From positions 1,529,001-1,593,000 of the forward strand of contig NZ_CP125380.1 of the NCBI RefSeq assembly GCF_034009455.1: DNA of 64,000 nt, read 5' to 3'. Under the pieces are notes generated by a model. That model saw nothing but the letters and a program-made list of their open reading frames with translations, was not told the origin of the DNA and did no database searches. Both the position numbers and the translations under genes were made by a program. This stretch comes from Pseudomonas sp. P5_109. GTDB taxonomy: Bacteria; Pseudomonadota; Gammaproteobacteria; Pseudomonadales; Pseudomonadaceae. Below are positions 1 through 64,000 of the stretch, one piece after another. The first letter of the stretch is position 1, and the number at the start of each line of letters is the position of its first letter.

Positions 1-494
1 GCAGCGCCGGCACCGAAAGTCCGGTGATGATCGGCTTGCTGACCGCCATCCCGTACATCTGCGGCGCCATCAGCATGGTGGTGATCGGGCGCCTGTCCGA
101 TGCTTCCGGCGAGCGGCGCAAGTATGTCGCCGGTCTGGTGGCGGTCGGGGCGGTCGGGTTCTTCTGTGCGGGGATCTTCGCCAGCCACACGACCTTCCTG
201 ATCGTCGCGTTGGGCCTGCTCGGCGCCGGGATCATCGCCTCCATCCCGAGCTTCTGGACCCTGCCGCCGAAACTGCTGGCCGGTGCCGGCGCGGGTGCTG
301 CTGGCGGGATCGCGGTGATCAACACCCTGGGTCAGTTCGGCGGCATTGTCAGCCCGGTGATGGTCGGCCGGATCAAGGACCTGACCGGCAGCACCACGCC
401 GGCGCTGTATGTCATTGGTGTGTGTACGCTGATTGCGGTGGCGCTGTTGCTGTGGGGGTTGCCGCAGAAGTTGCGCACACTCGATAAGTTTTAA
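1..494 (+). CDS. MFS transporter, ACS-like (C-terminal part)
   Basis: The gene enters from the left edge in the frame that begins at base 3, so only about 163 codons of the C-terminal half are visible. They hold several hydrophobic segments and a short charged loop, GRLSDASGERR, typical of the cytoplasmic loop between helices 8 and 9 of MFS permeases. The overall look is that of the anion:cation symporter group, which takes up organic acids such as sugar acids or phthalate-type compounds. The substrate cannot be read from this fragment. A palindrome that overlaps the stop codon probably ends transcription. Confidence 0.8.
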   Translation, partial: SAGTESPVMIGLLTAIPYICGAISMVVIGRLSDASGERRKYVAGLVAVGAVGFFCAGIFASHTTFLIVALGLLGAGIIASIPSFWTLPPKLLAGAGAGAAGGIAVINTLGQFGGIVSPVMVGRIKDLTGSTTPALYVIGVCTLIAVALLLWGLPQKLRTLDKF

Positions 495-567
495 AAGATC
501 GCAGCCTTCAGCCGCCCCTGCTCGGACCACGCATCCCCGTAGGAGCTGCCGGAGGCTGCGATCTTTT
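493..567. repeat. Inverted repeat, Pseudomonas GATCGCAGCC type
   Basis: A 15-base arm at 493-507 (AAAAGATCGCAGCCT) is matched by its complement at 553-567, next to a GTAGGAGCTGCC core. This is a common Pseudomonas extragenic palindrome. It sits between two convergent genes and overlaps the stop codon of the first, so it may act as a bidirectional terminator. Confidence 0.75.
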
Positions 568-572
568 GATCT

Positions 573-1061
573 TCAAGACGTCGCTGTCATCGCCTTTTGC
601 GCAGTGTCACTAAACTGAATCAACACCACCCCGGCCATCAACAGCATCACCCCAAACACCTTGGGCAGGGTGAGCTGACGCTCCACCAATCCAAACCAGC
701 CGTAGTGATCCAGCAACAACGACGCCACCACTTGCCCCGCCAGCGCCAATGCCATGAACCCCGCGGCCCCGAGTTTGGGCAGCAGCACCAATGCCAGGGA
801 AATGAATATCACCCCAAAAGCGCCGCCGGCCCACATCCAGAGCGGCGCCTTGCTGATGAATGCCAGTGACGGCAACGGCAAGCGCATCGCAACAATGATC
901 GGCAACAGCACGATAACGCTCACCAGCAACGAAGCGAGCGTCGCCCACAACGGATGGCCCAACCCGCGCCCGAGATTGACGTTGATCGCGCTCTGAAACG
1001 GCACCACCGCCCCGGCGATCATCGCCAGCCCCATCAGGCCGGCCCAATGCAACGTACTCAT
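573..1061 (-). CDS. YdcZ/DUF606-type DMT family membrane protein
   Basis: A 162-residue protein that is almost entirely hydrophobic, with about five membrane helices, beginning MSTLHWAGLMGL. The length and the early AVVPFQSAINVNLG stretch fit the half-size DMT superfamily members (YdcZ, formerly DUF606), which are inner-membrane proteins of uncertain substrate. It is divergent from the LysR gene at 1139 with a 77-base spacer, so that regulator may control it. Confidence 0.8.
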   Translation of the reverse strand: MSTLHWAGLMGLAMIAGAVVPFQSAINVNLGRGLGHPLWATLASLLVSVIVLLPIIVAMRLPLPSLAFISKAPLWMWAGGAFGVIFISLALVLLPKLGAAGFMALALAGQVVASLLLDHYGWFGLVERQLTLPKVFGVMLLMAGVVLIQFSDTAQKAMTATS

Positions 1062-1138
1062 GATCGATCTCCAACAGGTTTTGCTGGACTCTAGGGTATT
1101 CGTCGCGCAGATTTAAATTCCGTTTTGTTATTCAGAAC

Positions 1139-2086
1139 ATGCAGCAGATGAATGATCTTCGACGCATCGACCTCAACTTGCTGGTGATCCTCGACGCCTT
1201 GCTCGCCGAGCAACACGTGACCCGGGCTGCCGAGCGTCTGCACTTGAGCCAGCCAGCGGTCAGCCATGCGCTGGCGCGTTTGCGCGATCTGCTTGGCGAC
1301 CCACTGCTGGTGCGCGCCGGTGCCGGCCTGGTACCGACTGCGCGAGCGCTGGAACTGGTGGCGCCGTTGGCCGAAGCCCTGGCTCAGGTGCAAGCGCTGC
1401 TGGCACCAAACGCCTTCGATCCTGCGACCACCCGGCGCACCTTCCGCCTGGCGATGTCCGACTACGGCGCCGCCATTGTCTTGCCGGGACTGATCCGAAC
1501 CTTGCGCCGCGAAGCGCCGGGCATCGACCTGCAAATCAGCCATGGCAGCCGCGAAAGCATGCTCGAAGGGGTGCTCAACGGTGACATTGATGTCGCCGCC
1601 GGTGTATTCCCGGAGATGCCCAATGAGTTGCGCAGCACGCCGTTGTTCGAAGAGCACTACGCCTGCCTGGTGGACCGCAAAAGCCTGCCCGCCGAGGGTG
1701 TCCTGGATCTGCCCACTTATTTGGCACGCCCCCACGTCCTGTTGGAAATGCGCGGCAGCGGCACCCCGGAGATCGAGCGCGCCTTGACCGCCTTGCGCGA
1801 ACGCCGGCGTGTCGCCATCAGCCTGCCACACTGGAGCATCGCCCCGCAGTTCATCAGCGGCACCGACCTGATCCTCACCGTCGCGTCCCGAGGCTTGCGC
1901 GATATTGATGAGTCCTCATTGATTGTCGTGCCACCACCGTTTCATATTCCGTCGTTTACCTTTGTACTGGCCTGGCACAAGCGGCGGGGCGGGGATCAGG
2001 CGTTGAACTGGTTGAATCGCTGGATTGAGGAGGGGGTTTTCGACCAGGACGCGGTCACTTGTAGGAGCCGGCTTTGCCGGCGATGA
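1139..2086 (+). CDS. LysR-family transcriptional regulator
   Basis: A 315-residue protein. The N-terminal winged HTH spans about residues 5-65 (DLNLLVILDALL, LSQPAVSHALARLRDLLGD), followed by a LysR substrate-binding domain to about residue 300. A second ATG three codons in (1148) is an alternative start. The gene is divergent from the YdcZ-type gene. The last eight residues (308-315, CRSRLCRR) are encoded by a REP palindrome starting at 2061, so the native C terminus has been replaced or extended by repeat DNA. The effector is unknown. Confidence 0.9.
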   Translation: MQQMNDLRRIDLNLLVILDALLAEQHVTRAAERLHLSQPAVSHALARLRDLLGDPLLVRAGAGLVPTARALELVAPLAEALAQVQALLAPNAFDPATTRRTFRLAMSDYGAAIVLPGLIRTLRREAPGIDLQISHGSRESMLEGVLNGDIDVAAGVFPEMPNELRSTPLFEEHYACLVDRKSLPAEGVLDLPTYLARPHVLLEMRGSGTPEIERALTALRERRRVAISLPHWSIAPQFISGTDLILTVASRGLRDIDESSLIVVPPPFHIPSFTFVLAWHKRRGGDQALNWLNRWIEEGVFDQDAVTCRSRLCRR

Positions 2087-2161
2087 TCGGTAACGATAAC
2101 GCGTGTGAACCGGATAAACGCGGTGCATTTGAATCCATCGCAGGCAAGCCGGCTCCTACAG
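2061..2161. repeat. REPIN overlapping the 3' end of the LysR gene
   Basis: Two inverted REP halves, GTAGGAGCCGGCTTTGCCGG at the left and a matching GCAAGCCGGCTCCTAC at the right, are separated by a short spacer (ACGCGTGTGAACCGGATAAA). The spacer and the left flank (TTCGACCAGGACGCGGTC) are the same as in the tandem array at 7970-8482, so both belong to one repeat family. Confidence 0.9.
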
Positions 2162-2395
2162 GTATTGCGTTGCGTGAAGAGTCTTTTTAAATGGCCTTTA
2201 CCCATTGGAAGGTGGCAGGCGACGCGTATGAAAAAATCGCAGTACCTGAAGCCGACCTTGGCGAACCCGGTAGGGAATCAAATAGGGGCGATCAGGGCGG
2301 GACCAGCCCGTTCGTCTATCGAGATGTTTCAGTCGTCAGGCAATGACCTGATATAGACTGGCGACCATTCACCAAGCAGTTCAAAAGGACTCCCA
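2162..2395. other. Intergenic region before lysE-type gene
   Basis: No convincing gene is seen. The 3' part serves as leader for the LysE-type gene, with an AAAGGA ribosome-binding site eight bases before its ATG. A short open frame here is a by-product of the REP sequence. Confidence 0.5.
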
Positions 2396-3034
2396 ATGAC
2401 CCCATCGTTGCTAATGGCCGTGCTTGCCTCGGGTTTTATCTACGGCATCACCCCGGGGCCGGGCGTGCTGGCGGTACTCGGCATTGGCGCGGCCCATGGG
2501 CGACGGGCCGGGGCGGGGTTTCTGTGCGGGCATTTGCTCGGCGATGTGGTGTGGTGCAGCACGGCGCTGATCGCGATTGTCGGTGCGCGGGAAATCGGCA
2601 GTACCGCGTTCGACGTGCTCGGCGTGCTCAGCGGCCTGTACCTGTTCTGGCTCGGCTGGCGTGCGGTGAGCGCCCGGCGCGGCAACGGTGATGCGCCGCA
2701 GGGCGCGGCGCGGCAGCCGTTCTGGCACGGCATTGTGTTTGGCCTGACCAATCCCAAGGCCTATCCGGTGGCGGTGGCGACGTTCACGGCGCTGCTGTCG
2801 AGTCGCGCGGAACTGCTCAACTGGTCAATGCTGCCAGCACTGATCGGCCTGAGCTTCGTCGGCGGATTGCTCGCCTACGCTATCCTCATCGGCATCGTCG
2901 GTGCGCGGCGAGTGCGCACCTTGTACCAGCGTCATGAACTGGCAATCACCCGGTTGTGCGGGGTGATGTTCATCGGTTTTGCCATCAACGCGCTGGTCCA
3001 TGCGTTGCCGGGGCTGATGCCGAACAAGGCTTGA
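2396..3034 (+). CDS. LysE/RhtB-family amino-acid exporter
   Basis: A 212-residue inner-membrane protein with about six hydrophobic segments. The N terminus reads GFIYGITPGPGVLAVLGIGAAHG, the signature of the LysE/RhtB family (a TPGP motif followed by a Gly-rich turn). A second conserved stretch, GLTNPKAYPVAVATF, follows near residue 115. Proteins of this family export amino acids such as homoserine, threonine or lysine. The exact substrate cannot be told. It starts at an ATG with a good AAAGGA site. Confidence 0.88.
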   Translation: MTPSLLMAVLASGFIYGITPGPGVLAVLGIGAAHGRRAGAGFLCGHLLGDVVWCSTALIAIVGAREIGSTAFDVLGVLSGLYLFWLGWRAVSARRGNGDAPQGAARQPFWHGIVFGLTNPKAYPVAVATFTALLSSRAELLNWSMLPALIGLSFVGGLLAYAILIGIVGARRVRTLYQRHELAITRLCGVMFIGFAINALVHALPGLMPNKA

Positions 3035-3113
3035 ATGTGATGACAAGGAAGCACCACCGACTGGGCAGGGATGATTGATGAGCGCAGCATTATCGGGACA
3101 CCCACGCTGAACC

Positions 3114-4460
3114 ATGGAAAACCGAAATTCCGCGCCTCTGGCGAGCTATATCGATCTGTTGCTGGATGCCGTTTGTGCGGTGGACAAGCAGGGCCGCTTC
3201 GTCTTTGTCAGTGCGGCATGCGAGCGTATTTTCGGCTACAGCGCCGATGAGCTGATCGGTCGGCAGATGATCGATATGGTGCACCCGGGTGATCGTCAGC
3301 GCACCCTCGACGCCGCCCGGGAAATCATGGGTGGCGAACCCAAGCTCAACTTCGAAAACCGCTACCTGCGCAAGGATGGCCGGGTGGTGCACATTCTCTG
3401 GTCGGCTCGCTGGTCCGAGGTCGACCAGTTGCGCATCGCCGTGGCTCGCGACATCACCGAGCGCAAGCAGGCCGAGTCCCGACAAGCCGCGCTCTATGCG
3501 ATTTCCGAAGCGGCCCATGCGGCGGAGGACCTGCTGGCGTTGTTCAAGCGCATCCACATGATCATCGGCGAATGGCTGCCGGCACTGAATTTTTCCGTGG
3601 CGCTGTACGACGAGCACTGCGCACAGTTGAATTTCCCTTATCACGTCGATGACCACGAGCCACAGCCCGAACAGCCCGGAACCATGACCGGGCGTCTGTG
3701 CGCCGAAGTGATCCGCACGGGGCAGCCGATCTTGCTGACGCCAGATCAGAGCACGCCTCCTGCCGGCTTCGAAGTGCTGGTGACCGAGCAGAACGCACCC
3801 TGTTGGCTGGGTGTGCCGCTGAACTCGCAAAACGGCACCATCGGCGCGTTGATCGTCAAAAGCATTCCGGGCGGCGAGCGTTACACCGAGCAAGACAAGG
3901 AACTGCTGCAATACGTCTGCGCCCAGGTCGCGACCGCCATCGAGCGCAAGCAGTTGCACGCCCGCCTGCAACACATGGCCCAGTACGATCAACTGACCCA
4001 GTTGCCCAACCGTGAGCTGCTGCGCGACCGGCTCAAGGCCTCACTGCAAGTGGCCCGGGAGGACGGCGGGTACATGGCGTTGCTGTACGTCGACCTCGAC
4101 CGCTTCAAGCAAGTCAACGACACCCACGGCCATGCGGTCGGCGACATGCTGCTGCAAGCGGTGGCCAATCGGCTCAAGGGCTGCGTGCGGGAAACCGACA
4201 CCGTGGCGCGCATCGGCGGCGATGAATTCGTGGTGCTGCTGCACAGCATTCATGCGGCGGACGATACCGACATCGTGGTCGAGAAAGTTCGTCAGGTCCT
4301 GGCCCAACCCCTGCGTCTGGACGGCCTCAGCCTGAACATCCAGCCAAGTATCGGCGTCGCCCGATACCCCGATCATGGTACCGAAGAGAAGCAATTGTTC
4401 CGGCATGCCGACGAGGCGATGTACTGCGCCAAGCGCGAGAATCACCTGCGACTGGTCTGA
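3114..4460 (+). CDS. Diguanylate cyclase with PAS and GAF sensor domains
   Basis: A 448-residue soluble protein. A PAS domain fills about residues 8-125 and ends in the PAC-type VARDITERKQAE linker. A GAF domain follows at about 150-285, and a GGDEF domain at about 290-448. The active-site loop is GGDEF at 368-372. The product-inhibition I-site RETD lies at 359-362, exactly the expected distance upstream. It should therefore be an active, feedback-inhibited c-di-GMP synthase. There is no membrane segment, so it senses a cytoplasmic signal. There is no EAL domain. Confidence 0.92.
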   Translation: MENRNSAPLASYIDLLLDAVCAVDKQGRFVFVSAACERIFGYSADELIGRQMIDMVHPGDRQRTLDAAREIMGGEPKLNFENRYLRKDGRVVHILWSARWSEVDQLRIAVARDITERKQAESRQAALYAISEAAHAAEDLLALFKRIHMIIGEWLPALNFSVALYDEHCAQLNFPYHVDDHEPQPEQPGTMTGRLCAEVIRTGQPILLTPDQSTPPAGFEVLVTEQNAPCWLGVPLNSQNGTIGALIVKSIPGGERYTEQDKELLQYVCAQVATAIERKQLHARLQHMAQYDQLTQLPNRELLRDRLKASLQVAREDGGYMALLYVDLDRFKQVNDTHGHAVGDMLLQAVANRLKGCVRETDTVARIGGDEFVVLLHSIHAADDTDIVVEKVRQVLAQPLRLDGLSLNIQPSIGVARYPDHGTEEKQLFRHADEAMYCAKRENHLRLV

Positions 4461-4578
4461 CAACCCGGGCACCGTTCGTCGCGCTATCCGCGCATTTTTC
4501 TAAACCTTTTGGGACGCGCAAATTCAGATTCTATGCGGGCGCAAGCTCGCCGCGACTACCACCAAGAGGAAGAGAATC

Positions 4579-4737
4579 ATGCCTAATTCAAGAAACTCGA
4601 ACTCCGGGAACTTCGCCAACGATCGAACGAAGGCCTCAGAAGCCGGTCGCAAGGGTGGGAAAACCACCACTACGACCGTCGATAAAGACCCGGCGAAACC
4701 CGACATGGGCCGCAAGGGCGGTCAGAAATCCCGTTAA
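4579..4737 (+). CDS. KGG-repeat stress-induced protein (con-10 type)
   Basis: A 52-residue hydrophilic protein beginning MPNSRNSNSGNFANDR and containing two GRKGG boxes, the mark of the KGG/con-10 family that includes YciG of enterobacteria. These small proteins are stress- or stationary-phase induced and of unclear function. A purine-rich site (AAGAGGAAGAGAATC) precedes the ATG. The next gene, a DUF4142 protein, begins 73 bases downstream and may be co-transcribed. Confidence 0.85.
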   Translation: MPNSRNSNSGNFANDRTKASEAGRKGGKTTTTTVDKDPAKPDMGRKGGQKSR

Positions 4738-4810
4738 AGGATGCAGGTGGTTTTGATTGAGAGGCGGGGGCGAAAGCTCCCGTTTGAATTTGAAAGAGGA
4801 GGGCGCGACC

Positions 4811-5314
4811 ATGAACCGGATGGCCACCCGATTATGCAATACCAGTTTTGCCACGTTGCTGGGCCTGTTTGCCAGCGGCGCCTTTGCCCAATCGCCCGCC
4901 GAATTTATCGACGAGGCCTCGGCCCAAGGCATGGCCGACATCGAGGCCAGTCGCCTGGCGCACCAGAAGACCGAGTCCAGAGAGGTCAAGGACTACACCA
5001 TTGTCGTCATCAACGACCGCACCACCGCCAACCAGCACCTGGCGAAAATCGCCAAGCAACTGGATTTGCCCGTGGCCCCGCGGGAAGAAATTGTCGAAAA
5101 GGCCAAGGCCCTGATGCCACAAGCCATGGAGGGTGCAACCTTTGATGAGGCCTACACGGCCAGTCAGGTGAAGACCACACAGGAAGCCATCAATCAGCTG
5201 CAGCAGGAAGCACAAACCACCGACGTGCCGCAGATCAAGGCGTTCGCCGAAGAAACCCTGCCCAAACTGCAAAATCATCTGCAAATGGCCAAGGCGTTGC
5301 AGGCCAGAAGCTGA
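4811..5314 (+). CDS. DUF4142 periplasmic protein
   Basis: A 167-residue protein with a signal peptide (about 25 residues, ending GAFAQ) and a mostly helical body with the ferritin-like DUF4142 pattern: ASRLAHQKTESREVKDY near residues 55-71 and a second helical pair at the C terminus. The ATG at 4811 is chosen over an upstream in-frame one because it has a strong GAGGAGGG site and starts the signal peptide directly. The family is often found near stress genes. Function is unknown. Confidence 0.85.
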   Translation: MNRMATRLCNTSFATLLGLFASGAFAQSPAEFIDEASAQGMADIEASRLAHQKTESREVKDYTIVVINDRTTANQHLAKIAKQLDLPVAPREEIVEKAKALMPQAMEGATFDEAYTASQVKTTQEAINQLQQEAQTTDVPQIKAFAEETLPKLQNHLQMAKALQARS

Positions 5315-5317
5315 TCA

Positions 5318-5728
5318 TCAGCAGTTGTTCAGATTTTGCTGGCCCTTTTCCTGGACGACGGTGCCGTCCAGGTCAATGGTCAGGCCCTCACCAAGGCTGC
5401 GATAGTGCTGTCTCAGCTTTTCCAGCTCCTTGAGGTCCAGCGCCTCAAGCCCCAGCATCGCGTTCTGCGCCTCTTTCGTCACCCGCAACAACTCATCAAC
5501 CTTCAGATGCAAAATGTCGGTGTCACGGTTCTGCGTGTTCTGGATCAGGAACACCATCAGGAACGTGATGATCGTGGTCGAGGTATTGATGATCAGTTGC
5601 CACGTATCGTTGAAATGAAAAATCGGCCCGCTCAGCCCCCACAGAAAAATCAGAGTGATCGCCCCCAGGAAGGTCTTCGGGCTACCGGTCCAGAGGGCGA
5701 GCTTCTGCGCGATTTTTGCGAATTTCAT
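5318..5728 (-). CDS. Low-affinity iron permease family protein
   Basis: A 136-residue protein with two membrane helices. A conserved LIINTSTTIITFLMVFLIQ helix is followed by NTQNRDTDILHLKVDELL, the hallmark of the bacterial low-affinity iron permease (Fet4-related) family. A hydrophilic helical tail follows. Family members are annotated as Fe transport proteins, but transport is not demonstrated for most. The chosen ATG lies eight bases after an AAGGA site; a longer upstream reading is possible but has no ribosome-binding site. It is convergent with the DUF4142 gene. Confidence 0.8.
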   Translation of the reverse strand: MKFAKIAQKLALWTGSPKTFLGAITLIFLWGLSGPIFHFNDTWQLIINTSTTIITFLMVFLIQNTQNRDTDILHLKVDELLRVTKEAQNAMLGLEALDLKELEKLRQHYRSLGEGLTIDLDGTVVQEKGQQNLNNC

Positions 5729-5939
5729 GACCATATTCCTTGTAAGGAGGGCGCCTGAATTTGTGACAGCGACGGTGGGATGAAAATTCGGTTGGAGACC
5801 CACCTAATGAAGCATGGCGATGGGCAAGGTCTTAATTTTTGGTAGGAATCTTCCTTTGTGCCGGTTTGTGTCTAGTATCAATGGCAGTCAATTTGCCAGC
5901 ATGTGTTCACACGGATCGAAACCCGAAAAGAGGCTACTC

Positions 5940-7025
5940 ATGGAATTCTTCGAAAAGTTAGCAAGTCTCGCTGCCAAAGTTCGTTTACAGGGCGCTGCCA
6001 TTCAAACGGAAGAAGCGACCAAGAATGCTTTTGTCATGCCCTTTATCAGCACGGTACTGGGCTACGATGTTTTCGATCCGACGGAAGTGACACCTGAATT
6101 TGTTTGCGATATTGGAACGAAGAAAGGGGAGAAAATTGATTACGCAATCATGAAGGCTGGCGAGGTTCAGATTCTCATCGAGTGCAAAAAAATAGGTGAG
6201 CCGCTGCACATCAATCATGCCTCCCAGCTGTTCCGCTATTTCCATGTCACCAGCGCTCGAATTTCCATTCTCACCAATGGCCAGGTCTATAGATTTTTCA
6301 CCGACCTGGACGCGCCTAACAAGATGGACGAGAAACCGTTTCTTGAACTCGACCTGCTGGATATAGACGAGTACTCCGTCCCTGAACTGGTGAAGCTCAC
6401 CAAGTCTGCGTTTGATGTGGAATCGATCATCAGCGCCGCAGGCGAACTGAAGTACGTCAGCCAAATAAAAAAGGTGATTGCGTCTCAGGTCAGCAAACCG
6501 GACGACGATTTTGTGAAAGTCTTCGCTTCTCGTGTTTACGACGGGGTGATTACTCAAAAGGTCCGCGAGCAGTTCCACGAGCTCACGAGAAAGGCTGTAG
6601 TGCAGTTTCTCAACGATCAAATCAATGACAGGCTCAAGTCGGCTATGAGTGGCGCCATCCAACCTGTGCCGGCCTCCTTACCCATTGCTACTGGTGACAC
6701 TGTACAACCCGATGTTCGAGATGAGTCAGAAGACAAGGTACTGACGACGTTGGAAGAACTGGAGGGCTATCACATTGTCCGTGCCGTGGTCCGGTCGGTT
6801 GTCGATGCGAAGCGCATTGTTCAACGCGATACTCAAAGCTATTTCGGTATCTTGCTCGACGATAACAACCGCAAGCCGATCTGCCGTCTGCACTTCAATC
6901 GTTCGCAGAAATATATCGGCATATTTGACGAAGAGAAAAATGAAACCCGGCACGCAATCAGCTCTGTCGATGATATTTATGAGTACTCGGATCATTTAAA
7001 GAAAACTGTCGGCTATTACGATTAA
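5940..7025 (+). CDS. Orphan HsdR-N-type PD-ExK nuclease-like protein (COG4748-like)
   Basis: A 361-residue protein. The N-terminal half looks like the type I restriction HsdR N-terminal nuclease domain. E24/E25, D68 (GEKIDYAI) and E81-x-K83 (ILIECKK) form a PD-(D/E)xK core. A middle segment, SQIKKVIASQVSKPDDDFVK, is typical of the COG4748 family. A C-terminal domain (about 250-361) follows a low-complexity linker. There is no helicase, methylase or specificity subunit nearby, so it is a lone nuclease-like gene, visibly AT-richer than its neighbours. The ATG at 5940 is preferred over an upstream in-frame one because it has a GAGG site. A strong terminator follows. Confidence 0.75.
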   Translation: MEFFEKLASLAAKVRLQGAAIQTEEATKNAFVMPFISTVLGYDVFDPTEVTPEFVCDIGTKKGEKIDYAIMKAGEVQILIECKKIGEPLHINHASQLFRYFHVTSARISILTNGQVYRFFTDLDAPNKMDEKPFLELDLLDIDEYSVPELVKLTKSAFDVESIISAAGELKYVSQIKKVIASQVSKPDDDFVKVFASRVYDGVITQKVREQFHELTRKAVVQFLNDQINDRLKSAMSGAIQPVPASLPIATGDTVQPDVRDESEDKVLTTLEELEGYHIVRAVVRSVVDAKRIVQRDTQSYFGILLDDNNRKPICRLHFNRSQKYIGIFDEEKNETRHAISSVDDIYEYSDHLKKTVGYYD

Positions 7026-7037
7026 CGCTCGTATCAA

Positions 7038-7070
7038 GAAAAAACCGGCTAATCACGCCGGTTTTTTTTT
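7038..7070 (+). terminator. Rho-independent terminator after the nuclease-like gene
   Basis: The stem CCGGC/GCCGG has a 7-base loop (TAATCAC), is flanked by an A run, and is followed by nine T. It lies 12 bases after the stop codon at 7025. Confidence 0.9.
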
Positions 7071-7187
7071 GAAGTGCTTAGTGATGATTCCCACCAAAAG
7101 TGGAATGGAACAGGGCTTATCAGTCGATGTATCGTAGCCATCCGGTTGCTGGTCTTGGCCAGAACAACACACCGACAGGAGAACGCA

Positions 7188-7958
7188 ATGAGTTGGTCCG
7201 CCAAACAGTACGTCGCTTTTGAAGATGAACGCACCCGTCCCGCCCGTGACCTGCTGGCGGCCATCCCCGCCGGGAACGTGTGTTCGGCCATCGATATCGG
7301 TTGTGGCCCCGGTAACTCCACCGAGTTGCTGGTCGAGCGTTTTGCCAGCGCCACGGTCCGAGGGCTGGACAGTTCGATCGACATGATCGAAGCCGCACGC
7401 AAGCGCTTGCCGCAGGTGCAGTTCGACATCGCCGGTATCGACACCTGGAACGACAACGGCCCGTTCGACGTGATATTTGCCAACGCGGTATTGCAGTGGC
7501 TGCCTGATCACGCCGTGTTATTGCCTTCACTGGTTAGCAAGCTGGCACCGGGTGGCAGCCTGGCGATCCAGATGCCTGACAACCTCAATGAACCTTCACA
7601 CCGCTTGATGCGCGAAGTGGCCGCTGACGGTCCCTGGGCAGGCAAACTGGCAGGCGCTGCGGGGCAGCGCACGGAAATGGACAGTGCCAGCGGTTACTAC
7701 TCGATCCTCAAGGCTTGTTGCACCCGCGTCGACGTGTGGCGCACCACCTACCATCATCCGCTCGCGGGCGGTGCCTCTGGTGTGGTGGAGTGGTTCAAGG
7801 GCAGTGGCCTGCGGCCGTTCCTCGATCCGCTGGACGAAGCGGAACGGGCGCAGTACCTGAAGCAATATCAGGCGGCTATCGAGCAGGCGTATCCGGCCTT
7901 GGCCGATGGTTCGGTGCTGTTGCCGTTCCCGCGACTGTTTATCGTCGCCACTCGCTGA
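7188..7958 (+). CDS. tam: Trans-aconitate 2-methyltransferase
   Basis: A 256-residue SAM-dependent methyltransferase. Motif [16 protein letters not shown], is near residues 34-48. The N terminus [23 protein letters not shown] and [15 protein letters not shown] are typical of Tam, which methylates trans-aconitate, a by-product inhibitor of the TCA cycle. The ATG at 7188 follows an AGGAGAACGCA site; upstream in-frame codons are ignored. The product is cytosolic. Confidence 0.9.
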
Positions 7959-7969
7959 TGCGAACTCCT

Positions 7970-8482
7970 GTAGGAACTGGCTTGCCAGCGATGGTCTTAT
8001 AACGCGTGTGATCCGGACAAACGCGGCGCACCTGAGTCCATCGCCAGCAAGCCGGCTCCTACAGTTTGGTGTTCACATATTTTCGACCAGGACGCAGTCC
8101 CTTGTAGGAGCTGGCTTGCCAGCGATGGTCGTTAACGATTACGCGTGTGACCTGGATAACCGCGGCGCACCGGAGTCCATCGCCAGCAAGCCGGCTCCTA
8201 CAGTTTGGCGTTCACATCATTTCGACCAGGACGCGGTCCCTTGTAGGAGCTGGCTTGCCAGCGATGGTCGTTAACGATTACGCGTGTGACCTGGATAAAC
8301 GCGGCGCACTGGAGTCCATCGCCAGCAAGCCGGCTCCTACAGTTTGGCGTTCACATCATTTCGACCGGGACGCGGTCTCCTGTAGGAGCTGGCTTGCCAG
8401 CGATGGTCGTTAACGATAGCGCGCATGAACCGGATAAACGCGGCGCACTCGAGTCCATCGCCGGCAAGCCGGCTCCTACAGG
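7970..8482. repeat. Tandem array of about four REPIN units, 139-bp period
   Basis: Units begin GTAGGA(A/G)CTGGCTTGCCAG at 7970, 8104, 8243 and 8382, giving spacings of 134, 139 and 139 bases. Each unit has a left REP, the spacer with ACGCGTGTGA, a right REP (CATCGCCAGCAAGCCGGCTC) and, in the first three, a linker containing TTTCGACC. Units two and three are nearly identical. Several apparent long reading frames across this stretch are products of the repeat. Confidence 0.93.
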
Positions 8483-8524
8483 TATGCGTTATCGGTGTTT
8501 CCCGGGATTGCGTGAAGTGCTTTT

Positions 8525-8638
8525 TTACCGTCTGTTCTTTTTCGAGCGCCGGGCACTCAGGTATTCAAAAGCAAACGAGGCAAAGCCGAACAATCCGATC
8601 ATTGAAATGATCATGATTCCCAACTCTGAATTGTGCAT
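8525..8638 (-). CDS. Possible 37-residue single-helix membrane protein
   Basis: A short frame starting MHNSELGIMIISMIGLFGF has one hydrophobic helix (about residues 6-24) and a strongly basic C-terminal tail (SARRSKKNRR), which gives an inside-positive topology. Only a weak GAG stands before the ATG. It lies between the REPIN array and the hicB remnant. The amphipathic design is more protein-like than expected by chance, but no family is recognised. Confidence 0.4.
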   Translation of the reverse strand: MHNSELGIMIISMIGLFGFASFAFEYLSARRSKKNRR

Positions 8639-8774
8639 GTTGATCTCGGGGTGAAGGGTGAGCCGGGAGCATAAGGGGTCAATTGCCTGGCTCAACGCTG
8701 CACTACGGTTTCTTTATTCGCGTCGCAGCATCTATACGCAAAAGATACGAGCGTCCAGGCGATGGGGTCAGCGC

Positions 8775-9047
8775 TTAGCGCGAACCTACATCATCAGCGA
8801 TTTCCACCAGTGCCCACGTGCAGCCTGCGTACTTTGGATCTGCTGCATGCAGGGCAACGCTGCTGGCTGAGGGGAAGGGCGCACCGTACTCGACGAGCAT
8901 CTCGAAATGCCCCTCAATGACTTGTTGAACCATGGTTATTGCATCCTCCAGATCTTCACCGGCGCTAAAACAGCCTGGCACATCCGGGACTTCCACGCCC
9001 CACGCCTGTTCGTCGTCGCCCATGGAAATCGCAATCGGGTAAAACAT
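8775..9047 (-). CDS. HicB-family antitoxin, truncated, without HicA
   Basis: A 90-residue protein with the HicB fold at its N terminus: FYPIAISMGDDEQAWGVEVP, then DVPGCFSAGEDLEDAI and WALVEIADD near the end. Most HicB proteins of this type continue for about 40 more residues into a DNA-binding ribbon-helix-helix or HTH. Here a stop falls just after the antitoxin core. The ATG at 9047 is chosen because GGAGG lies eight bases before it; the ATG two codons upstream is too close. No hicA toxin gene is present on either side, so this is probably a decayed or repurposed orphan. Confidence 0.75.
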   Translation of the reverse strand: MFYPIAISMGDDEQAWGVEVPDVPGCFSAGEDLEDAITMVQQVIEGHFEMLVEYGAPFPSASSVALHAADPKYAGCTWALVEIADDVGSR

Positions 9048-9122
9048 GTTCATCGTCCTCCATGGAAAAGGCTGATGGGGGTATGAAACGCAAAGGGCGC
9101 CTTGAAAGCGCCCGATGGGTTG

Positions 9123-9392
9123 TCAGGCAGGTTCTGCATCCATGCGTCGAGCAATTACATCCAGCACATCGCAACCGTCACGCAATGGCACGCAGCAGAG
9201 TAATGCGAAGTCGCTCAGCACGACCGCGTCAGAGGTCAGGTCGCCACGCATCGCGAGGTTTTCTAGAAGCTGCGTCACGGCGCGAATTCGGTAGCTGGCG
9301 GTGCTGAGCAGGGAGTGCAGGGGTTGTGTGGTGTTGACGAAGAGCGAGGGGAGATCGTCGGCGTTGCTGGTTAAAGCCATGAATTCTTTCAT
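9123..9392 (-). CDS. Small Pseudomonas protein, DUF3077/DUF6124-like
   Basis: An 89-residue soluble protein with the pattern LPSLFVNTTQPLHSLL, a helical middle, and a cysteine pair (LLCCVPL). The general look recalls the small Pseudomonas families DUF3077 and DUF6124, but I cannot place it firmly. An AAGGAA site precedes the ATG. The gene has a 250-base leader rich in inverted repeats (see the leader entry), which suggests post-transcriptional control. It lies 75 bases upstream of the hicB remnant on the same strand. Confidence 0.6.
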   Translation of the reverse strand: MKEFMALTSNADDLPSLFVNTTQPLHSLLSTASYRIRAVTQLLENLAMRGDLTSDAVVLSDFALLCCVPLRDGCDVLDVIARRMDAEPA

Positions 9393-9409
9393 GAGTGATT
9401 CCTTGAATT

Positions 9410-9640
9410 AAGGTGAACTACCACTCAGTGTCGCCAAACAAAGGGTGGCAGCTATACGCGGGTTGGCGAACCGGGACAAGGCAAACCGGCAGACCCTAGG
9501 GTCTCCCACGCACAGCCGCCAAAAAAGGCAGATGAGTGCGTTCAGAAACGCTCCGAGATAGCTCGGAGGTTTCTGTGCTTTGCCATCGAGTCGCCAAACC
9601 CGACACGCCATTTGGGCGCGGTCGAACTATAGGTCTCATG
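9410..9640 (-). promoter_or_regulatory. Structured leader upstream of the 89-residue protein
   Basis: This stretch holds a long hairpin at 9543-9575 (14-bp stem with one bulged G, ATAG loop), a perfect 14-base palindrome AGACCCTAGGGTCT at 9491-9504, and two copies of GTCGCCAAA at 9430-9438 and 9590-9598 that bracket them. Such dense pairing is unlike ordinary intergenic DNA and suggests an RNA element or a multi-site operator that controls the gene starting at 9392. Confidence 0.5.
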
Positions 9641-9769
9641 ACAAAGCCACAGCAATGCGCAAGTCTACGGACAATTCCCAGTGTCGTGTAGGACGTTGCT
9701 TTTTCTCGTGTTTATCTCCGTTGGGCCCTTAAAAGTGGGCCTTGGCACTCACGTTGGCACGCACATCAC

Positions 9770-9802
9770 CAAATTCCGCACACAAAAAAACCGGCCACTT
9801 GG
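9770..9802. repeat. Direct repeat, left copy of pair flanking fic
   Basis: These 33 bases match 11722-11754 at 31 of 33 positions. The right copy is part of the tRNA-Gly terminator. The left copy carries only half of the hairpin, as an att-type duplicate would. Confidence 0.7.
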
Positions 9803-9837
9803 GCTAATGCCGATCAATTAAGCCGAGAAACTGCACC

Positions 9838-9931
9838 TGTGGCGAGGGAGCTTGCTCCCGCCGGGCAGCGAAGCGGCCCCAACAAATGGGCCTGCTGCGC
9901 AGTCCAGCGGGAGCAAGCTCCCTCGCCACAG
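9838..9931. repeat. REPIN, GTGGCGAGGGAGC type
   Basis: A 25-base arm at 9838 (CTGTGGCGAGGGAGCTTGCT...) is repeated in inverse at 9907-9931, around a spacer with AGCGAAGCGGCCCC. It is the same class as the repeats at 15807-15975 and 36950-37083. It lies just downstream of fic. Confidence 0.9.
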
Positions 9932-9945
9932 AGTTCTACCGAAGA

Positions 9946-11490
9946 TCACTCTTCACCAGCCCCCATCACTCGATCCTCAAACGCCGAACGCACTGCATCC
10001 ACAACACGTTGCGCCATGCGCTCATCTTCAAGTATCGGGTACCCTTTTTTCAGCTTGCCGGAGACCTTCCAGCCGTTTTCCTTGATCGAACGGATGAGGC
10101 GATTGGCATCCTGATCCGGCATTTCGATCACTTCTTTGAGTTGTTCCTGCGCTCGCTGAAAGATCACCAGTACTCTGGCCTCATCTGCCATCTCCGTACG
10201 AATCGTGTGTTCGACAACGCGTGCGGTGTAGAGAACGTGCTCGGTCAGGTCCGGGTATCGCCAGGCAAAGCTCGCGTCTACGTATTCATCGAAAATGAAA
10301 TTGCTAAGCGTCCCGTCCTCGTAGGTCACGAGTTCGCCAAACCGATAGGCTGCCGCGTACCGGCGCATGAACGGTCGTGAGAACACTTCAAGCGTACGAT
10401 CGTAGCCGGCCCTGAAATCGATAGAACTGGTGATCGTGGCTGACACGGGCAGGATCACTCCGTCAGGCACTGCCTTGTCCCGTATCAAGGTGTCATTGAT
10501 CAGGAAGCGATGAATCCGGCCGTTGCCGTCACGCATGGGATGGATGTACACGAAGCCGAAGGCAAGCACTGCGGCGCGTGCCACTGACTCGGCACCCCGT
10601 GTTGCGACCTCGAACTCGTTGAGGCCTTCCAGCAGGGGAGCAAGATCTTCAAAGTGCGGGGCAATGTAATGCACGATGTCTTCGCGCATTGTGGCTTGTC
10701 CCACGAAGACAGGGGAGCGCCGCAAGCCTAGTCCGATGGCATCGTGGCCCAGAATGCCGGCTTGCAGGGATCGAAGGGTGTCGTTGCTTAATGGGGCTTC
10801 AATATGGCCGCAGTGCTGGGCAATGACATGCGCAAACCGCTGGATGCGATCGGCCTGGTCGGCTTCCTTTTCGATGAGAAAGCTCGCGCGCGATTCCTTG
10901 AACGACAGCCAACTGGCCGTTCGCATCAGGATGTCGGCACCAAAGGCTTGATCCAACTCATCCAATGCCGCGCGCAGATCGAATTGCAAGGCCTCCCGTA
11001 CTGACTCTGTACGACGAACCAAGGGGCAGAACCGGGGTGTCCCCGGCAGATTGTTATTGATTCGCCATCGCCGCGTTCGCAACGACTCGCGACGAGTCAG
11101 GTAGTTTTCTGGTGAAAGTACATCAACATAGGCGCCATTGGTCACATCAGGCACCTCCAGGCGTTCCCCTGTCAGCCATTCGTAGAGGAATCCTGTGCGA
11201 CGGGCATACTGACCAAAAGGCTCCCGTCGACACCAGTCTTCAACAGGCTGCGGACCTATGGCCGCAAACAGGCGAGCAAAGAACTCGAGATGAATCTCTT
11301 CGTACTTGAGACCGAACTCGAAATGCCCTGCGAAATCGTCTGCAGGGCGGTAGCGTGGCGGATACCTGTTCTCCACGTTTCCGGCACTTTCACGGCTGAC
11401 ACGTACGGTGCCGATCATCGACTGTACGCGCAGAGGTTGTGCCAATGCGATGTTGTAACGGTTCGCGAGGGTCTGGAATCCGACTTGCAT
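9946..11490 (-). CDS. Fic-domain protein (probable AMP-transferase)
   Basis: A 514-residue protein. The catalytic Fic motif is HPMRDGNGRIHR at residues 317-328, with the active His317, the anion-binding loop and the last Arg all intact. A putative autoinhibitory helix with ASFLIEKE at 202-209 matches the (S/T)xxxE pattern of self-inhibited Fic proteins, with Glu207, but the usual following Gly is Lys. The flap strand and a C-terminal helical domain follow. Start: ATG with AAGGA. Fic proteins usually transfer AMP to target proteins and may act as toxins or regulators. The target is unknown, and no separate antitoxin gene is seen. Confidence 0.88.
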   Translation of the reverse strand: MQVGFQTLANRYNIALAQPLRVQSMIGTVRVSRESAGNVENRYPPRYRPADDFAGHFEFGLKYEEIHLEFFARLFAAIGPQPVEDWCRREPFGQYARRTGFLYEWLTGERLEVPDVTNGAYVDVLSPENYLTRRESLRTRRWRINNNLPGTPRFCPLVRRTESVREALQFDLRAALDELDQAFGADILMRTASWLSFKESRASFLIEKEADQADRIQRFAHVIAQHCGHIEAPLSNDTLRSLQAGILGHDAIGLGLRRSPVFVGQATMREDIVHYIAPHFEDLAPLLEGLNEFEVATRGAESVARAAVLAFGFVYIHPMRDGNGRIHRFLINDTLIRDKAVPDGVILPVSATITSSIDFRAGYDRTLEVFSRPFMRRYAAAYRFGELVTYEDGTLSNFIFDEYVDASFAWRYPDLTEHVLYTARVVEHTIRTEMADEARVLVIFQRAQEQLKEVIEMPDQDANRLIRSIKENGWKVSGKLKKGYPILEDERMAQRVVDAVRSAFEDRVMGAGEE

Positions 11491-11545
11491 TGACGAAATC
11501 CTTTACGGGGACAGGAAAAACGCTAACAGGATGTCAGTATTGTGG

Positions 11546-11614
11546 CGAAATGATAATTTCGCTGGTGGAAAAATACTAATGCTGGATGAAATTTGATACT
11601 GAGTTCGTATTTTT
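11546..11614. promoter_or_regulatory. Palindromic promoter region of fic
   Basis: An AT-rich stretch upstream of fic carries the perfect palindrome CGAAATGATAATTTCG at 11546-11561 and a second inverted pair, AAAAATAC at 11569-11576 with GTATTTTT at 11607-11614. These could be operators for a dimeric regulator. The regulator is not in the window. Confidence 0.45.
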
Positions 11615-11721
11615 GGAGAAAAACGTTAACAGTTTTCAGAGTAGTCGCTACAGCCGCGAAAGAATGTAGTCACCGATCACCGGAAAGTGACCGACCAAGC
11701 TATCCACAAATCCGACGCCAT

Positions 11722-11754
11722 CAAATCCCGCCCACAAAAAAACCGGCCACTTGG
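11722..11754. repeat. Direct repeat, right copy, beside tRNA-Gly
   Basis: This is the second copy of the 33-base repeat (31/33 match with 9770-9802). It starts in the DNA beyond the tRNA terminator and covers most of its hairpin. Confidence 0.7.
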
Positions 11755-11766
11755 ACCGGTTTTTTC
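11733..11766 (-). terminator. Terminator of tRNA-Gly
   Basis: The stem AAAACCGG/CCGGTTTT has a 9-base loop and a T tract on the minus strand. It lies about 50 bases beyond the 3' end of the tRNA. Confidence 0.85.
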
Positions 11767-11815
11767 TGTCTACATCCCCCGTCAAAACCACCCTGACGTG
11801 AGACCAAAATCTGAT

Positions 11816-11889
11816 TGGAGCGGGTGAAGGGAATCGAACCCTCGTTATCAGCTTGGGAAGCTGGAGTAATGCCATTATACGACACCCGC
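11816..11889 (-). tRNA. tRNA-Gly (anticodon CCC)
   Basis: Read on the minus strand, the molecule starts GCGGGTG and ends CACCCGC-T-CCA, with the CCA encoded. The anticodon loop is TTCCCAA, closed by CAGC/GCTG, giving anticodon CCC. The T loop GGTTCGATTCC is standard. It is 74 bases long. The gene is the likely anchor of the repeat-flanked fic segment. Confidence 0.96.
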
Positions 11890-12067
11890 TCAGAGCGGTG
11901 ACTTTGTACCAGATGTGCGCGTGGAAATGAAGTTTTTCTTTGCACCAGACGGGTTTAGCGCAGGTGAAACCAAGCCCGGACCGCATGACGGTCGATCGCG
12001 GGCAAACCTCGCGCCTGCACAATACGTTTAATTCAGCAGGGCGGGGCTTGCTCGCGATGGCGCTGTT

Positions 12068-12952
12068 TCAGATGGACAATGCATGGTGGTCCTGGACGTA
12101 GTGGTAACGCGGTCGGCTTTCATGCGGTGCCGGCTTCAGGAAGCCCATCAGTGCATTGCGGCTGTCCCGGCAAGCGGCTTTGTGTTCCATGTCGAGAAAG
12201 TGCCCGGTGGCCTGCAAGGTAGTGAAGGTGGCGTGCTGCACGTGATTGGCGAACAACCGGGCGCCATCGGCGGCGGTGTATTCGTCCCATTCGCCGTTCA
12301 TGAACAACACCGGTACGTTGATTTTCTCCGCGGCTTTGAAAAAGCACTGGCGATCACTTTGCAGCAGGTCGTTGATGTGGAAGTGCATCTGCCCGTATTC
12401 ATGCTCGGCCAGGGAACTGACGTGCCGATAATTGAAGCGTTTGAACAACGTTGGCAGGTGCTTGCCGATGGTGCTGTTCACCAGATTGCCTACCCGGTCA
12501 CCGTCCCGGCTGCCGAGATAATCGACGCCGCGCTCGAGATAATCGAGCATGTGCGAGTTGATTTCCGGGGAGAACGAGCTGATCACGGCTTTTTCGATGC
12601 GCCGTGGCCGTTGCGACAACGCGACCATGGTCGCCGCGCCACCCCAGGAAAACGACAGCACGTGTTCGGCGGCGAAGTGGTCGATCAGCTCAAGAAGGAT
12701 CTGCCCTTCGACTTCCTTGGTGAGCATTTTTTCATGCAGGTTGTGGGCTTTTGACCGGCCCGCGTAGGGCTGGTCGTAGCAGACGACGTTGAACTGCGGA
12801 TGGAGGTTTTTCACGGTTTGTGCAAACGACGCAGTCGTGGCCATCGAGCCGTTGACCAGGATAATGGTCTTCTCTGCGGCGTCTGCGCGATAGAACTCCG
12901 TGTAAACCCGATACTGACCCTGTATATCCAGCACAGCGATTTCTGGCCTCAT
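12068..12952 (-). CDS. phaG: (R)-3-hydroxydecanoyl-ACP:CoA transacylase / thioesterase PhaG
   Basis: A 294-residue alpha/beta hydrolase-fold protein that closely resembles P. putida PhaG from the first residues (MRPEIAVLDIQGQYRVYTEF) through LSFSWGGA (nucleophile elbow) to the C-terminal FLDMEHK. PhaG diverts 3-hydroxyacyl groups from fatty-acid synthesis to medium-chain polyhydroxyalkanoate. It is related to RhlA. The start at 12952 matches the known N terminus; a longer upstream frame is ignored. It stands alone, without pha synthase genes, as is usual in Pseudomonas. Confidence 0.93.
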   Translation of the reverse strand: MRPEIAVLDIQGQYRVYTEFYRADAAEKTIILVNGSMATTASFAQTVKNLHPQFNVVCYDQPYAGRSKAHNLHEKMLTKEVEGQILLELIDHFAAEHVLSFSWGGAATMVALSQRPRRIEKAVISSFSPEINSHMLDYLERGVDYLGSRDGDRVGNLVNSTIGKHLPTLFKRFNYRHVSSLAEHEYGQMHFHINDLLQSDRQCFFKAAEKINVPVLFMNGEWDEYTAADGARLFANHVQHATFTTLQATGHFLDMEHKAACRDSRNALMGFLKPAPHESRPRYHYVQDHHALSI

Positions 12953-13264
12953 GTCATAAGACTCCTGGCAAGCGGGTATGCGCGCAATAGAGATTGCACG
13001 AGCTTTGTGACAGGTAGGCATACGCCTGGAATTTGAGAGGCCCATGTCGATCCATTGCAGTCCGGTCGACGGGTATTGTTATTGGCGGGCAGTCTGCCGG
13101 ATGAGGCCGGAACCCTTGGGTTCCTACCGGCAAAAAGTTTCTTAGAAGTATGGGGTGACTCGTCGGTCACATTTCGGCCGACGTCCTGATTCAAGCAGGG
13201 GTCACGTCATCGCGCAAGTGCCGTTGGTAAATTGTTCGACAACTTCTGCTGAATGGTCGGTGGC

Positions 13265-13957
13265 TTAGATCAATCCGATCTCTTCATCGGTCAGTGGGCG
13301 GTAGTCGCCCGGTTTCAACGCGTCGTCGAGCACCAGCGGCCCCATGCGCTCGCGGTGCAGGCGCATGACCTTGTTGTTGAAGTGGCCGAACATGCGCTTG
13401 ACCTGGTGATAACGGCCTTCGACGATGCTCAGGCGCGCGGACTTTGGCCCGAGCAGCTCTAGCCCGGCCGGTTGCGTGGTGAGGTCTTCGAAGGCGAAGT
13501 ACAGCCCTTCGCTGAACGTGATCGCGTATTCGGGGCCGATGTCCTGCTCGGTTTCGACGTAATAGACCTTGGGCAGCTTGGTCTGCGGTTGGGTCAGGCG
13601 CCGCGACCAGCTGCCGTCGTTGGTGATCAGCATCAGGCCAGTGGTGTTGAAATCCAGGCGTCCGGCGATGTGCAGTTCGTCCTTGTCCGGCTCGTGGATC
13701 AGATCGAGTACGGTGGGGTGTTGCGGGTCTTTGGTGGCGCTGACGCAACCGGCGGGCTTGTGCAGCATGAAGTGGCGCAGGGGTTTGCCGACTTGCAGCA
13801 CATCGCTGTCGACTTCAACACGGCTGAATTCGCGGACTTCGCTGTGCGAGTCGCTGACGATTTTTCCGTCAATCCTGACGCGTCTTTCCACCAGCAACAG
13901 GCGCACCTGCTTACGGTTGAAGCACGGCAGGTTGCTGAGGAATCGGTCGACACGCAT
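13265..13957 (-). CDS. rsuA: 16S rRNA pseudouridine(516) synthase
   Basis: A 230-residue protein. The S4 RNA-binding domain fills residues 1-60 (MRVDRFLSNLPCFNRKQVR). The RsuA-type catalytic domain contains AGRLDFNTTGLMLITNDG, whose Asp is the catalytic residue. RYHQVKRMF is the conserved C-terminal motif. It modifies U516 of 16S rRNA. It starts 34 bases downstream of the CWC gene on the same strand, and may be transcribed with it and the cyclase. Confidence 0.9.
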   Translation of the reverse strand: MRVDRFLSNLPCFNRKQVRLLLVERRVRIDGKIVSDSHSEVREFSRVEVDSDVLQVGKPLRHFMLHKPAGCVSATKDPQHPTVLDLIHEPDKDELHIAGRLDFNTTGLMLITNDGSWSRRLTQPQTKLPKVYYVETEQDIGPEYAITFSEGLYFAFEDLTTQPAGLELLGPKSARLSIVEGRYHQVKRMFGHFNNKVMRLHRERMGPLVLDDALKPGDYRPLTDEEIGLI

Positions 13958-13991
13958 GACTTACGGATCTGTGAAGAAAGGGGCGCGCATC

Positions 13992-14210
13992 TTACTTGAT
14001 CGATTCGGCCGCTGCTTGCAACTGCGCCTCGACTTCGGCGCAGCGCGGGCACAGGCACGAGGCGTTGCGCAGTTCCACCGGCAGCGCCTGGAGCACCGCC
14101 GGGTCGATGCTGACGCCGAAGCACCAGCAGGCGCGGTCGGCGGTTCGCGGGTCGGCCAGGGTGCAGTCGTTGGGCGCGCCGCAGGCGGGGCAGAGGTCAG
14201 GCGGGTTCAT
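13992..14210 (-). CDS. Cysteine-rich CWC family protein
   Basis: A 72-residue protein with paired cysteines: CPACGA, then CWCF, then CLCPRC. This is the CWC zinc-ribbon-like pattern. Function is unknown. The ATG at 14210 lies inside the 3' end of the upstream diguanylate cyclase gene, a 14-base overlap, which suggests translational coupling. The family often sits beside rsuA-type or cyclase genes in Pseudomonas. Confidence 0.85.
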   Translation of the reverse strand: MNPPDLCPACGAPNDCTLADPRTADRACWCFGVSIDPAVLQALPVELRNASCLCPRCAEVEAQLQAAAESIK

Positions 14211-15711
14211 GGACGGAGTGAGACATTTCCACGCAGGTTCGGTTACGGCCACTTTGCTTGGCCCGGTACATCGCATGATCCGCCCGCGACAGCAGGCTGT
14301 GCAAGGTGTCATCGGGCTGCAGGGTGGTGAGGCCGATGCTGACGGTCACGTGCAAGGCTTGCTCGTTGTAGGCGTAGCGCTGCTGTTCCACGTGCTGGCG
14401 AATTTTCTCGGCGATCATCAGGCCGGTCTTGCCGTCGGTGTCCTTGAGCAGCACGATGAACTCTTCACCGCCCCAGCGGCAGACGATGTCGGAATGCCGC
14501 AGGCAGCTCTCCAGATCCCGGGCGAAGCCGATCAGCACCTGGTCACCGGCCAGGTGGCCGTAGGTGTCGTTCAGGGCCTTGAAGTGGTCGAGGTCCAGCA
14601 GTAACGCGGTCAGTGGTTTTGGCTCGCGCTTGGCTTCCTGCATGGCCTGCGCAGCCAGCAGGTCGAAGCCTCGACGGTTGGGCAGTTCGGTCAGGCTGTC
14701 GAGGATTGCCTGGGCGTGGATCTTATCCTGATAGCGTTTGACCACCCGGTTGAGCAACACCAGCACGGTCACCGTGACCAGCAGGCAGATCAGCAGGTTG
14801 AGGTACAGCGACTGGCGGATTTCACCGAGGGCACTGTCTTCGCGTTTGTCGACGAACAGGTACCAGTTCAGCTCCGGGATAAACCGCACGTTGAGGAAAT
14901 GTCCCTGGCCCTGCGCGGAGTATTCGTAGCTGCCGCTGTGGGGTTTGGGCAGTTGGCTGATCAATTCCTTCATGCTGTCGAGTTCACCGAGCTTCTGCCC
15001 GATGTGCGCGCCCTGCGGGCCTCCTTCGGCTCCGGTGAGCACCAGGCGCCCGAAGTTGTCGACGAAATACACGCTGCGCTGATAACGCTGCTGGTACTTG
15101 TCGATCAGCTTGATCACGGCGTCGACGGTCAGGCCAACCCCGGCCGCGCCGATGAATCGGCTGTTGTAGTCGTAGACCTTGTAGTTGATGAAGAAGGTCA
15201 GGTTGTCCTTGTTGGCGAGGTCCGGATCGACGTTGATCTCGTACGGATCCTTCATGTCGCGCACGCGAAAGTACCAGGCGTCGCGGGGCTCGGTGGCCTT
15301 GACCTGTTTGAGGACACCCTTGGCGTGGTAGTAGGTCAGGCTGGTGTTGGAGACGAAGAACGCGGTGTAGGCGCCGTAGTGAGTCATGACCTCGTTGAGG
15401 TAACGGGTCATCTGGTCGGAATCCTTTTCACCGTTGACCACCCAGTCGCGCATGAAGGTGTCGCGGGCCATCATCGAGGAAATCAGGATCGGCCTGACCA
15501 GGTCTTTCTGGATTTCCGAGTAGACGGTGTCCGACGTCAGCGGCAGTTCGGTGTTGACGATGTTGTCGCGGATCGAGGCTCGGGAGGCGTAGTAACTGAG
15601 AAAGGAGGTAGCGAGAAAGCCTGCGCCCAGCAATGCAACCAGCGTGAGGACCAACGAGCGTTGAGAATACAGCGGCGAGCGAAGAGGCATGGCAGTTCCA
15701 TTGGCAGGCAT
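14197..15711 (-). CDS. Membrane diguanylate cyclase with periplasmic Cache sensor
   Basis: A 504-residue protein. A first membrane helix is at about residues 18-38, a periplasmic dCache-type sensor (YYHAKGVLKQV, DPDLANKDNLTFF) fills about 45-290, a second helix is at about 300-320, and a GGDEF domain fills 335-500. The active loop is GGEEF at 414-418, preceded by the I-site RHSD five residues before the WGGEEF stretch. An active, product-inhibited c-di-GMP synthase that responds to a periplasmic ligand is expected. Its stop codon overlaps the CWC gene. Met8 is an alternative start. Confidence 0.93.
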   Translation of the reverse strand: MPANGTAMPLRSPLYSQRSLVLTLVALLGAGFLATSFLSYYASRASIRDNIVNTELPLTSDTVYSEIQKDLVRPILISSMMARDTFMRDWVVNGEKDSDQMTRYLNEVMTHYGAYTAFFVSNTSLTYYHAKGVLKQVKATEPRDAWYFRVRDMKDPYEINVDPDLANKDNLTFFINYKVYDYNSRFIGAAGVGLTVDAVIKLIDKYQQRYQRSVYFVDNFGRLVLTGAEGGPQGAHIGQKLGELDSMKELISQLPKPHSGSYEYSAQGQGHFLNVRFIPELNWYLFVDKREDSALGEIRQSLYLNLLICLLVTVTVLVLLNRVVKRYQDKIHAQAILDSLTELPNRRGFDLLAAQAMQEAKREPKPLTALLLDLDHFKALNDTYGHLAGDQVLIGFARDLESCLRHSDIVCRWGGEEFIVLLKDTDGKTGLMIAEKIRQHVEQQRYAYNEQALHVTVSIGLTTLQPDDTLHSLLSRADHAMYRAKQSGRNRTCVEMSHSVHEPA

Positions 15712-15806
15712 CCGATGGCATGCATTCTAAGGGTAGTGCGGGGAAATAACTGCTCCATGTGCGCCGCGAATGGTCGTTCCTATGTTCCACGGAGGTTGCG
15801 CGTGGT

Positions 15807-15975
15807 CCCTGTGGGAGCGAGCTTTTGTGGCGAGGGGGCTTGCCCCCGTTGGGTCGCGAAGCGGCCCCAATGCCCAGGCCCGGTTTGTCTCAGGCAAACC
15901 GCATGGCAGGATTTGGGGACTGCTGCGCAGTCCAGCGGGGGCAAGCCCCCTCGCCACAAGAGCGCTCCCACAGGG
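15807..15975. repeat. Large nested REPIN, GTGGCGAGGGGGC type
   Basis: The outer arms CCCTGTGGGAGCG and CGCTCCCACAGGG enclose inner arms TTGTGGCGAGGGGGCTTGCC and their inverse. It lies between the cyclase promoter and the 3' end of atzF. Confidence 0.9.
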
Positions 15976-15985
15976 TTGAGTGCGT

Positions 15986-17764
15986 TTAAGCCAGTGTTTT
16001 CAGATACATCCGCCACCCGCCCATATGACTGATATTCACCGCACCCTCCAGTCCATAGGCCTCGCAGATAAACCCGCTCTCCCAGCGACCGTCCGCCAGT
16101 TGCACCTTGCCCAATCCCAGTGGCGCCGGAATCCCGGTCAGGAACGAACCCAACTCGCTGCTCGGCAACTCCCAGACTTCCACCGCAATTGCCACGCCGC
16201 CATCCTTCACGCGGACCATGCCCGGACGAAACGGCGGGCCGCCGGCCAGGGCATAGAGTTGATAATCCGGCGAGCTGAAGGTCGATTCCAACAAGCAGGC
16301 GCCGCGCTGCTTGAGCTGCCAGTTCAACGCCAACCCGTCCAGATGCGCACCGCAGACCACCAGCCGCGCCCGATCATGACGGGCAACCGTCGCCGGTGCG
16401 GGCGCGGCCAGGCCGTGCTGACGCTGCAAGGCATCCGCCACGCTCAACAGATACTGGTCGGTAAAGGCTCGGCCAAACAGCGTCACGCCCCATGGCAGGC
16501 CGTTGTCCATGAAGGCGCTGGGCACGGCGACGGCGGCGTAGTCGAGCAGGTTCATGAAGTTGGTGTAGTAGCCCAGTTCCGAATTGCGCAGCACCGGTTC
16601 GGCCTTGAGCTGCGCCAGCGTCACCGGGCGGCCGATGGTTGGCGTGACCACGCAATCGAGGCCTTCCAGTGCCTTGTCGCACAGGGCTTTGAGCGCTTGC
16701 AGGCGGTATTGGGCGCGGAAGGTTTGCACGCCGTCGACGCCAGGTGCCTTGGCCAATACGGCGCGAATCACCGGCAACACGGCCTCGGGATTCTGCGCCA
16801 TCAACTCACCGGCCACGCTGTAGCGCTCGGCCACCCACGGGCCTTCATAGAGCAAGCGGGCCGCCTCCAGAAATGGCGACAGATCCAGTTCCACCGCTTC
16901 GCCGCCCAGGGCCTTGAGGCGGTCGATGGCATCACCGAACAACAGCGGGCCTTCAGGGCAACCGAAGAATTGCAGGTCCTGCGCACGCGGTACGCCGAAA
17001 CGGAAGGGGCGTGGTGTACCGAACGCCGAGCCGTCGTTCCACAGCGGGTTGCTGCGGCTGTATTCGTCCCGTGGATCGAGGCGTGCGGTGAGCGCCAGCA
17101 ACTGGCTGGCCTCCCGCGCCGTGGCGGTGAAGGTGGTGACGCAATCCAGCGTACGACAGGCCGGTACCACGCCGGCCGTCGAGATCAGGCCCTTGGTGGC
17201 TTTCATGCCGACCAGATTGTTCAACGCCGCCGGCACGCGCCCGGAGCCGGCGGTGTCCGTACCCAACGAAAAACTCGCGACGCCGAGTGCCACCGCCAGC
17301 GACGAACCGGCGCTGGAACCGCCCGACGGATACTCCGGCAACACGCTGTTGGGGCAGGCGCCGTAGGGTGAGCGGCTGCCGTTGAGCCCCGTGGCGAACT
17401 GGTCGAGGTTGGTCTTGCCCAATGGAATTGCACCGAGGGCCAGCAGTTGTTCGACGATGGTCGCCGAGCGCTCCGGCACGTAGGCAAATGCCGGGCACGC
17501 TGCCGTGGTCGGAATGCCCGCCAGGTCGATGTTGTCCTTGATCGCGAACGGCACGCCATACAGCGGCAGGCTGTCGGGGTCGCGACCGTCGAGGGCGGCG
17601 AGGTAAGGTTCCAGCTCATCAAAGCTGAGCAAGTGGATGAACAGGTGATAGTCCGGATTCAGTGCCGCGGCTTTGTCCCGCAGGCTCGGCAGCAGTTGCC
17701 GGGGCGTGAGGCTGCCGTCGCGGTAGGCACTGCGCAGGGCGTCGAGTTGCAGATTGATATTCAT
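15986..17764 (-). CDS. atzF: Allophanate hydrolase
   Basis: A 592-residue protein of the amidase signature family with the allophanate-hydrolase C-terminal domain. The Lys-Ser-Ser triad is visible: K76 in FAIKDN, S150 in SGGSSAGSS, S174 in TDTAGSGR. It splits allophanate into ammonia and CO2. The ATG at 17764 (MNINLQLDALRSAY) follows the carboxylase stop by 25 bases, so the two are co-transcribed. It is the last enzyme of the guanidine/urea carboxylation route, and the last gene of the operon. Confidence 0.93.
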   Translation of the reverse strand: MNINLQLDALRSAYRDGSLTPRQLLPSLRDKAAALNPDYHLFIHLLSFDELEPYLAALDGRDPDSLPLYGVPFAIKDNIDLAGIPTTAACPAFAYVPERSATIVEQLLALGAIPLGKTNLDQFATGLNGSRSPYGACPNSVLPEYPSGGSSAGSSLAVALGVASFSLGTDTAGSGRVPAALNNLVGMKATKGLISTAGVVPACRTLDCVTTFTATAREASQLLALTARLDPRDEYSRSNPLWNDGSAFGTPRPFRFGVPRAQDLQFFGCPEGPLLFGDAIDRLKALGGEAVELDLSPFLEAARLLYEGPWVAERYSVAGELMAQNPEAVLPVIRAVLAKAPGVDGVQTFRAQYRLQALKALCDKALEGLDCVVTPTIGRPVTLAQLKAEPVLRNSELGYYTNFMNLLDYAAVAVPSAFMDNGLPWGVTLFGRAFTDQYLLSVADALQRQHGLAAPAPATVARHDRARLVVCGAHLDGLALNWQLKQRGACLLESTFSSPDYQLYALAGGPPFRPGMVRVKDGGVAIAVEVWELPSSELGSFLTGIPAPLGLGKVQLADGRWESGFICEAYGLEGAVNISHMGGWRMYLKTLA

Positions 17765-17789
17765 GGTGTCGGTCCTTTTCAAAATGGGC

Positions 17790-20700
17790 TCAGTCGAGTT
17801 CCAGCACCACGACGCGCTGTCCGGCACGCACCGCCGAACCCGGTTGCACGCGAATCTCGCGCACCACGCCGGCCATCGGTGCGAGCAGGGGGATTTCCAT
17901 CTTCATCGACTCCAGGATCACCAGCACATCACCGGCGTCGACGCGGCTGCCAGCCTCGACCTGGACCTGCCAGAGGTTGCCGGCGATGTGGCTGTCGACG
18001 CTCTGTTGACCGCTGGCCAGCGGCGCCTCTTCGGACGCTTGCGAAGCCGGCTCCTCACTGTCGAAATGCGCCTGGCCACTGGCGATCCAGCGTTCGCGTT
18101 CGGCGTTGAACGCCCCTTGTTGCTGCGCACGAAAAGCGCCGATGGATTGCGCTTCCCGAGCCAGGAACGCCTGGTAATCCGCCAGGTTCAACTGACTGTG
18201 CTCAATGTTCAGGTCGAAGCGCCCGAGGGGGAAATCCCGGCGGATGCGCAGCAGTTCATCGGCGCTGACCGGGTAGAAACGGATCTGGTCGAAAAACCGC
18301 AGCAACCACGGTTTGCCATCGAACGCGGCCACTTCGCGGTAGCGGTTCCACATCTGCAGCGTACGCCCGACAAACTGATAACCGCCGGGGCCTTCCATGC
18401 CGTAGACACACATGTAGGCGCCACCGATGCCCACCGAGTTTTCCGCCGTCCAGGTGCGCGCCGGGTTGTACTTGGTGGTCACCAGGCGATGACGGGGGTC
18501 GAGCGGGGTGGCGACCGGGGCACCGAGGTAGACGTCACCCAGCCCCATCACCAGGTAGCTGGCGTCGAACACCGTGCGTTGCACTTCATCGAGGTTCGGC
18601 AGGTCGTTGATGCGACGGATGAACTCCAGGTTGCTCGGGCACCATGGGGCGTCCTTGCGCACGGTGGTCATGTATTTCTCGATGGCCAACTGGCACGCCG
18701 GATCGTCCCAGGACAGCGGCAGGTGAACGATGCGCGAGGGTACTTGCAGGTCCTTGGCGGCGCACACGGCGTCCCATTCGCCGGCGACGATGCCGAGCAG
18801 ATCGGACAGTGGCAGTTGTTCGGGCTGGTAGTGGACCTGCAGGGAACGGATGCCGGGGGTGAGATCGATCACGCCGTGAAGCTGTTTGCTTTCCAGGGCT
18901 TGCATGAGGGCGTGGGCGCGAAAGCGCAGGACCAGGTCGAGTTCCGGGGCGCCGATTTCCAGCAGCAAATGCGTGTCGCCCGACAACCGTGCAACCAGCC
19001 GCGTGTCCTCCTGTCCAATATCCAGCACTACAGGCGACACAACCCCCTGTAGGAGCCGGCTTGCTGGCGATGAAGTTGTCGCGGTGTCTGCCAGGGCCCC
19101 ATCGCCAGCAAGCCGGCTCCTACAAGGGGGAGTCCATTTCAGGGCGAGGTCGCGGGCGGTCTGGAGATCGACGGGGGAGAACTGCACCTTGTCTCCAGCC
19201 TTGAGCTGCCCCAACTGCCAAAGATCCGCCTCGATCACCGTCACCGGGCACACGAACCCGCCGAGGCTCGGACCGTCCGGGCCGAGGATCACCGGCATGT
19301 CACCGGTAAAATCCACCGCGCCGATCGCATAGGGATTGTCGTGAATGTTCGACGGGTGCAGACCCGCCTCGCCACCGTCGGCGCGCACCCACTCAGGTTT
19401 CGGCCCGATCAGGCGCACACCGGTACGGCTGGAGTTGAAATGCACTTCCCACTGCGTGGTAAAGAAGGTGCCGATGTAGTTTTCCGTGAAGTATTCCGGG
19501 GCGCCGTGGGGGCCGTAGATCACGCGAATCTGCCGAACTACTGGCAGCTCGGTGACCTGCTCTTCAGCCAGTTGTTCGCCGGCACTGCGGTCATTCAGGG
19601 CTGGCAGGTGCAACACATCACCGGCTCGCAACGCGCGACCACCGTGGCCGCCAAACTGGCCCAGGGTGAAGGTGCTTTTGCTGCCCAGATAATCCGGAAC
19701 CTGCAGGCCGCCGCGCAGGCACAGATAGCTGCGCGCGCCCGCACCGGCAATGGTGCCGAGGCTCAAGGTGGATCCTGCGGCGACCAACAGCGCAGTGTTC
19801 ATCGGCACAGTTTCGCCGTTGAGCAGCAATGGAATCACCGCGCCAGTCACCGCCACCACCGCCGCGCAATTGAAGCGCAGCAATGGCCCGCTCATGGTGA
19901 TTTCCAGCGCCGCTGCGCCTTCATCATTGCCCAGCAAACGGTTGCCCAGACGCAGCGCGCGACTGTCCATCGGACCTGACGGCGGTACGCCAACGGCCCA
20001 GTAACCGAGACGGCCGGGGTAGTCCTGAACGCTGGTTTGCGTTCCGGCGCTGAGCACCTCGAAGGTGTTGGCCTGATAGACCAGGCCTTCCAGGCAACGG
20101 GTCCACGGCTGGCCGCTGGCGAAAGGCGCATCCAGCAGAATCTGCCGCAGGTAGTCGCGGTTGGTTTCCACGCCGTAGAGCAGGCTGGCACCCAGCGCTT
20201 GATGCAGATCCGCAGTGGCTTCTTCGCGAGTCGGTGCCCAGCAGATGACCTTGGCGATCATTGGATCGAAGTACGGCGGGATCTCGCAGCCCGCCTCGAC
20301 CCAGGTGTCGATGCGCAGTTGAATGCCATTGGTCGCCGGGAAATCCACGGCGGTGAGCAACCCCGGGCTTGGCTGAAAGTCGCGACCCGGATCTTCGGCA
20401 TATAACCGCGCCTGAATCGCATGACCTTCTGGTTTCAAACCCGACATCAGATCGCTCAGCGGCGGCAGATCACCAGCGGCCAGTTGCACCATCCAGCGCA
20501 CCAGGTCGACGCCCCACACCTGTTCAGTGACACCGTGCTCCACCTGCAAACGAGTGTTCACTTCAAGGAAATAGAAACGCTGGGCATCGCTGTCGAATAC
20601 GAATTCGACGGTGCCGGCGCTGCGGTAACGCACCGCTTTGGCCAGTTGGATCGCTGCCGCGCACAGCTCATCGGCCATGCCCTCGGGCAGGTTCGGCGCC

Positions 20701-21425
20701 GGGGTTTCCTCGAGGACTTTCTGGTTGCGCCGCTGTACCGAGCAATCGCGAACGCCGAGGGCGATCACTTCGCCGCGACCGTCGCCGAACACCTGCACTT
20801 CCAGATGGCGGGCACGCTGGATGTACTTCTCGATGAACACCCCGGCGTCGCTGAAGTTGTTCTGGCCCAGACGTTTGACCGCTTCGAAGGATTCGCTCAA
20901 CTCGGCGGCGCTGCGGCACACGCGCATGCCAATGCCGCCACCGCCAGCCGTGCTCTTGAGCATGACCGGGTAGCCGACCTGTTTACCGGCCAGCAGCGCA
21001 GCGTCGAGGCTGTCGAGCAGTTCGGTGCCTTCAAGCATCGGCACGCCGTGTTGTTTGGCCAGGGCGCGGGCAGTGTGCTTGAGGCCGAACACCCGCAGTT
21101 GTTCAGGGGTCGGGCCGATGAAGGCGATGTCGGCGGCCTCGCAGGCTTCGGCGAACGCGGCGTTTTCCGAAAGAAAACCGTAGCCGGGATGGATCGCCGT
21201 GGCGCCCGTGGATTTGGCGATAGCGAGGATTTTATCGACCGCCAGGTAAGTGCCGGCGGCCGCGCCTTCACCGAGGCTGTGGGCCTCGTCGGCTTGCAGG
21301 ATGTGCAGGCTGGCGGCGTCGGCTTCGGAGTACACGGTAACACCCTGCACTTGCAGTTCACGCAAGGTGCGCAGGATGCGGCAGGCAATGGCGCCACGGT
21401 TGGCAATCAGGACTTTTTCGAACAT
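17790..21425 (-). CDS. Biotin-dependent urea/guanidine carboxylase
   Basis: A 1211-residue single-chain enzyme. An ATP-grasp biotin carboxylase occupies about residues 1-450, an AHS2/KipA-type carboxyltransferase half about 460-760, an AHS1/KipI-type half about 800-1010, then a linker and a biotinyl domain with ESMKMEIP (biotin Lys1175). It carboxylates urea or guanidine to allophanate or carboxyguanidine. The riboswitch and UAAP partners make guanidine the likelier substrate. Residues 765-794, in the linker between the two carboxyltransferase halves, are encoded by a REPIN (see findings). The full downstream frame is kept open. Confidence 0.9.
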   Translation of the reverse strand: MFEKVLIANRGAIACRILRTLRELQVQGVTVYSEADAASLHILQADEAHSLGEGAAAGTYLAVDKILAIAKSTGATAIHPGYGFLSENAAFAEACEAADIAFIGPTPEQLRVFGLKHTARALAKQHGVPMLEGTELLDSLDAALLAGKQVGYPVMLKSTAGGGGIGMRVCRSAAELSESFEAVKRLGQNNFSDAGVFIEKYIQRARHLEVQVFGDGRGEVIALGVRDCSVQRRNQKVLEETPAPNLPEGMADELCAAAIQLAKAVRYRSAGTVEFVFDSDAQRFYFLEVNTRLQVEHGVTEQVWGVDLVRWMVQLAAGDLPPLSDLMSGLKPEGHAIQARLYAEDPGRDFQPSPGLLTAVDFPATNGIQLRIDTWVEAGCEIPPYFDPMIAKVICWAPTREEATADLHQALGASLLYGVETNRDYLRQILLDAPFASGQPWTRCLEGLVYQANTFEVLSAGTQTSVQDYPGRLGYWAVGVPPSGPMDSRALRLGNRLLGNDEGAAALEITMSGPLLRFNCAAVVAVTGAVIPLLLNGETVPMNTALLVAAGSTLSLGTIAGAGARSYLCLRGGLQVPDYLGSKSTFTLGQFGGHGGRALRAGDVLHLPALNDRSAGEQLAEEQVTELPVVRQIRVIYGPHGAPEYFTENYIGTFFTTQWEVHFNSSRTGVRLIGPKPEWVRADGGEAGLHPSNIHDNPYAIGAVDFTGDMPVILGPDGPSLGGFVCPVTVIEADLWQLGQLKAGDKVQFSPVDLQTARDLALKWTPPCRSRLAGDGALADTATTSSPASRLLQGVVSPVVLDIGQEDTRLVARLSGDTHLLLEIGAPELDLVLRFRAHALMQALESKQLHGVIDLTPGIRSLQVHYQPEQLPLSDLLGIVAGEWDAVCAAKDLQVPSRIVHLPLSWDDPACQLAIEKYMTTVRKDAPWCPSNLEFIRRINDLPNLDEVQRTVFDASYLVMGLGDVYLGAPVATPLDPRHRLVTTKYNPARTWTAENSVGIGGAYMCVYGMEGPGGYQFVGRTLQMWNRYREVAAFDGKPWLLRFFDQIRFYPVSADELLRIRRDFPLGRFDLNIEHSQLNLADYQAFLAREAQSIGAFRAQQQGAFNAERERWIASGQAHFDSEEPASQASEEAPLASGQQSVDSHIAGNLWQVQVEAGSRVDAGDVLVILESMKMEIPLLAPMAGVVREIRVQPGSAVRAGQRVVVLELD
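19043..19130. repeat. REPIN inside the carboxylase reading frame
   Basis: Inverted REP arms CCCCCTGTAGGAGCCGGCTT at the left and CAAGCCGGCTCCTACAAGGG at the right surround a 30-base spacer. The insert lies fully inside the coding sequence of the carboxylase and is translated in frame (CRSRLAGDG ... SPASRLLQG). Confidence 0.93.
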
Positions 21426-21552
21426 GGCATAACCCCCGGAGGCGATAGCGCATCAGCCTCGACTGGGATGCGGGCCGTCCCGCAGTTTTTCGAAATGCAC
21501 CGGGGTCGTCCCTGGTGGCAGAATCAATTCGCTCAAAAACACCGCCGATCCC

Positions 21553-21643
21553 CTGTGGGAGCGGGCTTGCTCGCGAAGAGGGCGTGTCAGTCAGCGTTGA
21601 TGTGTCTGATACACCGCTTTCGCGAGCAAGCCCGCTCCCACAT
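21553..21643. repeat. REPIN between carboxylase and UAAP genes
   Basis: GTGGGAGCGGGCTTGCTCGC at 21554 and its inverse ending at 21642. It fills much of the 305-base gap in an otherwise tight operon. The gap may therefore set different expression for the enzymes and the transporter. Confidence 0.9.
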
Positions 21644-21730
21644 TTGAGCAGCGGTGTTCTTATTTCTTGAGGCACTGCCCGGATCTGGCCTGGCACAGGG
21701 CAAACAACCAGCGGCGCAATCTCGGGAATT

Positions 21731-22372
21731 TCAGTTCCATACCAGCAGCTCCGCAGGGGTCGGGTTGTAGGCGTTGCACGGGTTGTTCAGTTGCGGGCAG
21801 TTGGAGATCAGCACGATCACGTCCATCTCGGCCCGCAGGTCGACGTGCTTGCCTGGTGCCGAGATGCCGTCTTCGAAGGTCAGCCCGCCGTCGGCAGTGA
21901 CTGGCACGTTCATGAAGAAGTTGATGTTCGGCCCGATGTCGCCCTTGCCCAGGCGGCCGTCGTGCACGCAGGCACGCAGGTAGTTGTCGCGGCAGCTGTG
22001 CATGTAGCGTTTTTCCAGGGCGTAGCGCACGGTGTTGCTCTCTTGCGCGCAGGCGCCGCCGAGGGTGTCGTGACGTCCACAGGTGTCGGCGACGATGGTC
22101 AGCATCGGCTTGCCGAGGTTGGAATACAGCACGCTGCCGGTGCTTAGGTACACGCTGTTCTGCCGACGCAGGGTGCGCTGTACGTCGTAGCGTTCCTTGG
22201 GATTGGCGACGCTGTAGAACAGGGTATCGACCGCCTGGTTGCCCTCAAGATCGAGGATGCGCAGGGTCTGTCCGGCCTTGACCTCCATCAGCCAGGGTTC
22301 GCCGGCGGGAATGGTGGCGCGGTAGACGGCCGTTTCAGGCGACTGTGGAGCGGTGGCGATAGCGAGTGACAT
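21731..22372 (-). CDS. Urea carboxylase-associated protein 2 (carboxyguanidine deiminase subunit)
   Basis: A 213-residue protein of the UAAP/DUF1989 family, with [14 protein letters not shown] and [10 protein letters not shown], and conserved CGRHDTLGG and CAQESN stretches rich in possible metal ligands. In published work on the guanidine carboxylase pathway, UAAP1 and UAAP2 form the heteromeric carboxyguanidine deiminase CgdAB. I do not assign which letter this subunit carries. It lies 11 bases after the paralogous gene upstream. Confidence 0.88.
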
Positions 22373-22383
22373 GGCAGCGATCC

Positions 22384-23109
22384 TCAGGCGAACAAACGGT
22401 CGGTGTTGATGAAGCCGCGCTCGTTTTCCGGGCGCGAGGTGCGGCAGTGTTCGGCGACGCTGGCGTCGGCGTTCATCCAGCTGAGCTTCAGCGGTTTCGG
22501 TGCATATTCCGGGGACGGGTCCATCGGGTGCTGCAGGGCGGTGAGCACCACCAGGGTGGCCATCGGCGCGTACAGCTCGATGTAGTCGCCGGCCCTGGAG
22601 TTGCCCTCGACAAAGTGAAAGCGCCCGGCGTCATCGACGTTCACGCGACTGAACAGGTTGAGGGTCATCAGCAGGTCGGACAGGCCCAACCCCCATTTGC
22701 CCAGTTCCACCAACAGGTTGTCGGTGCCGTTGCGGAAGAATCCGTTACGCAGTTCCTGATAGCGGCCGGCGCCGTATTTTTCTGCCACTTCTTCAGCGCA
22801 GAGTACGCCGCCGAGACTGTCGCTCCAGCCGCAAGTGTCGGCGGTGATTGCCGCCAGTACGCGCCCCATGTCCGAGTACAGGCAATGGCCGGCGGTGAGC
22901 TTGGCGGTGTGTTGGCACTTGAGGCTGTCGGGCAGGTTCAGGCGCTCGGTTTTTTCATTGGCGTTGAGTAGCGTCAGGCTGACGTTGGCGCCGCCGCGAA
23001 TGTCGGTCAGGCGCAGCAGTTGGCCGCGCTTCAATACGAAAGAGCGATGGCCGCCGCCCGGGAGCATTTCTTCGGCGAAGGGCGGGAACAGTTGAGTCGA
23101 ATCTGTCAT
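22384..23109 (-). CDS. Urea carboxylase-associated protein 1 (carboxyguanidine deiminase subunit)
   Basis: A 241-residue paralogue of the next gene, with [25 protein letters not shown] and CAEEV at corresponding positions. It belongs to the UAAP/DUF1989 family. The ATG at 23109 ([11 protein letters not shown]) is preferred since it falls 13 bases after the ATPase stop; longer upstream frames lie within that gene. With UAAP2 it probably deiminates carboxyguanidine to allophanate. Confidence 0.88.
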
Positions 23110-23122
23110 TTTCAAAATTCCT

Positions 23123-23911
23123 CTAAGCGATACGAAGCGTGCCCGCCAGTTGCAGCGGCAGGGCATCGACGGCGGCACGGCTGGTGCGGCGGTCGCTGTT
23201 CAAAGGGATGTCGTAGGTGATGCGTGCGCCATAGGCACCAGGGGCGTGCGGATCGAGACGGACCTTGTCGAACACCAGCAGGCGCGTGCCGAGGCTGAAG
23301 CCTTCGGACAGGTCGTGGGTGACCATGAACACCGTCAGTCGGGTCTCGCGCCACAGCTCCAGGAGCAAGGCGTGCATGTCTTTGCGGATGCCCGGATCGA
23401 GAGCGCCGAACGGTTCGTCGAGCAACAGCACTCGGGGCTTCATGATCAGCGCCTGGGCGATGGCCAGGCGTTGTTGCATGCCGCCGGAGAGTTGCGCCGG
23501 GTACTTGTCCAGCGAGTGGCCGAGGCCGACTTTGTGCAGCAGCACCGAAGCCTGTTCGCGAGCGTCTTTTTTCGCGCTGCCGAACAGGCGTCCAAGCAAA
23601 GGCGAGCGGGGCAGTTCGAGGCCGAGGGCGACGTTGTCCAGCACGCTCAAGTGCGGGAACACCGAGTAGCGCTGGAACACCACGCCACGGCTGGCATCCG
23701 GTTCAGCAGTCAGCGGTTGGCCGTCGAGCAGGATCTCGCCACGACTGGCGCGCTCCTGGCCGAGCAGCAGGCGCAGGAAGGTCGATTTGCCGCAACCGGA
23801 CGCACCCACCAGGGTGCAGAACTCACCCTCGTTGACGTTCAGGTTCAAGCCTTCGAGCACCACCTGATCGGCGTATTGCTGCCAGACGTTCTTGACGGTG
23901 ATGAAGCTCAT
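23123..23911 (-). CDS. ABC transporter ATP-binding protein (guanidine operon)
   Basis: A 262-residue ATPase: Walker A GASGCGKST at 36-44, signature LSGGMQQR, Walker B LLLDEPFGALD and the H-loop TVFMVTHD are all present. It resembles the nitrate/taurine (SsuB/TauB) class. It powers the permease at 23908, with which it overlaps by four bases. Probable import of guanidine or a related compound. Confidence 0.92.
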   Translation of the reverse strand: MSFITVKNVWQQYADQVVLEGLNLNVNEGEFCTLVGASGCGKSTFLRLLLGQERASRGEILLDGQPLTAEPDASRGVVFQRYSVFPHLSVLDNVALGLELPRSPLLGRLFGSAKKDAREQASVLLHKVGLGHSLDKYPAQLSGGMQQRLAIAQALIMKPRVLLLDEPFGALDPGIRKDMHALLLELWRETRLTVFMVTHDLSEGFSLGTRLLVFDKVRLDPHAPGAYGARITYDIPLNSDRRTSRAAVDALPLQLAGTLRIA

Positions 23912-24723
23912 TTGGCCGCTCCTTCATACCAGGGGAACGCGCGGCGGGTAAGGTGCTTGAGCCCCCAATCCATCAACCAGGCGAGCAGGGTGATCCACAC
24001 CACGTAGGGCAGGATCACGTCCATCGCCAGGTAGCGGCGCACCAGGAAAATCCGGTAGCCGAGGCCGTCGGTGGAGGCGATGGCTTCGGCGGCAATCAGG
24101 AACAGCCACGCCGAACCGAGCATCAGGCGCAGCGAGATCAACAGCCGTGGCAGCAGTTGCGGCAACACCACCCGCAGCATCAGGGTCCAGGTAGACGCGC
24201 CGAGGGTCTGGGCCTTGATCAGCAACTCCACGGGAATTTCCCGGGCGCGCTGTTCCAGGTCGCGGGCCAGCGCCGGGGTGATGCCGATGACGATCAGCAT
24301 CACTTTCGACAATTCCCCCAGGCCGAAGACGATGAACAGGATCGGCAGGATCGCCAGCGGTGGCACCATCGACAGCACCGTCAGCAAGGGTGACAACGGT
24401 GCACCGAACAGCGGCAGGGTGCCGGCGGCGATGCCCAGGCACAGCCCGGCCAAGGCGCTGATGCCCAGGCCGATGGCCAGGCGCTGCAGGCTAGATGCCG
24501 TGTCCTGCCAGAGCAGGTATTCGCCGGTGCGGGTGTCGGCCACGAACGCCAGGCGTTTAACCGCATCGGTCATCTGCACGGCGCTGGGCAGCAGCTTGTC
24601 GTTGGGGTTTTCCGCCAGTCGCTCGGCCGAGCCCATGAAGTAGGCGAACAGCACCAGGGCGAACGGCAGGATCACCAGCAACAGGCGACTCGGGCGGTCC
24701 GGGTGACGGTTGATCAGGCGCAT
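23908..24723 (-). CDS. ABC transporter permease (guanidine operon)
   Basis: A 271-residue inner-membrane protein with about six helices and the EAA-like cytoplasmic loop (KAQTLGASTWTLMLRVVLPQLLPRLL) of the BPD_transp_1 family. It pairs with the ATPase (four-base overlap) and the binding protein upstream. A homodimeric transporter is expected. Confidence 0.92.
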   Translation of the reverse strand: MRLINRHPDRPSRLLLVILPFALVLFAYFMGSAERLAENPNDKLLPSAVQMTDAVKRLAFVADTRTGEYLLWQDTASSLQRLAIGLGISALAGLCLGIAAGTLPLFGAPLSPLLTVLSMVPPLAILPILFIVFGLGELSKVMLIVIGITPALARDLEQRAREIPVELLIKAQTLGASTWTLMLRVVLPQLLPRLLISLRLMLGSAWLFLIAAEAIASTDGLGYRIFLVRRYLAMDVILPYVVWITLLAWLMDWGLKHLTRRAFPWYEGAAK

Positions 24724-24738
24724 GGCCAGTTCTCCTGA

Positions 24739-25806
24739 TTACAACTTGGCGTCGGCGGCCATCTGCACGTAGCTCGGATCGAAGCGCAGCTTGAGGTTGC
24801 CCTTGTCGCCGCTGGTCACGCCGTTGGCGAAGGCCATGCCGACGGCACTGGTGTCCTTGGCGCCCTCACCCAGCAAGCCGTGCTGGAAAGAGAACTCGGC
24901 GACCTTGCGCATGGTTTCCGGCAGTTGCTTGCTGGTGGAAAACGCCAGGGCTTCGTTGGGCGTCGCGAACAATCTGGTGGTGTCCAGTTGCGCCTGGAAA
25001 CCCGCCAGGTCAGTGCCCGAGGCCTTGGCCATGTGTTCGAGTGCGGCTTTGCTGGCGGCGTTTTTTGCGTTCATCAGCTCGACCACTTCGAACCACGCGC
25101 CAGTCAGCGCCTTGCCCAGGGCCGGGTTGTCTTTGAGGGTGGTGCTGTTGACCACCATCATGTCCATGATCTCGCCGGGGATCTGGCTGGAATTGAACAC
25201 CTCGGTCACCGCAGGCTTGGCCTTGATGTCCGAGAGCATCGGGTTCCAGGTGGTGACGGCGTTGACCTGTTCGGTGTTGAAGGCGGCCGAGATGTCGGCG
25301 TCGGAGGTGTTGACCACTTTCAGGTCTTTCTCGGTGAGGTCCACCGAATCCAGGGCCCGGGCCAGCAGGTAGTGGGAGACAGAGAGCTCGACCAGGTTGA
25401 CGTCCATGCCCTTGAGGTCGGTGACTTTCTTGCCTTCGCCCTTGAGCACGATGCCGTCGTTGCCGTTGGAGAAATCGCTGACGATCAGCGCAGTGCTGTC
25501 GACGCCGCCAGCGGCCGGAATGGTCAGCGCGTCCATGTTGGTCATGGTGCAGCCGTCGAACTGGCCGGCGGTGTACTGGTTGATCGATTCGACGTAATCG
25601 TTGAGCTGCACCACGTCGATCTTGATGCCGTACTTCTTCGCCCATTTGTCGACGATGCCCTGGCTGCCTGCGTATTCCCAGGGCATCCAGCCGGCGTAGA
25701 TCGTCCAGCACACGCTGAAGTGATCTTTCTGGGCGGCCTGGGACGAGAGACTCACGAGGGCTGCGAACGCAGCGGCGAGCAGGGCGGGTAAACGAAGCTG
25801 GGACAT
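24739..25806 (-). CDS. ABC transporter substrate-binding protein (guanidine operon)
   Basis: A 355-residue periplasmic protein with a signal peptide (cleavage near SQAAQ, residue 25) and the NMT1/taurine-binding fold: VCWTIYAGWMPWEYAGSQG in the ligand-facing part and NAVTTWNPMLSDIKA later. The ATG at 25806 has a GGAG site. It is the first gene of the operon, just downstream of the guanidine-I riboswitch, so guanidine or a guanidino compound is the likely ligand. Confidence 0.9.
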   Translation of the reverse strand: MSQLRLPALLAAAFAALVSLSSQAAQKDHFSVCWTIYAGWMPWEYAGSQGIVDKWAKKYGIKIDVVQLNDYVESINQYTAGQFDGCTMTNMDALTIPAAGGVDSTALIVSDFSNGNDGIVLKGEGKKVTDLKGMDVNLVELSVSHYLLARALDSVDLTEKDLKVVNTSDADISAAFNTEQVNAVTTWNPMLSDIKAKPAVTEVFNSSQIPGEIMDMMVVNSTTLKDNPALGKALTGAWFEVVELMNAKNAASKAALEHMAKASGTDLAGFQAQLDTTRLFATPNEALAFSTSKQLPETMRKVAEFSFQHGLLGEGAKDTSAVGMAFANGVTSGDKGNLKLRFDPSYVQMAADAKL

Positions 25807-25861
25807 GGTGGTTCTCCAGTTGATCAAGGACGGACAGGACGGCAGCGGCACCGCTAACGGT

Positions 25862-25962
25862 GGCTTGTCTCCCGGGCTTTTGTCCCGCCGTGTAACCTCA
25901 ACTGGAGGTCGCCAACTCTCGGACCAGTCACTCGCGATTGCGAGCCGGAACCCTAGTCAGCC
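25862..25962 (-). promoter_or_regulatory. Guanidine-I (ykkC) riboswitch
   Basis: On the minus strand the conserved blocks occur in order and spacing: CTAGGGTTCCGG at 25956-25945, ACTGGTCCGAGAG at 25928-25916, and ACACGGCGGGACAAAAGCCC at 25893-25874, followed by GGGAGA to 25868. These are the diagnostic conserved sequences of the guanidine-I aptamer. It lies about 55 bases before the ATG of the substrate-binding protein gene. A short hairpin with CACCG/CGGTG follows as possible expression platform. Guanidine binding turns such operons on. Confidence 0.95.
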
Positions 25963-26249
25963 ATTGCAAATTGTGGTGCCGCGAACCTGTAGTGACTCCT
26001 GCACTGTTTTGTTAAAGCGAGAGGCGTGCCAAGTCGGCCCAAGCGCTCTAGCGTGGGCAACTGGGTGGTCAGCGGGATTGAGCAGAAGGGCAGGCTGCCT
26101 TGTGATGGTGCGCAGGTGCACCGCATTGGAACGTGTTCGCCGCTGATCCGAAGGTGGGTGCGGCATAGCACTTGATGCGGGTTTGCCAGTCAAAACAGAT
26201 GTCAGCCGGTCTGTGCCGACTGCTGTCACTGGTCTTTACGGAGGCCGCC

Positions 26250-26504
26250 ATGTTACGTCGATTGTTGTTGGGTGCAGTGCTCGGTTTTGGATTGTCTGGC
26301 TGCTACTACTACGACGGTCCTGCCGACGACTACGGGGGATCTTATTACTCCCCCGGTTACTACTCGCCTTATTACTACGGTTACTACGGCCCACGTTATT
26401 ACGGTGGTTATCGCTCCTATTACTACGGGGGGCATGGTTACTACCGTGGCCACGGGTATTACGGCGGTCACGGCGGCGGGCATCACGGCGGTGGCCACCG
26501 TTAA
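26250..26504 (+). CDS. Tyr/Gly/His-rich lipoprotein
   Basis: An 84-residue protein. The lipobox LSGC at residues 15-18 follows a short hydrophobic signal, so it is a lipoprotein. The mature part is almost only Tyr, Gly, Ser, Pro, Arg and His in repeats of YY-spaced groups, ending in a His-Gly run (GHGGGHHGGGHR) that could bind metal. The ATG follows GGAGGCCGCC. No known function. A second Tyr-rich lipoprotein follows. Confidence 0.8.
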   Translation: MLRRLLLGAVLGFGLSGCYYYDGPADDYGGSYYSPGYYSPYYYGYYGPRYYGGYRSYYYGGHGYYRGHGYYGGHGGGHHGGGHR

Positions 26505-26671
26505 TCAGGGCGTGAATGGATGAAAAACCTTTCATCGGGCAGATGTTTCTACTTGTTTCAGGAGCGCACCAGATTGCGAATTCGGTGTCTGATCTTTCGA
26601 CAGTCACTGAATATTTGACTGCCGCCTGCCAGCGTCGCTGGTGTGGCTCACTCGCGGTCCAGGAGGCCGCT

Positions 26672-27109
26672 ATGTATTGCCGAATTCTTCTGCTTGCTGT
26701 GTTGGGATTGTCCCTTGGTGGATGCGTGCCTTATTACGACGAAGGAGGCAGTTACTACAGTTCCGAGGTCTATACCTCGCCATCGCCAGCCTATTACGCC
26801 GGAGGGAGTTCCTACTACTCAAATGGCGGTGGTTACTACACGCCGCCGCCCCGGTATTACGCGCCGCCAGCGCGGTACTACCAGCCAACTCCGCGCTATT
26901 ACTCGCAGCCGCGAATCTATCAACCGTCGCGCTATTACCAGTCGGCTCCTCGTTACTATCAGCCGTCGCGGGGGGACTACCGCATGCATCAGAACCATGG
27001 CTGGGACGGCCGTAACCGCGGAGGCTGGAACAACGACAATCGCAGTCACGACGGGCGCGGCTACCGCAGCGGGCGTGCTGATCACAACGGGCGGGGCAAT
27101 CACCGCTAG
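26672..27109 (+). CDS. Tyr/Pro-rich repeat lipoprotein
   Basis: A 145-residue protein with lipobox LGGC at residues 15-18. The mature part starts with VPYYDEGGSYYSS and then has about eight P-R-Y-Y or similar repeats (RYYAPPARYYQPTPRYYS), followed by an Asn/Arg/Gly/His-rich tail. It starts after AGGAGG. It is a divergent companion of the previous gene, with the same signal-lipobox-Tyr architecture. Likely outer-membrane anchored and disordered. Function unknown. Confidence 0.8.
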   Translation: MYCRILLLAVLGLSLGGCVPYYDEGGSYYSSEVYTSPSPAYYAGGSSYYSNGGGYYTPPPRYYAPPARYYQPTPRYYSQPRIYQPSRYYQSAPRYYQPSRGDYRMHQNHGWDGRNRGGWNNDNRSHDGRGYRSGRADHNGRGNHR

Positions 27110-27132
27110 TTTTGTATAGAACACAGTTCTAA

Positions 27133-27221
27133 TGTGGGAGCGGGCTTGCTCGCGAAGGCGTCGTCTCAGAAACATTGATGTTGTCTGACACTCCGTCTTC
27201 GCGAGCAAGCCCGCTCCCACA
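27133..27221. repeat. REPIN, GTGGGAGCGGGC type
   Basis: TGTGGGAGCGGGCTTGCTCG at 27133 and its inverse ending at 27221. It lies between two convergent genes, so it may stop transcription from both sides. Confidence 0.9.
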
Positions 27222-27237
27222 GTATTGTGTGTGGCTT

Positions 27238-28350
27238 TCAGTATTCGGACAAATCCGCCAGCGGATGCCGACCTTCCCACGCCTTGTGAAAATGCGCCTC
27301 TACCACCGCGTCCGGCACGTTGTTGATGTCCGGCCAGTGCCAGTGCGGCTTCTGATCCTTGTCGATCAAGCGGGCTCGTACGCCTTCGCTGAATTCCGGA
27401 TGACGACAGCAGTTGAGACTCAAGGTGTATTCCATCTGGAAGACTTCGGCCAGCGACAGGTGCCGGGCACGGATGATCTGCTCCCACACCAGACGGGCGG
27501 TCAGTGGCGAGCCTTCGCTCAGGGTCCTGGCCGCGCGGCTCATTAATAGATCGGTGTGATCGCGCAACGCGCTGATGGCCTTCCAGGCGCAACGCACATC
27601 GCTGACATCCAGCAGCTCGTCGATCTGCTGGCGGCGTGGCAGCCACTGGGCTTCGGGCATCTGCGCCACGGCTTCCTGCTGCAAGGCCTTGAGCAGGCTG
27701 TTGAGCTGCATCGGTGTCTGTTCCTGCCAGTTCAATTGCAACAGGCCTTCGATCAATTCCGGCTGCTGTTCGTCGAGCAGGAAACGATCGGCCAGGTCCA
27801 GGTCGATGGCATCGCGGCCGTTCATGTGTGCGCCGGTCAGGCCCAGGAACAATCCGAGCTTGCCGGGCAGGCGCGACAGAAACCAACTGGCGCCAACGTC
27901 CGGGTACAGGCCGATGCTGATCTCCGGCATCGCCAGGCGGCTGCTCGGCGTGACAATGCGGATGCCTGCGCCTTGCAACAACCCCATGCCACCGCCAAGC
28001 ACATAGCCGTGGCCCCAACAGATCAGCGGTTTGGGGTAGGTGTGGAGTTTGAAGTCCAGGCGATACTCCGCCGCAAAAAACTGCGCGGCCAGTGGCGGCA
28101 CTTCGCCCGGATGGACGCGACAGGCTTCCACCAGGCTGCGCACTTCGCCGCCGGCGCAAAAGGCCTTGGCGCCATTGCCGCGCAACAGGACGCAGACAAT
28201 TTGCGGGTCCTTGGCCCAGGCCTCCATGCGGTCGCGCAGGGCGTTGATCATCGGCAGGGACAGGGCGTTCAGGGATTTTTCGGCATCCAGGCTGGCGACG
28301 CCGATGCGGGCGCCGTCGGTGCCGGTGAGTTCTTCGAAGTGCAGATTCAT
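27238..28350 (-). CDS. Enoyl-CoA hydratase/isomerase, 3-hydroxyisobutyryl-CoA hydrolase type
   Basis: A 370-residue member of the crotonase family of the longer ECH_2 (HIBCH) type. The oxyanion-hole segment GAKAFCAGGEVRSLVEA is near residue 60, and the catalytic PEISIGLYPDVGASWFLSRL is near 135. Acts on a CoA thioester, possibly in valine breakdown, though no valine-pathway gene is near. The ATG at 28350 is preferred; upstream in-frame codons lie in the intergenic region. Confidence 0.86.
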   Translation of the reverse strand: MNLHFEELTGTDGARIGVASLDAEKSLNALSLPMINALRDRMEAWAKDPQIVCVLLRGNGAKAFCAGGEVRSLVEACRVHPGEVPPLAAQFFAAEYRLDFKLHTYPKPLICWGHGYVLGGGMGLLQGAGIRIVTPSSRLAMPEISIGLYPDVGASWFLSRLPGKLGLFLGLTGAHMNGRDAIDLDLADRFLLDEQQPELIEGLLQLNWQEQTPMQLNSLLKALQQEAVAQMPEAQWLPRRQQIDELLDVSDVRCAWKAISALRDHTDLLMSRAARTLSEGSPLTARLVWEQIIRARHLSLAEVFQMEYTLSLNCCRHPEFSEGVRARLIDKDQKPHWHWPDINNVPDAVVEAHFHKAWEGRHPLADLSEY

Positions 28351-28482
28351 CGTGACCTCGATCGGGAATTTGAGGGTTAAGTATGATCGCTGTGTGGGAA
28401 AGTGCCGGTTCTGCGTCAGATCAATTGACAAGCGTGGCGCGCTTTCCTAGGGTTCGCCCCATTGCTTTTGCCGGATGTAACC

Positions 28483-29175
28483 ATGACTGCTGACGACCGT
28501 ATCAAACTCGAACCGAGCTGGAAGGAGGCCCTGCGTGCCGAATTCGACCAGCCCTACATGACAGAGTTGCGAAACTTCCTGCAACAGGAGCGGGCGGCCG
28601 GCAAGGAGATCTATCCACCCGGCCCGATGATCTTCAACGCGCTCAATTCCACGCCGCTGGACAAGGTCAAGGTGGTGATCCTCGGCCAGGATCCTTATCA
28701 CGGCCCGGGCCAGGCCCATGGCTTGTGCTTCTCGGTGCAACCCGGCGTGCCGGCGCCGCCGTCGCTGGTGAACATCTATAAAGAACTCAAGCGCGACCTG
28801 AATATCGACATTCCCAACCACGGCTACCTGCAAAGCTGGGCCGATCAGGGCGTGCTGATGCTCAACACCACCATGACCGTCGAGCGCGCCAATGCCAATG
28901 CGCACAAGGACAAGGGCTGGCAGTTTTTCACCGATCGGGTCATTGAAGTGGTCAGCCAGCAGCAGCCGCACCTGGTGTTCATGCTGTGGGGCGCCCATGC
29001 CCAGAGCAAGCAGAAGCTGATCGATGCCACCAAGCACCTGGTGTTGACCTCGGTGCATCCGTCTCCGCTGTCGGCCTATCGCGGCTTCCTCGGTTGCGGG
29101 CACTTCGGCCGAACCAACAAGTTTCTGGAACAGAATGGCGAGACGCCGATCGAGTGGCGGTTGCCGCCGGTTTAA
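28483..29175 (+). CDS. ung: Uracil-DNA glycosylase
   Basis: A 230-residue family-1 UDG: the water-activating loop [14 protein letters not shown] is present at about residues 69-82 and the Leu-intercalation loop [11 protein letters not shown] near 193. It removes uracil from DNA. The ATG at 28483 ([13 protein letters not shown]) fits the family; a frame starting seven codons earlier is unlikely. The 3' REP lies 20 bases past the stop. Confidence 0.95.
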
Positions 29176-29194
29176 GCGTTGATTTGGAGGACCT

Positions 29195-29260
29195 CTTCGC
29201 GAGCAAGCCCGCTCCCACAGGGAACACACGAACCCTGTGGGAGCGGGCTTGCTCGCGAAG
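29195..29260. repeat. Compact REPIN between ung and abrB-type gene
   Basis: CTTCGCGAGCAAGCCCGCTC ... inverse GAGCGGGCTTGCTCGCGAAG with only an 18-base centre (CAGGGAACACACGAACCC). The short spacer makes a strong hairpin between convergent genes, so it probably acts as a terminator. Confidence 0.85.
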
Positions 29261-29276
29261 CAGACACCTCGGTCTA

Positions 29277-30317
29277 TCAGACTGAATCCGGATTCCGGTT
29301 CCAATACTTGAACAACGGCTCCGCCAGAAACAGCACAAACAGCAACCGCATCACCTGCATCGCCGTCACCAGCGGTACCGACAATTGCAGGGTTTCCGCC
29401 GTCAGGCTCATCTCGGCAATCCCGCCTGGCATCATGCCCAGGGTCAGCGACCGCAGATCCAGGTGGGTCAATGCACTCAAGCCCAAGGCCGCTGCCGTCG
29501 CAATCAACATGGTCAACACCGTGCCGATCAAGGTACGGCCCATGAACGATGGCGCACGCCGGAAGAACTGCCGGTTGAAGTGACAGCCCAGCCCGCTGCC
29601 GATCAGCCATTGGCCGATCTGGCTGCCGCCGTTGGGCAAGCCGATGTGCAGATCCCAACCAATGCTGACGGCGGCACTGACCAGCAACGGCCCGAACAGC
29701 CAGGGGTTGGGTTGACGCAGGCGTTCCCAGATCCAGGCCGCCAACGCGCCAGCAGGAAACAACACCGCCAGCCAGCGCCAGTCGATGCTGCCCGCGTGGG
29801 CAATCGGCGCACCGTCGCCCAACAGATACTTGAAAGCCGCCGGCACGCAGAGCACCACAACCAACACCCGCAGACTCTGCCCCGCCGCCACACGGCTGAG
29901 CACCGCACCATTGCGGGCACCGAGGTTGACCATCTCCCCGGAACCGCCAGGCATGCTGGAAAAGAACGCCGTGGCGCGATCTTCACCGGTGCGGCGCATC
30001 AGCCACACGCCGACCACGGCAGACAGGCTGGTGACCAACGCACCGAAGAAGATCAGACCGAAATGACTCAGCACCTGCTCCATCACCAGCGGGGTGAAGT
30101 GCAGGCCAATGCCGATACCGACGATCCACTGGCCGCACTTGCGGCCGCCAGGGATTTCGGCCAATTGCCAGGGTGTCAGGCAGCGCACGAGGATGATCGC
30201 CAGCAACGAGCCGACCATCCACGGCAAAGGCCAGCCGACCTGGCTGGCGAGGTAACCGCCCAGCAGGCCGACCAGCGGGGTTCCCCACCAGGCTTTGAAG
30301 GTGGACCGATCAGACAT
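29277..30317 (-). CDS. AbrB-family membrane protein
   Basis: A 346-residue inner-membrane protein with about ten helices in two related halves: PGGSGEMVNLGARNG in the first half and PGGIAEMSLTAET in the second. This is the AbrB/YzbB duplication family (DUF belonging to old 'ammonia monooxygenase' annotations). Its start overlaps the tctA stop by eight bases, so it belongs to the tct operon. It may add a regulatory or transport function. Confidence 0.85.
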   Translation of the reverse strand: MSDRSTFKAWWGTPLVGLLGGYLASQVGWPLPWMVGSLLAIILVRCLTPWQLAEIPGGRKCGQWIVGIGIGLHFTPLVMEQVLSHFGLIFFGALVTSLSAVVGVWLMRRTGEDRATAFFSSMPGGSGEMVNLGARNGAVLSRVAAGQSLRVLVVVLCVPAAFKYLLGDGAPIAHAGSIDWRWLAVLFPAGALAAWIWERLRQPNPWLFGPLLVSAAVSIGWDLHIGLPNGGSQIGQWLIGSGLGCHFNRQFFRRAPSFMGRTLIGTVLTMLIATAAALGLSALTHLDLRSLTLGMMPGGIAEMSLTAETLQLSVPLVTAMQVMRLLFVLFLAEPLFKYWNRNPDSV

Positions 30318-31824
30318 CGGCGATAGCGCGTTGCGCGGCCGAACGTTTGCGCCAGATGCGGATAAGCGGCATCAGCAGCATGATCGCGGTCAGGACCCAG
30401 CAACCGAAGGTGATCGGGCTCGACCAGAGGATTTCCAGCGCACCGTTGGAAATCGACAGGGCGCGGCGCAGGTTTTGTTCCATCAATCCTCCGAGGATGA
30501 AGCCCAGCAATACCGGCGACAGCGGGAAGTCCAGCTTGCGCAGGATATACCCGAAGATGCCGATGCCGATCATCAGGAACAGGTCGAACGTTGTCGCGTG
30601 CACCGCGTAGACGCCGATCCCGGTAATGATCGCGATCACCGGCACCAGTGCCCAGTTCGGCACGGCAAGGATACGGGTGAAGATACGGATCATCGGAATG
30701 TTGAGGATCACCAGCATCACGTTGGCGATGAACAACGAAGCGATCAGGCCCCAGACGATGTCCGGTTGCTGTTGGAACAGCAGCGGGCCCGGAGTGATGT
30801 TGTACAGCGACAGTGCGCCGATCATCACCGCCGTGGTACCCGAGCCTGGAACGCCGAGGGTGAGCATCGGCACCAGCGCACCGCAAGCCGCACCACCGAT
30901 GGCGGTTTCCGGCGCCGCGAGGCCGCGCATGTCGCCCTGGCCGAAAGTACCCTTGGCACCCGCCATGCGTTTTTCGGTCATGTAGGCCACGGCACTGGCC
31001 AGGGTCGCACCGGCACCGGGCAACACGCCCATGATGAAACCCAGTACGCCGCAACGGATGTTCACCACGAACACCGACGCCGCTTCCTTGAAATTGAACA
31101 TCATCCGGCCGGTGGCTTTCACCGCTTCCTGGCCGTGGTGGGTTTTTTCCAGCAGCAGGAGGATTTCGCTGATGGAGAACAGACCCAGCACCAGCACGAC
31201 GAACTGGATGCCGTCGGTCAGGTGGATGTTGTCCCCGGTGAAACGGTACACACCGCTGTTGGCGTCGATGCCGACGGTCGACAGGAACAGGCCGATCAGC
31301 GCTGCGATGAACGTCTTCAGCGGACGGTCACCGGCCATGCCGCCGAGGCAGACAATCGCAAAGACCATCAGTACGAAATATTCCGCCGGGCCGAAGGCAA
31401 TCGCCCATTTCGCCAGCAGCGGGGCGAACAGCACCATGCCGCAGGTGGCGATAAAGGCACCGATGAACGAGCTCCATGCCGACAGCGACAGCGCTACACC
31501 GGCCAGGCCTTTGCGCGCCATCGGGTAACCGTCGAGGGTGGTCATCACGGTGGACGCTTCGCCCGGGATGTTCAGCAGGATCGAGCTGATCCGGCCGCCG
31601 TATTCGCAACCCAGGTACACCGCCGCCAGCAGGATCAGCGCCGACTCCGGTGGCAGGCCGAGGGCGAATGCGATCGGGATCAACAGTGCCACGCCGTTGA
31701 TCGGCCCCAGGCCCGGCAACAGGCCGACCACGGTGCCGATCAGGGTGCCGCACAGCGCGGTCACCAAGTTGTACGGGCTCAGCGCGACGCCGAAACCCTG
31801 ACCCAAATAGCCAAGAGTATCCAT
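30310..31824 (-). CDS. tctA: Tripartite tricarboxylate transporter, large membrane subunit TctA
   Basis: A 504-residue protein with about 11-12 helices. The TctA signature GLLPGLGPINGVALLIPIAF near residues 32-51 and its repeat GVLPGAGATLASAVAY near 255 are clear. It forms the transport channel for citrate-type tricarboxylates, driven by ion gradient, together with TctB and TctC. The ATG at 31824 lies one base after the tctB stop, so they are coupled. Confidence 0.93.
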   Translation of the reverse strand: MDTLGYLGQGFGVALSPYNLVTALCGTLIGTVVGLLPGLGPINGVALLIPIAFALGLPPESALILLAAVYLGCEYGGRISSILLNIPGEASTVMTTLDGYPMARKGLAGVALSLSAWSSFIGAFIATCGMVLFAPLLAKWAIAFGPAEYFVLMVFAIVCLGGMAGDRPLKTFIAALIGLFLSTVGIDANSGVYRFTGDNIHLTDGIQFVVLVLGLFSISEILLLLEKTHHGQEAVKATGRMMFNFKEAASVFVVNIRCGVLGFIMGVLPGAGATLASAVAYMTEKRMAGAKGTFGQGDMRGLAAPETAIGGAACGALVPMLTLGVPGSGTTAVMIGALSLYNITPGPLLFQQQPDIVWGLIASLFIANVMLVILNIPMIRIFTRILAVPNWALVPVIAIITGIGVYAVHATTFDLFLMIGIGIFGYILRKLDFPLSPVLLGFILGGLMEQNLRRALSISNGALEILWSSPITFGCWVLTAIMLLMPLIRIWRKRSAAQRAIADV

Positions 31825-31825
31825 A

Positions 31826-32284
31826 TCAGTTCTCCAGAACGTCGAGCACGCCAAGGGGCAGCGGCACGTCCATCAACTTGTCGAACAGCAGGTAGAGGCC
31901 GACGGCCATCAGGCTGATGATCATGATGCTTGGCACCCAGCGACCGCCATACAGACGGGCCATGGGCACGCCGATCAGGATGCTGGCGACGATGAAACCC
32001 AGGGGTTCGAAGGTGCCGGCGAACACCAGTAACAGCACTACGCAGATGCCGATCTTGGTCAGGGTTTCGCGGTCCAGCGGCGGCTCGTCATCGCTGTGCT
32101 TGATCGGCGCGGGACGAAACACCATGTACAACAGCGCCGAGCCCATCAGGCCGAGCATCAGCAATGGAAAGGCCCGAGGCCCCACCGGTTCGTAGGAAAA
32201 AGCCGCTTGGTACGGCCATGCCATCAGCGCCAGGCCGAGGCAGACCAGCAACAGCACCGAAGCAAAAATGCGTTGTAAGAGCAT
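31826..32284 (-). CDS. tctB: Tripartite tricarboxylate transporter, small subunit TctB
   Basis: A 152-residue protein with four hydrophobic segments (RIFASVLLLVCLGLALMAW, AFPLLMLGLMGSALLYMVF, two near the C terminus), the usual TctB topology. The ATG at 32284 (MLLQRIFASV) follows GAGTTCCCCC weakly. Located between tctC and tctA in the expected order. Confidence 0.9.
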   Translation of the reverse strand: MLLQRIFASVLLLVCLGLALMAWPYQAAFSYEPVGPRAFPLLMLGLMGSALLYMVFRPAPIKHSDDEPPLDRETLTKIGICVVLLLVFAGTFEPLGFIVASILIGVPMARLYGGRWVPSIMIISLMAVGLYLLFDKLMDVPLPLGVLDVLEN

Positions 32285-32343
32285 GGGGGAACTCCTGTGC
32301 CGCGACTCCGCCAAACGGAGCCGCGGCCGCTAGACAGAGACGA

Positions 32344-33321
32344 TCACTGGATCAGGCCGAACTCTTTGGCCAGCACTTTGTAGTCCGCGACCTGCTTCTT
32401 CACGTAGGTGTCCAGCTCCGGGCCGGTCATGGCGAACGGGAAGAGCTCGCGCTGATCGCGCAACTTGGCGAAGTCTTCGGAAGCCAGCAGTTTGTCGAAG
32501 GCCGCTTTCCACCAGGCATAGTCTTCGTCGCTGACTTTTGGCCCCAGGTAGAAACCGCGCACCACCGGCCAGACGATGTCATAGCCTTGCTCGCGGGCAG
32601 TCGGAATGTCCTTCATTTCCGGCTCGTCCAGGCGTTTGTCGGAGAACACCGCCAGCAGGCGCATGTCACCGCTCTGGATGTGCGGCATGGAGTCGGAGAT
32701 GTCGGTGCTGCCGACCTGGATGTGACCGCCGAGCAGAGCAGTGGCGATTTCGCCGCCACCTTCGAGGGCCACATAGCGCAGGTCACGCGGGTTGATCCCG
32801 GCGGCCTTGGCGATCAGCGCGGTCTGCATCCAGTCCTGACTGCCGACGGTGCCGCCGGAGCCGATCACCACTTTGCTCGGATCTTTCTTCAGTGCCTGCA
32901 CGAGGTCGTCGAGGGTCTTGTAGGGCGAATCGCTCTTCACGGCGATGGCGCCGTAGCTGGTGCCGACGGCGGCCAGCCAGCGCACGTTGGTTTCATCGAA
33001 ACGACCAAACTTGCCCTGGGCCAGGTTCAGTAGCGAACCGCTGGACCAGGCCACCAGGGTGCCGGCATCGGCCGGACGCTGGGCGACCACCGCGTTGTAC
33101 GCCACCGCGCCGACACCGCCGGGCATGTAGGTCACGCGCATCGGTTTGGTCAGCAGTTTTTCATTGACCAGCGCGCTTTGCGCCAGCTTGCAGGTCAGGT
33201 CGAAACCACCGCCGGGCGAGGCCGGGGCGATGCATTCCGGGCGTTTTGGCTCGGCGAGTGCCTGACCAGTGAACAGCAGGACGCTGGCGGCGAGGGCTAG
33301 TTTACGCATTGACAGGTTCAT
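32344..33321 (-). CDS. tctC: Tricarboxylate-binding periplasmic protein TctC
   Basis: A 325-residue protein with a signal peptide (MNLSMRKLALAASVLLFTGQALA) and the Bug/TctC fold: ECIAPASPGGGFDLTCKLAQ near residue 31 is the conserved P loop of tricarboxylate-binding proteins. It presents citrate or cis-aconitate to TctAB. It is the first gene of the tct transport operon after the porin. Confidence 0.93.
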   Translation of the reverse strand: MNLSMRKLALAASVLLFTGQALAEPKRPECIAPASPGGGFDLTCKLAQSALVNEKLLTKPMRVTYMPGGVGAVAYNAVVAQRPADAGTLVAWSSGSLLNLAQGKFGRFDETNVRWLAAVGTSYGAIAVKSDSPYKTLDDLVQALKKDPSKVVIGSGGTVGSQDWMQTALIAKAAGINPRDLRYVALEGGGEIATALLGGHIQVGSTDISDSMPHIQSGDMRLLAVFSDKRLDEPEMKDIPTAREQGYDIVWPVVRGFYLGPKVSDEDYAWWKAAFDKLLASEDFAKLRDQRELFPFAMTGPELDTYVKKQVADYKVLAKEFGLIQ

Positions 33322-33360
33322 TCAAGTCTCCTTGGGAGTTGTTGTTATCGACGTACTGAA

Positions 33361-34650
33361 TTACCAAAGGGCAACGCTGTAGCTCACCAGCAGACGTACT
33401 TCATCGGCATCGCGAGCGGAGTAGTTGGAGCGGTAAGTGGCATTGCGCAGGCGCACGGCGACATCCTTGAGTGCGCCGCTTTGTACTACATATTTGATCT
33501 CGGAGTTGCGCTCCCACTCTTTGCCTTCGTCACCGTTCTTGAGCTTGATGTTGTCACCGCTCACGTAACGGCTCATGAAGCTCAGGCCAGGGATGCCGAG
33601 GGTGACGAAGTCGAAGTCATAACGCGCTTGCCAGGAACGCTCTTCGGCGCCGGCAAAGTCGTTGATCTGCACGAAGTTCACGAGGTACGGGTCGGCGCCA
33701 TCCACATACGGGAAAGCGCTGTCGCCGGACATGTGCTGGTAGCCGGCGCTGAACTTGTGTCCGCTCAGGGCGTAACTCACCAGGCCGTTGAGGGATTTGT
33801 TGTCGATCTTGCCGCCGCGGGCTTCGCCCTGGTCGTCACTGATCGCAAACCGCAGGTCGGTGCCAAAGGTGCCGGGGCCGAAGGGCTGCGAGGCGATCAA
33901 CCCGAGAAAATGCTGGTTGTAGACTTCACCGAGTTGCGCGAAGTGATAGCTGCCGGTGATCTTGTCGGTGAACTTGTAGTCCAGGCCGCCAAAGTCAAAG
34001 TGGTCGCCCGCTACGGTGCCCGCAAAACGGCTATTTTTGTTATTGAGGGCAATGTCCTCGAAGTCGGTGCTGTCGCGGTCCTTGGCTTTGTCCAGGCGCC
34101 CGCCGGTGAAGGTCAGGTTCTTGATCTCTTTGGAGGTCAGCATGCCGCCTTCAAAGGTCTGCGGCAGGATGCGCCCGTCGTTGGGCTTGAGGATCGGCAG
34201 TTCCGGCATCAGGGTGCCGATTTTCAGCTCGCTGGCGGAGATTTTCATTTTGCCGGTCAGGCCCAGCTTGGAGTATTCGTCGACGGCTCGCCCATCGTCG
34301 GTCGGCAGCAGACCGGTACCGGTACGGTCCGGGCTCGAATCGAGCTTGACCCCCATCATGCCCAACGCATCGACACCGAACCCCACGGTGCCCTCGGTGT
34401 AGCCTGATTTCAGATTGAGCATGAACCCCTGGGCCCACTCGTCACGCTTGGACTGTTGGGCACTGGTGCCGTCGCGAAAATCGCGATTGAAGTACATGTT
34501 GCGGGTTTCGAAAGTGGCCGAGCTGTCTTCGAAGAAGGCGGCCTGGCTCAACGGTGAAAAACCGGCAAGGGCGGCAGCGCTGGCAAGCGCAGTGTGGCTG
34601 AAACGGGAGAGGCGGGCAGGCGCGATAGCCTGGGTCTGCAAGGACTGCAT
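33361..34650 (-). CDS. opdH: OprD-family porin, tricarboxylate type
   Basis: A 429-residue outer-membrane beta barrel. It has a signal peptide of about 37 residues, then the OprD-type start FFEDSSATFETRNMYFNRDF, and alternating amphipathic strands ending in VRLLVSYSVALW with the terminal Trp. In P. aeruginosa OpdH is the cis-aconitate/tricarboxylate porin next to tctABC and controlled by TctDE, and the gene order here is the same. It is the first gene of the tct operon, divergent from tctD. Confidence 0.88.
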   Translation of the reverse strand: MQSLQTQAIAPARLSRFSHTALASAAALAGFSPLSQAAFFEDSSATFETRNMYFNRDFRDGTSAQQSKRDEWAQGFMLNLKSGYTEGTVGFGVDALGMMGVKLDSSPDRTGTGLLPTDDGRAVDEYSKLGLTGKMKISASELKIGTLMPELPILKPNDGRILPQTFEGGMLTSKEIKNLTFTGGRLDKAKDRDSTDFEDIALNNKNSRFAGTVAGDHFDFGGLDYKFTDKITGSYHFAQLGEVYNQHFLGLIASQPFGPGTFGTDLRFAISDDQGEARGGKIDNKSLNGLVSYALSGHKFSAGYQHMSGDSAFPYVDGADPYLVNFVQINDFAGAEERSWQARYDFDFVTLGIPGLSFMSRYVSGDNIKLKNGDEGKEWERNSEIKYVVQSGALKDVAVRLRNATYRSNYSARDADEVRLLVSYSVALW

Positions 34651-34887
34651 GGATGACTTACTCCGTTTATTGTTCTTATTTGTCGAAAACGCTTCGAGGC
34701 GTTTTTCGTATCGCTGCGTGGCTTCAGCGACGGCAGTCGAAACTGTCCGTGGCTGGACTGTAACGGGCTAACCTTTCGCTAAGCTTTCAGCTGACTTTCA
34801 CGGTTCTCGGGCTTCACAGCGGCGGATGCGGCTGTAAACTTCGCGCCAAAGAATGGCGTCGACCATCCCTGAATGAGGTAAAGATCC
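34651..34887. promoter_or_regulatory. Divergent promoter region between opdH and tctD
   Basis: A 237-base spacer, AT-rich at the opdH side, holding the promoters of both transcripts. It is the expected place for TctD binding and catabolite control, but I cannot define the operators from sequence alone. Confidence 0.5.
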
Positions 34888-35559
34888 ATGCGTGTCCTGC
34901 TCGTCGAAGACCATTTGCAGCTCGCCGAAAGTGTCGCCCAGGCGCTCAAGAGCACCGGGCTGACCGTGGATGTCCTGCACGATGGCGTGGCAGCCGATCT
35001 GGCGCTGGGCAGCGAGGAATACGCCATGGCGATCCTCGACGTCGGCTTGCCGCGCATGGATGGTTTTGAAGTGCTGGCGCGTTTGCGGGCGCGGGGCAAG
35101 AACCTGCCGGTGCTGATGCTGACCGCCCGCAGCGACGTCAAGGATCGGGTCCACGGCCTGAACCTCGGCGCCGACGATTACCTGGCCAAGCCCTTCGAAC
35201 TGACCGAGCTCGAAGCCCGGGTCAAAGCCTTGCTGCGTCGCAGTGTGCTGGGCGGTGAACGCATTCAGCGTTGCGGTGTGCTGGCCTATGACCTGGAAAC
35301 CCGGCGCTTCACCCTCGGCGAAGAATTGCTGACCCTGACTTCCCGCGAACAAGCGGTACTCGAAGCCCTGATCGCACGTCCCGGTCGGGTGATGAGCAAG
35401 GAGCAATTGGCGTCGCAAGTATTCGGTCTCGATGAAGAGGCCAGCCCCGATGCGATCGAAATCTACGTGCACCGCCTGCGCAAGAAACTCGATGGCCAGC
35501 CAGTCGCCATCGTGACCTTCCGCGGCCTCGGTTACTTGCTGGAAAGCCGCGATGCATAA
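34888..35559 (+). CDS. tctD: Tricarboxylate response regulator TctD
   Basis: A 223-residue OmpR-type response regulator. The receiver domain has E7-D8, phosphoacceptor D51 (AILDVGLPRMDG), T79 and K101. A winged-helix output domain follows (about 125-220, FRGLGYLLE). It acts with TctE, controlling the tct operon. The start has a GAGGTAAAG site. The stop overlaps the tctE start by eight bases. Confidence 0.92.
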   Translation: MRVLLVEDHLQLAESVAQALKSTGLTVDVLHDGVAADLALGSEEYAMAILDVGLPRMDGFEVLARLRARGKNLPVLMLTARSDVKDRVHGLNLGADDYLAKPFELTELEARVKALLRRSVLGGERIQRCGVLAYDLETRRFTLGEELLTLTSREQAVLEALIARPGRVMSKEQLASQVFGLDEEASPDAIEIYVHRLRKKLDGQPVAIVTFRGLGYLLESRDA

Positions 35560-36940
35560 GCCCAGCAGCCTGCGCTGGCGGTTGTTGTGGAACCTGGCGC
35601 TGTTGTTGGTGGTGTTGATGCTGGCCAGTGGTTTGAGCGCCTACTGGAACGGTCGTGAGGCCGCCGACACGGCCTATGACCGGACCCTGCTGGCCTCGGC
35701 GCGGACCATCGCCGCCGGTGTCTCCCAGCGCGACGGCACCCTGAGTGCCGACGTGCCCTATGTGGCCCTCGATACGTTTGCCTACGACAGTGCCGGGCGC
35801 ATTTTCTATCTGGTCAACGACATCAATCAGAAGCTGATTTCCGGTTACGAAAACCTGCCCGCGCCACCGCCGGGAACGCCGCGCACCGATGACTATCCGG
35901 CGCTGGCACGTTTCTACAACGCCCAGTACCGCGGGCAGAACGTGCGCGTGGTGAGCCTGCTCAAGCCGGTGAGCGAGCCGAACATGAACGGCATGGCGGA
36001 AATCCGCGTGGCGGAAACCGATGAAGCGCGGGTCAGCATGGCCCGCAGCCTGGCGGCCGACACCTTGCTGCGCCTGGGCATGCTGGCCATCGGTGCGTTG
36101 ATGCTGGTGTGGTTTGCGGTGAGTGCCGCGTTGCGTCCGCTGGAGCGCTTGCGCACGGCGGTGGAAGAACGTCAGCCGGACGATCTGCGTCCCTTGCCAC
36201 TGGTGGAGGTGCAGCGCGAATTGTGGCCGCTGGTGCGTGCACTCAATCACTTTACCGAGCGCTTGCGCGGGCAGTTCGAGAAGCAGGCGCAATTCATTGC
36301 CGATGCCGCCCACGAACTGCGCACGCCTCTGGCGGCGCTCAAGGCGCGGCTGGAACTGGGCATGCGTTCGGCCGAGCCCGATACCTGGCGCAGTACGCTG
36401 GAGACAGCCGCCCAGGGCACCGATCGCTTGACCCATCTGGCCAATCAGTTGCTGTCCCTGGCACGGGTGGAAAATGGCGCCCGGGCGATTGCCGAGGGCG
36501 GCGCGCAATTACTCGACTTGAGTCAGTTGGCGCGGGAGCTGGGCATGGCCATGGCGCCGTTGGCCCATAAGCGCGGGATCGCGCTGGCGCTGGAGGCGGA
36601 TGAGCCTGTCTGGTTGCGGGGCGAGCCGACGCTGTTGAACGAACTGTTGAGCAATCTGGTGGATAACGCACTGGCTCACACGCCACCGGGCGGCAATGTG
36701 ATTCTGCGCGTCTCGGCGCCCGCCGTGCTGGAAGTCGAAGATGATGGGCCGGGTATCCCGGTTGAGGAACGCAGTCGGGTGTTCGAGCGTTTTTACCGAC
36801 GCAATCAGCAAGTGGCCGGTTCAGGGTTGGGATTGGCGATTGTCGGCGAGATCTGCCGCGCGCATCTGGCGCAGATCAGCTTGCATGATGGTGAGCACGC
36901 GGGGTTGAAGGTGCGGGTGAGTTTTGTGGCGGGGGATTGA
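35552..36940 (+). CDS. tctE: Tricarboxylate sensor histidine kinase TctE
   Basis: A 462-residue inner-membrane kinase. A first helix is at about residues 9-28, a periplasmic sensor at about 30-168, and a second helix at about 170-188. The HAMP region follows, then the H-box DAAHELRTP with phospho-His254, and the HATPase with N box LLSNLVDNALAH, G1 DDGPGIP and G2 GSGLGLAI. The family of TctE sensors detects tricarboxylates in the periplasm. Translationally coupled to tctD. Confidence 0.92.
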   Translation: MHKPSSLRWRLLWNLALLLVVLMLASGLSAYWNGREAADTAYDRTLLASARTIAAGVSQRDGTLSADVPYVALDTFAYDSAGRIFYLVNDINQKLISGYENLPAPPPGTPRTDDYPALARFYNAQYRGQNVRVVSLLKPVSEPNMNGMAEIRVAETDEARVSMARSLAADTLLRLGMLAIGALMLVWFAVSAALRPLERLRTAVEERQPDDLRPLPLVEVQRELWPLVRALNHFTERLRGQFEKQAQFIADAAHELRTPLAALKARLELGMRSAEPDTWRSTLETAAQGTDRLTHLANQLLSLARVENGARAIAEGGAQLLDLSQLARELGMAMAPLAHKRGIALALEADEPVWLRGEPTLLNELLSNLVDNALAHTPPGGNVILRVSAPAVLEVEDDGPGIPVEERSRVFERFYRRNQQVAGSGLGLAIVGEICRAHLAQISLHDGEHAGLKVRVSFVAGD

Positions 36941-36949
36941 TCAATCCCA

Positions 36950-37083
36950 TTGTGGCGAGGGGGCTTGCCCCCGTTCGGCTGCGTAGCAGTCGTAAATCCT
37001 GACTATGCGGTGTGCCTGGCTTACACGGTCGCAGGTTTTGGGGCCGCTTCGCAGCCCAACGGGGGCAAGCCCCCTCGCCACAA
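36950..37083. repeat. REPIN, GTGGCGAGGGGGC type
   Basis: TTGTGGCGAGGGGGCTTGCC at 36950 and the inverse ending CCTCGCCACAA at 37083, with a long spacer. It lies between the tctE and HDOD genes, which converge. Confidence 0.88.
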
Positions 37084-37086
37084 TGC

Positions 37087-37908
37087 TCAGTAAAACATCG
37101 TGCGTGTTTCTTCCAGGTCAGCGCACATCGCCTCGTCGTCAAAATCGATCCCAAGCCTCCTGAAGGCCGGCACATTCAAGGCATCGAGACTGGCGAGCGG
37201 ATGTTCGGTATCCCGCAGGCAATACAGGCTGGCCACCTGCACCAGATCCACATAGTCGACCTGCGCAGACTGGCGCTTGAAGTTCAGGTATAGCTGCGGC
37301 ACTTGCACCAGCATGTCGGGAAATTCCCAGACCCTGAGCAGTTTTTCGCCGATCAGAGGATGAATCTGGTCGATCACATGGTTGAGGCTGACCGGGTCGG
37401 ACAGCAGCTCATAGTGATCTTCGGCGTACGTCAGGATCGGCAGCACGCCGATCTGATGCACCAGCCCGCCAAGGGCGGCCTGGTCGGGCTTGAGCCGGGT
37501 GTGATTGCGGCACAGGGCATAGCTGACGCCAGCGATTTCCAGGCTTTTGCGCCAGACTTCGCGCATCTTCTGTTCCACCACGTCGGAGCGGGCATGGAAA
37601 ATCTGCTCCATGACCAGGCCGATCGCCAGATTGCAGCTGTAGTTGATGCCCAGGCGAGTGATCGCGGTATGCAGGTCGGTCACTTCCTGAGTCGCGCGCA
37701 ACAGCGGGCTGTTGACCACTTTGATCAGGCGTGCCGACAGCGCGGTATCACGGCCGATCACTTTGCTCAGGGTACTGACGCTGACTTCCGGGTTTTCCGC
37801 GGCCTTGCGAATCTGCAGGGCCACTTCCGGTAACGTTGGCAGAACCAGGTCATCGTTATTGATGGCCTCAACCAAATCCTGTTGGACCTTTTCCGCCAGC
37901 TCGCTCAT
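37087..37908 (-). CDS. HDOD-domain signalling protein
   Basis: A 273-residue protein. The HDOD domain (about residues 20-215) starts LPTLPEVALQIRKAAENPEVSVSTLSKVIGRDTALSARLIKVVNSPL, the family's conserved part, and degenerate HD residues follow. There is no catalytic HD pair. Usually a regulatory partner in signalling or stress. It has no fused output domain. Confidence 0.87.
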   Translation of the reverse strand: MSELAEKVQQDLVEAINNDDLVLPTLPEVALQIRKAAENPEVSVSTLSKVIGRDTALSARLIKVVNSPLLRATQEVTDLHTAITRLGINYSCNLAIGLVMEQIFHARSDVVEQKMREVWRKSLEIAGVSYALCRNHTRLKPDQAALGGLVHQIGVLPILTYAEDHYELLSDPVSLNHVIDQIHPLIGEKLLRVWEFPDMLVQVPQLYLNFKRQSAQVDYVDLVQVASLYCLRDTEHPLASLDALNVPAFRRLGIDFDDEAMCADLEETRTMFY

Positions 37909-37942
37909 TTAGTCTCTCTAGGTGTTGCACCAAGTGCTGCCG

Positions 37943-38884
37943 TTATTGCTGGATTTCGCGATCGCGGTCCAGTTCATAAGGCAGGTCGAGCAGCTGCAAG
38001 GACGGCCCTTCGAGCGCGCCCAGGTGGATGTCTCCACTTTCTGCTGCTTCGGCTTGCAACACAGCCAGGAGTTCAACGTTTTGCCCGGTGCGGGCAGCCA
38101 GCACCACTTCGCCAATGGAGCTGCCGTGGGTTGGGGAAAACAGCGCGATACCTGGTTCAGGCAGCTCGCTGGCAGTCAGTTGCAGGCGATACAGGCGGCG
38201 CTTGAGTTTGCCCAGGTACTGCATCCGCGCGACGATTTCCTGCCCGGTGTAGCAGCCTTTCTTGAAGCTCACACCGCCGACCGCTTGCAGGTTGAGCATC
38301 TGCGGGATGAACAACTCGCGGGTGCCGGGCATGACCTGGCCGATCCCTGCGCGGACCTGGCCCAGCAGCCACTGATTCAGATCGCCTTCGCTCAGTACCG
38401 ACGCCAGTTTGCCTTTGACCGCATCGGCTTGAGCGGCGGCAACCCACAACTCGGCGCGTTGCGGCGAGACACGGGTGGCGATCAGCCCATCGTGGCGCAC
38501 GACGCTGTCGGTTTCCGCCGGCAGGTCCAGGCCGAGGCTGACCAGTGCAGCGTCGCCATGGTCAACGCCGAAACGGACCCAGGCGGCACTTTCGTCGGTC
38601 AGTTTCGACTTGGAAAACACCGCGTATTTCTTCAGGTCCGCCAGTTGCGGTTCGAGCAACTCGGTGGCCATGGCCAGGACCACGCCGTCCCCTTCAAGCA
38701 GGATGCGGAAACTCGATTGCATCCGGCCTTTTTGCGTGCAGCGCGCACCAAGGCTGGCCCGGGTTTCGCTCAAGTAATTGAGGTTGCAAGTCAGTTGGCC
38801 TTGCAGGAATTTGCTGGCGTCCGCGCCGCGGACCGCGAGAACACCCTCATGAGAAAGGGTGCAGAAAAAAGCAGAATCGGCCAT
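37943..38884 (-). CDS. ygfZ: Folate-binding protein YgfZ
   Basis: A 313-residue protein of the GcvT-like YgfZ family. The signature KGCYTGQEIVARMQYLG has the key Cys211. It is a tetrahydrofolate-dependent factor in Fe-S cluster assembly or repair. It is divergent from sdhE at 39034; in many gammaproteobacteria ygfZ neighbours sdhE, which supports the call. Confidence 0.92.
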   Translation of the reverse strand: MADSAFFCTLSHEGVLAVRGADASKFLQGQLTCNLNYLSETRASLGARCTQKGRMQSSFRILLEGDGVVLAMATELLEPQLADLKKYAVFSKSKLTDESAAWVRFGVDHGDAALVSLGLDLPAETDSVVRHDGLIATRVSPQRAELWVAAAQADAVKGKLASVLSEGDLNQWLLGQVRAGIGQVMPGTRELFIPQMLNLQAVGGVSFKKGCYTGQEIVARMQYLGKLKRRLYRLQLTASELPEPGIALFSPTHGSSIGEVVLAARTGQNVELLAVLQAEAAESGDIHLGALEGPSLQLLDLPYELDRDREIQQ

Positions 38885-39033
38885 GGGTCATCGCAGGGTA
38901 AAGAGTCTGGTGGACATCATAAGGGGGCGCCTTCGAAATGGGTAGTTAACAAAGGCTCGACGGTGCCCGACCAAAGCCGACTGTTCGACGGGGCGCGGGC
39001 CTGTATACTTGCGGCCTATTTGAGGAGCGCTCC

Positions 39034-39288
39034 ATGGTCGAAGATGTTGAACTGAACCGCCTCTTTTGGCACAGCCGCCGTGGCATGCTTGAGCTTGACG
39101 TGTTGCTGGTGCCGTTCACGAAAGAGGTTTACGCAACGCTCAACGAGGTGGATCGCGCGTTGTACGTCCGATTGCTGACGTGTGAGGATCAGGACATGTT
39201 CGGCTGGTTCATGGAACGCAGCGAATCCGAGGATCCCGAGCTGCAACGCATGGTCCGCATGATCCTGGATCGTGTCCAGCCCAAGTAA
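39034..39288 (+). CDS. sdhE: Succinate dehydrogenase flavinylation factor SdhE
   Basis: An 84-residue helical protein with the conserved RRGMLELD motif at residues 15-22 and the acidic [12 protein letters not shown] later. It assists covalent FAD attachment to SdhA. It precedes ygfX with a 17-base overlap and faces ygfZ, the conserved neighbourhood in gammaproteobacteria. Confidence 0.94.
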
Positions 39289-39724
39289 CGGCTTCGAATG
39301 CCGCTGGCATGCCTCACGGCAGTTGCTGGCGGCGTATCTTCTGGCCCAGCTGTTCGCGCTGGGTTCTATGTTTTTACTGTCGATTCCGCTCTGGGCCAGT
39401 TCGCTCGGCGTTGTGCTGTGCCTGGCTCATGGGTTTTGGTCGTTGTCCCGGCAGATCTTGCTGACGCACCCACAGGCCTTTTGCGGCTTGCGGCGCGATG
39501 CCGATGGTTGGCAGTTGTGGAGTCGCGCGAAAGGTTGGCAGCCCGTACAGTTGCGACCGGACAGCCTGGCGTTGCCGTTGGTTGTGGTTTTGCGTTTCCG
39601 CCTGCGTGGCGAGCGCCGGATCAGGGCCATTTGTGTGCCCCGGGATGCGCAGGCGGCGGATGTGCACCGACGCCTGCGGGTCCGGCTCAAATTCAGCCGA
39701 CGTAGGTGGGCGGCACCAGAATAG
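39272..39724 (+). CDS. ygfX: YgfX-family membrane protein
   Basis: A 150-residue protein with two membrane helices near its N terminus ([37 protein letters not shown]), then a cytoplasmic beta-rich domain. It begins at a GTG inside sdhE (17-base overlap). The ygfX family is paired with SdhE/YgfY and was reported as a toxin in E. coli, an activity that is debated. Its 3' end overlaps that of nadB. Confidence 0.82.
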
Positions 39725-41309
39725 TGTCCAGCGCGACCGGCAACATGTCCGGGTAGTCGAGGGTGTAATGCAGGCCACGGCTTTCCTTGCGCTCCATGGC
39801 CGACAGAATCATCAGCTCGGCCACTTGGGCCAGGTTGCGCAGCTCGATCAAATCCCGGCTAACCTTGTAGTTGCTGTAGAACTCATCGATTTCATCCAGC
39901 AACAGTTGCACGCGGTGTTGCGCCCGTTGCAGACGCTTGTTGGTGCGCACGATGCCGACGTAGTCCCACATGAATCGCCGCAGCTCATCCCAGTTGTGCG
40001 CAATGATCACGTCTTCATCGGAATCGGTGACCTGGCTCGCATCCCAGGCGGGGAGGGTGGCGGGCAGCGAAACACGGGGCAACTGTTCGAGAATGTCCGC
40101 GGCCGCCGAGCGGGCGTAGACGAAGCATTCGAGCAGCGAGTTGCTGGCCATGCGGTTGGCGCCGTGCAGGCCGGTGAAACTGGTTTCGCCAATGGCGTAC
40201 AGCCCCGGCACATCGGTACGGCCCTGTTGATCGACCATCACGCCGCCGCAGGTGTAGTGCGCCGCCGGGACCACCGGAATCGGTTGCTTGGTGATGTCGA
40301 TGGAAAATTCCAGGCAGCGTTCGTATACCGTCGGGAAGTGCGTCTTGATAAAGGCTTCAGGCTTGTGGCTGATGTCCAGGTAGACGCAGTCGACACCCAG
40401 GCGCTTCATTTCATGGTCGATGGCCCGGGCGACGATGTCCCGTGGCGCCAACTCCGCCCGTGGATCGAAGCGCTGCATGAAGCGCTCGCCATTGGGCAGC
40501 TTCAGGTGGGCACCTTCGCCTCGCAGGGCTTCGGTGACCAGGAAGCTCTTGGCTTGCGGGTGATACAGGCAAGTGGGGTGGAACTGGTTGAATTCCAGGT
40601 TCGCTACCCGGCAGCCCGAGCGCCAGGCCATGGCGATGCCATCGCCGCAGGCACCGTCAGGGTTACTGGTGTACAGGTAGACCTTGGCCGCACCACCGGA
40701 GGCGAGGATCACAAAGCGCGCGCCATAGGTGTCGACTTCGCCGGTGCCGCGATTGAGCACATAAGCGCCAAGGCAGCGATCACCTTCCAGGCCCAGGCGT
40801 TTCTCCGTGATCAGGTCAACCGCAACCCGCTGTTCCAGCAGTTCGATGTTCGGTCGTTTCCTGGCCTGATCGAGCAGGGTGGTGAAAATCGCAGCGCCCG
40901 TGGCATCGGCGGCGTGGATGATGCGCCGATGGCTGTGACCACCCTCGCGGGTCAGGTGGAACTCGAACCCGCCATCTTCGGTACTCGACTGTTCATCGCG
41001 GGTAAAGGGCACGCCCTGGTCGATCAGCCATTGAATCGCTTCCTTGCTGTGCTCGACAGTGAAGCGCACGGCATCCTCGTGGCACAGGCCGCCGCCGGCA
41101 TTGAGCGTGTCATCGACGTGGGATTCAACGGTGTCGGTGTCATCCAGCACGGCTGCAACGCCGCCCTGGGCCCAGAAAGTCGAACCATTGGCGAGGTTGC
41201 CCTTGCTCAGAACGGCAATGCGCAAATGACCGGGCAAGGTCAGCGCAAGGCTCAAGCCGGCAGCACCGCTGCCAATTACCAGCACATCGTGTTGAAACTG
41301 TTGGCTCAT
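39693..41309 (-). CDS. nadB: L-aspartate oxidase
   Basis: A 538-residue flavoprotein. FAD-binding motif [13 protein letters not shown] at about 12-24, the catalytic HTYCGG-like [20 protein letters not shown] and QGGVAAV motifs are clear, and a C-terminal helical domain follows. It oxidises aspartate to iminoaspartate for NAD synthesis. The start [11 protein letters not shown] at 41309 fits the family; a longer upstream frame is not used. The 3' end overlaps ygfX by 32 bases on the opposite strand. Confidence 0.95.
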
Positions 41310-41861
41310 TTCAGGATTCCGCTCAAAGCGACCCGGGTCGGGGGTGGCGCAGCTGGATTGGCGACTCAGGTCAGCCGCACAGCCCACTAGTATATAGAGG
41401 GGGGGAGCGGCACAATACCCGAGCTAGCATGGCATTGTGAAACTACTGTGACGCAAAACATCGGACGCTTCGTCGGATGTTTTTCTGCCCGTTAGGCGCG
41501 AGAATGACTGTATCGCCGATTTAACAGTCTTTTTCCCTTCACGGTTGCACAATGTCTGCTCGGCGCAGCTATAAATATTTGGAACTTTTGCCAAAGGGCC
41601 AAGATCAATAGACGGATGCCTGAAACAAGGGACAGTGTCGGCTTCAGTGCGCGATTGCAGTGCGATCCGTGCCGAAGAATCCGATGACAAGATTATTCGC
41701 GCAGCCGGGTCAACTCGCGCTGCGCTTTTCGTGCGTGCCAAATCAGAGCCCGCAGGAAACTTGCCTGGAGGGGGAGAACTTTTGCGAAAAGCACGAGTCT
41801 ATGTTTGCAAGTCTGGTGGTTTACTTCTGCAAGCCTCCTCCGAGCTCATCGAGGAGTGTTC
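41310..41861. promoter_or_regulatory. nadB-algU intergenic region with two sigma-E promoters
   Basis: Two AlgU-type promoters for the downstream gene are visible: GAACTT at 41582 with a 17-base spacer and TCAAT, and GAACTT at 41776 with a 16-base spacer and TCTAT at 41798. They fit the autoregulated algU promoter pattern in Pseudomonas. A hairpin with T tract at about 41454-41484 may end a transcript. No credible gene is present in this stretch. Confidence 0.65.
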
Positions 41862-42443
41862 ATGCTAACCCAGGAAGAGGATCAGCAACTGGTCGAGCGC
41901 GTTCAGCGCGGCGACAAGCGTGCTTTCGATCTGCTAGTGCTGAAATACCAGCACAAAATTCTCGGGTTGATCGTGCGTTTTGTGCACGACACCCATGAAG
42001 CCCAGGATGTGGCACAAGAAGCCTTTATCAAGGCGTACCGTGCACTTGGAAATTTTCGCGGAGACAGCGCGTTTTATACGTGGCTTTACCGCATCGCCAT
42101 TAACACGGCGAAAAACTATCTGGTTTCACGCGGCCGCCGGCCGCCGGATAGCGATGTCAGTTCCGAAGATGCAGAGTTCTACGATGGCGATCATGGCCTC
42201 AAGGATCTCGAGTCGCCAGAACGGGCTTTGCTGCGGGATGAGATCGAAGGCACCGTCCATCGAACCATTCAGCAACTGCCGGAAGATTTGCGTACGGCTT
42301 TAACTTTACGTGAGTTTGATGGTCTGAGTTACGAGGACATTGCGAGTGTCATGCAATGTCCGGTAGGCACCGTGCGCTCCCGGATCTTCCGCGCCCGGGA
42401 GGCCATCGATAAAGCCCTGCAGCCGTTGTTGCAGGAAAACTAA
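41862..42443 (+). CDS. algU: RNA polymerase sigma factor AlgU (RpoE)
   Basis: A 193-residue ECF sigma factor, the exact length of AlgU, starting MLTQEEDQQLVERVQRGDKRAF. Sigma2 (DTHEAQDVAQEAFIKAY) and sigma4 (LSYEDIASVMQCPVGTVRSRIFRAREAI) are clear. It controls envelope stress, alginate and osmotic stress genes. First in the algU-mucA-mucB-mucD locus; held by MucA at the membrane. Confidence 0.97.
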   Translation: MLTQEEDQQLVERVQRGDKRAFDLLVLKYQHKILGLIVRFVHDTHEAQDVAQEAFIKAYRALGNFRGDSAFYTWLYRIAINTAKNYLVSRGRRPPDSDVSSEDAEFYDGDHGLKDLESPERALLRDEIEGTVHRTIQQLPEDLRTALTLREFDGLSYEDIASVMQCPVGTVRSRIFRAREAIDKALQPLLQEN

Positions 42444-42474
42444 AGACAGCGGCGATAGCCAAGAGAGGAACGCC

Positions 42475-43062
42475 ATGAGTCGTGAAGCCCTGCAGGAATC
42501 GCTGTCCGCAGTGATGGATAACGAAGCGGACGAATTGGAATTGCGTCGGGTATTGAGTGCCTGCGACGATGTTGAAACCCGTGACACATGGGCTCGTTAT
42601 CAGATCGCTCGGGCAGTGATGCACAAGGATCTGCTGCTTCCACGCCTGGACATCGCCGCGGCTGTTTCCGCTGCCCTGGCTGACGAAGCCTCGCCGGCAA
42701 AAGCTTCCCGCGGTCCATGGCGCAGCCTGGGTCGTCTGGCGGTCGCTGCCTCGGTGACCCTGGCGGTACTGGCTGGCGTGCGTCTGTACAACCAGGATGA
42801 GATCGCCGGTGTCGAGCTGGCCCAGCAATCCACTCAACCCGCATTGGCCGTTCCTCAAGTAAAAGGCCCTGCTGTTCTGGCAGGCTACAATGAGAGTTCG
42901 GAAGCTACTGGCCCAATGGCCAATGGCGTTTTGCAAGGTCAACCAGGCTGGCATGATCAGCGTCTGCCAGGCTACTTGCGCCAACATGCTCAACAGGCTG
43001 CACTGAAAGGCACTGAGAGCGCTCTGCCTTACGCTCGTGCCGCAAGTCTGGAAAACCGTTAA
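42475..43062 (+). CDS. mucA: Anti-sigma factor MucA
   Basis: A 195-residue protein. The N-terminal sigma-binding part (MSREALQESLSAVMDNEADE) is cytoplasmic, a single membrane helix lies at about residues 84-104 (LGRLAVAASVTLAVLAGVRL) and a periplasmic C-terminal part follows. It sequesters AlgU until cleaved by regulated proteolysis. It begins 31 bases after algU and is intact, so the strain is likely non-mucoid by this locus. Confidence 0.95.
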   Translation: MSREALQESLSAVMDNEADELELRRVLSACDDVETRDTWARYQIARAVMHKDLLLPRLDIAAAVSAALADEASPAKASRGPWRSLGRLAVAASVTLAVLAGVRLYNQDEIAGVELAQQSTQPALAVPQVKGPAVLAGYNESSEATGPMANGVLQGQPGWHDQRLPGYLRQHAQQAALKGTESALPYARAASLENR

Positions 43063-43070
43063 GGAGGATC

Positions 43071-44030
43071 ATGCGCGCCCTACCTCTACTTTCGCTTCTG
43101 CTCAGCGGCTGGTTCATCGTTCCAGCCCAAGCCGATGATGCCCAGGATTGGTTGACCCGCCTGGGCCAGGCAGAGCAGCAGCAAAGCTTTCAGGGTACTT
43201 TCGTCTACGAGCGTAACGGTAGTTTTTCTACCCATAACATCTGGCACCGTGTCCAGGATGGAAAGGTCCGCGAGCGATTGATTCAGCTCGACGGTTCCGC
43301 TCAGGAAGTCGTTCGCATTGATGGGCATACTCAATGCGTCAGCGGTACATTGATAGCAGGGCTGGGGGACTCCCCCAACTCCGCTGCCCGTGCACTCGAT
43401 CCTCAAAAGCTCAAGAATTGGTATGACCTTGCTGTCATCGGCAAGTCGCGTGTCGCCGGGCGTTCGGCGGTGATCGTATCGCTGACACCCCGAGATCAAC
43501 ACCGCTACGGTTTTGAACTGCATCTGGATAAAGAAACCGGCCTGCCTCTGAAGTCTTTGCTGTTGGACGACAAGGGGCGGTTGCTGGAGCGCTTCCAGTT
43601 TACGCAACTGGATACGGCTGACGTTCCTTCTGAAAACGACCTGCAGGCCAGTAACGATTGCAAGCCAGTCAACCTCGAAAGTGACAAGGCCTCTGCCATC
43701 AAGACTGCCCAGGTCTGGCGTTCCGACTGGTTGCCGCCCGGCTTCGAGTTGACCAGCAGCACCGCGCGCAAGGATCCGCAGACCAAAACCCAGGTCAATA
43801 GCCTGATGTATGACGATGGCCTCGCGCGTTTTTCGGTATTCCTTGAGCCGTTGAATGGCGCAACCGTCACCGACACCCGTACTCAGTTGGGGCCGACCGT
43901 TGCGGTTTCCCGGCGCTTGACCACGGCGCAGGGTGACATGATGGTAACCGTCGTCGGCGAGATACCGGTCGGTACCGCTGAACGGATAGCGCTTTCGATG
44001 CGTACCGACGCCACTGCAACCAAGCAGTGA
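43071..44030 (+). CDS. mucB: MucB, periplasmic MucA-protecting protein
   Basis: A 319-residue RseB-family protein with a signal peptide (LPLLSLLLSGWFIVPAQAD), then the two-domain lipid-sensing body (QSFQGTFVYERNGSFSTHN). It protects MucA from proteolysis. It starts nine bases after mucA with a GGAGG site. The usual mucC is absent downstream; the next gene is mucD. Confidence 0.95.
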   Translation: MRALPLLSLLLSGWFIVPAQADDAQDWLTRLGQAEQQQSFQGTFVYERNGSFSTHNIWHRVQDGKVRERLIQLDGSAQEVVRIDGHTQCVSGTLIAGLGDSPNSAARALDPQKLKNWYDLAVIGKSRVAGRSAVIVSLTPRDQHRYGFELHLDKETGLPLKSLLLDDKGRLLERFQFTQLDTADVPSENDLQASNDCKPVNLESDKASAIKTAQVWRSDWLPPGFELTSSTARKDPQTKTQVNSLMYDDGLARFSVFLEPLNGATVTDTRTQLGPTVAVSRRLTTAQGDMMVTVVGEIPVGTAERIALSMRTDATATKQ

Positions 44031-44090
44031 GCTAAATTCGAAATGTTTCGTGAGCATTTCAATTTGCAAAAATCCCTTAAATTTTTTATA

Positions 44091-44136
44091 GGTCAGAGCC
44101 CCTCGGCTCTGGCCTTGTTTGTTGTTCCCGGAACAA
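44091..44136 (+). terminator. Attenuator-like hairpin between mucB and mucD
   Basis: A 10-bp stem (GGTCAGAGCC/GGCTCTGGCC, one G-T pair, CCTC loop) at 44091-44114 is followed by a T-rich stretch (TTGTTTGTTGTT). The palindrome TTGTTCCCGGAACAA at 44122-44136 follows. It probably lowers read-through from mucB, so mucD may have partly separate expression. Confidence 0.5.
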
Positions 44137-44208
44137 AAATACCGGCGTATTGTTCCCGGTGTTCCTTGCTCCATATCGCTTAACCATGCTCGTCGTAACG
44201 GGAGCCGT

Positions 44209-45636
44209 ATGTCGATACCACGCTTGAAGTCCTACCTTTCCATTATTGCCACCGTGCTGGTGCTCGGTCAGACGGTCACCGCCCAAGCGGTCGAATTGCC
44301 TGACTTTACGCAACTGGTCGAACAGGCCTCGCCTGCGGTCGTGAACATCAGTACCACGCAAAAGCTGCCGGATCGCAAAGTCAGCCAGCAGCAGATGCCC
44401 GACCTCGAAGGCTTGCCGCCAATGCTGCGCGAGTTCTTCGAGCGGGGCATGCCGCCGCAATCGCGTTCACCTCGTGACCGTCAGCGCGAGGCAACTTCCC
44501 TGGGCTCGGGTTTCATCATCTCTCCTGATGGCTACATCCTGACCAACAACCACGTGATCGCCGATGCTGACGAAATCCTCGTTCGCCTGGCTGATCGCAG
44601 CGAGATGAAAGCCAAGCTCGTCGGGACCGATCCACGTTCCGACGTGGCGCTGCTGAAAATCGAAGGCAAGGATCTGCCGGTGCTCAAGCTCGGTAAATCC
44701 CAGGACCTGAAAGCGGGCCAGTGGGTGGTCGCGATCGGCTCGCCATTCGGCTTTGACCACACCGTGACCCAAGGCATCGTCAGCGCCGTCGGTCGCAGCC
44801 TGCCGAACGAAAACTATGTGCCGTTCATCCAGACCGACGTGCCGATCAACCCGGGTAACTCGGGCGGCCCGCTGTTCAACCTGAACGGTGAGGTGGTCGG
44901 GATCAACTCGCAGATCTATACCCGCTCCGGTGGCTTCATGGGTGTGTCGTTCGCGATCCCGATCGACGTGGCCATGGATGTTTCCAATCAACTGAAATCC
45001 GGTGGCAAGGTCAGCCGTGGCTGGCTGGGCGTCGTGATTCAGGAAGTGAGCAAGGACCTGGCGGAGTCGTTCGGTCTGGAGAAACCGGCCGGTGCGCTGG
45101 TTGCCCAGATCCAGGATGATGGCCCGGCAGCCAAGGGTGGCCTGCAGGTTGGCGACGTGATCCTGAGCATGAACGGTCAGCCAATCGTCATGTCGGCCGA
45201 CCTTCCACACCTCGTTGGCGCATTGAAGGCGGGTGCCAAGGCCAATCTGGAAGTGATTCGTGACGGCAAGCGCAAGAATGTCGAGCTGACCGTCGGTTCA
45301 ATTCCGGAAGAAGGCTCGGAGATGGATGCGCTGCCAAAATCCAGCATCGAGCGCAGCAGTAATCGCCTCGGGGTTTCCGTGGTCGAGCTGACTGATGAGC
45401 AAAAGAAAACCTACGACCTCAAGGGTGGTGTGCTGATCAAGGAAGTGCAGGACGGTCCTGCCGCCATGATCGGTCTGCAGCCAGGTGATGTGATCACTCA
45501 CCTGAACAACCAGGCCATCGGTTCCACCAAGGAGTTCGCGGACATCGCCAAGGCGCTGCCAAAGAACCGCTCGGTGTCGATGCGGGTGCTGCGCCAGGGC
45601 CGTGCGAGTTTCATCACCTTCAAACTGGCTGAATAA
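44209..45636 (+). CDS. mucD: Periplasmic serine protease MucD (HtrA/DegP family)
   Basis: A 475-residue protease with signal peptide (to about residue 27) and catalytic triad His115 (NNHVIADAD), Asp145 (DPRSDVALLK) and Ser218 (NPGNSGGPLFN), followed by two PDZ domains. It degrades misfolded envelope proteins and dampens AlgU. It starts 178 bases after mucB with a GGAG site; the usual mucC is missing between them, as in several non-aeruginosa pseudomonads. Confidence 0.96.
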   Translation: MSIPRLKSYLSIIATVLVLGQTVTAQAVELPDFTQLVEQASPAVVNISTTQKLPDRKVSQQQMPDLEGLPPMLREFFERGMPPQSRSPRDRQREATSLGSGFIISPDGYILTNNHVIADADEILVRLADRSEMKAKLVGTDPRSDVALLKIEGKDLPVLKLGKSQDLKAGQWVVAIGSPFGFDHTVTQGIVSAVGRSLPNENYVPFIQTDVPINPGNSGGPLFNLNGEVVGINSQIYTRSGGFMGVSFAIPIDVAMDVSNQLKSGGKVSRGWLGVVIQEVSKDLAESFGLEKPAGALVAQIQDDGPAAKGGLQVGDVILSMNGQPIVMSADLPHLVGALKAGAKANLEVIRDGKRKNVELTVGSIPEEGSEMDALPKSSIERSSNRLGVSVVELTDEQKKTYDLKGGVLIKEVQDGPAAMIGLQPGDVITHLNNQAIGSTKEFADIAKALPKNRSVSMRVLRQGRASFITFKLAE

Positions 45637-45654
45637 TCCGGTTGTTGGCTGAAT

Positions 45655-45686
45655 AAAAAACCGCCTCGCAAGAGGCGGTTTTTTTT
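45655..45686 (+). terminator. Terminator after mucD
   Basis: Stem AAAAAACCGCCTC/GAGGCGGTTTTTT with a GCAA tetraloop and a T tract, 18 bases after the stop. Confidence 0.95.
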
Positions 45687-45712
45687 GTCCGGACTTTTTG
45701 TCTCCGGAGGCG

Positions 45713-47146
45713 TCAGCCCATCATGTCCTTGATCATGCGCTCCTGCTCCATCAGCTCGCGTTGCCGCGCGTCGATCCGCGAAGACAGCGGGAAGTTGCTG
45801 CCTGCCTTGCGTTTGGCGAAGTCCAGTTGCTGGATGGCCTGTTTGTAGTCTCCGACCAGCGCAAAATACTCGGCGCGAGCCTGATGCAGGCCGATGATGT
45901 TGCCCGACAGACCGCGCGTTTCGGCAACCTGATACCACACGTCCGGATCATCCGGGCGCGACTTGAGCAGGCCTTCGAGGGCTTTCTCCGCATCCGCAGT
46001 ACGGTTTTGCTTGAGCAGCAGGTCGACGCGCACCTGGTTCAGCGGGTAGTTGCCAGGGTACTGGGCCATCAAGCGGTCAACCCGGGACTGGGCATCTGCC
46101 AGGCGGTTGTTGGTGATGTCCAGATCGACCTGAGCCAGGTTGTAAATGATTTCGTTGGGTGACTTGGCCAGCAACTGCTTGAGGTTTTCCCGTGCTTCGT
46201 TCAGTTGGCCGCCCTTGATCTGGGCGATCGCCAGGCCGTAGCGTGCCACGTCGTTTTTCGGGTTCTCGTCGAGCTGGGCGCGGAAGCGCTTGGCGCCGAG
46301 CCCCGGGGTTTCCTCATAGATCAGCTGCACGCGTGCGCGGATCAGTTGGTAGCGCATGCTGTCTTCGATACCGCCTATTGGAAACTGTTCGGCACGGTTG
46401 CGGGTGTCGGCGATACGCGATTCGGTGACCGGGTGAGTCAGCAGGAATTCCGGTGGCTTGGCATCGTAGCGGTACTGACGCCCCAGGCGCTCGAACATGG
46501 TTGGCATCGAGCGCGGATCGTAACCGGCCTTTTCCAGATTGAGGATGCCGATACGGTCGGCTTCCTGCTCGTTCTGGCGGGAGAACCTCCGCTGCTCCTG
46601 GATGGCTGCGGCCTGTGTGCCGGCAATGGCTGCGATCCCGGCGTCACCGCCACCTGCGGCGGCCACCACGATGCCGGCCAGCAATGCAGCCATCATCGGC
46701 ACTTGCATGCGTTGCTGTGCTTCGATGCCGCGGGCAAAGTGGCGCTGCGACAAGTGAGCCAATTCGTGCGCCAGTACCGAGGCATATTCGCCTTCGGTCT
46801 GGGCGTTGAGGAACAAGCCACCGTTGACCCCGACGATCCCGCCCGGCGCCGCAAAGGCGTTGAGCTGCGGGCTGTTGATCAGGATGAACTCAAGGCGCCG
46901 GTCGGTGACCTGGCTGGTCTCCACCAGTCGATAAACGCTGGATTCCACGTAATCCTTGAGCTGCGGATCGTTGAGCTGCGAAACCTGACTGCGCAACATG
47001 GCCAGCCAGGCGCGACCGAGCTGGTATTCCTGTTGAGGCGAGACAATGGCAGAACTGGCGTCGCCGAGTGACGGCAGGTCGTCGGCGAAGCCCGGTGAGG
47101 CGAGCAGGCAAGCGAGCGTCAGCAGGGTAGGGCGCAAAAATGTCAT
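45713..47146 (-). CDS. M48-family metalloprotease with TPR repeats (BepA-like)
   Basis: A 477-residue periplasmic protein: signal peptide (to about residue 21), then the zinc site HELAH at 127-131 (VLAHELAHLSQRH) with EQEADRIG as third ligand, and a C-terminal TPR array (about 290-470). E. coli BepA (YfgC) of the same design trims and folds outer-membrane proteins such as LptD. The start at 47146 (MTFLRPTLLT) is preferred over an ATG seven codons upstream. It is convergent with mucD, an interesting pairing of two envelope quality-control proteases. Confidence 0.9.
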   Translation of the reverse strand: MTFLRPTLLTLACLLASPGFADDLPSLGDASSAIVSPQQEYQLGRAWLAMLRSQVSQLNDPQLKDYVESSVYRLVETSQVTDRRLEFILINSPQLNAFAAPGGIVGVNGGLFLNAQTEGEYASVLAHELAHLSQRHFARGIEAQQRMQVPMMAALLAGIVVAAAGGGDAGIAAIAGTQAAAIQEQRRFSRQNEQEADRIGILNLEKAGYDPRSMPTMFERLGRQYRYDAKPPEFLLTHPVTESRIADTRNRAEQFPIGGIEDSMRYQLIRARVQLIYEETPGLGAKRFRAQLDENPKNDVARYGLAIAQIKGGQLNEARENLKQLLAKSPNEIIYNLAQVDLDITNNRLADAQSRVDRLMAQYPGNYPLNQVRVDLLLKQNRTADAEKALEGLLKSRPDDPDVWYQVAETRGLSGNIIGLHQARAEYFALVGDYKQAIQQLDFAKRKAGSNFPLSSRIDARQRELMEQERMIKDMMG

Positions 47147-47244
47147 GCACAAAGCCTTAGTCGACAAAGACCTTACTGTAGCCGGACACCGGCGTTGCGA
47201 CCAGATATTCTAGGCAGCTCAACCACCTGATCCGGAGTGATGCA

Positions 47245-47484
47245 ATGACCGACGCTGTAGAGCATGACGTTGAACTGGACGCCAGCGGCCTGAATTGTCC
47301 CTTGCCATTGCTCAAGGCCAAGATGGAGCTCAACAAGTTGGCCAGTGGCGCGGTGCTCAAGGTCATCGCCACCGATGCAGGTTCGCAGCGCGACTTTCGC
47401 ACCTTTGCCCGATTGGCCGGTCATACCCTGCTTCGTGAAGAAGAAGATGCCGGTGTTTACCGCTACTGGTTGAAAAAAGCCTGA
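47245..47484 (+). CDS. TusA-family sulfurtransferase
   Basis: A 79-residue protein with the TusA/SirA signature: LDASGLNCPLPLLKAK with a CPxP motif (Cys18 is the likely persulfide carrier). It may donate sulfur to tRNA modification, molybdenum cofactor or similar. It is 31 bases upstream of the AI-2E-type transporter gene, so they may be co-transcribed. Confidence 0.9.
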   Translation: MTDAVEHDVELDASGLNCPLPLLKAKMELNKLASGAVLKVIATDAGSQRDFRTFARLAGHTLLREEEDAGVYRYWLKKA

Positions 47485-47515
47485 AATCGGCTGCGTTTGC
47501 TCCTAAGGATTATTG

Positions 47516-48586
47516 ATGTTCAAAGTGTTACGCGACTGGATCCAGCGCTATTTTTCCGATGAAGAAGCGGTGGTGCTGGCTGTCCTGCTGATTCTGGCGT
47601 TCACCGCCGTACTGACCCTGGGCGGTATGCTGGCGCCGGTGCTCGCGGGCATGGTGCTGGCGTACCTGATGCAGGGACTGGTGGTGACCCTCGAACGCCT
47701 GCGGGTGCCGGGCGGGGTTGCGGTGGGGCTGGTCTTTGCGTTGTTCATGGGGTTGTTGCTGGTGTTTATCGTGGTGGTCGTGCCGTTGCTGTGGCATCAA
47801 CTGATCACGTTGTTCAACGAGTTGCCCGGCATGCTCGCCAAGTGGCAGTCGCTGTTGCTGCTGCTGCCCGAGCGTTATCCGCACCTGGTGTCTGATGAGC
47901 AGGTGTTGCAGGCCATCGAAGTGGCGCGGGGCGAAATCGGCAAGTTTGGTCAGTGGGCACTGACGTTTTCGCTGTCGAGCCTGCCATTGCTGGTGAACAT
48001 CATGATCTACCTGGTGCTGGTGCCGATCCTGGTGTTTTTCTTCCTCAAGGATCGGGCCATGATCGGCCAGTGGGTGCGCGGTTACCTGCCTCGTGAGCGG
48101 GCGCTGATCACCCGGGTCGCCCATGAAATGAATCGGCAGATCGCCAACTACATTCGCGGCAAGGTCATCGAAATCTTCATTTGCGGTGGCGTGACCTACA
48201 TAGCCTTTGTCGTTCTTGAACTCAACTACGCGGCGCTGCTGGCATTGCTGGTGGGGATTTCGGTGGTGGTGCCTTATGTTGGCGCCGTGGTGGTGACTGT
48301 GCCGGTGTTCCTGATTGCGCTGTTCCAGTGGGGCTGGAGCGATCAGTTCATTTACCTGATGGCGGTCTACGGGATCATTCAGACGCTCGATGGCAACGTG
48401 CTGGTGCCCTTGCTGTTCTCGGAGGCGGTCAACCTGCACCCGGTTGCGATCATCTGCGCGGTGCTGCTGTTTGGCGGGCTGTGGGGCTTCTGGGGGGTAT
48501 TCTTTGCGATTCCCCTGGCAACGCTGTTCAAGGCCGTGCTGGATGCGTGGCCGCGCAAGGAGCCGGTGGTGGCGCCGCTGCTTTAG
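47516..48586 (+). CDS. AI-2E/PerM-family transporter
   Basis: A 356-residue inner-membrane protein with about 7-8 helices and the family hallmark block (VVPYVGAVVVTVPVFLIALFQWG, then DGNVLVPLLFSEAVNLHPV). PerM/AI-2E family members export or import small molecules or drive Na+/H+ exchange. The ATG at 47516 has an AAGGAT site; an upstream TTG is unlikely. Substrate unknown. Confidence 0.88.
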   Translation: MFKVLRDWIQRYFSDEEAVVLAVLLILAFTAVLTLGGMLAPVLAGMVLAYLMQGLVVTLERLRVPGGVAVGLVFALFMGLLLVFIVVVVPLLWHQLITLFNELPGMLAKWQSLLLLLPERYPHLVSDEQVLQAIEVARGEIGKFGQWALTFSLSSLPLLVNIMIYLVLVPILVFFFLKDRAMIGQWVRGYLPRERALITRVAHEMNRQIANYIRGKVIEIFICGGVTYIAFVVLELNYAALLALLVGISVVVPYVGAVVVTVPVFLIALFQWGWSDQFIYLMAVYGIIQTLDGNVLVPLLFSEAVNLHPVAIICAVLLFGGLWGFWGVFFAIPLATLFKAVLDAWPRKEPVVAPLL

Positions 48587-48613
48587 CGTTCAGGCTTTAT
48601 TTTCAGTGAGGCT

Positions 48614-48707
48614 GATGGCCTCTTCGCGAGCAAGCCCGCTCCCACAGGGTCAGCGCAGCAACTGTCTTCACCATGACACTCCGCCATCGCTGGCAAGCCA
48701 GCTCCTA
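48614..48707. repeat. REP sequences cut by the IS element
   Basis: A CTTCGCGAGCAAGCCCGCTC half and a second REP (CCATCGCTGGCAAGCCAGCTCCTA) end at 48707, where the IS begins. The REP continues (CAGGGG...) at 50145 on the far side of the IS. Confidence 0.75.
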
Positions 48708-50144
48708 TGTATGGACTCGCCCCCACTGTCTACCCGCTTTTGAAAAACCGCTGCCCCGTTGCATCTATGTATTAGGCCTATTCGTGGAAGCCGTCTTCGG
48801 CTTCTGGCCAAAATGGAAAAGCTCGTGGTATGCCGATTACAGTCAGGCCTCGAAGGCCAGTAGGAGCTTAGGCATCAATCCACGCCGGTCTTACCTGGGG
48901 TCAGTTTTTTTTCAGCAGAGGGTCAGACGGTTAGTACCTCGGTGGCAGAACTCTGTCGCTCAGTGGCCCATCGTCGCTGGCTGGCCATCACCCGCGTGGC
49001 GACGATAAGTCTGGTCATTCTGTAGAAGCACCCAGACGATTCGCAGGTTGCGGTTGGCTAGCCTGATCGCAGCCTCCTTGCGGCCCAACCGGCTCATCCA
49101 GTGCAACAAGCGACGGTCATCGGGTTGCTGGGAATCAGGTCGTAGTTGTTGCAGCACCGCATGGGCCCCTGGATCATCAGGCTGCGTAAATAAGCATCAC
49201 CTCGCTTGGTCATGCCCCCCAACCGGACCGTCTCCCCGCTGCTGTGCTGGTCAGGCACCATGCCAAAGTACGCGGCAAACTTGCGGGCATTGGGAAAGCG
49301 CTCAGGCTTGGTTTCCTTGGCCACCAGTGCCGTGGCAGTGACCGGGCCGATGCCGCGCACAGTCATTAGCCGCTTCGCCGTCATGTCAGCGTTGGCGGCC
49401 ACTTCCAGGCGTCCCGTCAGTACGCTGATGCGCTCGCCCAAATGGCGCCACTCGGCCAACAGTTCGTCGATCAGTTCACGCAGCAGGCCCGGCACCGGTT
49501 GGCTGGCATCTTCCAGCACCCGCGGGATTTTCTGGCTGATCGCAACATCGCCCTGTGCCAAGGCTACGCCGTGCTCAAGCAGCAGGCCGCGCATCTGATT
49601 ACTGAGGGCCGTGCGTCGACGCACATAGCCCTGGCGGGCGCGATGCAACGCCTGCATTGCCAGCGCCGCAACGCTTTTGACCGGTACTGCGCAGATTTTT
49701 TCATCGCGATTGGCCCGCAGAATCGCCAGCGCATCGTTGCGATCATTTTTAGGCCCGCTGCGATGTGTGGCCACCAAACCGGCTGGAAGAATCCGCACCG
49801 GATTGCCTTGGTCTTGCAGCTGCCGGGCCCAGGCCTGGGCACCCGGACCGGTCTCCATCAAAACCACGACATGCGCCGGCAACTGTCGGAGAAAATCATA
49901 AAACGCCTCGCGCGACTTGATCCGCTGCTCGTAGAGCACCTGGCCGAGGATATCTTCACCGGCGACCTGAAAGACCTGTTTGGCCAGGTCGACCGCCAAG
50001 GTTGTGCAGGCCGACAAATCGGAAGAAGACACGGATTGATCAAACGAACTATGATTTTTCATGGACTCGCCCTCGCTGTCGTTGGCTGTTTAGACTGCCA
50101 CCGTGGCGCATTGACGCCTCGGCTTGGGCGAGTCCATCCAATTA
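48708..50144 (-). mobile_element. IS110/IS1111-type insertion sequence in a REP
   Basis: About 1.44 kb. A 12-base subterminal inverted repeat ATGGACTCGCCC at 48711-48722 and its inverse at 50126-50137 frame the element. This arrangement is typical of the IS1111 group. A third copy of the 12-mer at 50061-50072 forms a hairpin with the right end. The transposase is on the minus strand and carries a frameshift. Left junction GCTCCTA, right junction CAGGGG reconstitute a REP, so the target is a REP palindrome. Confidence 0.85.
48960..50062 (-). pseudogene. IS110-family transposase, frameshifted
   Basis: The N-terminal part (50062 to about 49150) encodes the DEDD-type transposase: VDLAKQVFQVAGED, GPKNDRNDALAIL, and the transposase-20 part RGIGPVTATAL, AAYFGMVPDQHSSGETVRLG. 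At about 49150 a G is missing from a run of G. The frame then ends in unrelated residues (MTVACCTG), while the right C terminus (HAVLQQLRPDSQQPDD ... LANRNLRIVWVLL) continues in another frame to 48960. The transposase is probably inactive, unless a programmed shift or sequencing error explains it. Confidence 0.85.
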
Positions 50145-50191
50145 CAGGGGACTGCCGCCAGGCACAAATCCCGGGATCGCCCAATAATCCT

Positions 50192-50218
50192 GTGGGAGCG
50201 GGCTTGCTCGCGAAGGCG
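50192..50218. repeat. Single REP, GTGGGAGCGGGC type
   Basis: TGTGGGAGCGGGCTTGCTCG beside the 3' end of bcp. No inverse partner close by. Confidence 0.7.
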
Positions 50219-50239
50219 TCTGAGCAGACGCCAGATACA

Positions 50240-50713
50240 TCAGGCTTTATTCAGTGCCTGAGCCGCAGCCAAAACCGCATCAACATGCCCCGGCACCTTC
50301 ACGCCGCGCCATTCCTGGCGCAGCACGCCTTTGGCGTCGATCAGGAACGTGCTGCGATCCACGCCCATGTATTCCTTGCCGTAGAGCTTTTTCAGCTTGA
50401 TCACGTCGAACAGCTGGCAGATTGCTTCGTCCTTGTCGCTGATCAGCTCAAAGGGGAATTCCTGCTTGCACTTGAAGTTCTCGTGGGATTTCAGGCTGTC
50501 GCGAGACACGCCGAACACTTCGGTATTGGCGGCCTTGAACGCGGCGTACTGATCACGAAAGCCCTGCCCCTCAGTCGTGCAGCCCGGCGTGCTGTCCTTG
50601 GGGTAGAAGTAGATCACTACCTGCTTGCCCTTCAGGCCGGCGAGGCTAACGGTCTGCCCGCTGGTGGCGGGGGCTTCGAAATCGGCAACCGGTTGGTCGA
50701 TGGCAACGGCCAT
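50240..50713 (-). CDS. bcp: Thioredoxin-dependent peroxiredoxin, Bcp/PrxQ type
   Basis: A 157-residue AhpC/TSA-family peroxidase with FYPKDSTPGCTTEGQGFRD. The peroxidatic Cys45 is present. The resolving Cys50 of E. coli Bcp is replaced by Gln50. It should work as a one-Cys type enzyme or use another Cys. It lies 10 bases after the gcvR-type gene on the same strand, a conserved pair in Pseudomonas. Confidence 0.9.
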   Translation of the reverse strand: MAVAIDQPVADFEAPATSGQTVSLAGLKGKQVVIYFYPKDSTPGCTTEGQGFRDQYAAFKAANTEVFGVSRDSLKSHENFKCKQEFPFELISDKDEAICQLFDVIKLKKLYGKEYMGVDRSTFLIDAKGVLRQEWRGVKVPGHVDAVLAAAQALNKA

Positions 50714-50723
50714 GAAAGCTTCC

Positions 50724-51284
50724 TTACATTGGGTTCTGTGGGCGCCAGGGTTCGATCAGCGCGTCCAGGTTCAGCGCGTCGGCAAAATCCAGGAACTGAT
50801 CGCGCAGCCAGCTGATCTGCACGCCGGCCGGCAAGGTCACGGTGAAGGTGGCGTTGAGCATGGTGCCGCCGGTCTGCGGAGCCTGATAGGTGTCGCAGGT
50901 CAGGTTTTCCAGTTCGACATTGTGGTCCATGAAGAACTGGCACAGCTCGTTGATGATGTCCGAGCGGTAGGCCGAGCTGACATAAGCGACGTACGGCAGA
51001 GCCTGGGGACGGTTTTCCAGGGCAGCGCTGCGTACCACGTTGACCGTGAACGCATGCCGCTTGGCCAGCACTGGCAGGCTGCCTTCCAGGCGCGCCAGGG
51101 CATCCCAGCTACCGGAGATTTCCAGCACCAGCGCACTGCATTCGCCATGACGGGTCAGGCGGGAGGTGACAACGGCGCAGCGATTTTCATGGCTGGCGCG
51201 GCACAGGACGTTGGTCAGCTCCATGGGGTTGGCGCCGAGGGCACTGATAACAAGGAATTGTTCGCGAACTGTGGGGGTGGACAT
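50724..51284 (-). CDS. Glycine cleavage repressor-like ACT protein (GcvR)
   Basis: A 186-residue protein with two ACT-type domains (QFLVISALGANPMELTNVL and FTVNVVRSAALENRPQALPYVAYVSS). It matches the GcvR family, which modulates glycine cleavage or acts as an amino-acid sensor. In Pseudomonas it lies upstream of bcp and divergent from dapA, as here. Confidence 0.87.
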   Translation of the reverse strand: MSTPTVREQFLVISALGANPMELTNVLCRASHENRCAVVTSRLTRHGECSALVLEISGSWDALARLEGSLPVLAKRHAFTVNVVRSAALENRPQALPYVAYVSSAYRSDIINELCQFFMDHNVELENLTCDTYQAPQTGGTMLNATFTVTLPAGVQISWLRDQFLDFADALNLDALIEPWRPQNPM

Positions 51285-51612
51285 GCAGCATTCCTAAAGC
51301 GATGAGCGGTCGGTACGTCAGTGGGCTGATTTGCCGGGAGCGAGCCTGCGGATGCGAACTCAGAAAGCCCCGAGTGACAGGTTGCAACGAGCTCCGGCAG
51401 GGCGGGAGCGAGACGTGGCAAGGCTGGATCAGGACTTGTGATGCCGAAAATGGAGGCTGAAACCCGACGGACGAGCTTGTCTGTACCGATCAAAGTCTGA
51501 AGGGTAGCGAAAACCGGCGCCAAGGGGAATGGCGGCAGCACAGTACTTCGCTTGTGCAAGCATCTTGGCGCCAGTACCATTACGGCTCTCTTTTTCCGGC
51601 AGGAGCGGTTTC
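51285..51612. promoter_or_regulatory. Divergent promoter region gcvR-type / dapA
   Basis: A 328-base spacer that holds the promoters of both transcripts. Apart from an AGGAG site in front of dapA I see no clear operator or RNA structure. Confidence 0.4.
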
Positions 51613-52491
51613 ATGATTGCGGGCAGTATGGTGGCACTGGTCACACCCATGGATGCACAGGGTCGTCTTGACTGGGACAGCCTCAGCAAACTCGTGGACT
51701 TCCACCTTGAAAACGGCACCCATGCCATTGTCGCCGTCGGTACTACCGGCGAATCGGCAACCCTTGATGTCGATGAACATATCGCCGTCATCAAGGCGGT
51801 AGTCAAACAGGTCAATGGCCGTATTCCGGTGATTGCCGGTACCGGCGCCAACTCGACCCGCGAAGCCGTCGAATTGACCCGCAATGCCAAGGAAGCCGGC
51901 GCCGACGCCTGCCTGCTGGTCGTGCCGTATTACAACAAGCCGACCCAGGAAGGCCTGTACCTGCACTTCAAGCACATCGCCGAAGCGGTCGACATCCCGC
52001 AGATTCTCTATAACGTTCCCGGCCGCACCTCCTGCGACATGCAGGCCGAGACCGTGATTCGCCTGTCCACCGTGCCGAGCATCATCGGCATCAAGGAAGC
52101 GACCGGCGACCTCAAGCGCGCCAAGGCGATCCTTGATGGCGTCAGCAAGGACTTCATCGTTCTTTCTGGCGATGATCCGACCGCGGTCGAGCTGATCCTG
52201 ATGGGCGGCAAGGGCAACATCTCCGTTACCGCCAACGTCGCGCCGCGTGAAATGGCCGACCTGTGCGAGGCCGCCCTCAAGGGTGATGCCGAGACTGCAC
52301 GGGCGATCAACGAAAAACTGATGCCGCTGCACAAGGACCTGTTCATCGAAGCCAACCCGATTCCGGTGAAGTGGGCTTTGGTTGAAATGGGCCTGATGCA
52401 CGAAGGTATTCGCCTGCCGCTGACCTGGCTGAGCGCACCTTGTCACGAAACGCTTCGCACGGCCCTGCGCCAGTGCAGCGTCCTGGTTTAA
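51613..52491 (+). CDS. dapA: 4-hydroxy-tetrahydrodipicolinate synthase
   Basis: A 292-residue aldolase of the DapA family. Schiff-base Lys161 (GIKEATGD), Tyr133 (ILYNVPGRT) and Thr44-Thr45 (AVGTTGES) are all present. It catalyses the first committed step of lysine/diaminopimelate synthesis from pyruvate and aspartate semialdehyde. The ATG at 51613 has a good AGGAG site; upstream in-frame residues are not used. Followed by bamC after 17 bases, a conserved pair. Confidence 0.96.
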
Positions 52492-52508
52492 TTGAGGAAG
52501 TACAACGC

Positions 52509-53624
52509 ATGAAGCGAATGGCCGGACTTTCCGCACTTGCCTTGATTATCTCCAGCACCAGTGGCTGCGGATGGGTCTGGGGCCCGGAAGGTTATTTCCG
52601 TGACCGTGGTAGCGACTACCTGGAAGCGCAACAGACTGCACCGATGCAAATACCGCCGGATGTCCGTACCGCCAAGCGTCTGGATCCGCTGTTGCCGATC
52701 CCGCGCAACGTGGCCGATGACACCGCCACGGGCGAATACATCGTTCCTCGCCCTCAGCCGCTGACAGCGGCTGCCGACGCCAGTGCCTACTCGCTGCAGA
52801 AGAGCGGCGGCACCAGCTCCATCCTGGCGCAGAACCCGCCGGCCGAAGTCTGGCCCGTGGCCGTTCAGTTCTTCCAGGACAACGGTTTCCGCATGGATGA
52901 ACAGCGCCCGCAAACCGGCGAATTCACCACGACCTGGCAGCATTCCGACGAACTGTCCGCCGCTGTCGCCAAGCGCCTGAGCGCGGCTGGCGTCAGCACC
53001 GACAGCGAAACCCGCGTGCGGGTGCGCATCGAGCCGGGCGTGCAGCGCAACACCAGTGAAGTCTATGTGGTCAGCGCCGAGCGTCCTGCCGGCAGCACCG
53101 CCGACGTGGCCTTCACCAACCGTTCGGTCAACACTGGCCTGGACGCGGCACTGGTCGACGACATGCTCGCGAGCATGAGCCGTATCTCGGAGAAGGGCGG
53201 CTCGGTCTCGATGCTGGCTTCGCGTGATTTCGACGCGCCTAGCCGTATCAGCCTGAGCGAAGACGGCAGCGGCAACCCTGTGCTGAACGTCGGTACCGAC
53301 CTGGATCGTGCCTGGTCGAGCGTCGGTCGTGCGCTGGAACAAGGCGAATGGCGTGTTGAAGACATCAACCGCAGCCTGGGCCTGTACTACATCAACCTGG
53401 CCGAAAAAGCCGAGAAGAAAGACGACAAGCCAGGCTTCTTCAGCAGCCTGTTCGGCAGCGCGCCGAGCAAGGAAGAGCTTGAAGCCCGTGCCGAGCGTTA
53501 TCAGGTTCGCCTGAGCAAGGTTGGCGAGAACGTCCAGGTCACCGTCGAGAAGAACATCAACACCGTGGCGCCGGCAGATGTGGCGCGTAAAGTGTTGAGC
53601 AAGATTCAAGACAACCTGGGCTGA
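52509..53624 (+). CDS. bamC: Outer-membrane assembly lipoprotein BamC
   Basis: A 371-residue lipoprotein (lipobox SGC after a short signal, Cys near residue 20). The DapX/NlpB pattern follows: DRGSDYLEAQQTAPMQIPPDV then two helix-grip domains. It joins the Bam complex. It is next to dapA, as in other gammaproteobacteria, and five bases upstream of the MBL gene. Confidence 0.93.
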   Translation: MKRMAGLSALALIISSTSGCGWVWGPEGYFRDRGSDYLEAQQTAPMQIPPDVRTAKRLDPLLPIPRNVADDTATGEYIVPRPQPLTAAADASAYSLQKSGGTSSILAQNPPAEVWPVAVQFFQDNGFRMDEQRPQTGEFTTTWQHSDELSAAVAKRLSAAGVSTDSETRVRVRIEPGVQRNTSEVYVVSAERPAGSTADVAFTNRSVNTGLDAALVDDMLASMSRISEKGGSVSMLASRDFDAPSRISLSEDGSGNPVLNVGTDLDRAWSSVGRALEQGEWRVEDINRSLGLYYINLAEKAEKKDDKPGFFSSLFGSAPSKEELEARAERYQVRLSKVGENVQVTVEKNINTVAPADVARKVLSKIQDNLG

Positions 53625-53628
53625 TCCT

Positions 53629-54387
53629 ATGCGTTTTGCCGTTCTCGGCAGCGGTAGTCAAGGGAACGGCACGCTGATAGCCAGCGCTGATACGTATGTC
53701 TTGGTGGATTGTGGTTTTTCCTTGCGGGAAACCGAAAAACGCCTGCTGCGCCTGGGTGTGAACCCTGCGCAGCTGAGCGCGATACTCGTGACCCACGAAC
53801 ATGCCGACCACGTGCATGGCGTGGGTTTGCTGTCTCGGCGCTACAATCTGCCTGTCTACCTCAGTCGCGGGACCTTGCGCGGGATGCGCAAACCGATTGA
53901 ACCCGCAGGCTTTGTGGCCGGCGGCGAGCAACTGCAGGTCGGCGACTTGAGCATCGACGTCATTGCCGTGGCCCATGATGCTTTGGAGCCGACGCAATAC
54001 GTGTTCAGTGACGGGGAGCGGCGTTTCGGCCTGCTGACCGACCTGGGCTCGTACTGCAACAAGGTGCTGGACGGCTATCGCGACCTCGATGCATTGATGA
54101 TCGAGTCCAACCATTGCCGTGACAGGCTGGCTCGCGGTCACTACCCGTACTTTCTCAAGCAACGGGTGGGCGGTGAACTGGGACATTTGAACAACCATCA
54201 GGCGGCATTCCTGGTGGCCGAGTTGGGCTGGAAAGACCTGCAACACCTGGTCCTGGCCCATCTGAGCAGTAAGAACAACCTGCCGCGGCTGGCCCGGCAA
54301 TGTTTTGTCGACACCCTCGGGTGCGACCCGGACTGGCTGCAACTGGCCGATCAAGATTCAGGGCTCGACTGGCGTCACATCGCCTAG
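53629..54387 (+). CDS. MBL-fold metallo-hydrolase
   Basis: A 252-residue protein with the metal site THEHADHVHG near residues 52-61 and later VAVAHDALEPTQY. It looks like the YycJ/WalJ-type group of MBL proteins (GSGSQGNGTLIAS). The in vivo substrate is unknown; phosphodiesterase-type activity is likely. Between bamC and purC, an operon conserved in Pseudomonas. Confidence 0.9.
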   Translation: MRFAVLGSGSQGNGTLIASADTYVLVDCGFSLRETEKRLLRLGVNPAQLSAILVTHEHADHVHGVGLLSRRYNLPVYLSRGTLRGMRKPIEPAGFVAGGEQLQVGDLSIDVIAVAHDALEPTQYVFSDGERRFGLLTDLGSYCNKVLDGYRDLDALMIESNHCRDRLARGHYPYFLKQRVGGELGHLNNHQAAFLVAELGWKDLQHLVLAHLSSKNNLPRLARQCFVDTLGCDPDWLQLADQDSGLDWRHIA

Positions 54388-54415
54388 CCCATCTACTTAG
54401 CAAGCGGAGCCCATC

Positions 54416-55129
54416 ATGGAAAAACGTGAAGAACTCTACCGCGGCAAAGCGAAGTCGGTTTACAAGACCGACGACGCTAACCGTTTGATCCTGCTGTTTC
54501 GCAACGACACTTCGGCGTTCGACGGCAAGCGTATCGAACAGCTCGACCGCAAAGGCATGGTGAACAACAAGTTCAACGCCTTCATCATGCAGAAGCTCGA
54601 AGCCGCCGGCGTGCCGACCCAATTCGACAAACTGCTGGGCGACAACGAGTGCCTGGTGAAGAAGCTGGATATGATCCCGGTCGAGTGCGTCGTGCGTAAC
54701 TACGCCGCTGGCAGCCTGGTCAAGCGCCTGGGTGTCGAAGAGGGCATGAAGCTCAACCCTTACACCTTCGAACTGTTCCTGAAGGACGACGCCAAGGGCG
54801 ACCCGTTCATCAACGAATCCCACGTCGTGGCATTCGGTTGGGGCACCGCCGAGCAACTGGTTCGCATGAAAGAACTGTCGCTCAAGGTCAACGAAGTCCT
54901 GAACAAACTGTTCGACGACGCCGGCCTGCTGCTGGTCGACTTCAAGCTGGAATTCGGCGTGTTCCACGATGGCTCCATCGTCCTGGGCGACGAATTCAGC
55001 CCGGACGGCTGCCGCCTGTGGGACAAGGCAACCGGCAAGAAAATGGACAAGGACCGCTTCCGTCAGGGCCTCGGTGACGTCATCGAAGCCTACGAAGAAG
55101 TCGCCAATCGTCTGGGCGTACCGCTTTAA
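54416..55129 (+). CDS. purC: SAICAR synthetase
   Basis: A 237-residue enzyme of purine synthesis that joins aspartate to CAIR. The motifs [28 protein letters not shown] (substrate binding) and [12 protein letters not shown] are all complete, and the length is normal. It follows the MBL gene after 28 bases with a good AGCGGAG site. Confidence 0.96.
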
Positions 55130-55212
55130 TCGACGCAAGCATCTGAAAGCACAGAAATATTTCGCTTAGGGGGTTCGCTTCCGGCGAAAGTGTTGTTATG
55201 ATGCGCGCCGTT

Positions 55213-55302
55213 GGAGAGATGCCAGAGTGGCCGAATGGGACGGATTCGAAATCCGTTGTACCTTCACCGGTACCTAGGGTTCGAATCCCTATCTCTCCGC
55301 CA
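55213..55302 (+). tRNA. tRNA-Ser (anticodon CGA)
   Basis: A 90-base tRNA with acceptor GGAGAGA/TCTCTCC and encoded CCA. The anticodon loop TTCGAAA gives CGA. The long variable arm (TTGTACCTTCACCGGTACC region) is typical for serine. A terminator follows at once. Confidence 0.96.
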
Positions 55303-55310
55303 TTACATAG

Positions 55311-55346
55311 AAAAAGCCCCGTAGCTGAAAAGTTACGGGGCTTTTT
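55311..55346 (+). terminator. Terminator after tRNA-Ser
   Basis: Stem AAAAAGCCCCGTA/TACGGGGCTTTTT with a short A-rich loop and a T tract. It is between tRNA-Ser and the convergent AOC-like gene, so it can serve both. Confidence 0.92.
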
Positions 55347-55350
55347 CGTT

Positions 55351-55824
55351 TCATCTTGCGCTGCGCGAGAGTTGCAGGATTTGCGTGAAGGTGCCATCGG
55401 GATTGGGTTCCGTACTCATTTCACCGCTGAACCCGGCGTATTCTCCTGTGGCGCCAATCACCGCGACAATCGACTTCCCTGTTTCATGCTCCTGTCCGGC
55501 CACGACGATACTGGCGGCCGTTTTGCCCGCCGCGTCGTTGAATAGCAGGGTCCATTGGCACTGGCTGTGTTTTTCGGGAAGTGTGTTCACGCAGTAGCCG
55601 CTATTGCTGCCGATATCTTGTCGTTGCTCGTTCATCAGCGGCTGGTCGAAGACAAACAAGTCACCCTGCGAGGGGCCGGGCGGATCGAGGTCTATCGCGT
55701 TCTTCATACCGCGGGTGCCGTCGGCGTAGGTGATCAGGGTGAGTGTCTCAGGTTCATTGGCGTGCACAATGACGGGCATGCCTATCAACATCAGGCATAG
55801 CGTGCGAAGGGCGAAGACGTTCAT
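55351..55824 (-). CDS. Secreted allene-oxide-cyclase-barrel-like protein
   Basis: A 157-residue protein with a signal peptide (cleavage after VHA, about residue 22). The mature part has the AOC/dirigent-like barrel look: FVFDQPLMNEQR, GSNSGYCVNTLP, and a Gly-rich ATGEYAGFSGEM then GTFTQILQL. Similar small proteins occur widely in Pseudomonas with no known function. It may bind a hydrophobic ligand. Enzyme activity is not implied. Confidence 0.7.
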   Translation of the reverse strand: MNVFALRTLCLMLIGMPVIVHANEPETLTLITYADGTRGMKNAIDLDPPGPSQGDLFVFDQPLMNEQRQDIGSNSGYCVNTLPEKHSQCQWTLLFNDAAGKTAASIVVAGQEHETGKSIVAVIGATGEYAGFSGEMSTEPNPDGTFTQILQLSRSAR

Positions 55825-56082
55825 GTTTTTCGGCTCGGGTTATGAAAAAGAGAGGCTGCAGCGGCAAAGACTAACGGGCGGACTTGGGCGCGGCGAACCC
55901 TACAATGTGAGTGCATATGACGGCGGCGTAGCGGACTCAGTGGAGCCTGGAGTTGCGAACGCCGAAGCTTTTTCCTCGAAATATCCCCTGACACTGAAAA
56001 ACGTCTTCTTGAAAGTACCTCCTCTACTCTGGCTTTCGCAGGTCACTGACCTGCAGTCACCAGCAATTGCAAGGAGTGAGCA

Positions 56083-56274
56083 ATGTATTTTGAGATTTAC
56101 AGGCAAATCCGCGGCACCCTTCTGACTGGCAGGGGCCAGTGGCGGTGGCGGTTGAAGGCGGGGAATCATGAAACCATTGCCAGCGGGGAGTCTTACGTCA
56201 ACAAGGGCGATTGCGTGCATGCAATCAACTTGATCAAGGGGACCTGCGAGCAGACCCCGATCAAGGAAATCTAG
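56083..56274 (+). CDS. YegP/DUF1508-family small protein
   Basis: A 63-residue protein with the DUF1508 pattern (YFEIYRQIRGT, WRWRLKAGNHETIASGESYVNKGDC). One DUF1508 unit, which many proteins repeat. Function unknown. AAGGAG precedes the ATG. Confidence 0.82.
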   Translation: MYFEIYRQIRGTLLTGRGQWRWRLKAGNHETIASGESYVNKGDCVHAINLIKGTCEQTPIKEI

Positions 56275-56325
56275 CTCTAGGGTGGTGAAGCTGCTCGTTC
56301 AGAGCAGCTTCGTTCCCAACCGGTT

Positions 56326-56532
56326 TTACGGCTGGGTATGACCCAGTTTTCTCTTGATCAGTTCGTAGACGTCCTTGTGGGTGGAGTTGTGCAGGGATTT
56401 GTCCTTGCAGGCCGAGGCGAGGAACGTTTTGACCTCTTCCCTGGCGTGGGGGTACAGGCTGGCGACGTAGTCGGCTTCGTGGGTCTGGGTGCAGTTGAAG
56501 TGCTTGTCGTCTTTGGCTTTGTCTCTGGCCAT
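56326..56532 (-). CDS. Hypothetical 68-residue protein
   Basis: A small charged soluble protein, MARDKAKDDKHFNCTQTHEAD, with two Cys (residues 14 and 42) and a helical C terminus (KDVYELIKRKLGHTQP). Well-placed GGAG site. No family is recognised. It looks like a conserved Pseudomonas small protein. Confidence 0.6.
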   Translation of the reverse strand: MARDKAKDDKHFNCTQTHEADYVASLYPHAREEVKTFLASACKDKSLHNSTHKDVYELIKRKLGHTQP

Positions 56533-56783
56533 GGTGCCGCTCCTTTTGATAACGCATGTTTTGGATGACGAGGCTGGTTATTCCCCTCGTGCGTCGCTGA
56601 GCTTAGGGACCCACGGGCTGACTGCCAGTAGGTGCAGGTAAAAAGGAAGGGGCTGTAGGACGAGGCGTGGGCAGGCATCTTGCTTAAACGTGAACCGCGT
56701 CCGGCTGTTGGACTTGAGTTGGATGGACGGCAGTTGCCCCAGCTACCTAAACTGTCAGCAGATTTGGGGATTGGGGGCAGTGG

Positions 56784-57710
56784 ATGAATCGCAACGAACT
56801 TCGCAAGGCGGATATCAACCTGATGGTGGTATTCGAAACACTGATGCTCGAGCGCAATGTCACTCGGGTGGCGGAGAAGCTGTTTCTCGGCCAGCCGACC
56901 ATCAGCTCTGCACTCAACCGCTTGCGTGCGATGTTCAATGATCCACTGTTCATCCGCGTTGGCCACCGCATGGAGCCGACAGCGCGGGCGGAGGAGATCA
57001 TCAGGCACCTGTCGCCGGCGCTGGATTCCTTGTCCGTGGCCTTGAGCCTGACCCATGATTTTGACCCGGCCAGCAGCACGATGACATTCCGCATCGGGTT
57101 GTCCGACGATGTCGAGTTCGGCCTGTTGCCGCCATTGCTGCGAACTCTGCGCCAGGAAGCGCCCAAAGTGGTGTTTGTGGTGCAGCATGTCGATTACTGG
57201 CGGATTCCCGACTTGCTGGCGTCCGGCGATATCACGGTGGGTATCAGCCAGACTCGTGGCTTGCCGGCCAATGCCAAGCGCAAGTTGCTGCGGCACATCC
57301 AGCCCAGCATATTGCGCGCCGATGCCAGCGACACCCCGCTGACCCTCGATGAATATTGCGCGCGACCACATGTGCTGGTGTCCCATACCGCTAACGTCAG
57401 CGGCTACGCCGACGAGTGGCTGGCGGAAATCGGCCGCACGCGCCAGGTGGTGCTCTCGGTACCGCAATACAGTTCGTTGCCGGCACTGCTCGCCGGGACG
57501 GACCTGATTGCCAGTCTGCCGGACTACACCGCCGAGGCGATGGCCGCATCGGGAACGCTGTTCAAGGAACCCTTTCCCTTCAAGACGCCGACCCTGGACT
57601 TGTCCATGGTCTGGCTCAGTCATGTCGATACCGACCCCGCCGAGCGCTGGTTGCGCTCGCGCCTGGAGGTGTTCATGAGTGAGCGTGCCGTTTTGCCGCT
57701 GCCCGAATGA
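56784..57710 (+). CDS. LysR-family transcriptional regulator
   Basis: A 308-residue regulator. HTH at residues 5-65 (ADINLMVVFETLMLERNVTRVAEKLFLGQPTISSALNRLR) then a LysR substrate-binding domain. It resembles the NodD/NahR-like subgroup of longer N-terminal HTH (NRNELRKADINLMVVFETL). The CHMI gene 55 bases downstream on the same strand may be part of its unit. The effector is not known. Confidence 0.9.
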   Translation: MNRNELRKADINLMVVFETLMLERNVTRVAEKLFLGQPTISSALNRLRAMFNDPLFIRVGHRMEPTARAEEIIRHLSPALDSLSVALSLTHDFDPASSTMTFRIGLSDDVEFGLLPPLLRTLRQEAPKVVFVVQHVDYWRIPDLLASGDITVGISQTRGLPANAKRKLLRHIQPSILRADASDTPLTLDEYCARPHVLVSHTANVSGYADEWLAEIGRTRQVVLSVPQYSSLPALLAGTDLIASLPDYTAEAMAASGTLFKEPFPFKTPTLDLSMVWLSHVDTDPAERWLRSRLEVFMSERAVLPLPE

Positions 57711-57765
57711 ACAGGGCGGCGCTCTGTTATACGTAGGACCTTTCCATTCCCTTAGGAGTCAACTC

Positions 57766-58131
57766 ATGCCTCACCTGCACATGGAATACACCGCCAACCT
57801 GACTGACCTGAATGCCGATGTGGCACTGATGCGGTTGAACAATACGTTGGTGGGTTCCGGTCAGTTTGCTGCCGAATTCGACATCAAGAGCCGCGCAGTC
57901 AAGGTCGAGACGTTCAAGGTTGGAACCGCATTGGCTGAGCGGGCGTTCGTGCATGTGAAACTGGCGCTGTTGAGTGGTCGTTCGGCACAGATCAAGAAAC
58001 AACTCTCCGAAAGCCTGCTGGCGGTGGTGCAGGAACTGTGTGAGTGGCCGAGCGGCGTTGAAGTCCAGTTGTGCGTGGAAATTCTCGACATCGATCGCGA
58101 ATCTTATTCGAAGACATCTATTGGTCAATGA
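57766..58131 (+). CDS. 5-carboxymethyl-2-hydroxymuconate isomerase (CHMI)
   Basis: A 121-residue tautomerase-superfamily protein. After removal of Met1 the catalytic N-terminal proline is exposed (MPHLHMEYT). It isomerises carboxymethyl-hydroxymuconate in homoprotocatechuate breakdown, though the rest of that pathway is not in the window. The last ten codons (ESYSKTSIGQ) use AT-rich codons. The last 146 bases up to 58100 are repeated at 59151-59296, where the apparent native tail DSYSKTAINN is found. The present C terminus was thus supplied by inserted DNA. ATG has an AGGAG site. Confidence 0.88.
   Translation: MPHLHMEYTANLTDLNADVALMRLNNTLVGSGQFAAEFDIKSRAVKVETFKVGTALAERAFVHVKLALLSGRSAQIKKQLSESLLAVVQELCEWPSGVEVQLCVEILDIDRESYSKTSIGQ
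57955..58100 (+). repeat. 146-bp direct repeat, copy A (in CHMI)
   Basis: Matches 59151-59296 at 144 of 146 positions (differences at 57957 and 58080). The two copies bound the inserted methyltransferase segment. Confidence 0.95.
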
Positions 58132-58192
58132 GCTGTAGCGCTTCACTGGTTCAATTGACCAGGTCTCTCTTAATTAAAGCGGGTTGCTAATC

Positions 58193-58972
58193 ATGGCAGG
58201 TATTCAGAAAGCTGCTCAACTGGGCTACTCATCGCAAGCTGGAACTTATGCCAAGGGGCGCCCGAGCTATCCACGCGAACTGGTTACCTGGCTTAGAGAA
58301 ACACTTGAAATTCAACCGGGGTCGACGGTAGTTGATTTAGGAGCCGGCACCGGTAAATTCACTCAGTTATTGGGATCAATGGAGATTGATGTCGTAGCGG
58401 TCGAGCCCATAGAAGCCATGCGAGCCGAGTTTGCCGGGAATCTACCGCACATCACGATCTTGGAGGGAACGGCCGAATCCATCCCGCTCAACTCCGGAGC
58501 AGCGCGAGCACTGGTATGCGCTCAGGCTTTCCACTGGTTTGCAAATGAAACGGCCCTTGCCGAGATTCACCGAGTGCTTGAACCGAACGGTCGGTTGGGG
58601 TTGATCTGGAACGTGCGTGATGAGTCGGTGGACTGGGTTGCGGCCATCACAGACATCATCGCGCCGTACGAAGGCGATACCCCACGCTTTCATACCGGGG
58701 ACTGGAAATTGGCATTCACTGGGCGTTACTTTTCTGAACCAGAACTTACCTGCTTCCCATACACCCATGCGGGTAGCGCCAAGGAAGTCATCATGGACCG
58801 ATTTCTCTCGGTGAGTTTTATCGCTGCCCTACCTCCTACCGAAAAGGCGAAAGTTTCCGAACAGTTGCAGAGACTGATCCAAACACATCCGTACCTTCGC
58901 GAGTGTGGAACCATTGAGCTTCCGTATCAAACTCGAGCTTATCTGTGTCGTCGGTTAGAGGGAGCCCCATAG
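58193..58972 (+). CDS. Class I SAM-dependent methyltransferase (inserted gene)
   Basis: A 259-residue methyltransferase. Motif I is VVDLGAGTGKFTQLL at about residues 45-59, with VVAVEPIEAMRAEF as the acidic loop and LVCAQAFHWFANETALAEIHRVL as post-I motif. Similar to UbiE/Methyltransf_11 proteins; substrate unknown. It uses more AT-ending codons (TTA, TTG, GTA, GGA) than neighbours and lies between the two halves of a duplicated CHMI 3' end, so it is a recent gain. Only a weak ribosome-binding site is seen. Confidence 0.85.
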   Translation: MAGIQKAAQLGYSSQAGTYAKGRPSYPRELVTWLRETLEIQPGSTVVDLGAGTGKFTQLLGSMEIDVVAVEPIEAMRAEFAGNLPHITILEGTAESIPLNSGAARALVCAQAFHWFANETALAEIHRVLEPNGRLGLIWNVRDESVDWVAAITDIIAPYEGDTPRFHTGDWKLAFTGRYFSEPELTCFPYTHAGSAKEVIMDRFLSVSFIAALPPTEKAKVSEQLQRLIQTHPYLRECGTIELPYQTRAYLCRRLEGAP

Positions 58973-59141
58973 TAATTTAGCATTGGTGGGGGCGGCGGAG
59001 CCAAGCTAATAAACCAAAAAAAGTGCCGTTCGCTGAGGTAAGTTGTTTGTGGATAAAAAAAGATTAAGCATGGCCAAATGAACGAGTCGCCACGCTGGCG
59101 TCTTCCGAAGTCTGCGGCCGAATTTCGTCTTCTAGAGTTGC

Positions 59142-59327
59142 ATCGTTGAAGTAAAACTGGCGCTGTTGAGTGGTCGTTCGGCACAGATCAAGAAACAACT
59201 CTCCGAAAGCCTGCTGGCGGTGGTGCAGGAACTGTGTGAGTGGCCGAGCGGCGTTGAAGTCCAGTTGTGCGTGGAGATTCTCGACATCGATCGCGATTCC
59301 TACAGCAAGACCGCCATCAACAACTGA
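59142..59327 (+). pseudogene. Displaced 3' end of the CHMI gene
   Basis: From 59151 the DNA is a near-identical second copy of the last half of CHMI (VKLALLSGRSAQIKKQLSES...), and continues into a different tail DSYSKTAINN with the native GC-rich codons, stopping at 59325-59327. It has no start codon of its own and an in-frame stop at 59133 just upstream. It is the original 3' end, now cut from its gene. Confidence 0.9.
59151..59296 (+). repeat. 146-bp direct repeat, copy B
   Basis: Second copy of the repeat at 57955-58100, offset exactly 1196 bases. 144/146 identical. Confidence 0.95.
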
Positions 59328-59330
59328 GTA

Positions 59331-60269
59331 TCAGGCCGTTTCCTGCTCGACGCAGGCCTGGATCACTTGCTCTCGCAGCCAGGTGTTGGCGCTGTCCTGA
59401 TCAACTCTCTGGTTCCACTGCATGTCGAGGGTGAAGCCCGGCAAGCCTTCCGGTGTTTCACAGTGATCGAAGGTGTCGGCACTGGCCAGCAATCGCTGGA
59501 TGCGCCGGGGCAGGGTCAGGGCATAGTCGGTGCCGGTAATCAGCTTCAGCGCTGCACTGTAGCTGTTGGCGCGTGCGACGATCTGGCGCTGTTGTGCCTG
59601 CTGAGCGAGCCAGCCGTCGACCATGTTGGTCGCGGACGTCCAGGGTGTCGGGAACACGTGTCGACGTTCGACATAGGTTTGCAGGCTCAAGCGTGGTTCT
59701 GCCGGCGTGGCGCGTTTGTCGAACACACATACCAGATCATCTTCGAGCAGTGCCTGCGATTTGAAATCGACGTGACGGCGATGAAAGTTCGGACCGAAGC
59801 ACATCACCAGGTCGAGGCTGCCGTCGCGCAACGCTTCGGCAGGGATATCGGCTTCGAGTTTGAACACATTGACCATCACCGGAAGATCGGCGAGGTCGAA
59901 GGTTTTCAACAAGCGCGGCAGGATCAACTGCTCGAAATATTCCGGTGCGCAGATGTTGAAGGTCACGGGCTGCAGGCTCGGGTCGAAGGCGGGTGAGCCG
60001 GCATGACACAGATTGATGCTCTGGAGGATTTTCAGCGCGTGGGGATACATCGCGCCGGCCTTGCCCGTGGGCTGCATGCCGCCGGTACGGGTATTGATGA
60101 ATAGCTCGTCTTCGAAAATGGCGCGCAGTTTTTTCAGGCAGTAGCTCACTGTGGACTGGCTGACGCAAAGCGTCTCGGACACGCCGGTGACGCTGTTCTG
60201 CTCATACACGGCGACGAACACCAAGAGGTCCTGCATGTCGAGTTTTCTAAGCGAATTACTGTTCAGCAT
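59331..60269 (-). CDS. LysR-family transcriptional regulator
   Basis: A 312-residue regulator. HTH at residues 8-65 (MQDLLVFVAVYEQNSVTGVSETLCVSQSTVSYCLKKLRAIFED) then the substrate-binding domain. The stop codon is four bases from the displaced CHMI end, convergent with it. Divergent from nothing: the DMT transporter gene upstream is on the same strand. Effector unknown. Confidence 0.9.
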   Translation of the reverse strand: MLNSNSLRKLDMQDLLVFVAVYEQNSVTGVSETLCVSQSTVSYCLKKLRAIFEDELFINTRTGGMQPTGKAGAMYPHALKILQSINLCHAGSPAFDPSLQPVTFNICAPEYFEQLILPRLLKTFDLADLPVMVNVFKLEADIPAEALRDGSLDLVMCFGPNFHRRHVDFKSQALLEDDLVCVFDKRATPAEPRLSLQTYVERRHVFPTPWTSATNMVDGWLAQQAQQRQIVARANSYSAALKLITGTDYALTLPRRIQRLLASADTFDHCETPEGLPGFTLDMQWNQRVDQDSANTWLREQVIQACVEQETA

Positions 60270-60383
60270 CCATTGCGTCTCGCTGCGCCCCTTGCGCTGA
60301 CCGTGTGCAAGGGTGAGCGAATGATCCTAGCGGAATGAGAGAGCAGGGAGAATGCCTCGCAGGAAGTTTCGCCCAAGGGACTT

Positions 60384-61301
60384 TCAGCTCCGGACCATCG
60401 CCGACACGGCGCGGCGACTGGACATCAACAGCGCGAACATGCCGACACCCACCAGTGCCGCGCCGGCCATTTCCAGCGGCAGCGGCATCTGGCGCCCCCA
60501 GAGCCAGTGAAACATCGTGATAAACAGCGTACTCAGGTAGATGTAGGAAATCACCGAGGACGGCGCGATCACGCCGATGGCCCGGTGCAATAGCCAAAAC
60601 GTCGCCAGGGTGGCGAACACCGCCAGGTACATCAGCCAGTAGAAATCGTTGAGCGTCAGTAATGATGCCGAGCGCCAACCGCCACTGAGTCCACAGAACA
60701 CCAGCAGAAACAGCGCACCGAACAGCATGTTCCAGAACGTCATGGGCACCGGCCCGCGCCCTTTGAGGCTATTGGCTTTCAGGCGTTGGCTGAGAGGGGC
60801 GTAGAGTGCCATCGCCAGGCAACCGCTGCCGTACACCGCCAGTGCGTACGGCGATGGCAGCTCACCGGGGCCGGTGCCTTTCATGATCAGCAACACTGCC
60901 CCGGCAGCAGCGAGCAGCATCGGCACAATCCGTTGCTTCAGGCGGTTGTCCGGTGTCAGCACGGCTTCGAAACCCAGGGTCATCAGTGGCACCAGCGTGA
61001 ACATCGTCCCGGTGTTGACGGCCGAGGTGTAGCGCAATGCTTCGAACAGCGAACCGAAGTACAACGCCAGCAGCAGGCCGAGCACCGCGTGGCCGAGCAG
61101 CCCGCGGACGGTCATGACGGTATCGCCCTTGAGCAGCAATAGCGGCAGAAACACCAATGCGCAAAACAGCAGGCGCAAACCGGTCAGCAGGATTGGGTCG
61201 ATGGCCTGGCTGACTTGCGCCGCTGCGGTGAACGATGCGGCGATCAACAAGGCCCACAGCAGCATGCTGGCGTGAGCGACGGCGAAACCGGTGGTTTTCA
61301 T
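60384..61301 (-). CDS. EamA-domain DMT-family transporter
   Basis: A 305-residue membrane protein with about ten helices in two EamA repeats (each about 140 residues; QAIDPILLTGLRLLFCALVFLPLLL in the first and SSVISYIYLSTLFITMFHWLWG in the second). It is a metabolite or drug exporter of the RhaT/YdcZ-type superfamily. It lies 13 bases downstream of the CynX-type gene on the same strand, so the two are likely co-transcribed. Confidence 0.88.
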   Translation of the reverse strand: MKTTGFAVAHASMLLWALLIAASFTAAAQVSQAIDPILLTGLRLLFCALVFLPLLLLKGDTVMTVRGLLGHAVLGLLLALYFGSLFEALRYTSAVNTGTMFTLVPLMTLGFEAVLTPDNRLKQRIVPMLLAAAGAVLLIMKGTGPGELPSPYALAVYGSGCLAMALYAPLSQRLKANSLKGRGPVPMTFWNMLFGALFLLVFCGLSGGWRSASLLTLNDFYWLMYLAVFATLATFWLLHRAIGVIAPSSVISYIYLSTLFITMFHWLWGRQMPLPLEMAGAALVGVGMFALLMSSRRAVSAMVRS

Positions 61302-61314
61302 GGCAGTCTCCGGG

Positions 61315-62499
61315 TCAGTGAATATGGCGGGCGTAGTGCCTTGGGTTGAAGCGCAAGACCATCAGCATCATCAGCGCCATGACCGCCGTCAGCGACCACC
61401 AGGCCCATTCAAAGCTGCCGAGCTGGTCGCGGATTATCCCCGCCAGCAACGGCGACAGGCCGGCGATCAGGTAGCCGATGCCTTGCACGAACGCGGTCAG
61501 GCCACCGGCGCGCAAGGGGGTGTCCAGGTGATCCAGCGATACGATCAGGCTCATCGGGAACAGACCGCCAATGCCCAGTCCCAGCAGGCATGGCCACATC
61601 AGGCTCAGATGCCGGGGGCTCAGAATCAGTCCGCAGAAACCGGCGATGATCAGTGCAAGCAATGTCATCAGCACGACGCGGCGGTCGCGGCTGCGATTGG
61701 CGATGAGCGGGGTCAGCAGACCCGACAGTACTTCCATGGCGGTCAGAAATCCGAGCAGCAATCCGGCGTGCTGTTCGCTCCAACCCTTTTCCACGTAGTA
61801 CGGCGCCAGCCAGGCGAGGACACAGGTGTAGGACGCAGTGCCCAGGCCAAAGAAGATCGCGAGTAACCATGCGCGGGAATTGGCGAAGAACGAACCGTTA
61901 CTGGCGGTCTTGGCATCCAGTGTCGGTATCTGCACCCGTTGGGTACCCCAGAACAACAATGCCAGCACGGCGAGAACCGCCCAGACCGCCAGGCCCATGC
62001 GCCAACTGCCGGTACGCTCCATCACCAGTGGCGCAAAGGCAGCTCCAATGGCGGCACCGCCCATGATCGACGTGACGTAGAGCCCCATGCACAGGGCAAC
62101 GTGGTCGCTGAAGCGGGATTTGATCAGCGCTGGCATCAGGGCCTGGATCAGGGCGATCCCGATGCCTGCCAGCACCGCACTGAGGAGCAACTGCGTGGCT
62201 GAATCAAGGAACAACCGCGAGACCGTGGCCACGCCGATGATCAGCAACGAGAACACCACGGTGCGTTGATCGCCGAGTCGCTGGCTGACGCGCAGGCCGA
62301 CAAACATCGCCAGCCCCATGGCCATCACCGGCAACATTGTCAGCAGTGAAGCCAGGCTGAAGCTCAGTGGGATGTCGTCGCGAATCGCCGAGAGCAGTGG
62401 TCCGACAGCGGCCATGGAAGGGCGCAGGTTCAGGGCCACCAGGACAATGCTGAACAGGAGCCAGAGCGCGGGACGGGAAGTGACTCGAATGTTTTCCAT
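61315..62499 (-). CDS. CynX/NimT-family MFS transporter
   Basis: A 394-residue protein with 12 helices. The N terminus has VALNLRPSMAAVGPLLSAIRDDI, the signature of CynX/NimT (cyanate/2-nitroimidazole) transporters. Another conserved part is GLGIGGLFPMSLIVSLDHLDTP. The ATG at 62499 follows an AAGGTCCGATC sequence; longer upstream reading is not used. Substrate uncertain. Confidence 0.88.
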   Translation of the reverse strand: MENIRVTSRPALWLLFSIVLVALNLRPSMAAVGPLLSAIRDDIPLSFSLASLLTMLPVMAMGLAMFVGLRVSQRLGDQRTVVFSLLIIGVATVSRLFLDSATQLLLSAVLAGIGIALIQALMPALIKSRFSDHVALCMGLYVTSIMGGAAIGAAFAPLVMERTGSWRMGLAVWAVLAVLALLFWGTQRVQIPTLDAKTASNGSFFANSRAWLLAIFFGLGTASYTCVLAWLAPYYVEKGWSEQHAGLLLGFLTAMEVLSGLLTPLIANRSRDRRVVLMTLLALIIAGFCGLILSPRHLSLMWPCLLGLGIGGLFPMSLIVSLDHLDTPLRAGGLTAFVQGIGYLIAGLSPLLAGIIRDQLGSFEWAWWSLTAVMALMMLMVLRFNPRHYARHIH

Positions 62500-62993
62500 G
62501 ATCGGACCTTGAACAATAGGGTTCCGATTAGGCGCGAGAGACCCGAAGGGCACAAATCAGAAAGTCCGGGGTGGTATTTAGAATTCAAATACAAGTTGCT
62601 CCGACAGAGGCGCCACCCAACAGCCAAATGTTTAGCCAGATCACATCCAAGGTTCTTCAAATCCTGATTTAACGACTCAACCCATCGTGTGACGCTGCGG
62701 GTCATCTGTTTTCTGCGGTTCTCTCTATGGACGGTTGGCCAGTCGTAATCCACCTCAAGGCATCCACCGACGCTCGTGCGTCGAGCCTTGGTCGTCGGTT
62801 CACGCCCGCCACCGCGCCAAACCTCTCTGCACTTCCTTCTGAACTGGCTTTTTGGGCGCTGTGGCATTGCCGCCATGCGCGCCCGCCGGATTCCTGCTTT
62901 TTCCGCTGATTGTTCCTACATTTTCCGGCTGATGCCGGGATTAAAGCGCGGGTGCTTTTGCGTACCCGCCTGACACGGAAAAAGAGAGTTTCC
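62500..62993. promoter_or_regulatory. Divergent region between CynX-type gene and glutamine synthetase-like gene
   Basis: A 494-base spacer. It has promoters for both directions, and no clear gene. Open frames on the minus strand lack ribosome-binding sites and recognisable domains. The part near 62600-62760 has an odd, codon-like texture and might be a relic. Confidence 0.4.
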
Positions 62994-64000
62994 ATGAGTA
63001 GTGCCACGACCTCGTTTGCCACCCAGCAAGAAGCCCTGACCTTTCTGCAGCAGAACCCGGATGTTGAAATGTTCGAGCTGTTCATCCTCGACAACAACGG
63101 AGTGCCGCGCGGCAAGCTGCTGCATCGTGACGAGTTGCTCGCGGTGTATGAAAGCGGGCGGCCATTGCCGAGCACCATCCTCGGCCTGACCATCAATGGC
63201 GATGACGTGGAAAACTCCGGGCTGGTCTGGGATGTCGGGGATATCGACTGCCGGGCCTACCCGATCAGCGGCAGTCTCACGCGTATGCCGTGGCGCCTGA
63301 TACCGACCGCGGCCGTGCAGGTCAGCATGCATCCGTCGGAGGGAATGCCCGCCACCATTGCCGATCCTCGTCATTTACTGGCGAAAGTCATCGAAGGTTT
63401 GCAGGCTGACGGTTATTACCCGGTCATGGCGGCGGAGCTGGAGTTCTACCTGCTGGATCAGCAGCGCGACAGCAACGGCCGGCCGCAACCGGCACGGGAT
63501 GTCGATGGCGGGCGTCCGCGTGGTACCCAGGTCTATGGGTTGCGTGAACTTGAACAGATCGAACCGTTCCTGGCCGATCTGTACAGCGCCTGCAAGCTCC
63601 AGGGGATTCCGGCGCGCACGGCCATTTCCGAATACGCACCGGGGCAGGTGGAAATCACCCTCGAACACCGCACCGACGCGCTGCAGGCGATGGATGAAGC
63701 GGTGCGCTACAAGCGCCTGGTCAAGGGAGTGGCACACAAGCACGGCATGACCGCCTGCTTCATGGCCAAGCCCTTCGATGACCTGGCCGGCACCGGGATG
63801 CACATGCACGTGAGCCTGGCGGACAAGGACGGCAACAACCTCTTTGCCAGCGAAGCCCCGGATGGCACGCCGCTGCTCAAGCAGGCTGTCGCAGGCATGC
63901 TCAGTACCTTGCTCGATTCGCTATTGCTGTTCTGCCCGAACGCCAACTCCTACCGTCGATTCCAGGCCAACAGCTATGCGCCCCTGGCGGCCACCTGGGG
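62994..64000 (+). CDS. Glutamine synthetase family protein, gamma-glutamylputrescine synthetase-like (partial)
   Basis: About 335 codons are visible and the gene runs off the right edge. The beta-Grasp domain is at residues 20-120 (FELFILDNNGVPRGKLLHRDELL), and the catalytic domain begins AAELEFYLLD and YAPGQVEITLEHRTDAL, with AGTGMHMHVSL as the ATP/glutamate motif. The lack of the GS adenylylation site region and the N-terminal pattern fit PuuA/SpuI-type enzymes that glutamylate polyamines. ATG with AAAGAGAG site. The substrate is likely putrescine or another amine. Confidence 0.88.
   Translation, partial: MSSATTSFATQQEALTFLQQNPDVEMFELFILDNNGVPRGKLLHRDELLAVYESGRPLPSTILGLTINGDDVENSGLVWDVGDIDCRAYPISGSLTRMPWRLIPTAAVQVSMHPSEGMPATIADPRHLLAKVIEGLQADGYYPVMAAELEFYLLDQQRDSNGRPQPARDVDGGRPRGTQVYGLRELEQIEPFLADLYSACKLQGIPARTAISEYAPGQVEITLEHRTDALQAMDEAVRYKRLVKGVAHKHGMTACFMAKPFDDLAGTGMHMHVSLADKDGNNLFASEAPDGTPLLKQAVAGMLSTLLDSLLLFCPNANSYRRFQANSYAPLAATW

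Follow-up and report, generated by a model that had tools for sequence, protein, structure and literature searches.

A methyltransferase gene and a second CHMI gene end inserted at one chromosomal site in Pseudomonas

Two ends of one CHMI gene

A CHMI-family gene of Pseudomonas sp. P5_109 is followed by a methyltransferase gene and then by a second copy of its own 3' part, which ends in a different way. How such an arrangement arises when no integrase is found next to it is the question that we have addressed here. The locus lies in a stretch of 64,000 nucleotides of contig NZ_CP125380.1 (hereafter the window, to which all positions refer), and its features are the following.

56784 to 57710, plus strand: LysR-type regulator (PF03466/PF00126), left neighbor of CHMI, which served as left flank.
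57766 to 58131, plus strand: CHMI-family gene (PF02962), 121 aa, chimeric, with native 5' part and core and imported last ~10 codons.
57955 to 58100, plus strand: repeat copy A, native core, 144 of 146 bases identical to copy B.
58101 to 58131, plus strand: tail A, with which the CHMI frame closes, donor type (30/33 to Pseudomonas umsongensis and 18/33 to tail B, counted over the final 33 nt).
58132 to 58192, plus strand: leader from the CHMI stop to the methyltransferase start, common to the carriers and absent at the methyltransferases looked at elsewhere.
58193 to 58972, plus strand: class I SAM-dependent methyltransferase gene, 259 aa, the cargo (Methyltransf_11/25; PDB 4hg2, E 3.3e-10).
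58973 to 59150, plus strand: right end of the insert, of which the first ~29 bases (to ~59001) align with P. umsongensis, followed by an unmatched stretch up to the copy-B junction (59143-59151).
59151 to 59296, plus strand: repeat copy B, a 5'-truncated CHMI remnant, 144 of 146 bases identical to copy A.
59297 to 59327, plus strand: tail B, the native CHMI end DSYSKTAINN, one base different from the tail of the relative G021.
59331 to 60269, minus strand: convergent LysR-type regulator (PF03466/PF00126), usual right neighbor of CHMI in relatives (76 of 95 methyltransferase-free loci).

The original prediction, made from the letters alone, was of a 146-bp duplication of the CHMI 3' end with two different tails, and this is confirmed. 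The two copies, with a spacing of 1196, differ at two positions, 57957 (G in copy A, A in copy B) and 58080 (A in copy A, G in copy B). Past 58100 the tails diverge, with 18 of 33 bases shared in the final 11 codons, stop codon counted. Copy A runs into ESYSKTSIGQ, an in-frame CHMI end; copy B runs into DSYSKTAINN, which ends 3 bp short of the LysR frame on the minus strand, and an in-frame stop TAG (59133-59135, by eye) stands just before copy B. A search of Rfam around the locus gave one tRNA at 55213 and no match at the insert. An assembly error behind the repeat is unlikely and has been set aside, since the host genome is one contig of 6.96 Mb and two other assemblies (L061 and L062) have short copy-B remnants in the corresponding position.

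The full-length gene matches PF02962 with E 1.5e-16 (61.4 bits vs a gathering score of 26.5). It fails the cut-off of the HpaF-type CHM isomerase equivalog NF011605 (37 vs 215), and we describe its product as a predicted CHMI-like protein. When compared with other CHMI ends, tail A is of the family type (ESY.KT.I). The donor tail keeps the CHMI frame at full length, because it replaces the native tail in frame.

The uninterrupted version of this gene is found in G021, which of all genomes searched is the nearest relative (93.5% identity in lysA and 91.6% in lysB). Here CHMI ends in DSYSKTAINN, the copy-B tail, 7 bp before the LysR match, as had been anticipated for the site before insertion. 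We have examined 95 methyltransferase-free CHMI loci, one per genome, out of a larger hit set (CHMI matches outside the 95 are found for example in G045, G077, G096, G104, G163, G174 and G190). The convergent LysR gene was within 150 bp in 76 of them, 18 had no LysR match at a 45% identity cut-off and one (G038) carried another insert. A second CHMI fragment was seen at none of the 95 (tblastn E 0.001, 1.5 to 12 kb downstream), nor did any of these genes end in ESYSKTS[IV]G. The empty site of G021, together with the LysR gene close behind CHMI at most of the loci, indicates that tail B is the native end, displaced by the insert, and that tail A came with the inserted DNA. Methyltransferase-free relatives with tail A, which would have spoken against this, did not appear among the 95, and the DNA of tail A plus leader always stood before a methyltransferase.

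The full-length gene itself is a chimera. Its 5' part and core are 93.1% and 89.7% identical to G021, and the core is 78.8% identical to P. umsongensis. Tail A is similar to that of P. umsongensis and unlike tail B, indicating that it arrived with the insert, in line with what had been proposed for it. A G021-like core followed by an umsongensis-like tail places the change from recipient to donor DNA near 58098-58103. Copy B consists of the copy-A core with the native tail.

A few methyltransferase-free loci have peculiarities of their own. In G038 (L163, 8357-12038) a different insert of ~3.7 kb lies between CHMI and LysR. It codes for a PLD-domain protein, seemingly divided between two frames that overlap, and for a Sel1/DUF6396 protein, which together we take to look like a secreted-lipase and immunity pair; neither a CHMI repeat nor a recognized integrase was found in it, and the CHMI tail of this genome (TAVAL) is unusual. 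L008, L161 and L162 have a CHMI gene without LysR behind it, and in L008 another gene family follows, phosphoethanolamine transferase-like by eye.

Cargo, carriers and descent of the insert

The cargo had been read as one SAM methyltransferase gene with foreign codon use. The first part stands, with a single open frame of 259 aa that matches Methyltransf_11 (E 3.1e-15; 57 bits vs a gathering score of 21.2). As for the second, GC3 is indeed low (0.542 vs 0.714-0.783 in the CHMI 5' part and both LysR genes), but this is no proof of a distant source, because the gene has such a GC3 in three carriers (0.54-0.57) and its nearest kin are in other Pseudomonas. The best PDB match, 4hg2, is a type 11 methyltransferase without known substrate. 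The protein stays below every NCBIfam equivalog cut-off shown, including that of the BioC malonyl-ACP O-methyltransferase (41.2 vs 184.95). The claim that no integrase is present agrees with the ORF list of the insert, in which no longer or recombinase-like frame was recognized beyond the methyltransferase (of the frames in the insert, Pfam was run on that of the methyltransferase).

The right end of the insert (58973-59160) found the window's own match only in 398 genus genomes, and 58% of it (about 59002-59142) was without match. There was no match to the insert in phage records, and no relative of the methyltransferase among the six pattern stretches from viral contigs; seven plasmid records gave partial methyltransferase matches only, with no plasmid relative of the insert, and no short att core was found for it. 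Among the best 80 of 539 methyltransferase loci (flanks up to 5 kb, shorter at contig ends) three adjoin CHMI. A long flanking repeat was present only in L065 (78 nt, 96%), the other loci of the 80 having none or short chance-like ones. L066, L067 and L070 hold close relatives of the gene in unlike neighborhoods (3HCDH/TetR; BenE and TauD; sulphur transport/TetR), which suggests that it moves about the genus without a recognized element. The CHMI-methyltransferase leader was not found at the nearest methyltransferase loci elsewhere, whose neighborhoods, looked at for three loci, differ.

The same methyltransferase beside such a CHMI tail, which the original prediction had proposed to look for, is found in four other genomes, so that the window is one of five carriers of this arrangement, in three lineages. 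The DNA of tail A plus leader (58090-58215) has matches in 4 of 398 genus genomes, that of the window included, with the methyltransferase right behind in all four. The order LysR-CHMI-methyltransferase-LysR is present in P. umsongensis (G295, L060/L064), P. fluorescens PS833 (G229, L062/L065) and G273 (L061), and a protein-based scan added P. lini (L069). Further draws from the genus, which overlap and are not independent samples, gave no new carrier lineage; the tail and leader of PS833 were found in 5 of 397 genomes (two at full length, three by 29-34 bases) and in 3 of 328. In five of five carriers the insert sits in CHMI and the junction from CHMI tail through leader to methyltransferase is homologous, P. 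lini being without part of the leader. The right junctions are not alike. In the window, with its repeat of 146 bp, copy B begins at 59143-59151, and in PS833 and G273, where the repeat is ~70-80 bp, it begins ~100 nt before the copy-B stop. P. lini keeps about ten bases of tail B only, and P. umsongensis has no copy B. An empty-site CHMI, L152 of G129, ends in ESYVKTAINH. These are also the tail A residues of PS833, G273 and P. lini, and the tail A of these three is thus matched by an ordinary native end of CHMI.

We have compared the descent of the methyltransferase with that of the flanking genes. In a lysA+lysB tree of 21 genomes the carriers stand in three places among relatives with empty sites: the window is joined to G021 (100/100), P. 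umsongensis to G088 (97/95) and G128, and P. lini to PS833 and G273 (100/100). On this tree, the insert must have changed state three times or more. A clade of the window and P. umsongensis was rejected by lysA+lysB (p-AU 0.00035), and so was one of the five carriers (5e-50), p values that serve as guides since the clades were chosen after the methyltransferase tree had been seen. In the latter the window and P. umsongensis are joined (100/99); vertical descent of the window insert is thus rejected by the lysA+lysB tree. Between these two genomes the methyltransferase is 88.6% identical, vs 83.8% in lysA, 77.1% in lysB and 79.6% in an MFS-type gene. The CHMI 5' part reaches 87.3%, near the methyltransferase value, over 189 nt only, and conserved genes further off (MBL and purC) reach about 94%, so that it is the comparison with genes of similar rate that carries the discordance. 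Methyltransferase and flank rates are comparable, as the genes of P. lini, PS833 and G273 differ by similar amounts (PS833 vs P. lini, 93.1 in the methyltransferase and 93.6, 93.8 and 92.7 in the lysA, lysB and MFS-type set). Tree and identities together argue that methyltransferase and tail moved between the window and umsongensis lineages, that is, for a horizontal spread of both among Pseudomonas lineages. Methyltransferases away from CHMI (L066, L067, L068, L070 and L076) fall within the same 10-row tree group, and it is the shared tail and leader that, by themselves, suggest a single origin of the CHMI-linked ones.

The two repeat copies have been homogenized in one carrier. The B tails of PS833 and G273 are the same (33/33), most simply explained by one shared event, and their B cores agree at 57/66. 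Core A and core B agree at 65/66 in PS833 and at 57/66 in G273. With the A and B cores of PS833 so alike against the difference of the B cores across the pair, one of the two cores in PS833 has been overwritten with the other, a clear case of gene conversion between repeats less than 1 kb apart. Since A and B copies can be made alike in this way, the 144/146 identity of the window copies is not a clock, nor proof of a recent event.

Routes by which the insert may have entered

The insert has likely spread by ordinary homologous recombination at CHMI, without an integrase. Its constant position in CHMI with a CHMI tail, the differing right junctions and the lack of a recombinase point to one-sided homology, and an integrase would not be needed to choose the target when the fragment itself carries part of the target gene. 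The reading that we prefer, and to which we would give about an even chance, is that a short Pseudomonas fragment recombined by homology into the resident CHMI, through a single crossover and gene conversion. The donor fragment, from another Pseudomonas, would have consisted of a CHMI end, the leader, the methyltransferase and about 170 bp. Starting inside CHMI and ending behind the methyltransferase, it would have been taken up and circularized, with the present junction near 59143-59151 as its end-joint. A single crossover within the ~146 bp of CHMI would give the order CHMI, tail A, methyltransferase, joint, CHMI core and tail B, and gene conversion would then have made the two cores alike, the tails being too diverged and staying different.

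A single crossover agrees with the target segment being repeated on both sides, one copy running into the donor tail and the other into the native tail. It also predicts a donor-derived copy next to the end-joint, and here the core of copy B is native-like; a single crossover with an umsongensis-like donor would consequently need an addition, be it conversion of one core by the other, a donor core almost identical to the native one or a native core that was duplicated. Against the supposed end-joint stands that about 59002-59142 is without match, and no true donor was found among the genomes searched. For P. umsongensis, with no copy B, either a loss or another route would have to be assumed. 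In E. coli, according to the accessible part of PMC3240628, linear DNA that has been partly degraded and then ligated enters by a single crossover and leaves part of the target gene duplicated, a route that occurred ten times as often as HFIR, whose typical result is a deletion. Single crossover with conversion is preferred here over HFIR for this reason, a duplication being left by the former and mostly a deletion by the latter in that account (PMC3240628).

A bolder extension of the single-crossover reading, which we regard as a long shot, makes the CHMI-tail/methyltransferase unit a recombinase-free homing cassette. It would carry its own landing pad and enter any Pseudomonas CHMI via the homologous recombination of the host, the new tail keeping the gene working. 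Recombination between A and B would release a circle for the next genome, and conversion would keep the pads alike and the unit mobile.

A one-step HFIR, with a linear donor anchored at the CHMI end and an illegitimate joint upstream in the sister-chromatid CHMI that duplicates the native core, is possible and in our view rather unlikely. It would explain a native-like copy B (144/146) from the start, and fits one homologous and one non-homologous side as well as lineage-specific right junctions; the left switch does lie inside CHMI and the right end is unmatched. There are precedents in the accessible parts of the literature: HFIR has been described in P. stutzeri (PMC3240628), a similar one-sided insertion with old 3' parts pushed downstream has been proposed for Vibrio T6SS arrays (PMC5361080), and small duplications have been reported after transformation of S. 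pneumoniae (PMC3784515). However, the products covered by the accessible part of PMC3240628 are mostly deletions and here we have a duplication, and of the 3-10 bp of microhomology expected the right junction allows, by eye, a short ambiguous match only.

It is improbable that we are looking at the remnant of a site-specific element, a phage or island with the CHMI 3' end as att and a replacement gene end, whose integrase has since been lost. An in-frame, element-borne tail in place of the gene 3' end is the classic outcome of such elements, and the window and the PS833/G273 pair pass from native to donor sequence at the same codons of CHMI. Nevertheless, the insert has no integrase, no phage-record match and no viral-contig relative, plasmid matches being limited to parts of the methyltransferase. 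There is no fixed core either, with the repeat going from 146 bp in the window through ~70-80 bp in PS833/G273 and ~ten bases in P. lini to none in P. umsongensis, and the one other insert among the 95 loci (G038) is without CHMI repeat or recognized integrase.

Very improbable is one old insertion, inherited vertically, lost from most relatives by A/B recombination and with the copies kept alike by conversion. Copy-B remnants of unlike length in two carrier lineages would fit it, gene conversion does occur in PS833 and recombination between the direct repeats would restore the empty site. Yet many losses would be needed, as sisters of every carrier lineage have empty sites, and the methyltransferases of the window and P. 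umsongensis are more alike than their flanking genes permit. A transposon target-site duplication was discarded, 146 bp being too long and tail A being a CHMI tail.

Significance and comparison with known systems

Our literature searches found no paper on this locus or this kind of structure. The locus provides a natural, phylogeny-dated case of a gene that three Pseudomonas lineages have at one chromosomal site, no mobile element being recognized, in which the frame of the target is kept by the donor tail and the native tail remains as a scar that can still be seen. Should one-sided homologous integration be able to add accessory genes at gene ends repeatedly, island searches based on integrases would miss small insertions of this kind, and the signature to search for would be a displaced gene end behind a foreign gene.

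The integrative elements e14 and phage 21 at icd replace the 3' end of a gene in frame and displace the native end to their far boundary. The insert described here resembles them in both respects, and differs in being without integrase and fixed core and only 1.2 kb long. With HFIR, as known in A. baylyi, S. pneumoniae and P. stutzeri, it shares one homologous and one non-homologous side and the short foreign DNA, but leaves a duplication instead of the usual deletion and has no clear junction microhomology. Rhs/T6SS effector arrays, as presented in the accessible part of PMC5361080, similarly gain a new 3' end and a new downstream gene with the old end as a downstream remnant; here, in contrast, the target is a housekeeping-type enzyme that receives a family-type tail, and the cargo is a methyltransferase instead of a toxin-immunity pair. 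Finally, single-crossover (Campbell-type) integration at E. coli lacZ, to judge from the accessible part of PMC3240628, also duplicates part of the target on either side with no site-specific recombinase. Unlike that case, ours is a natural locus, where the donor tail restores the frame, the copies have been homogenized and the structure is found in three lineages.
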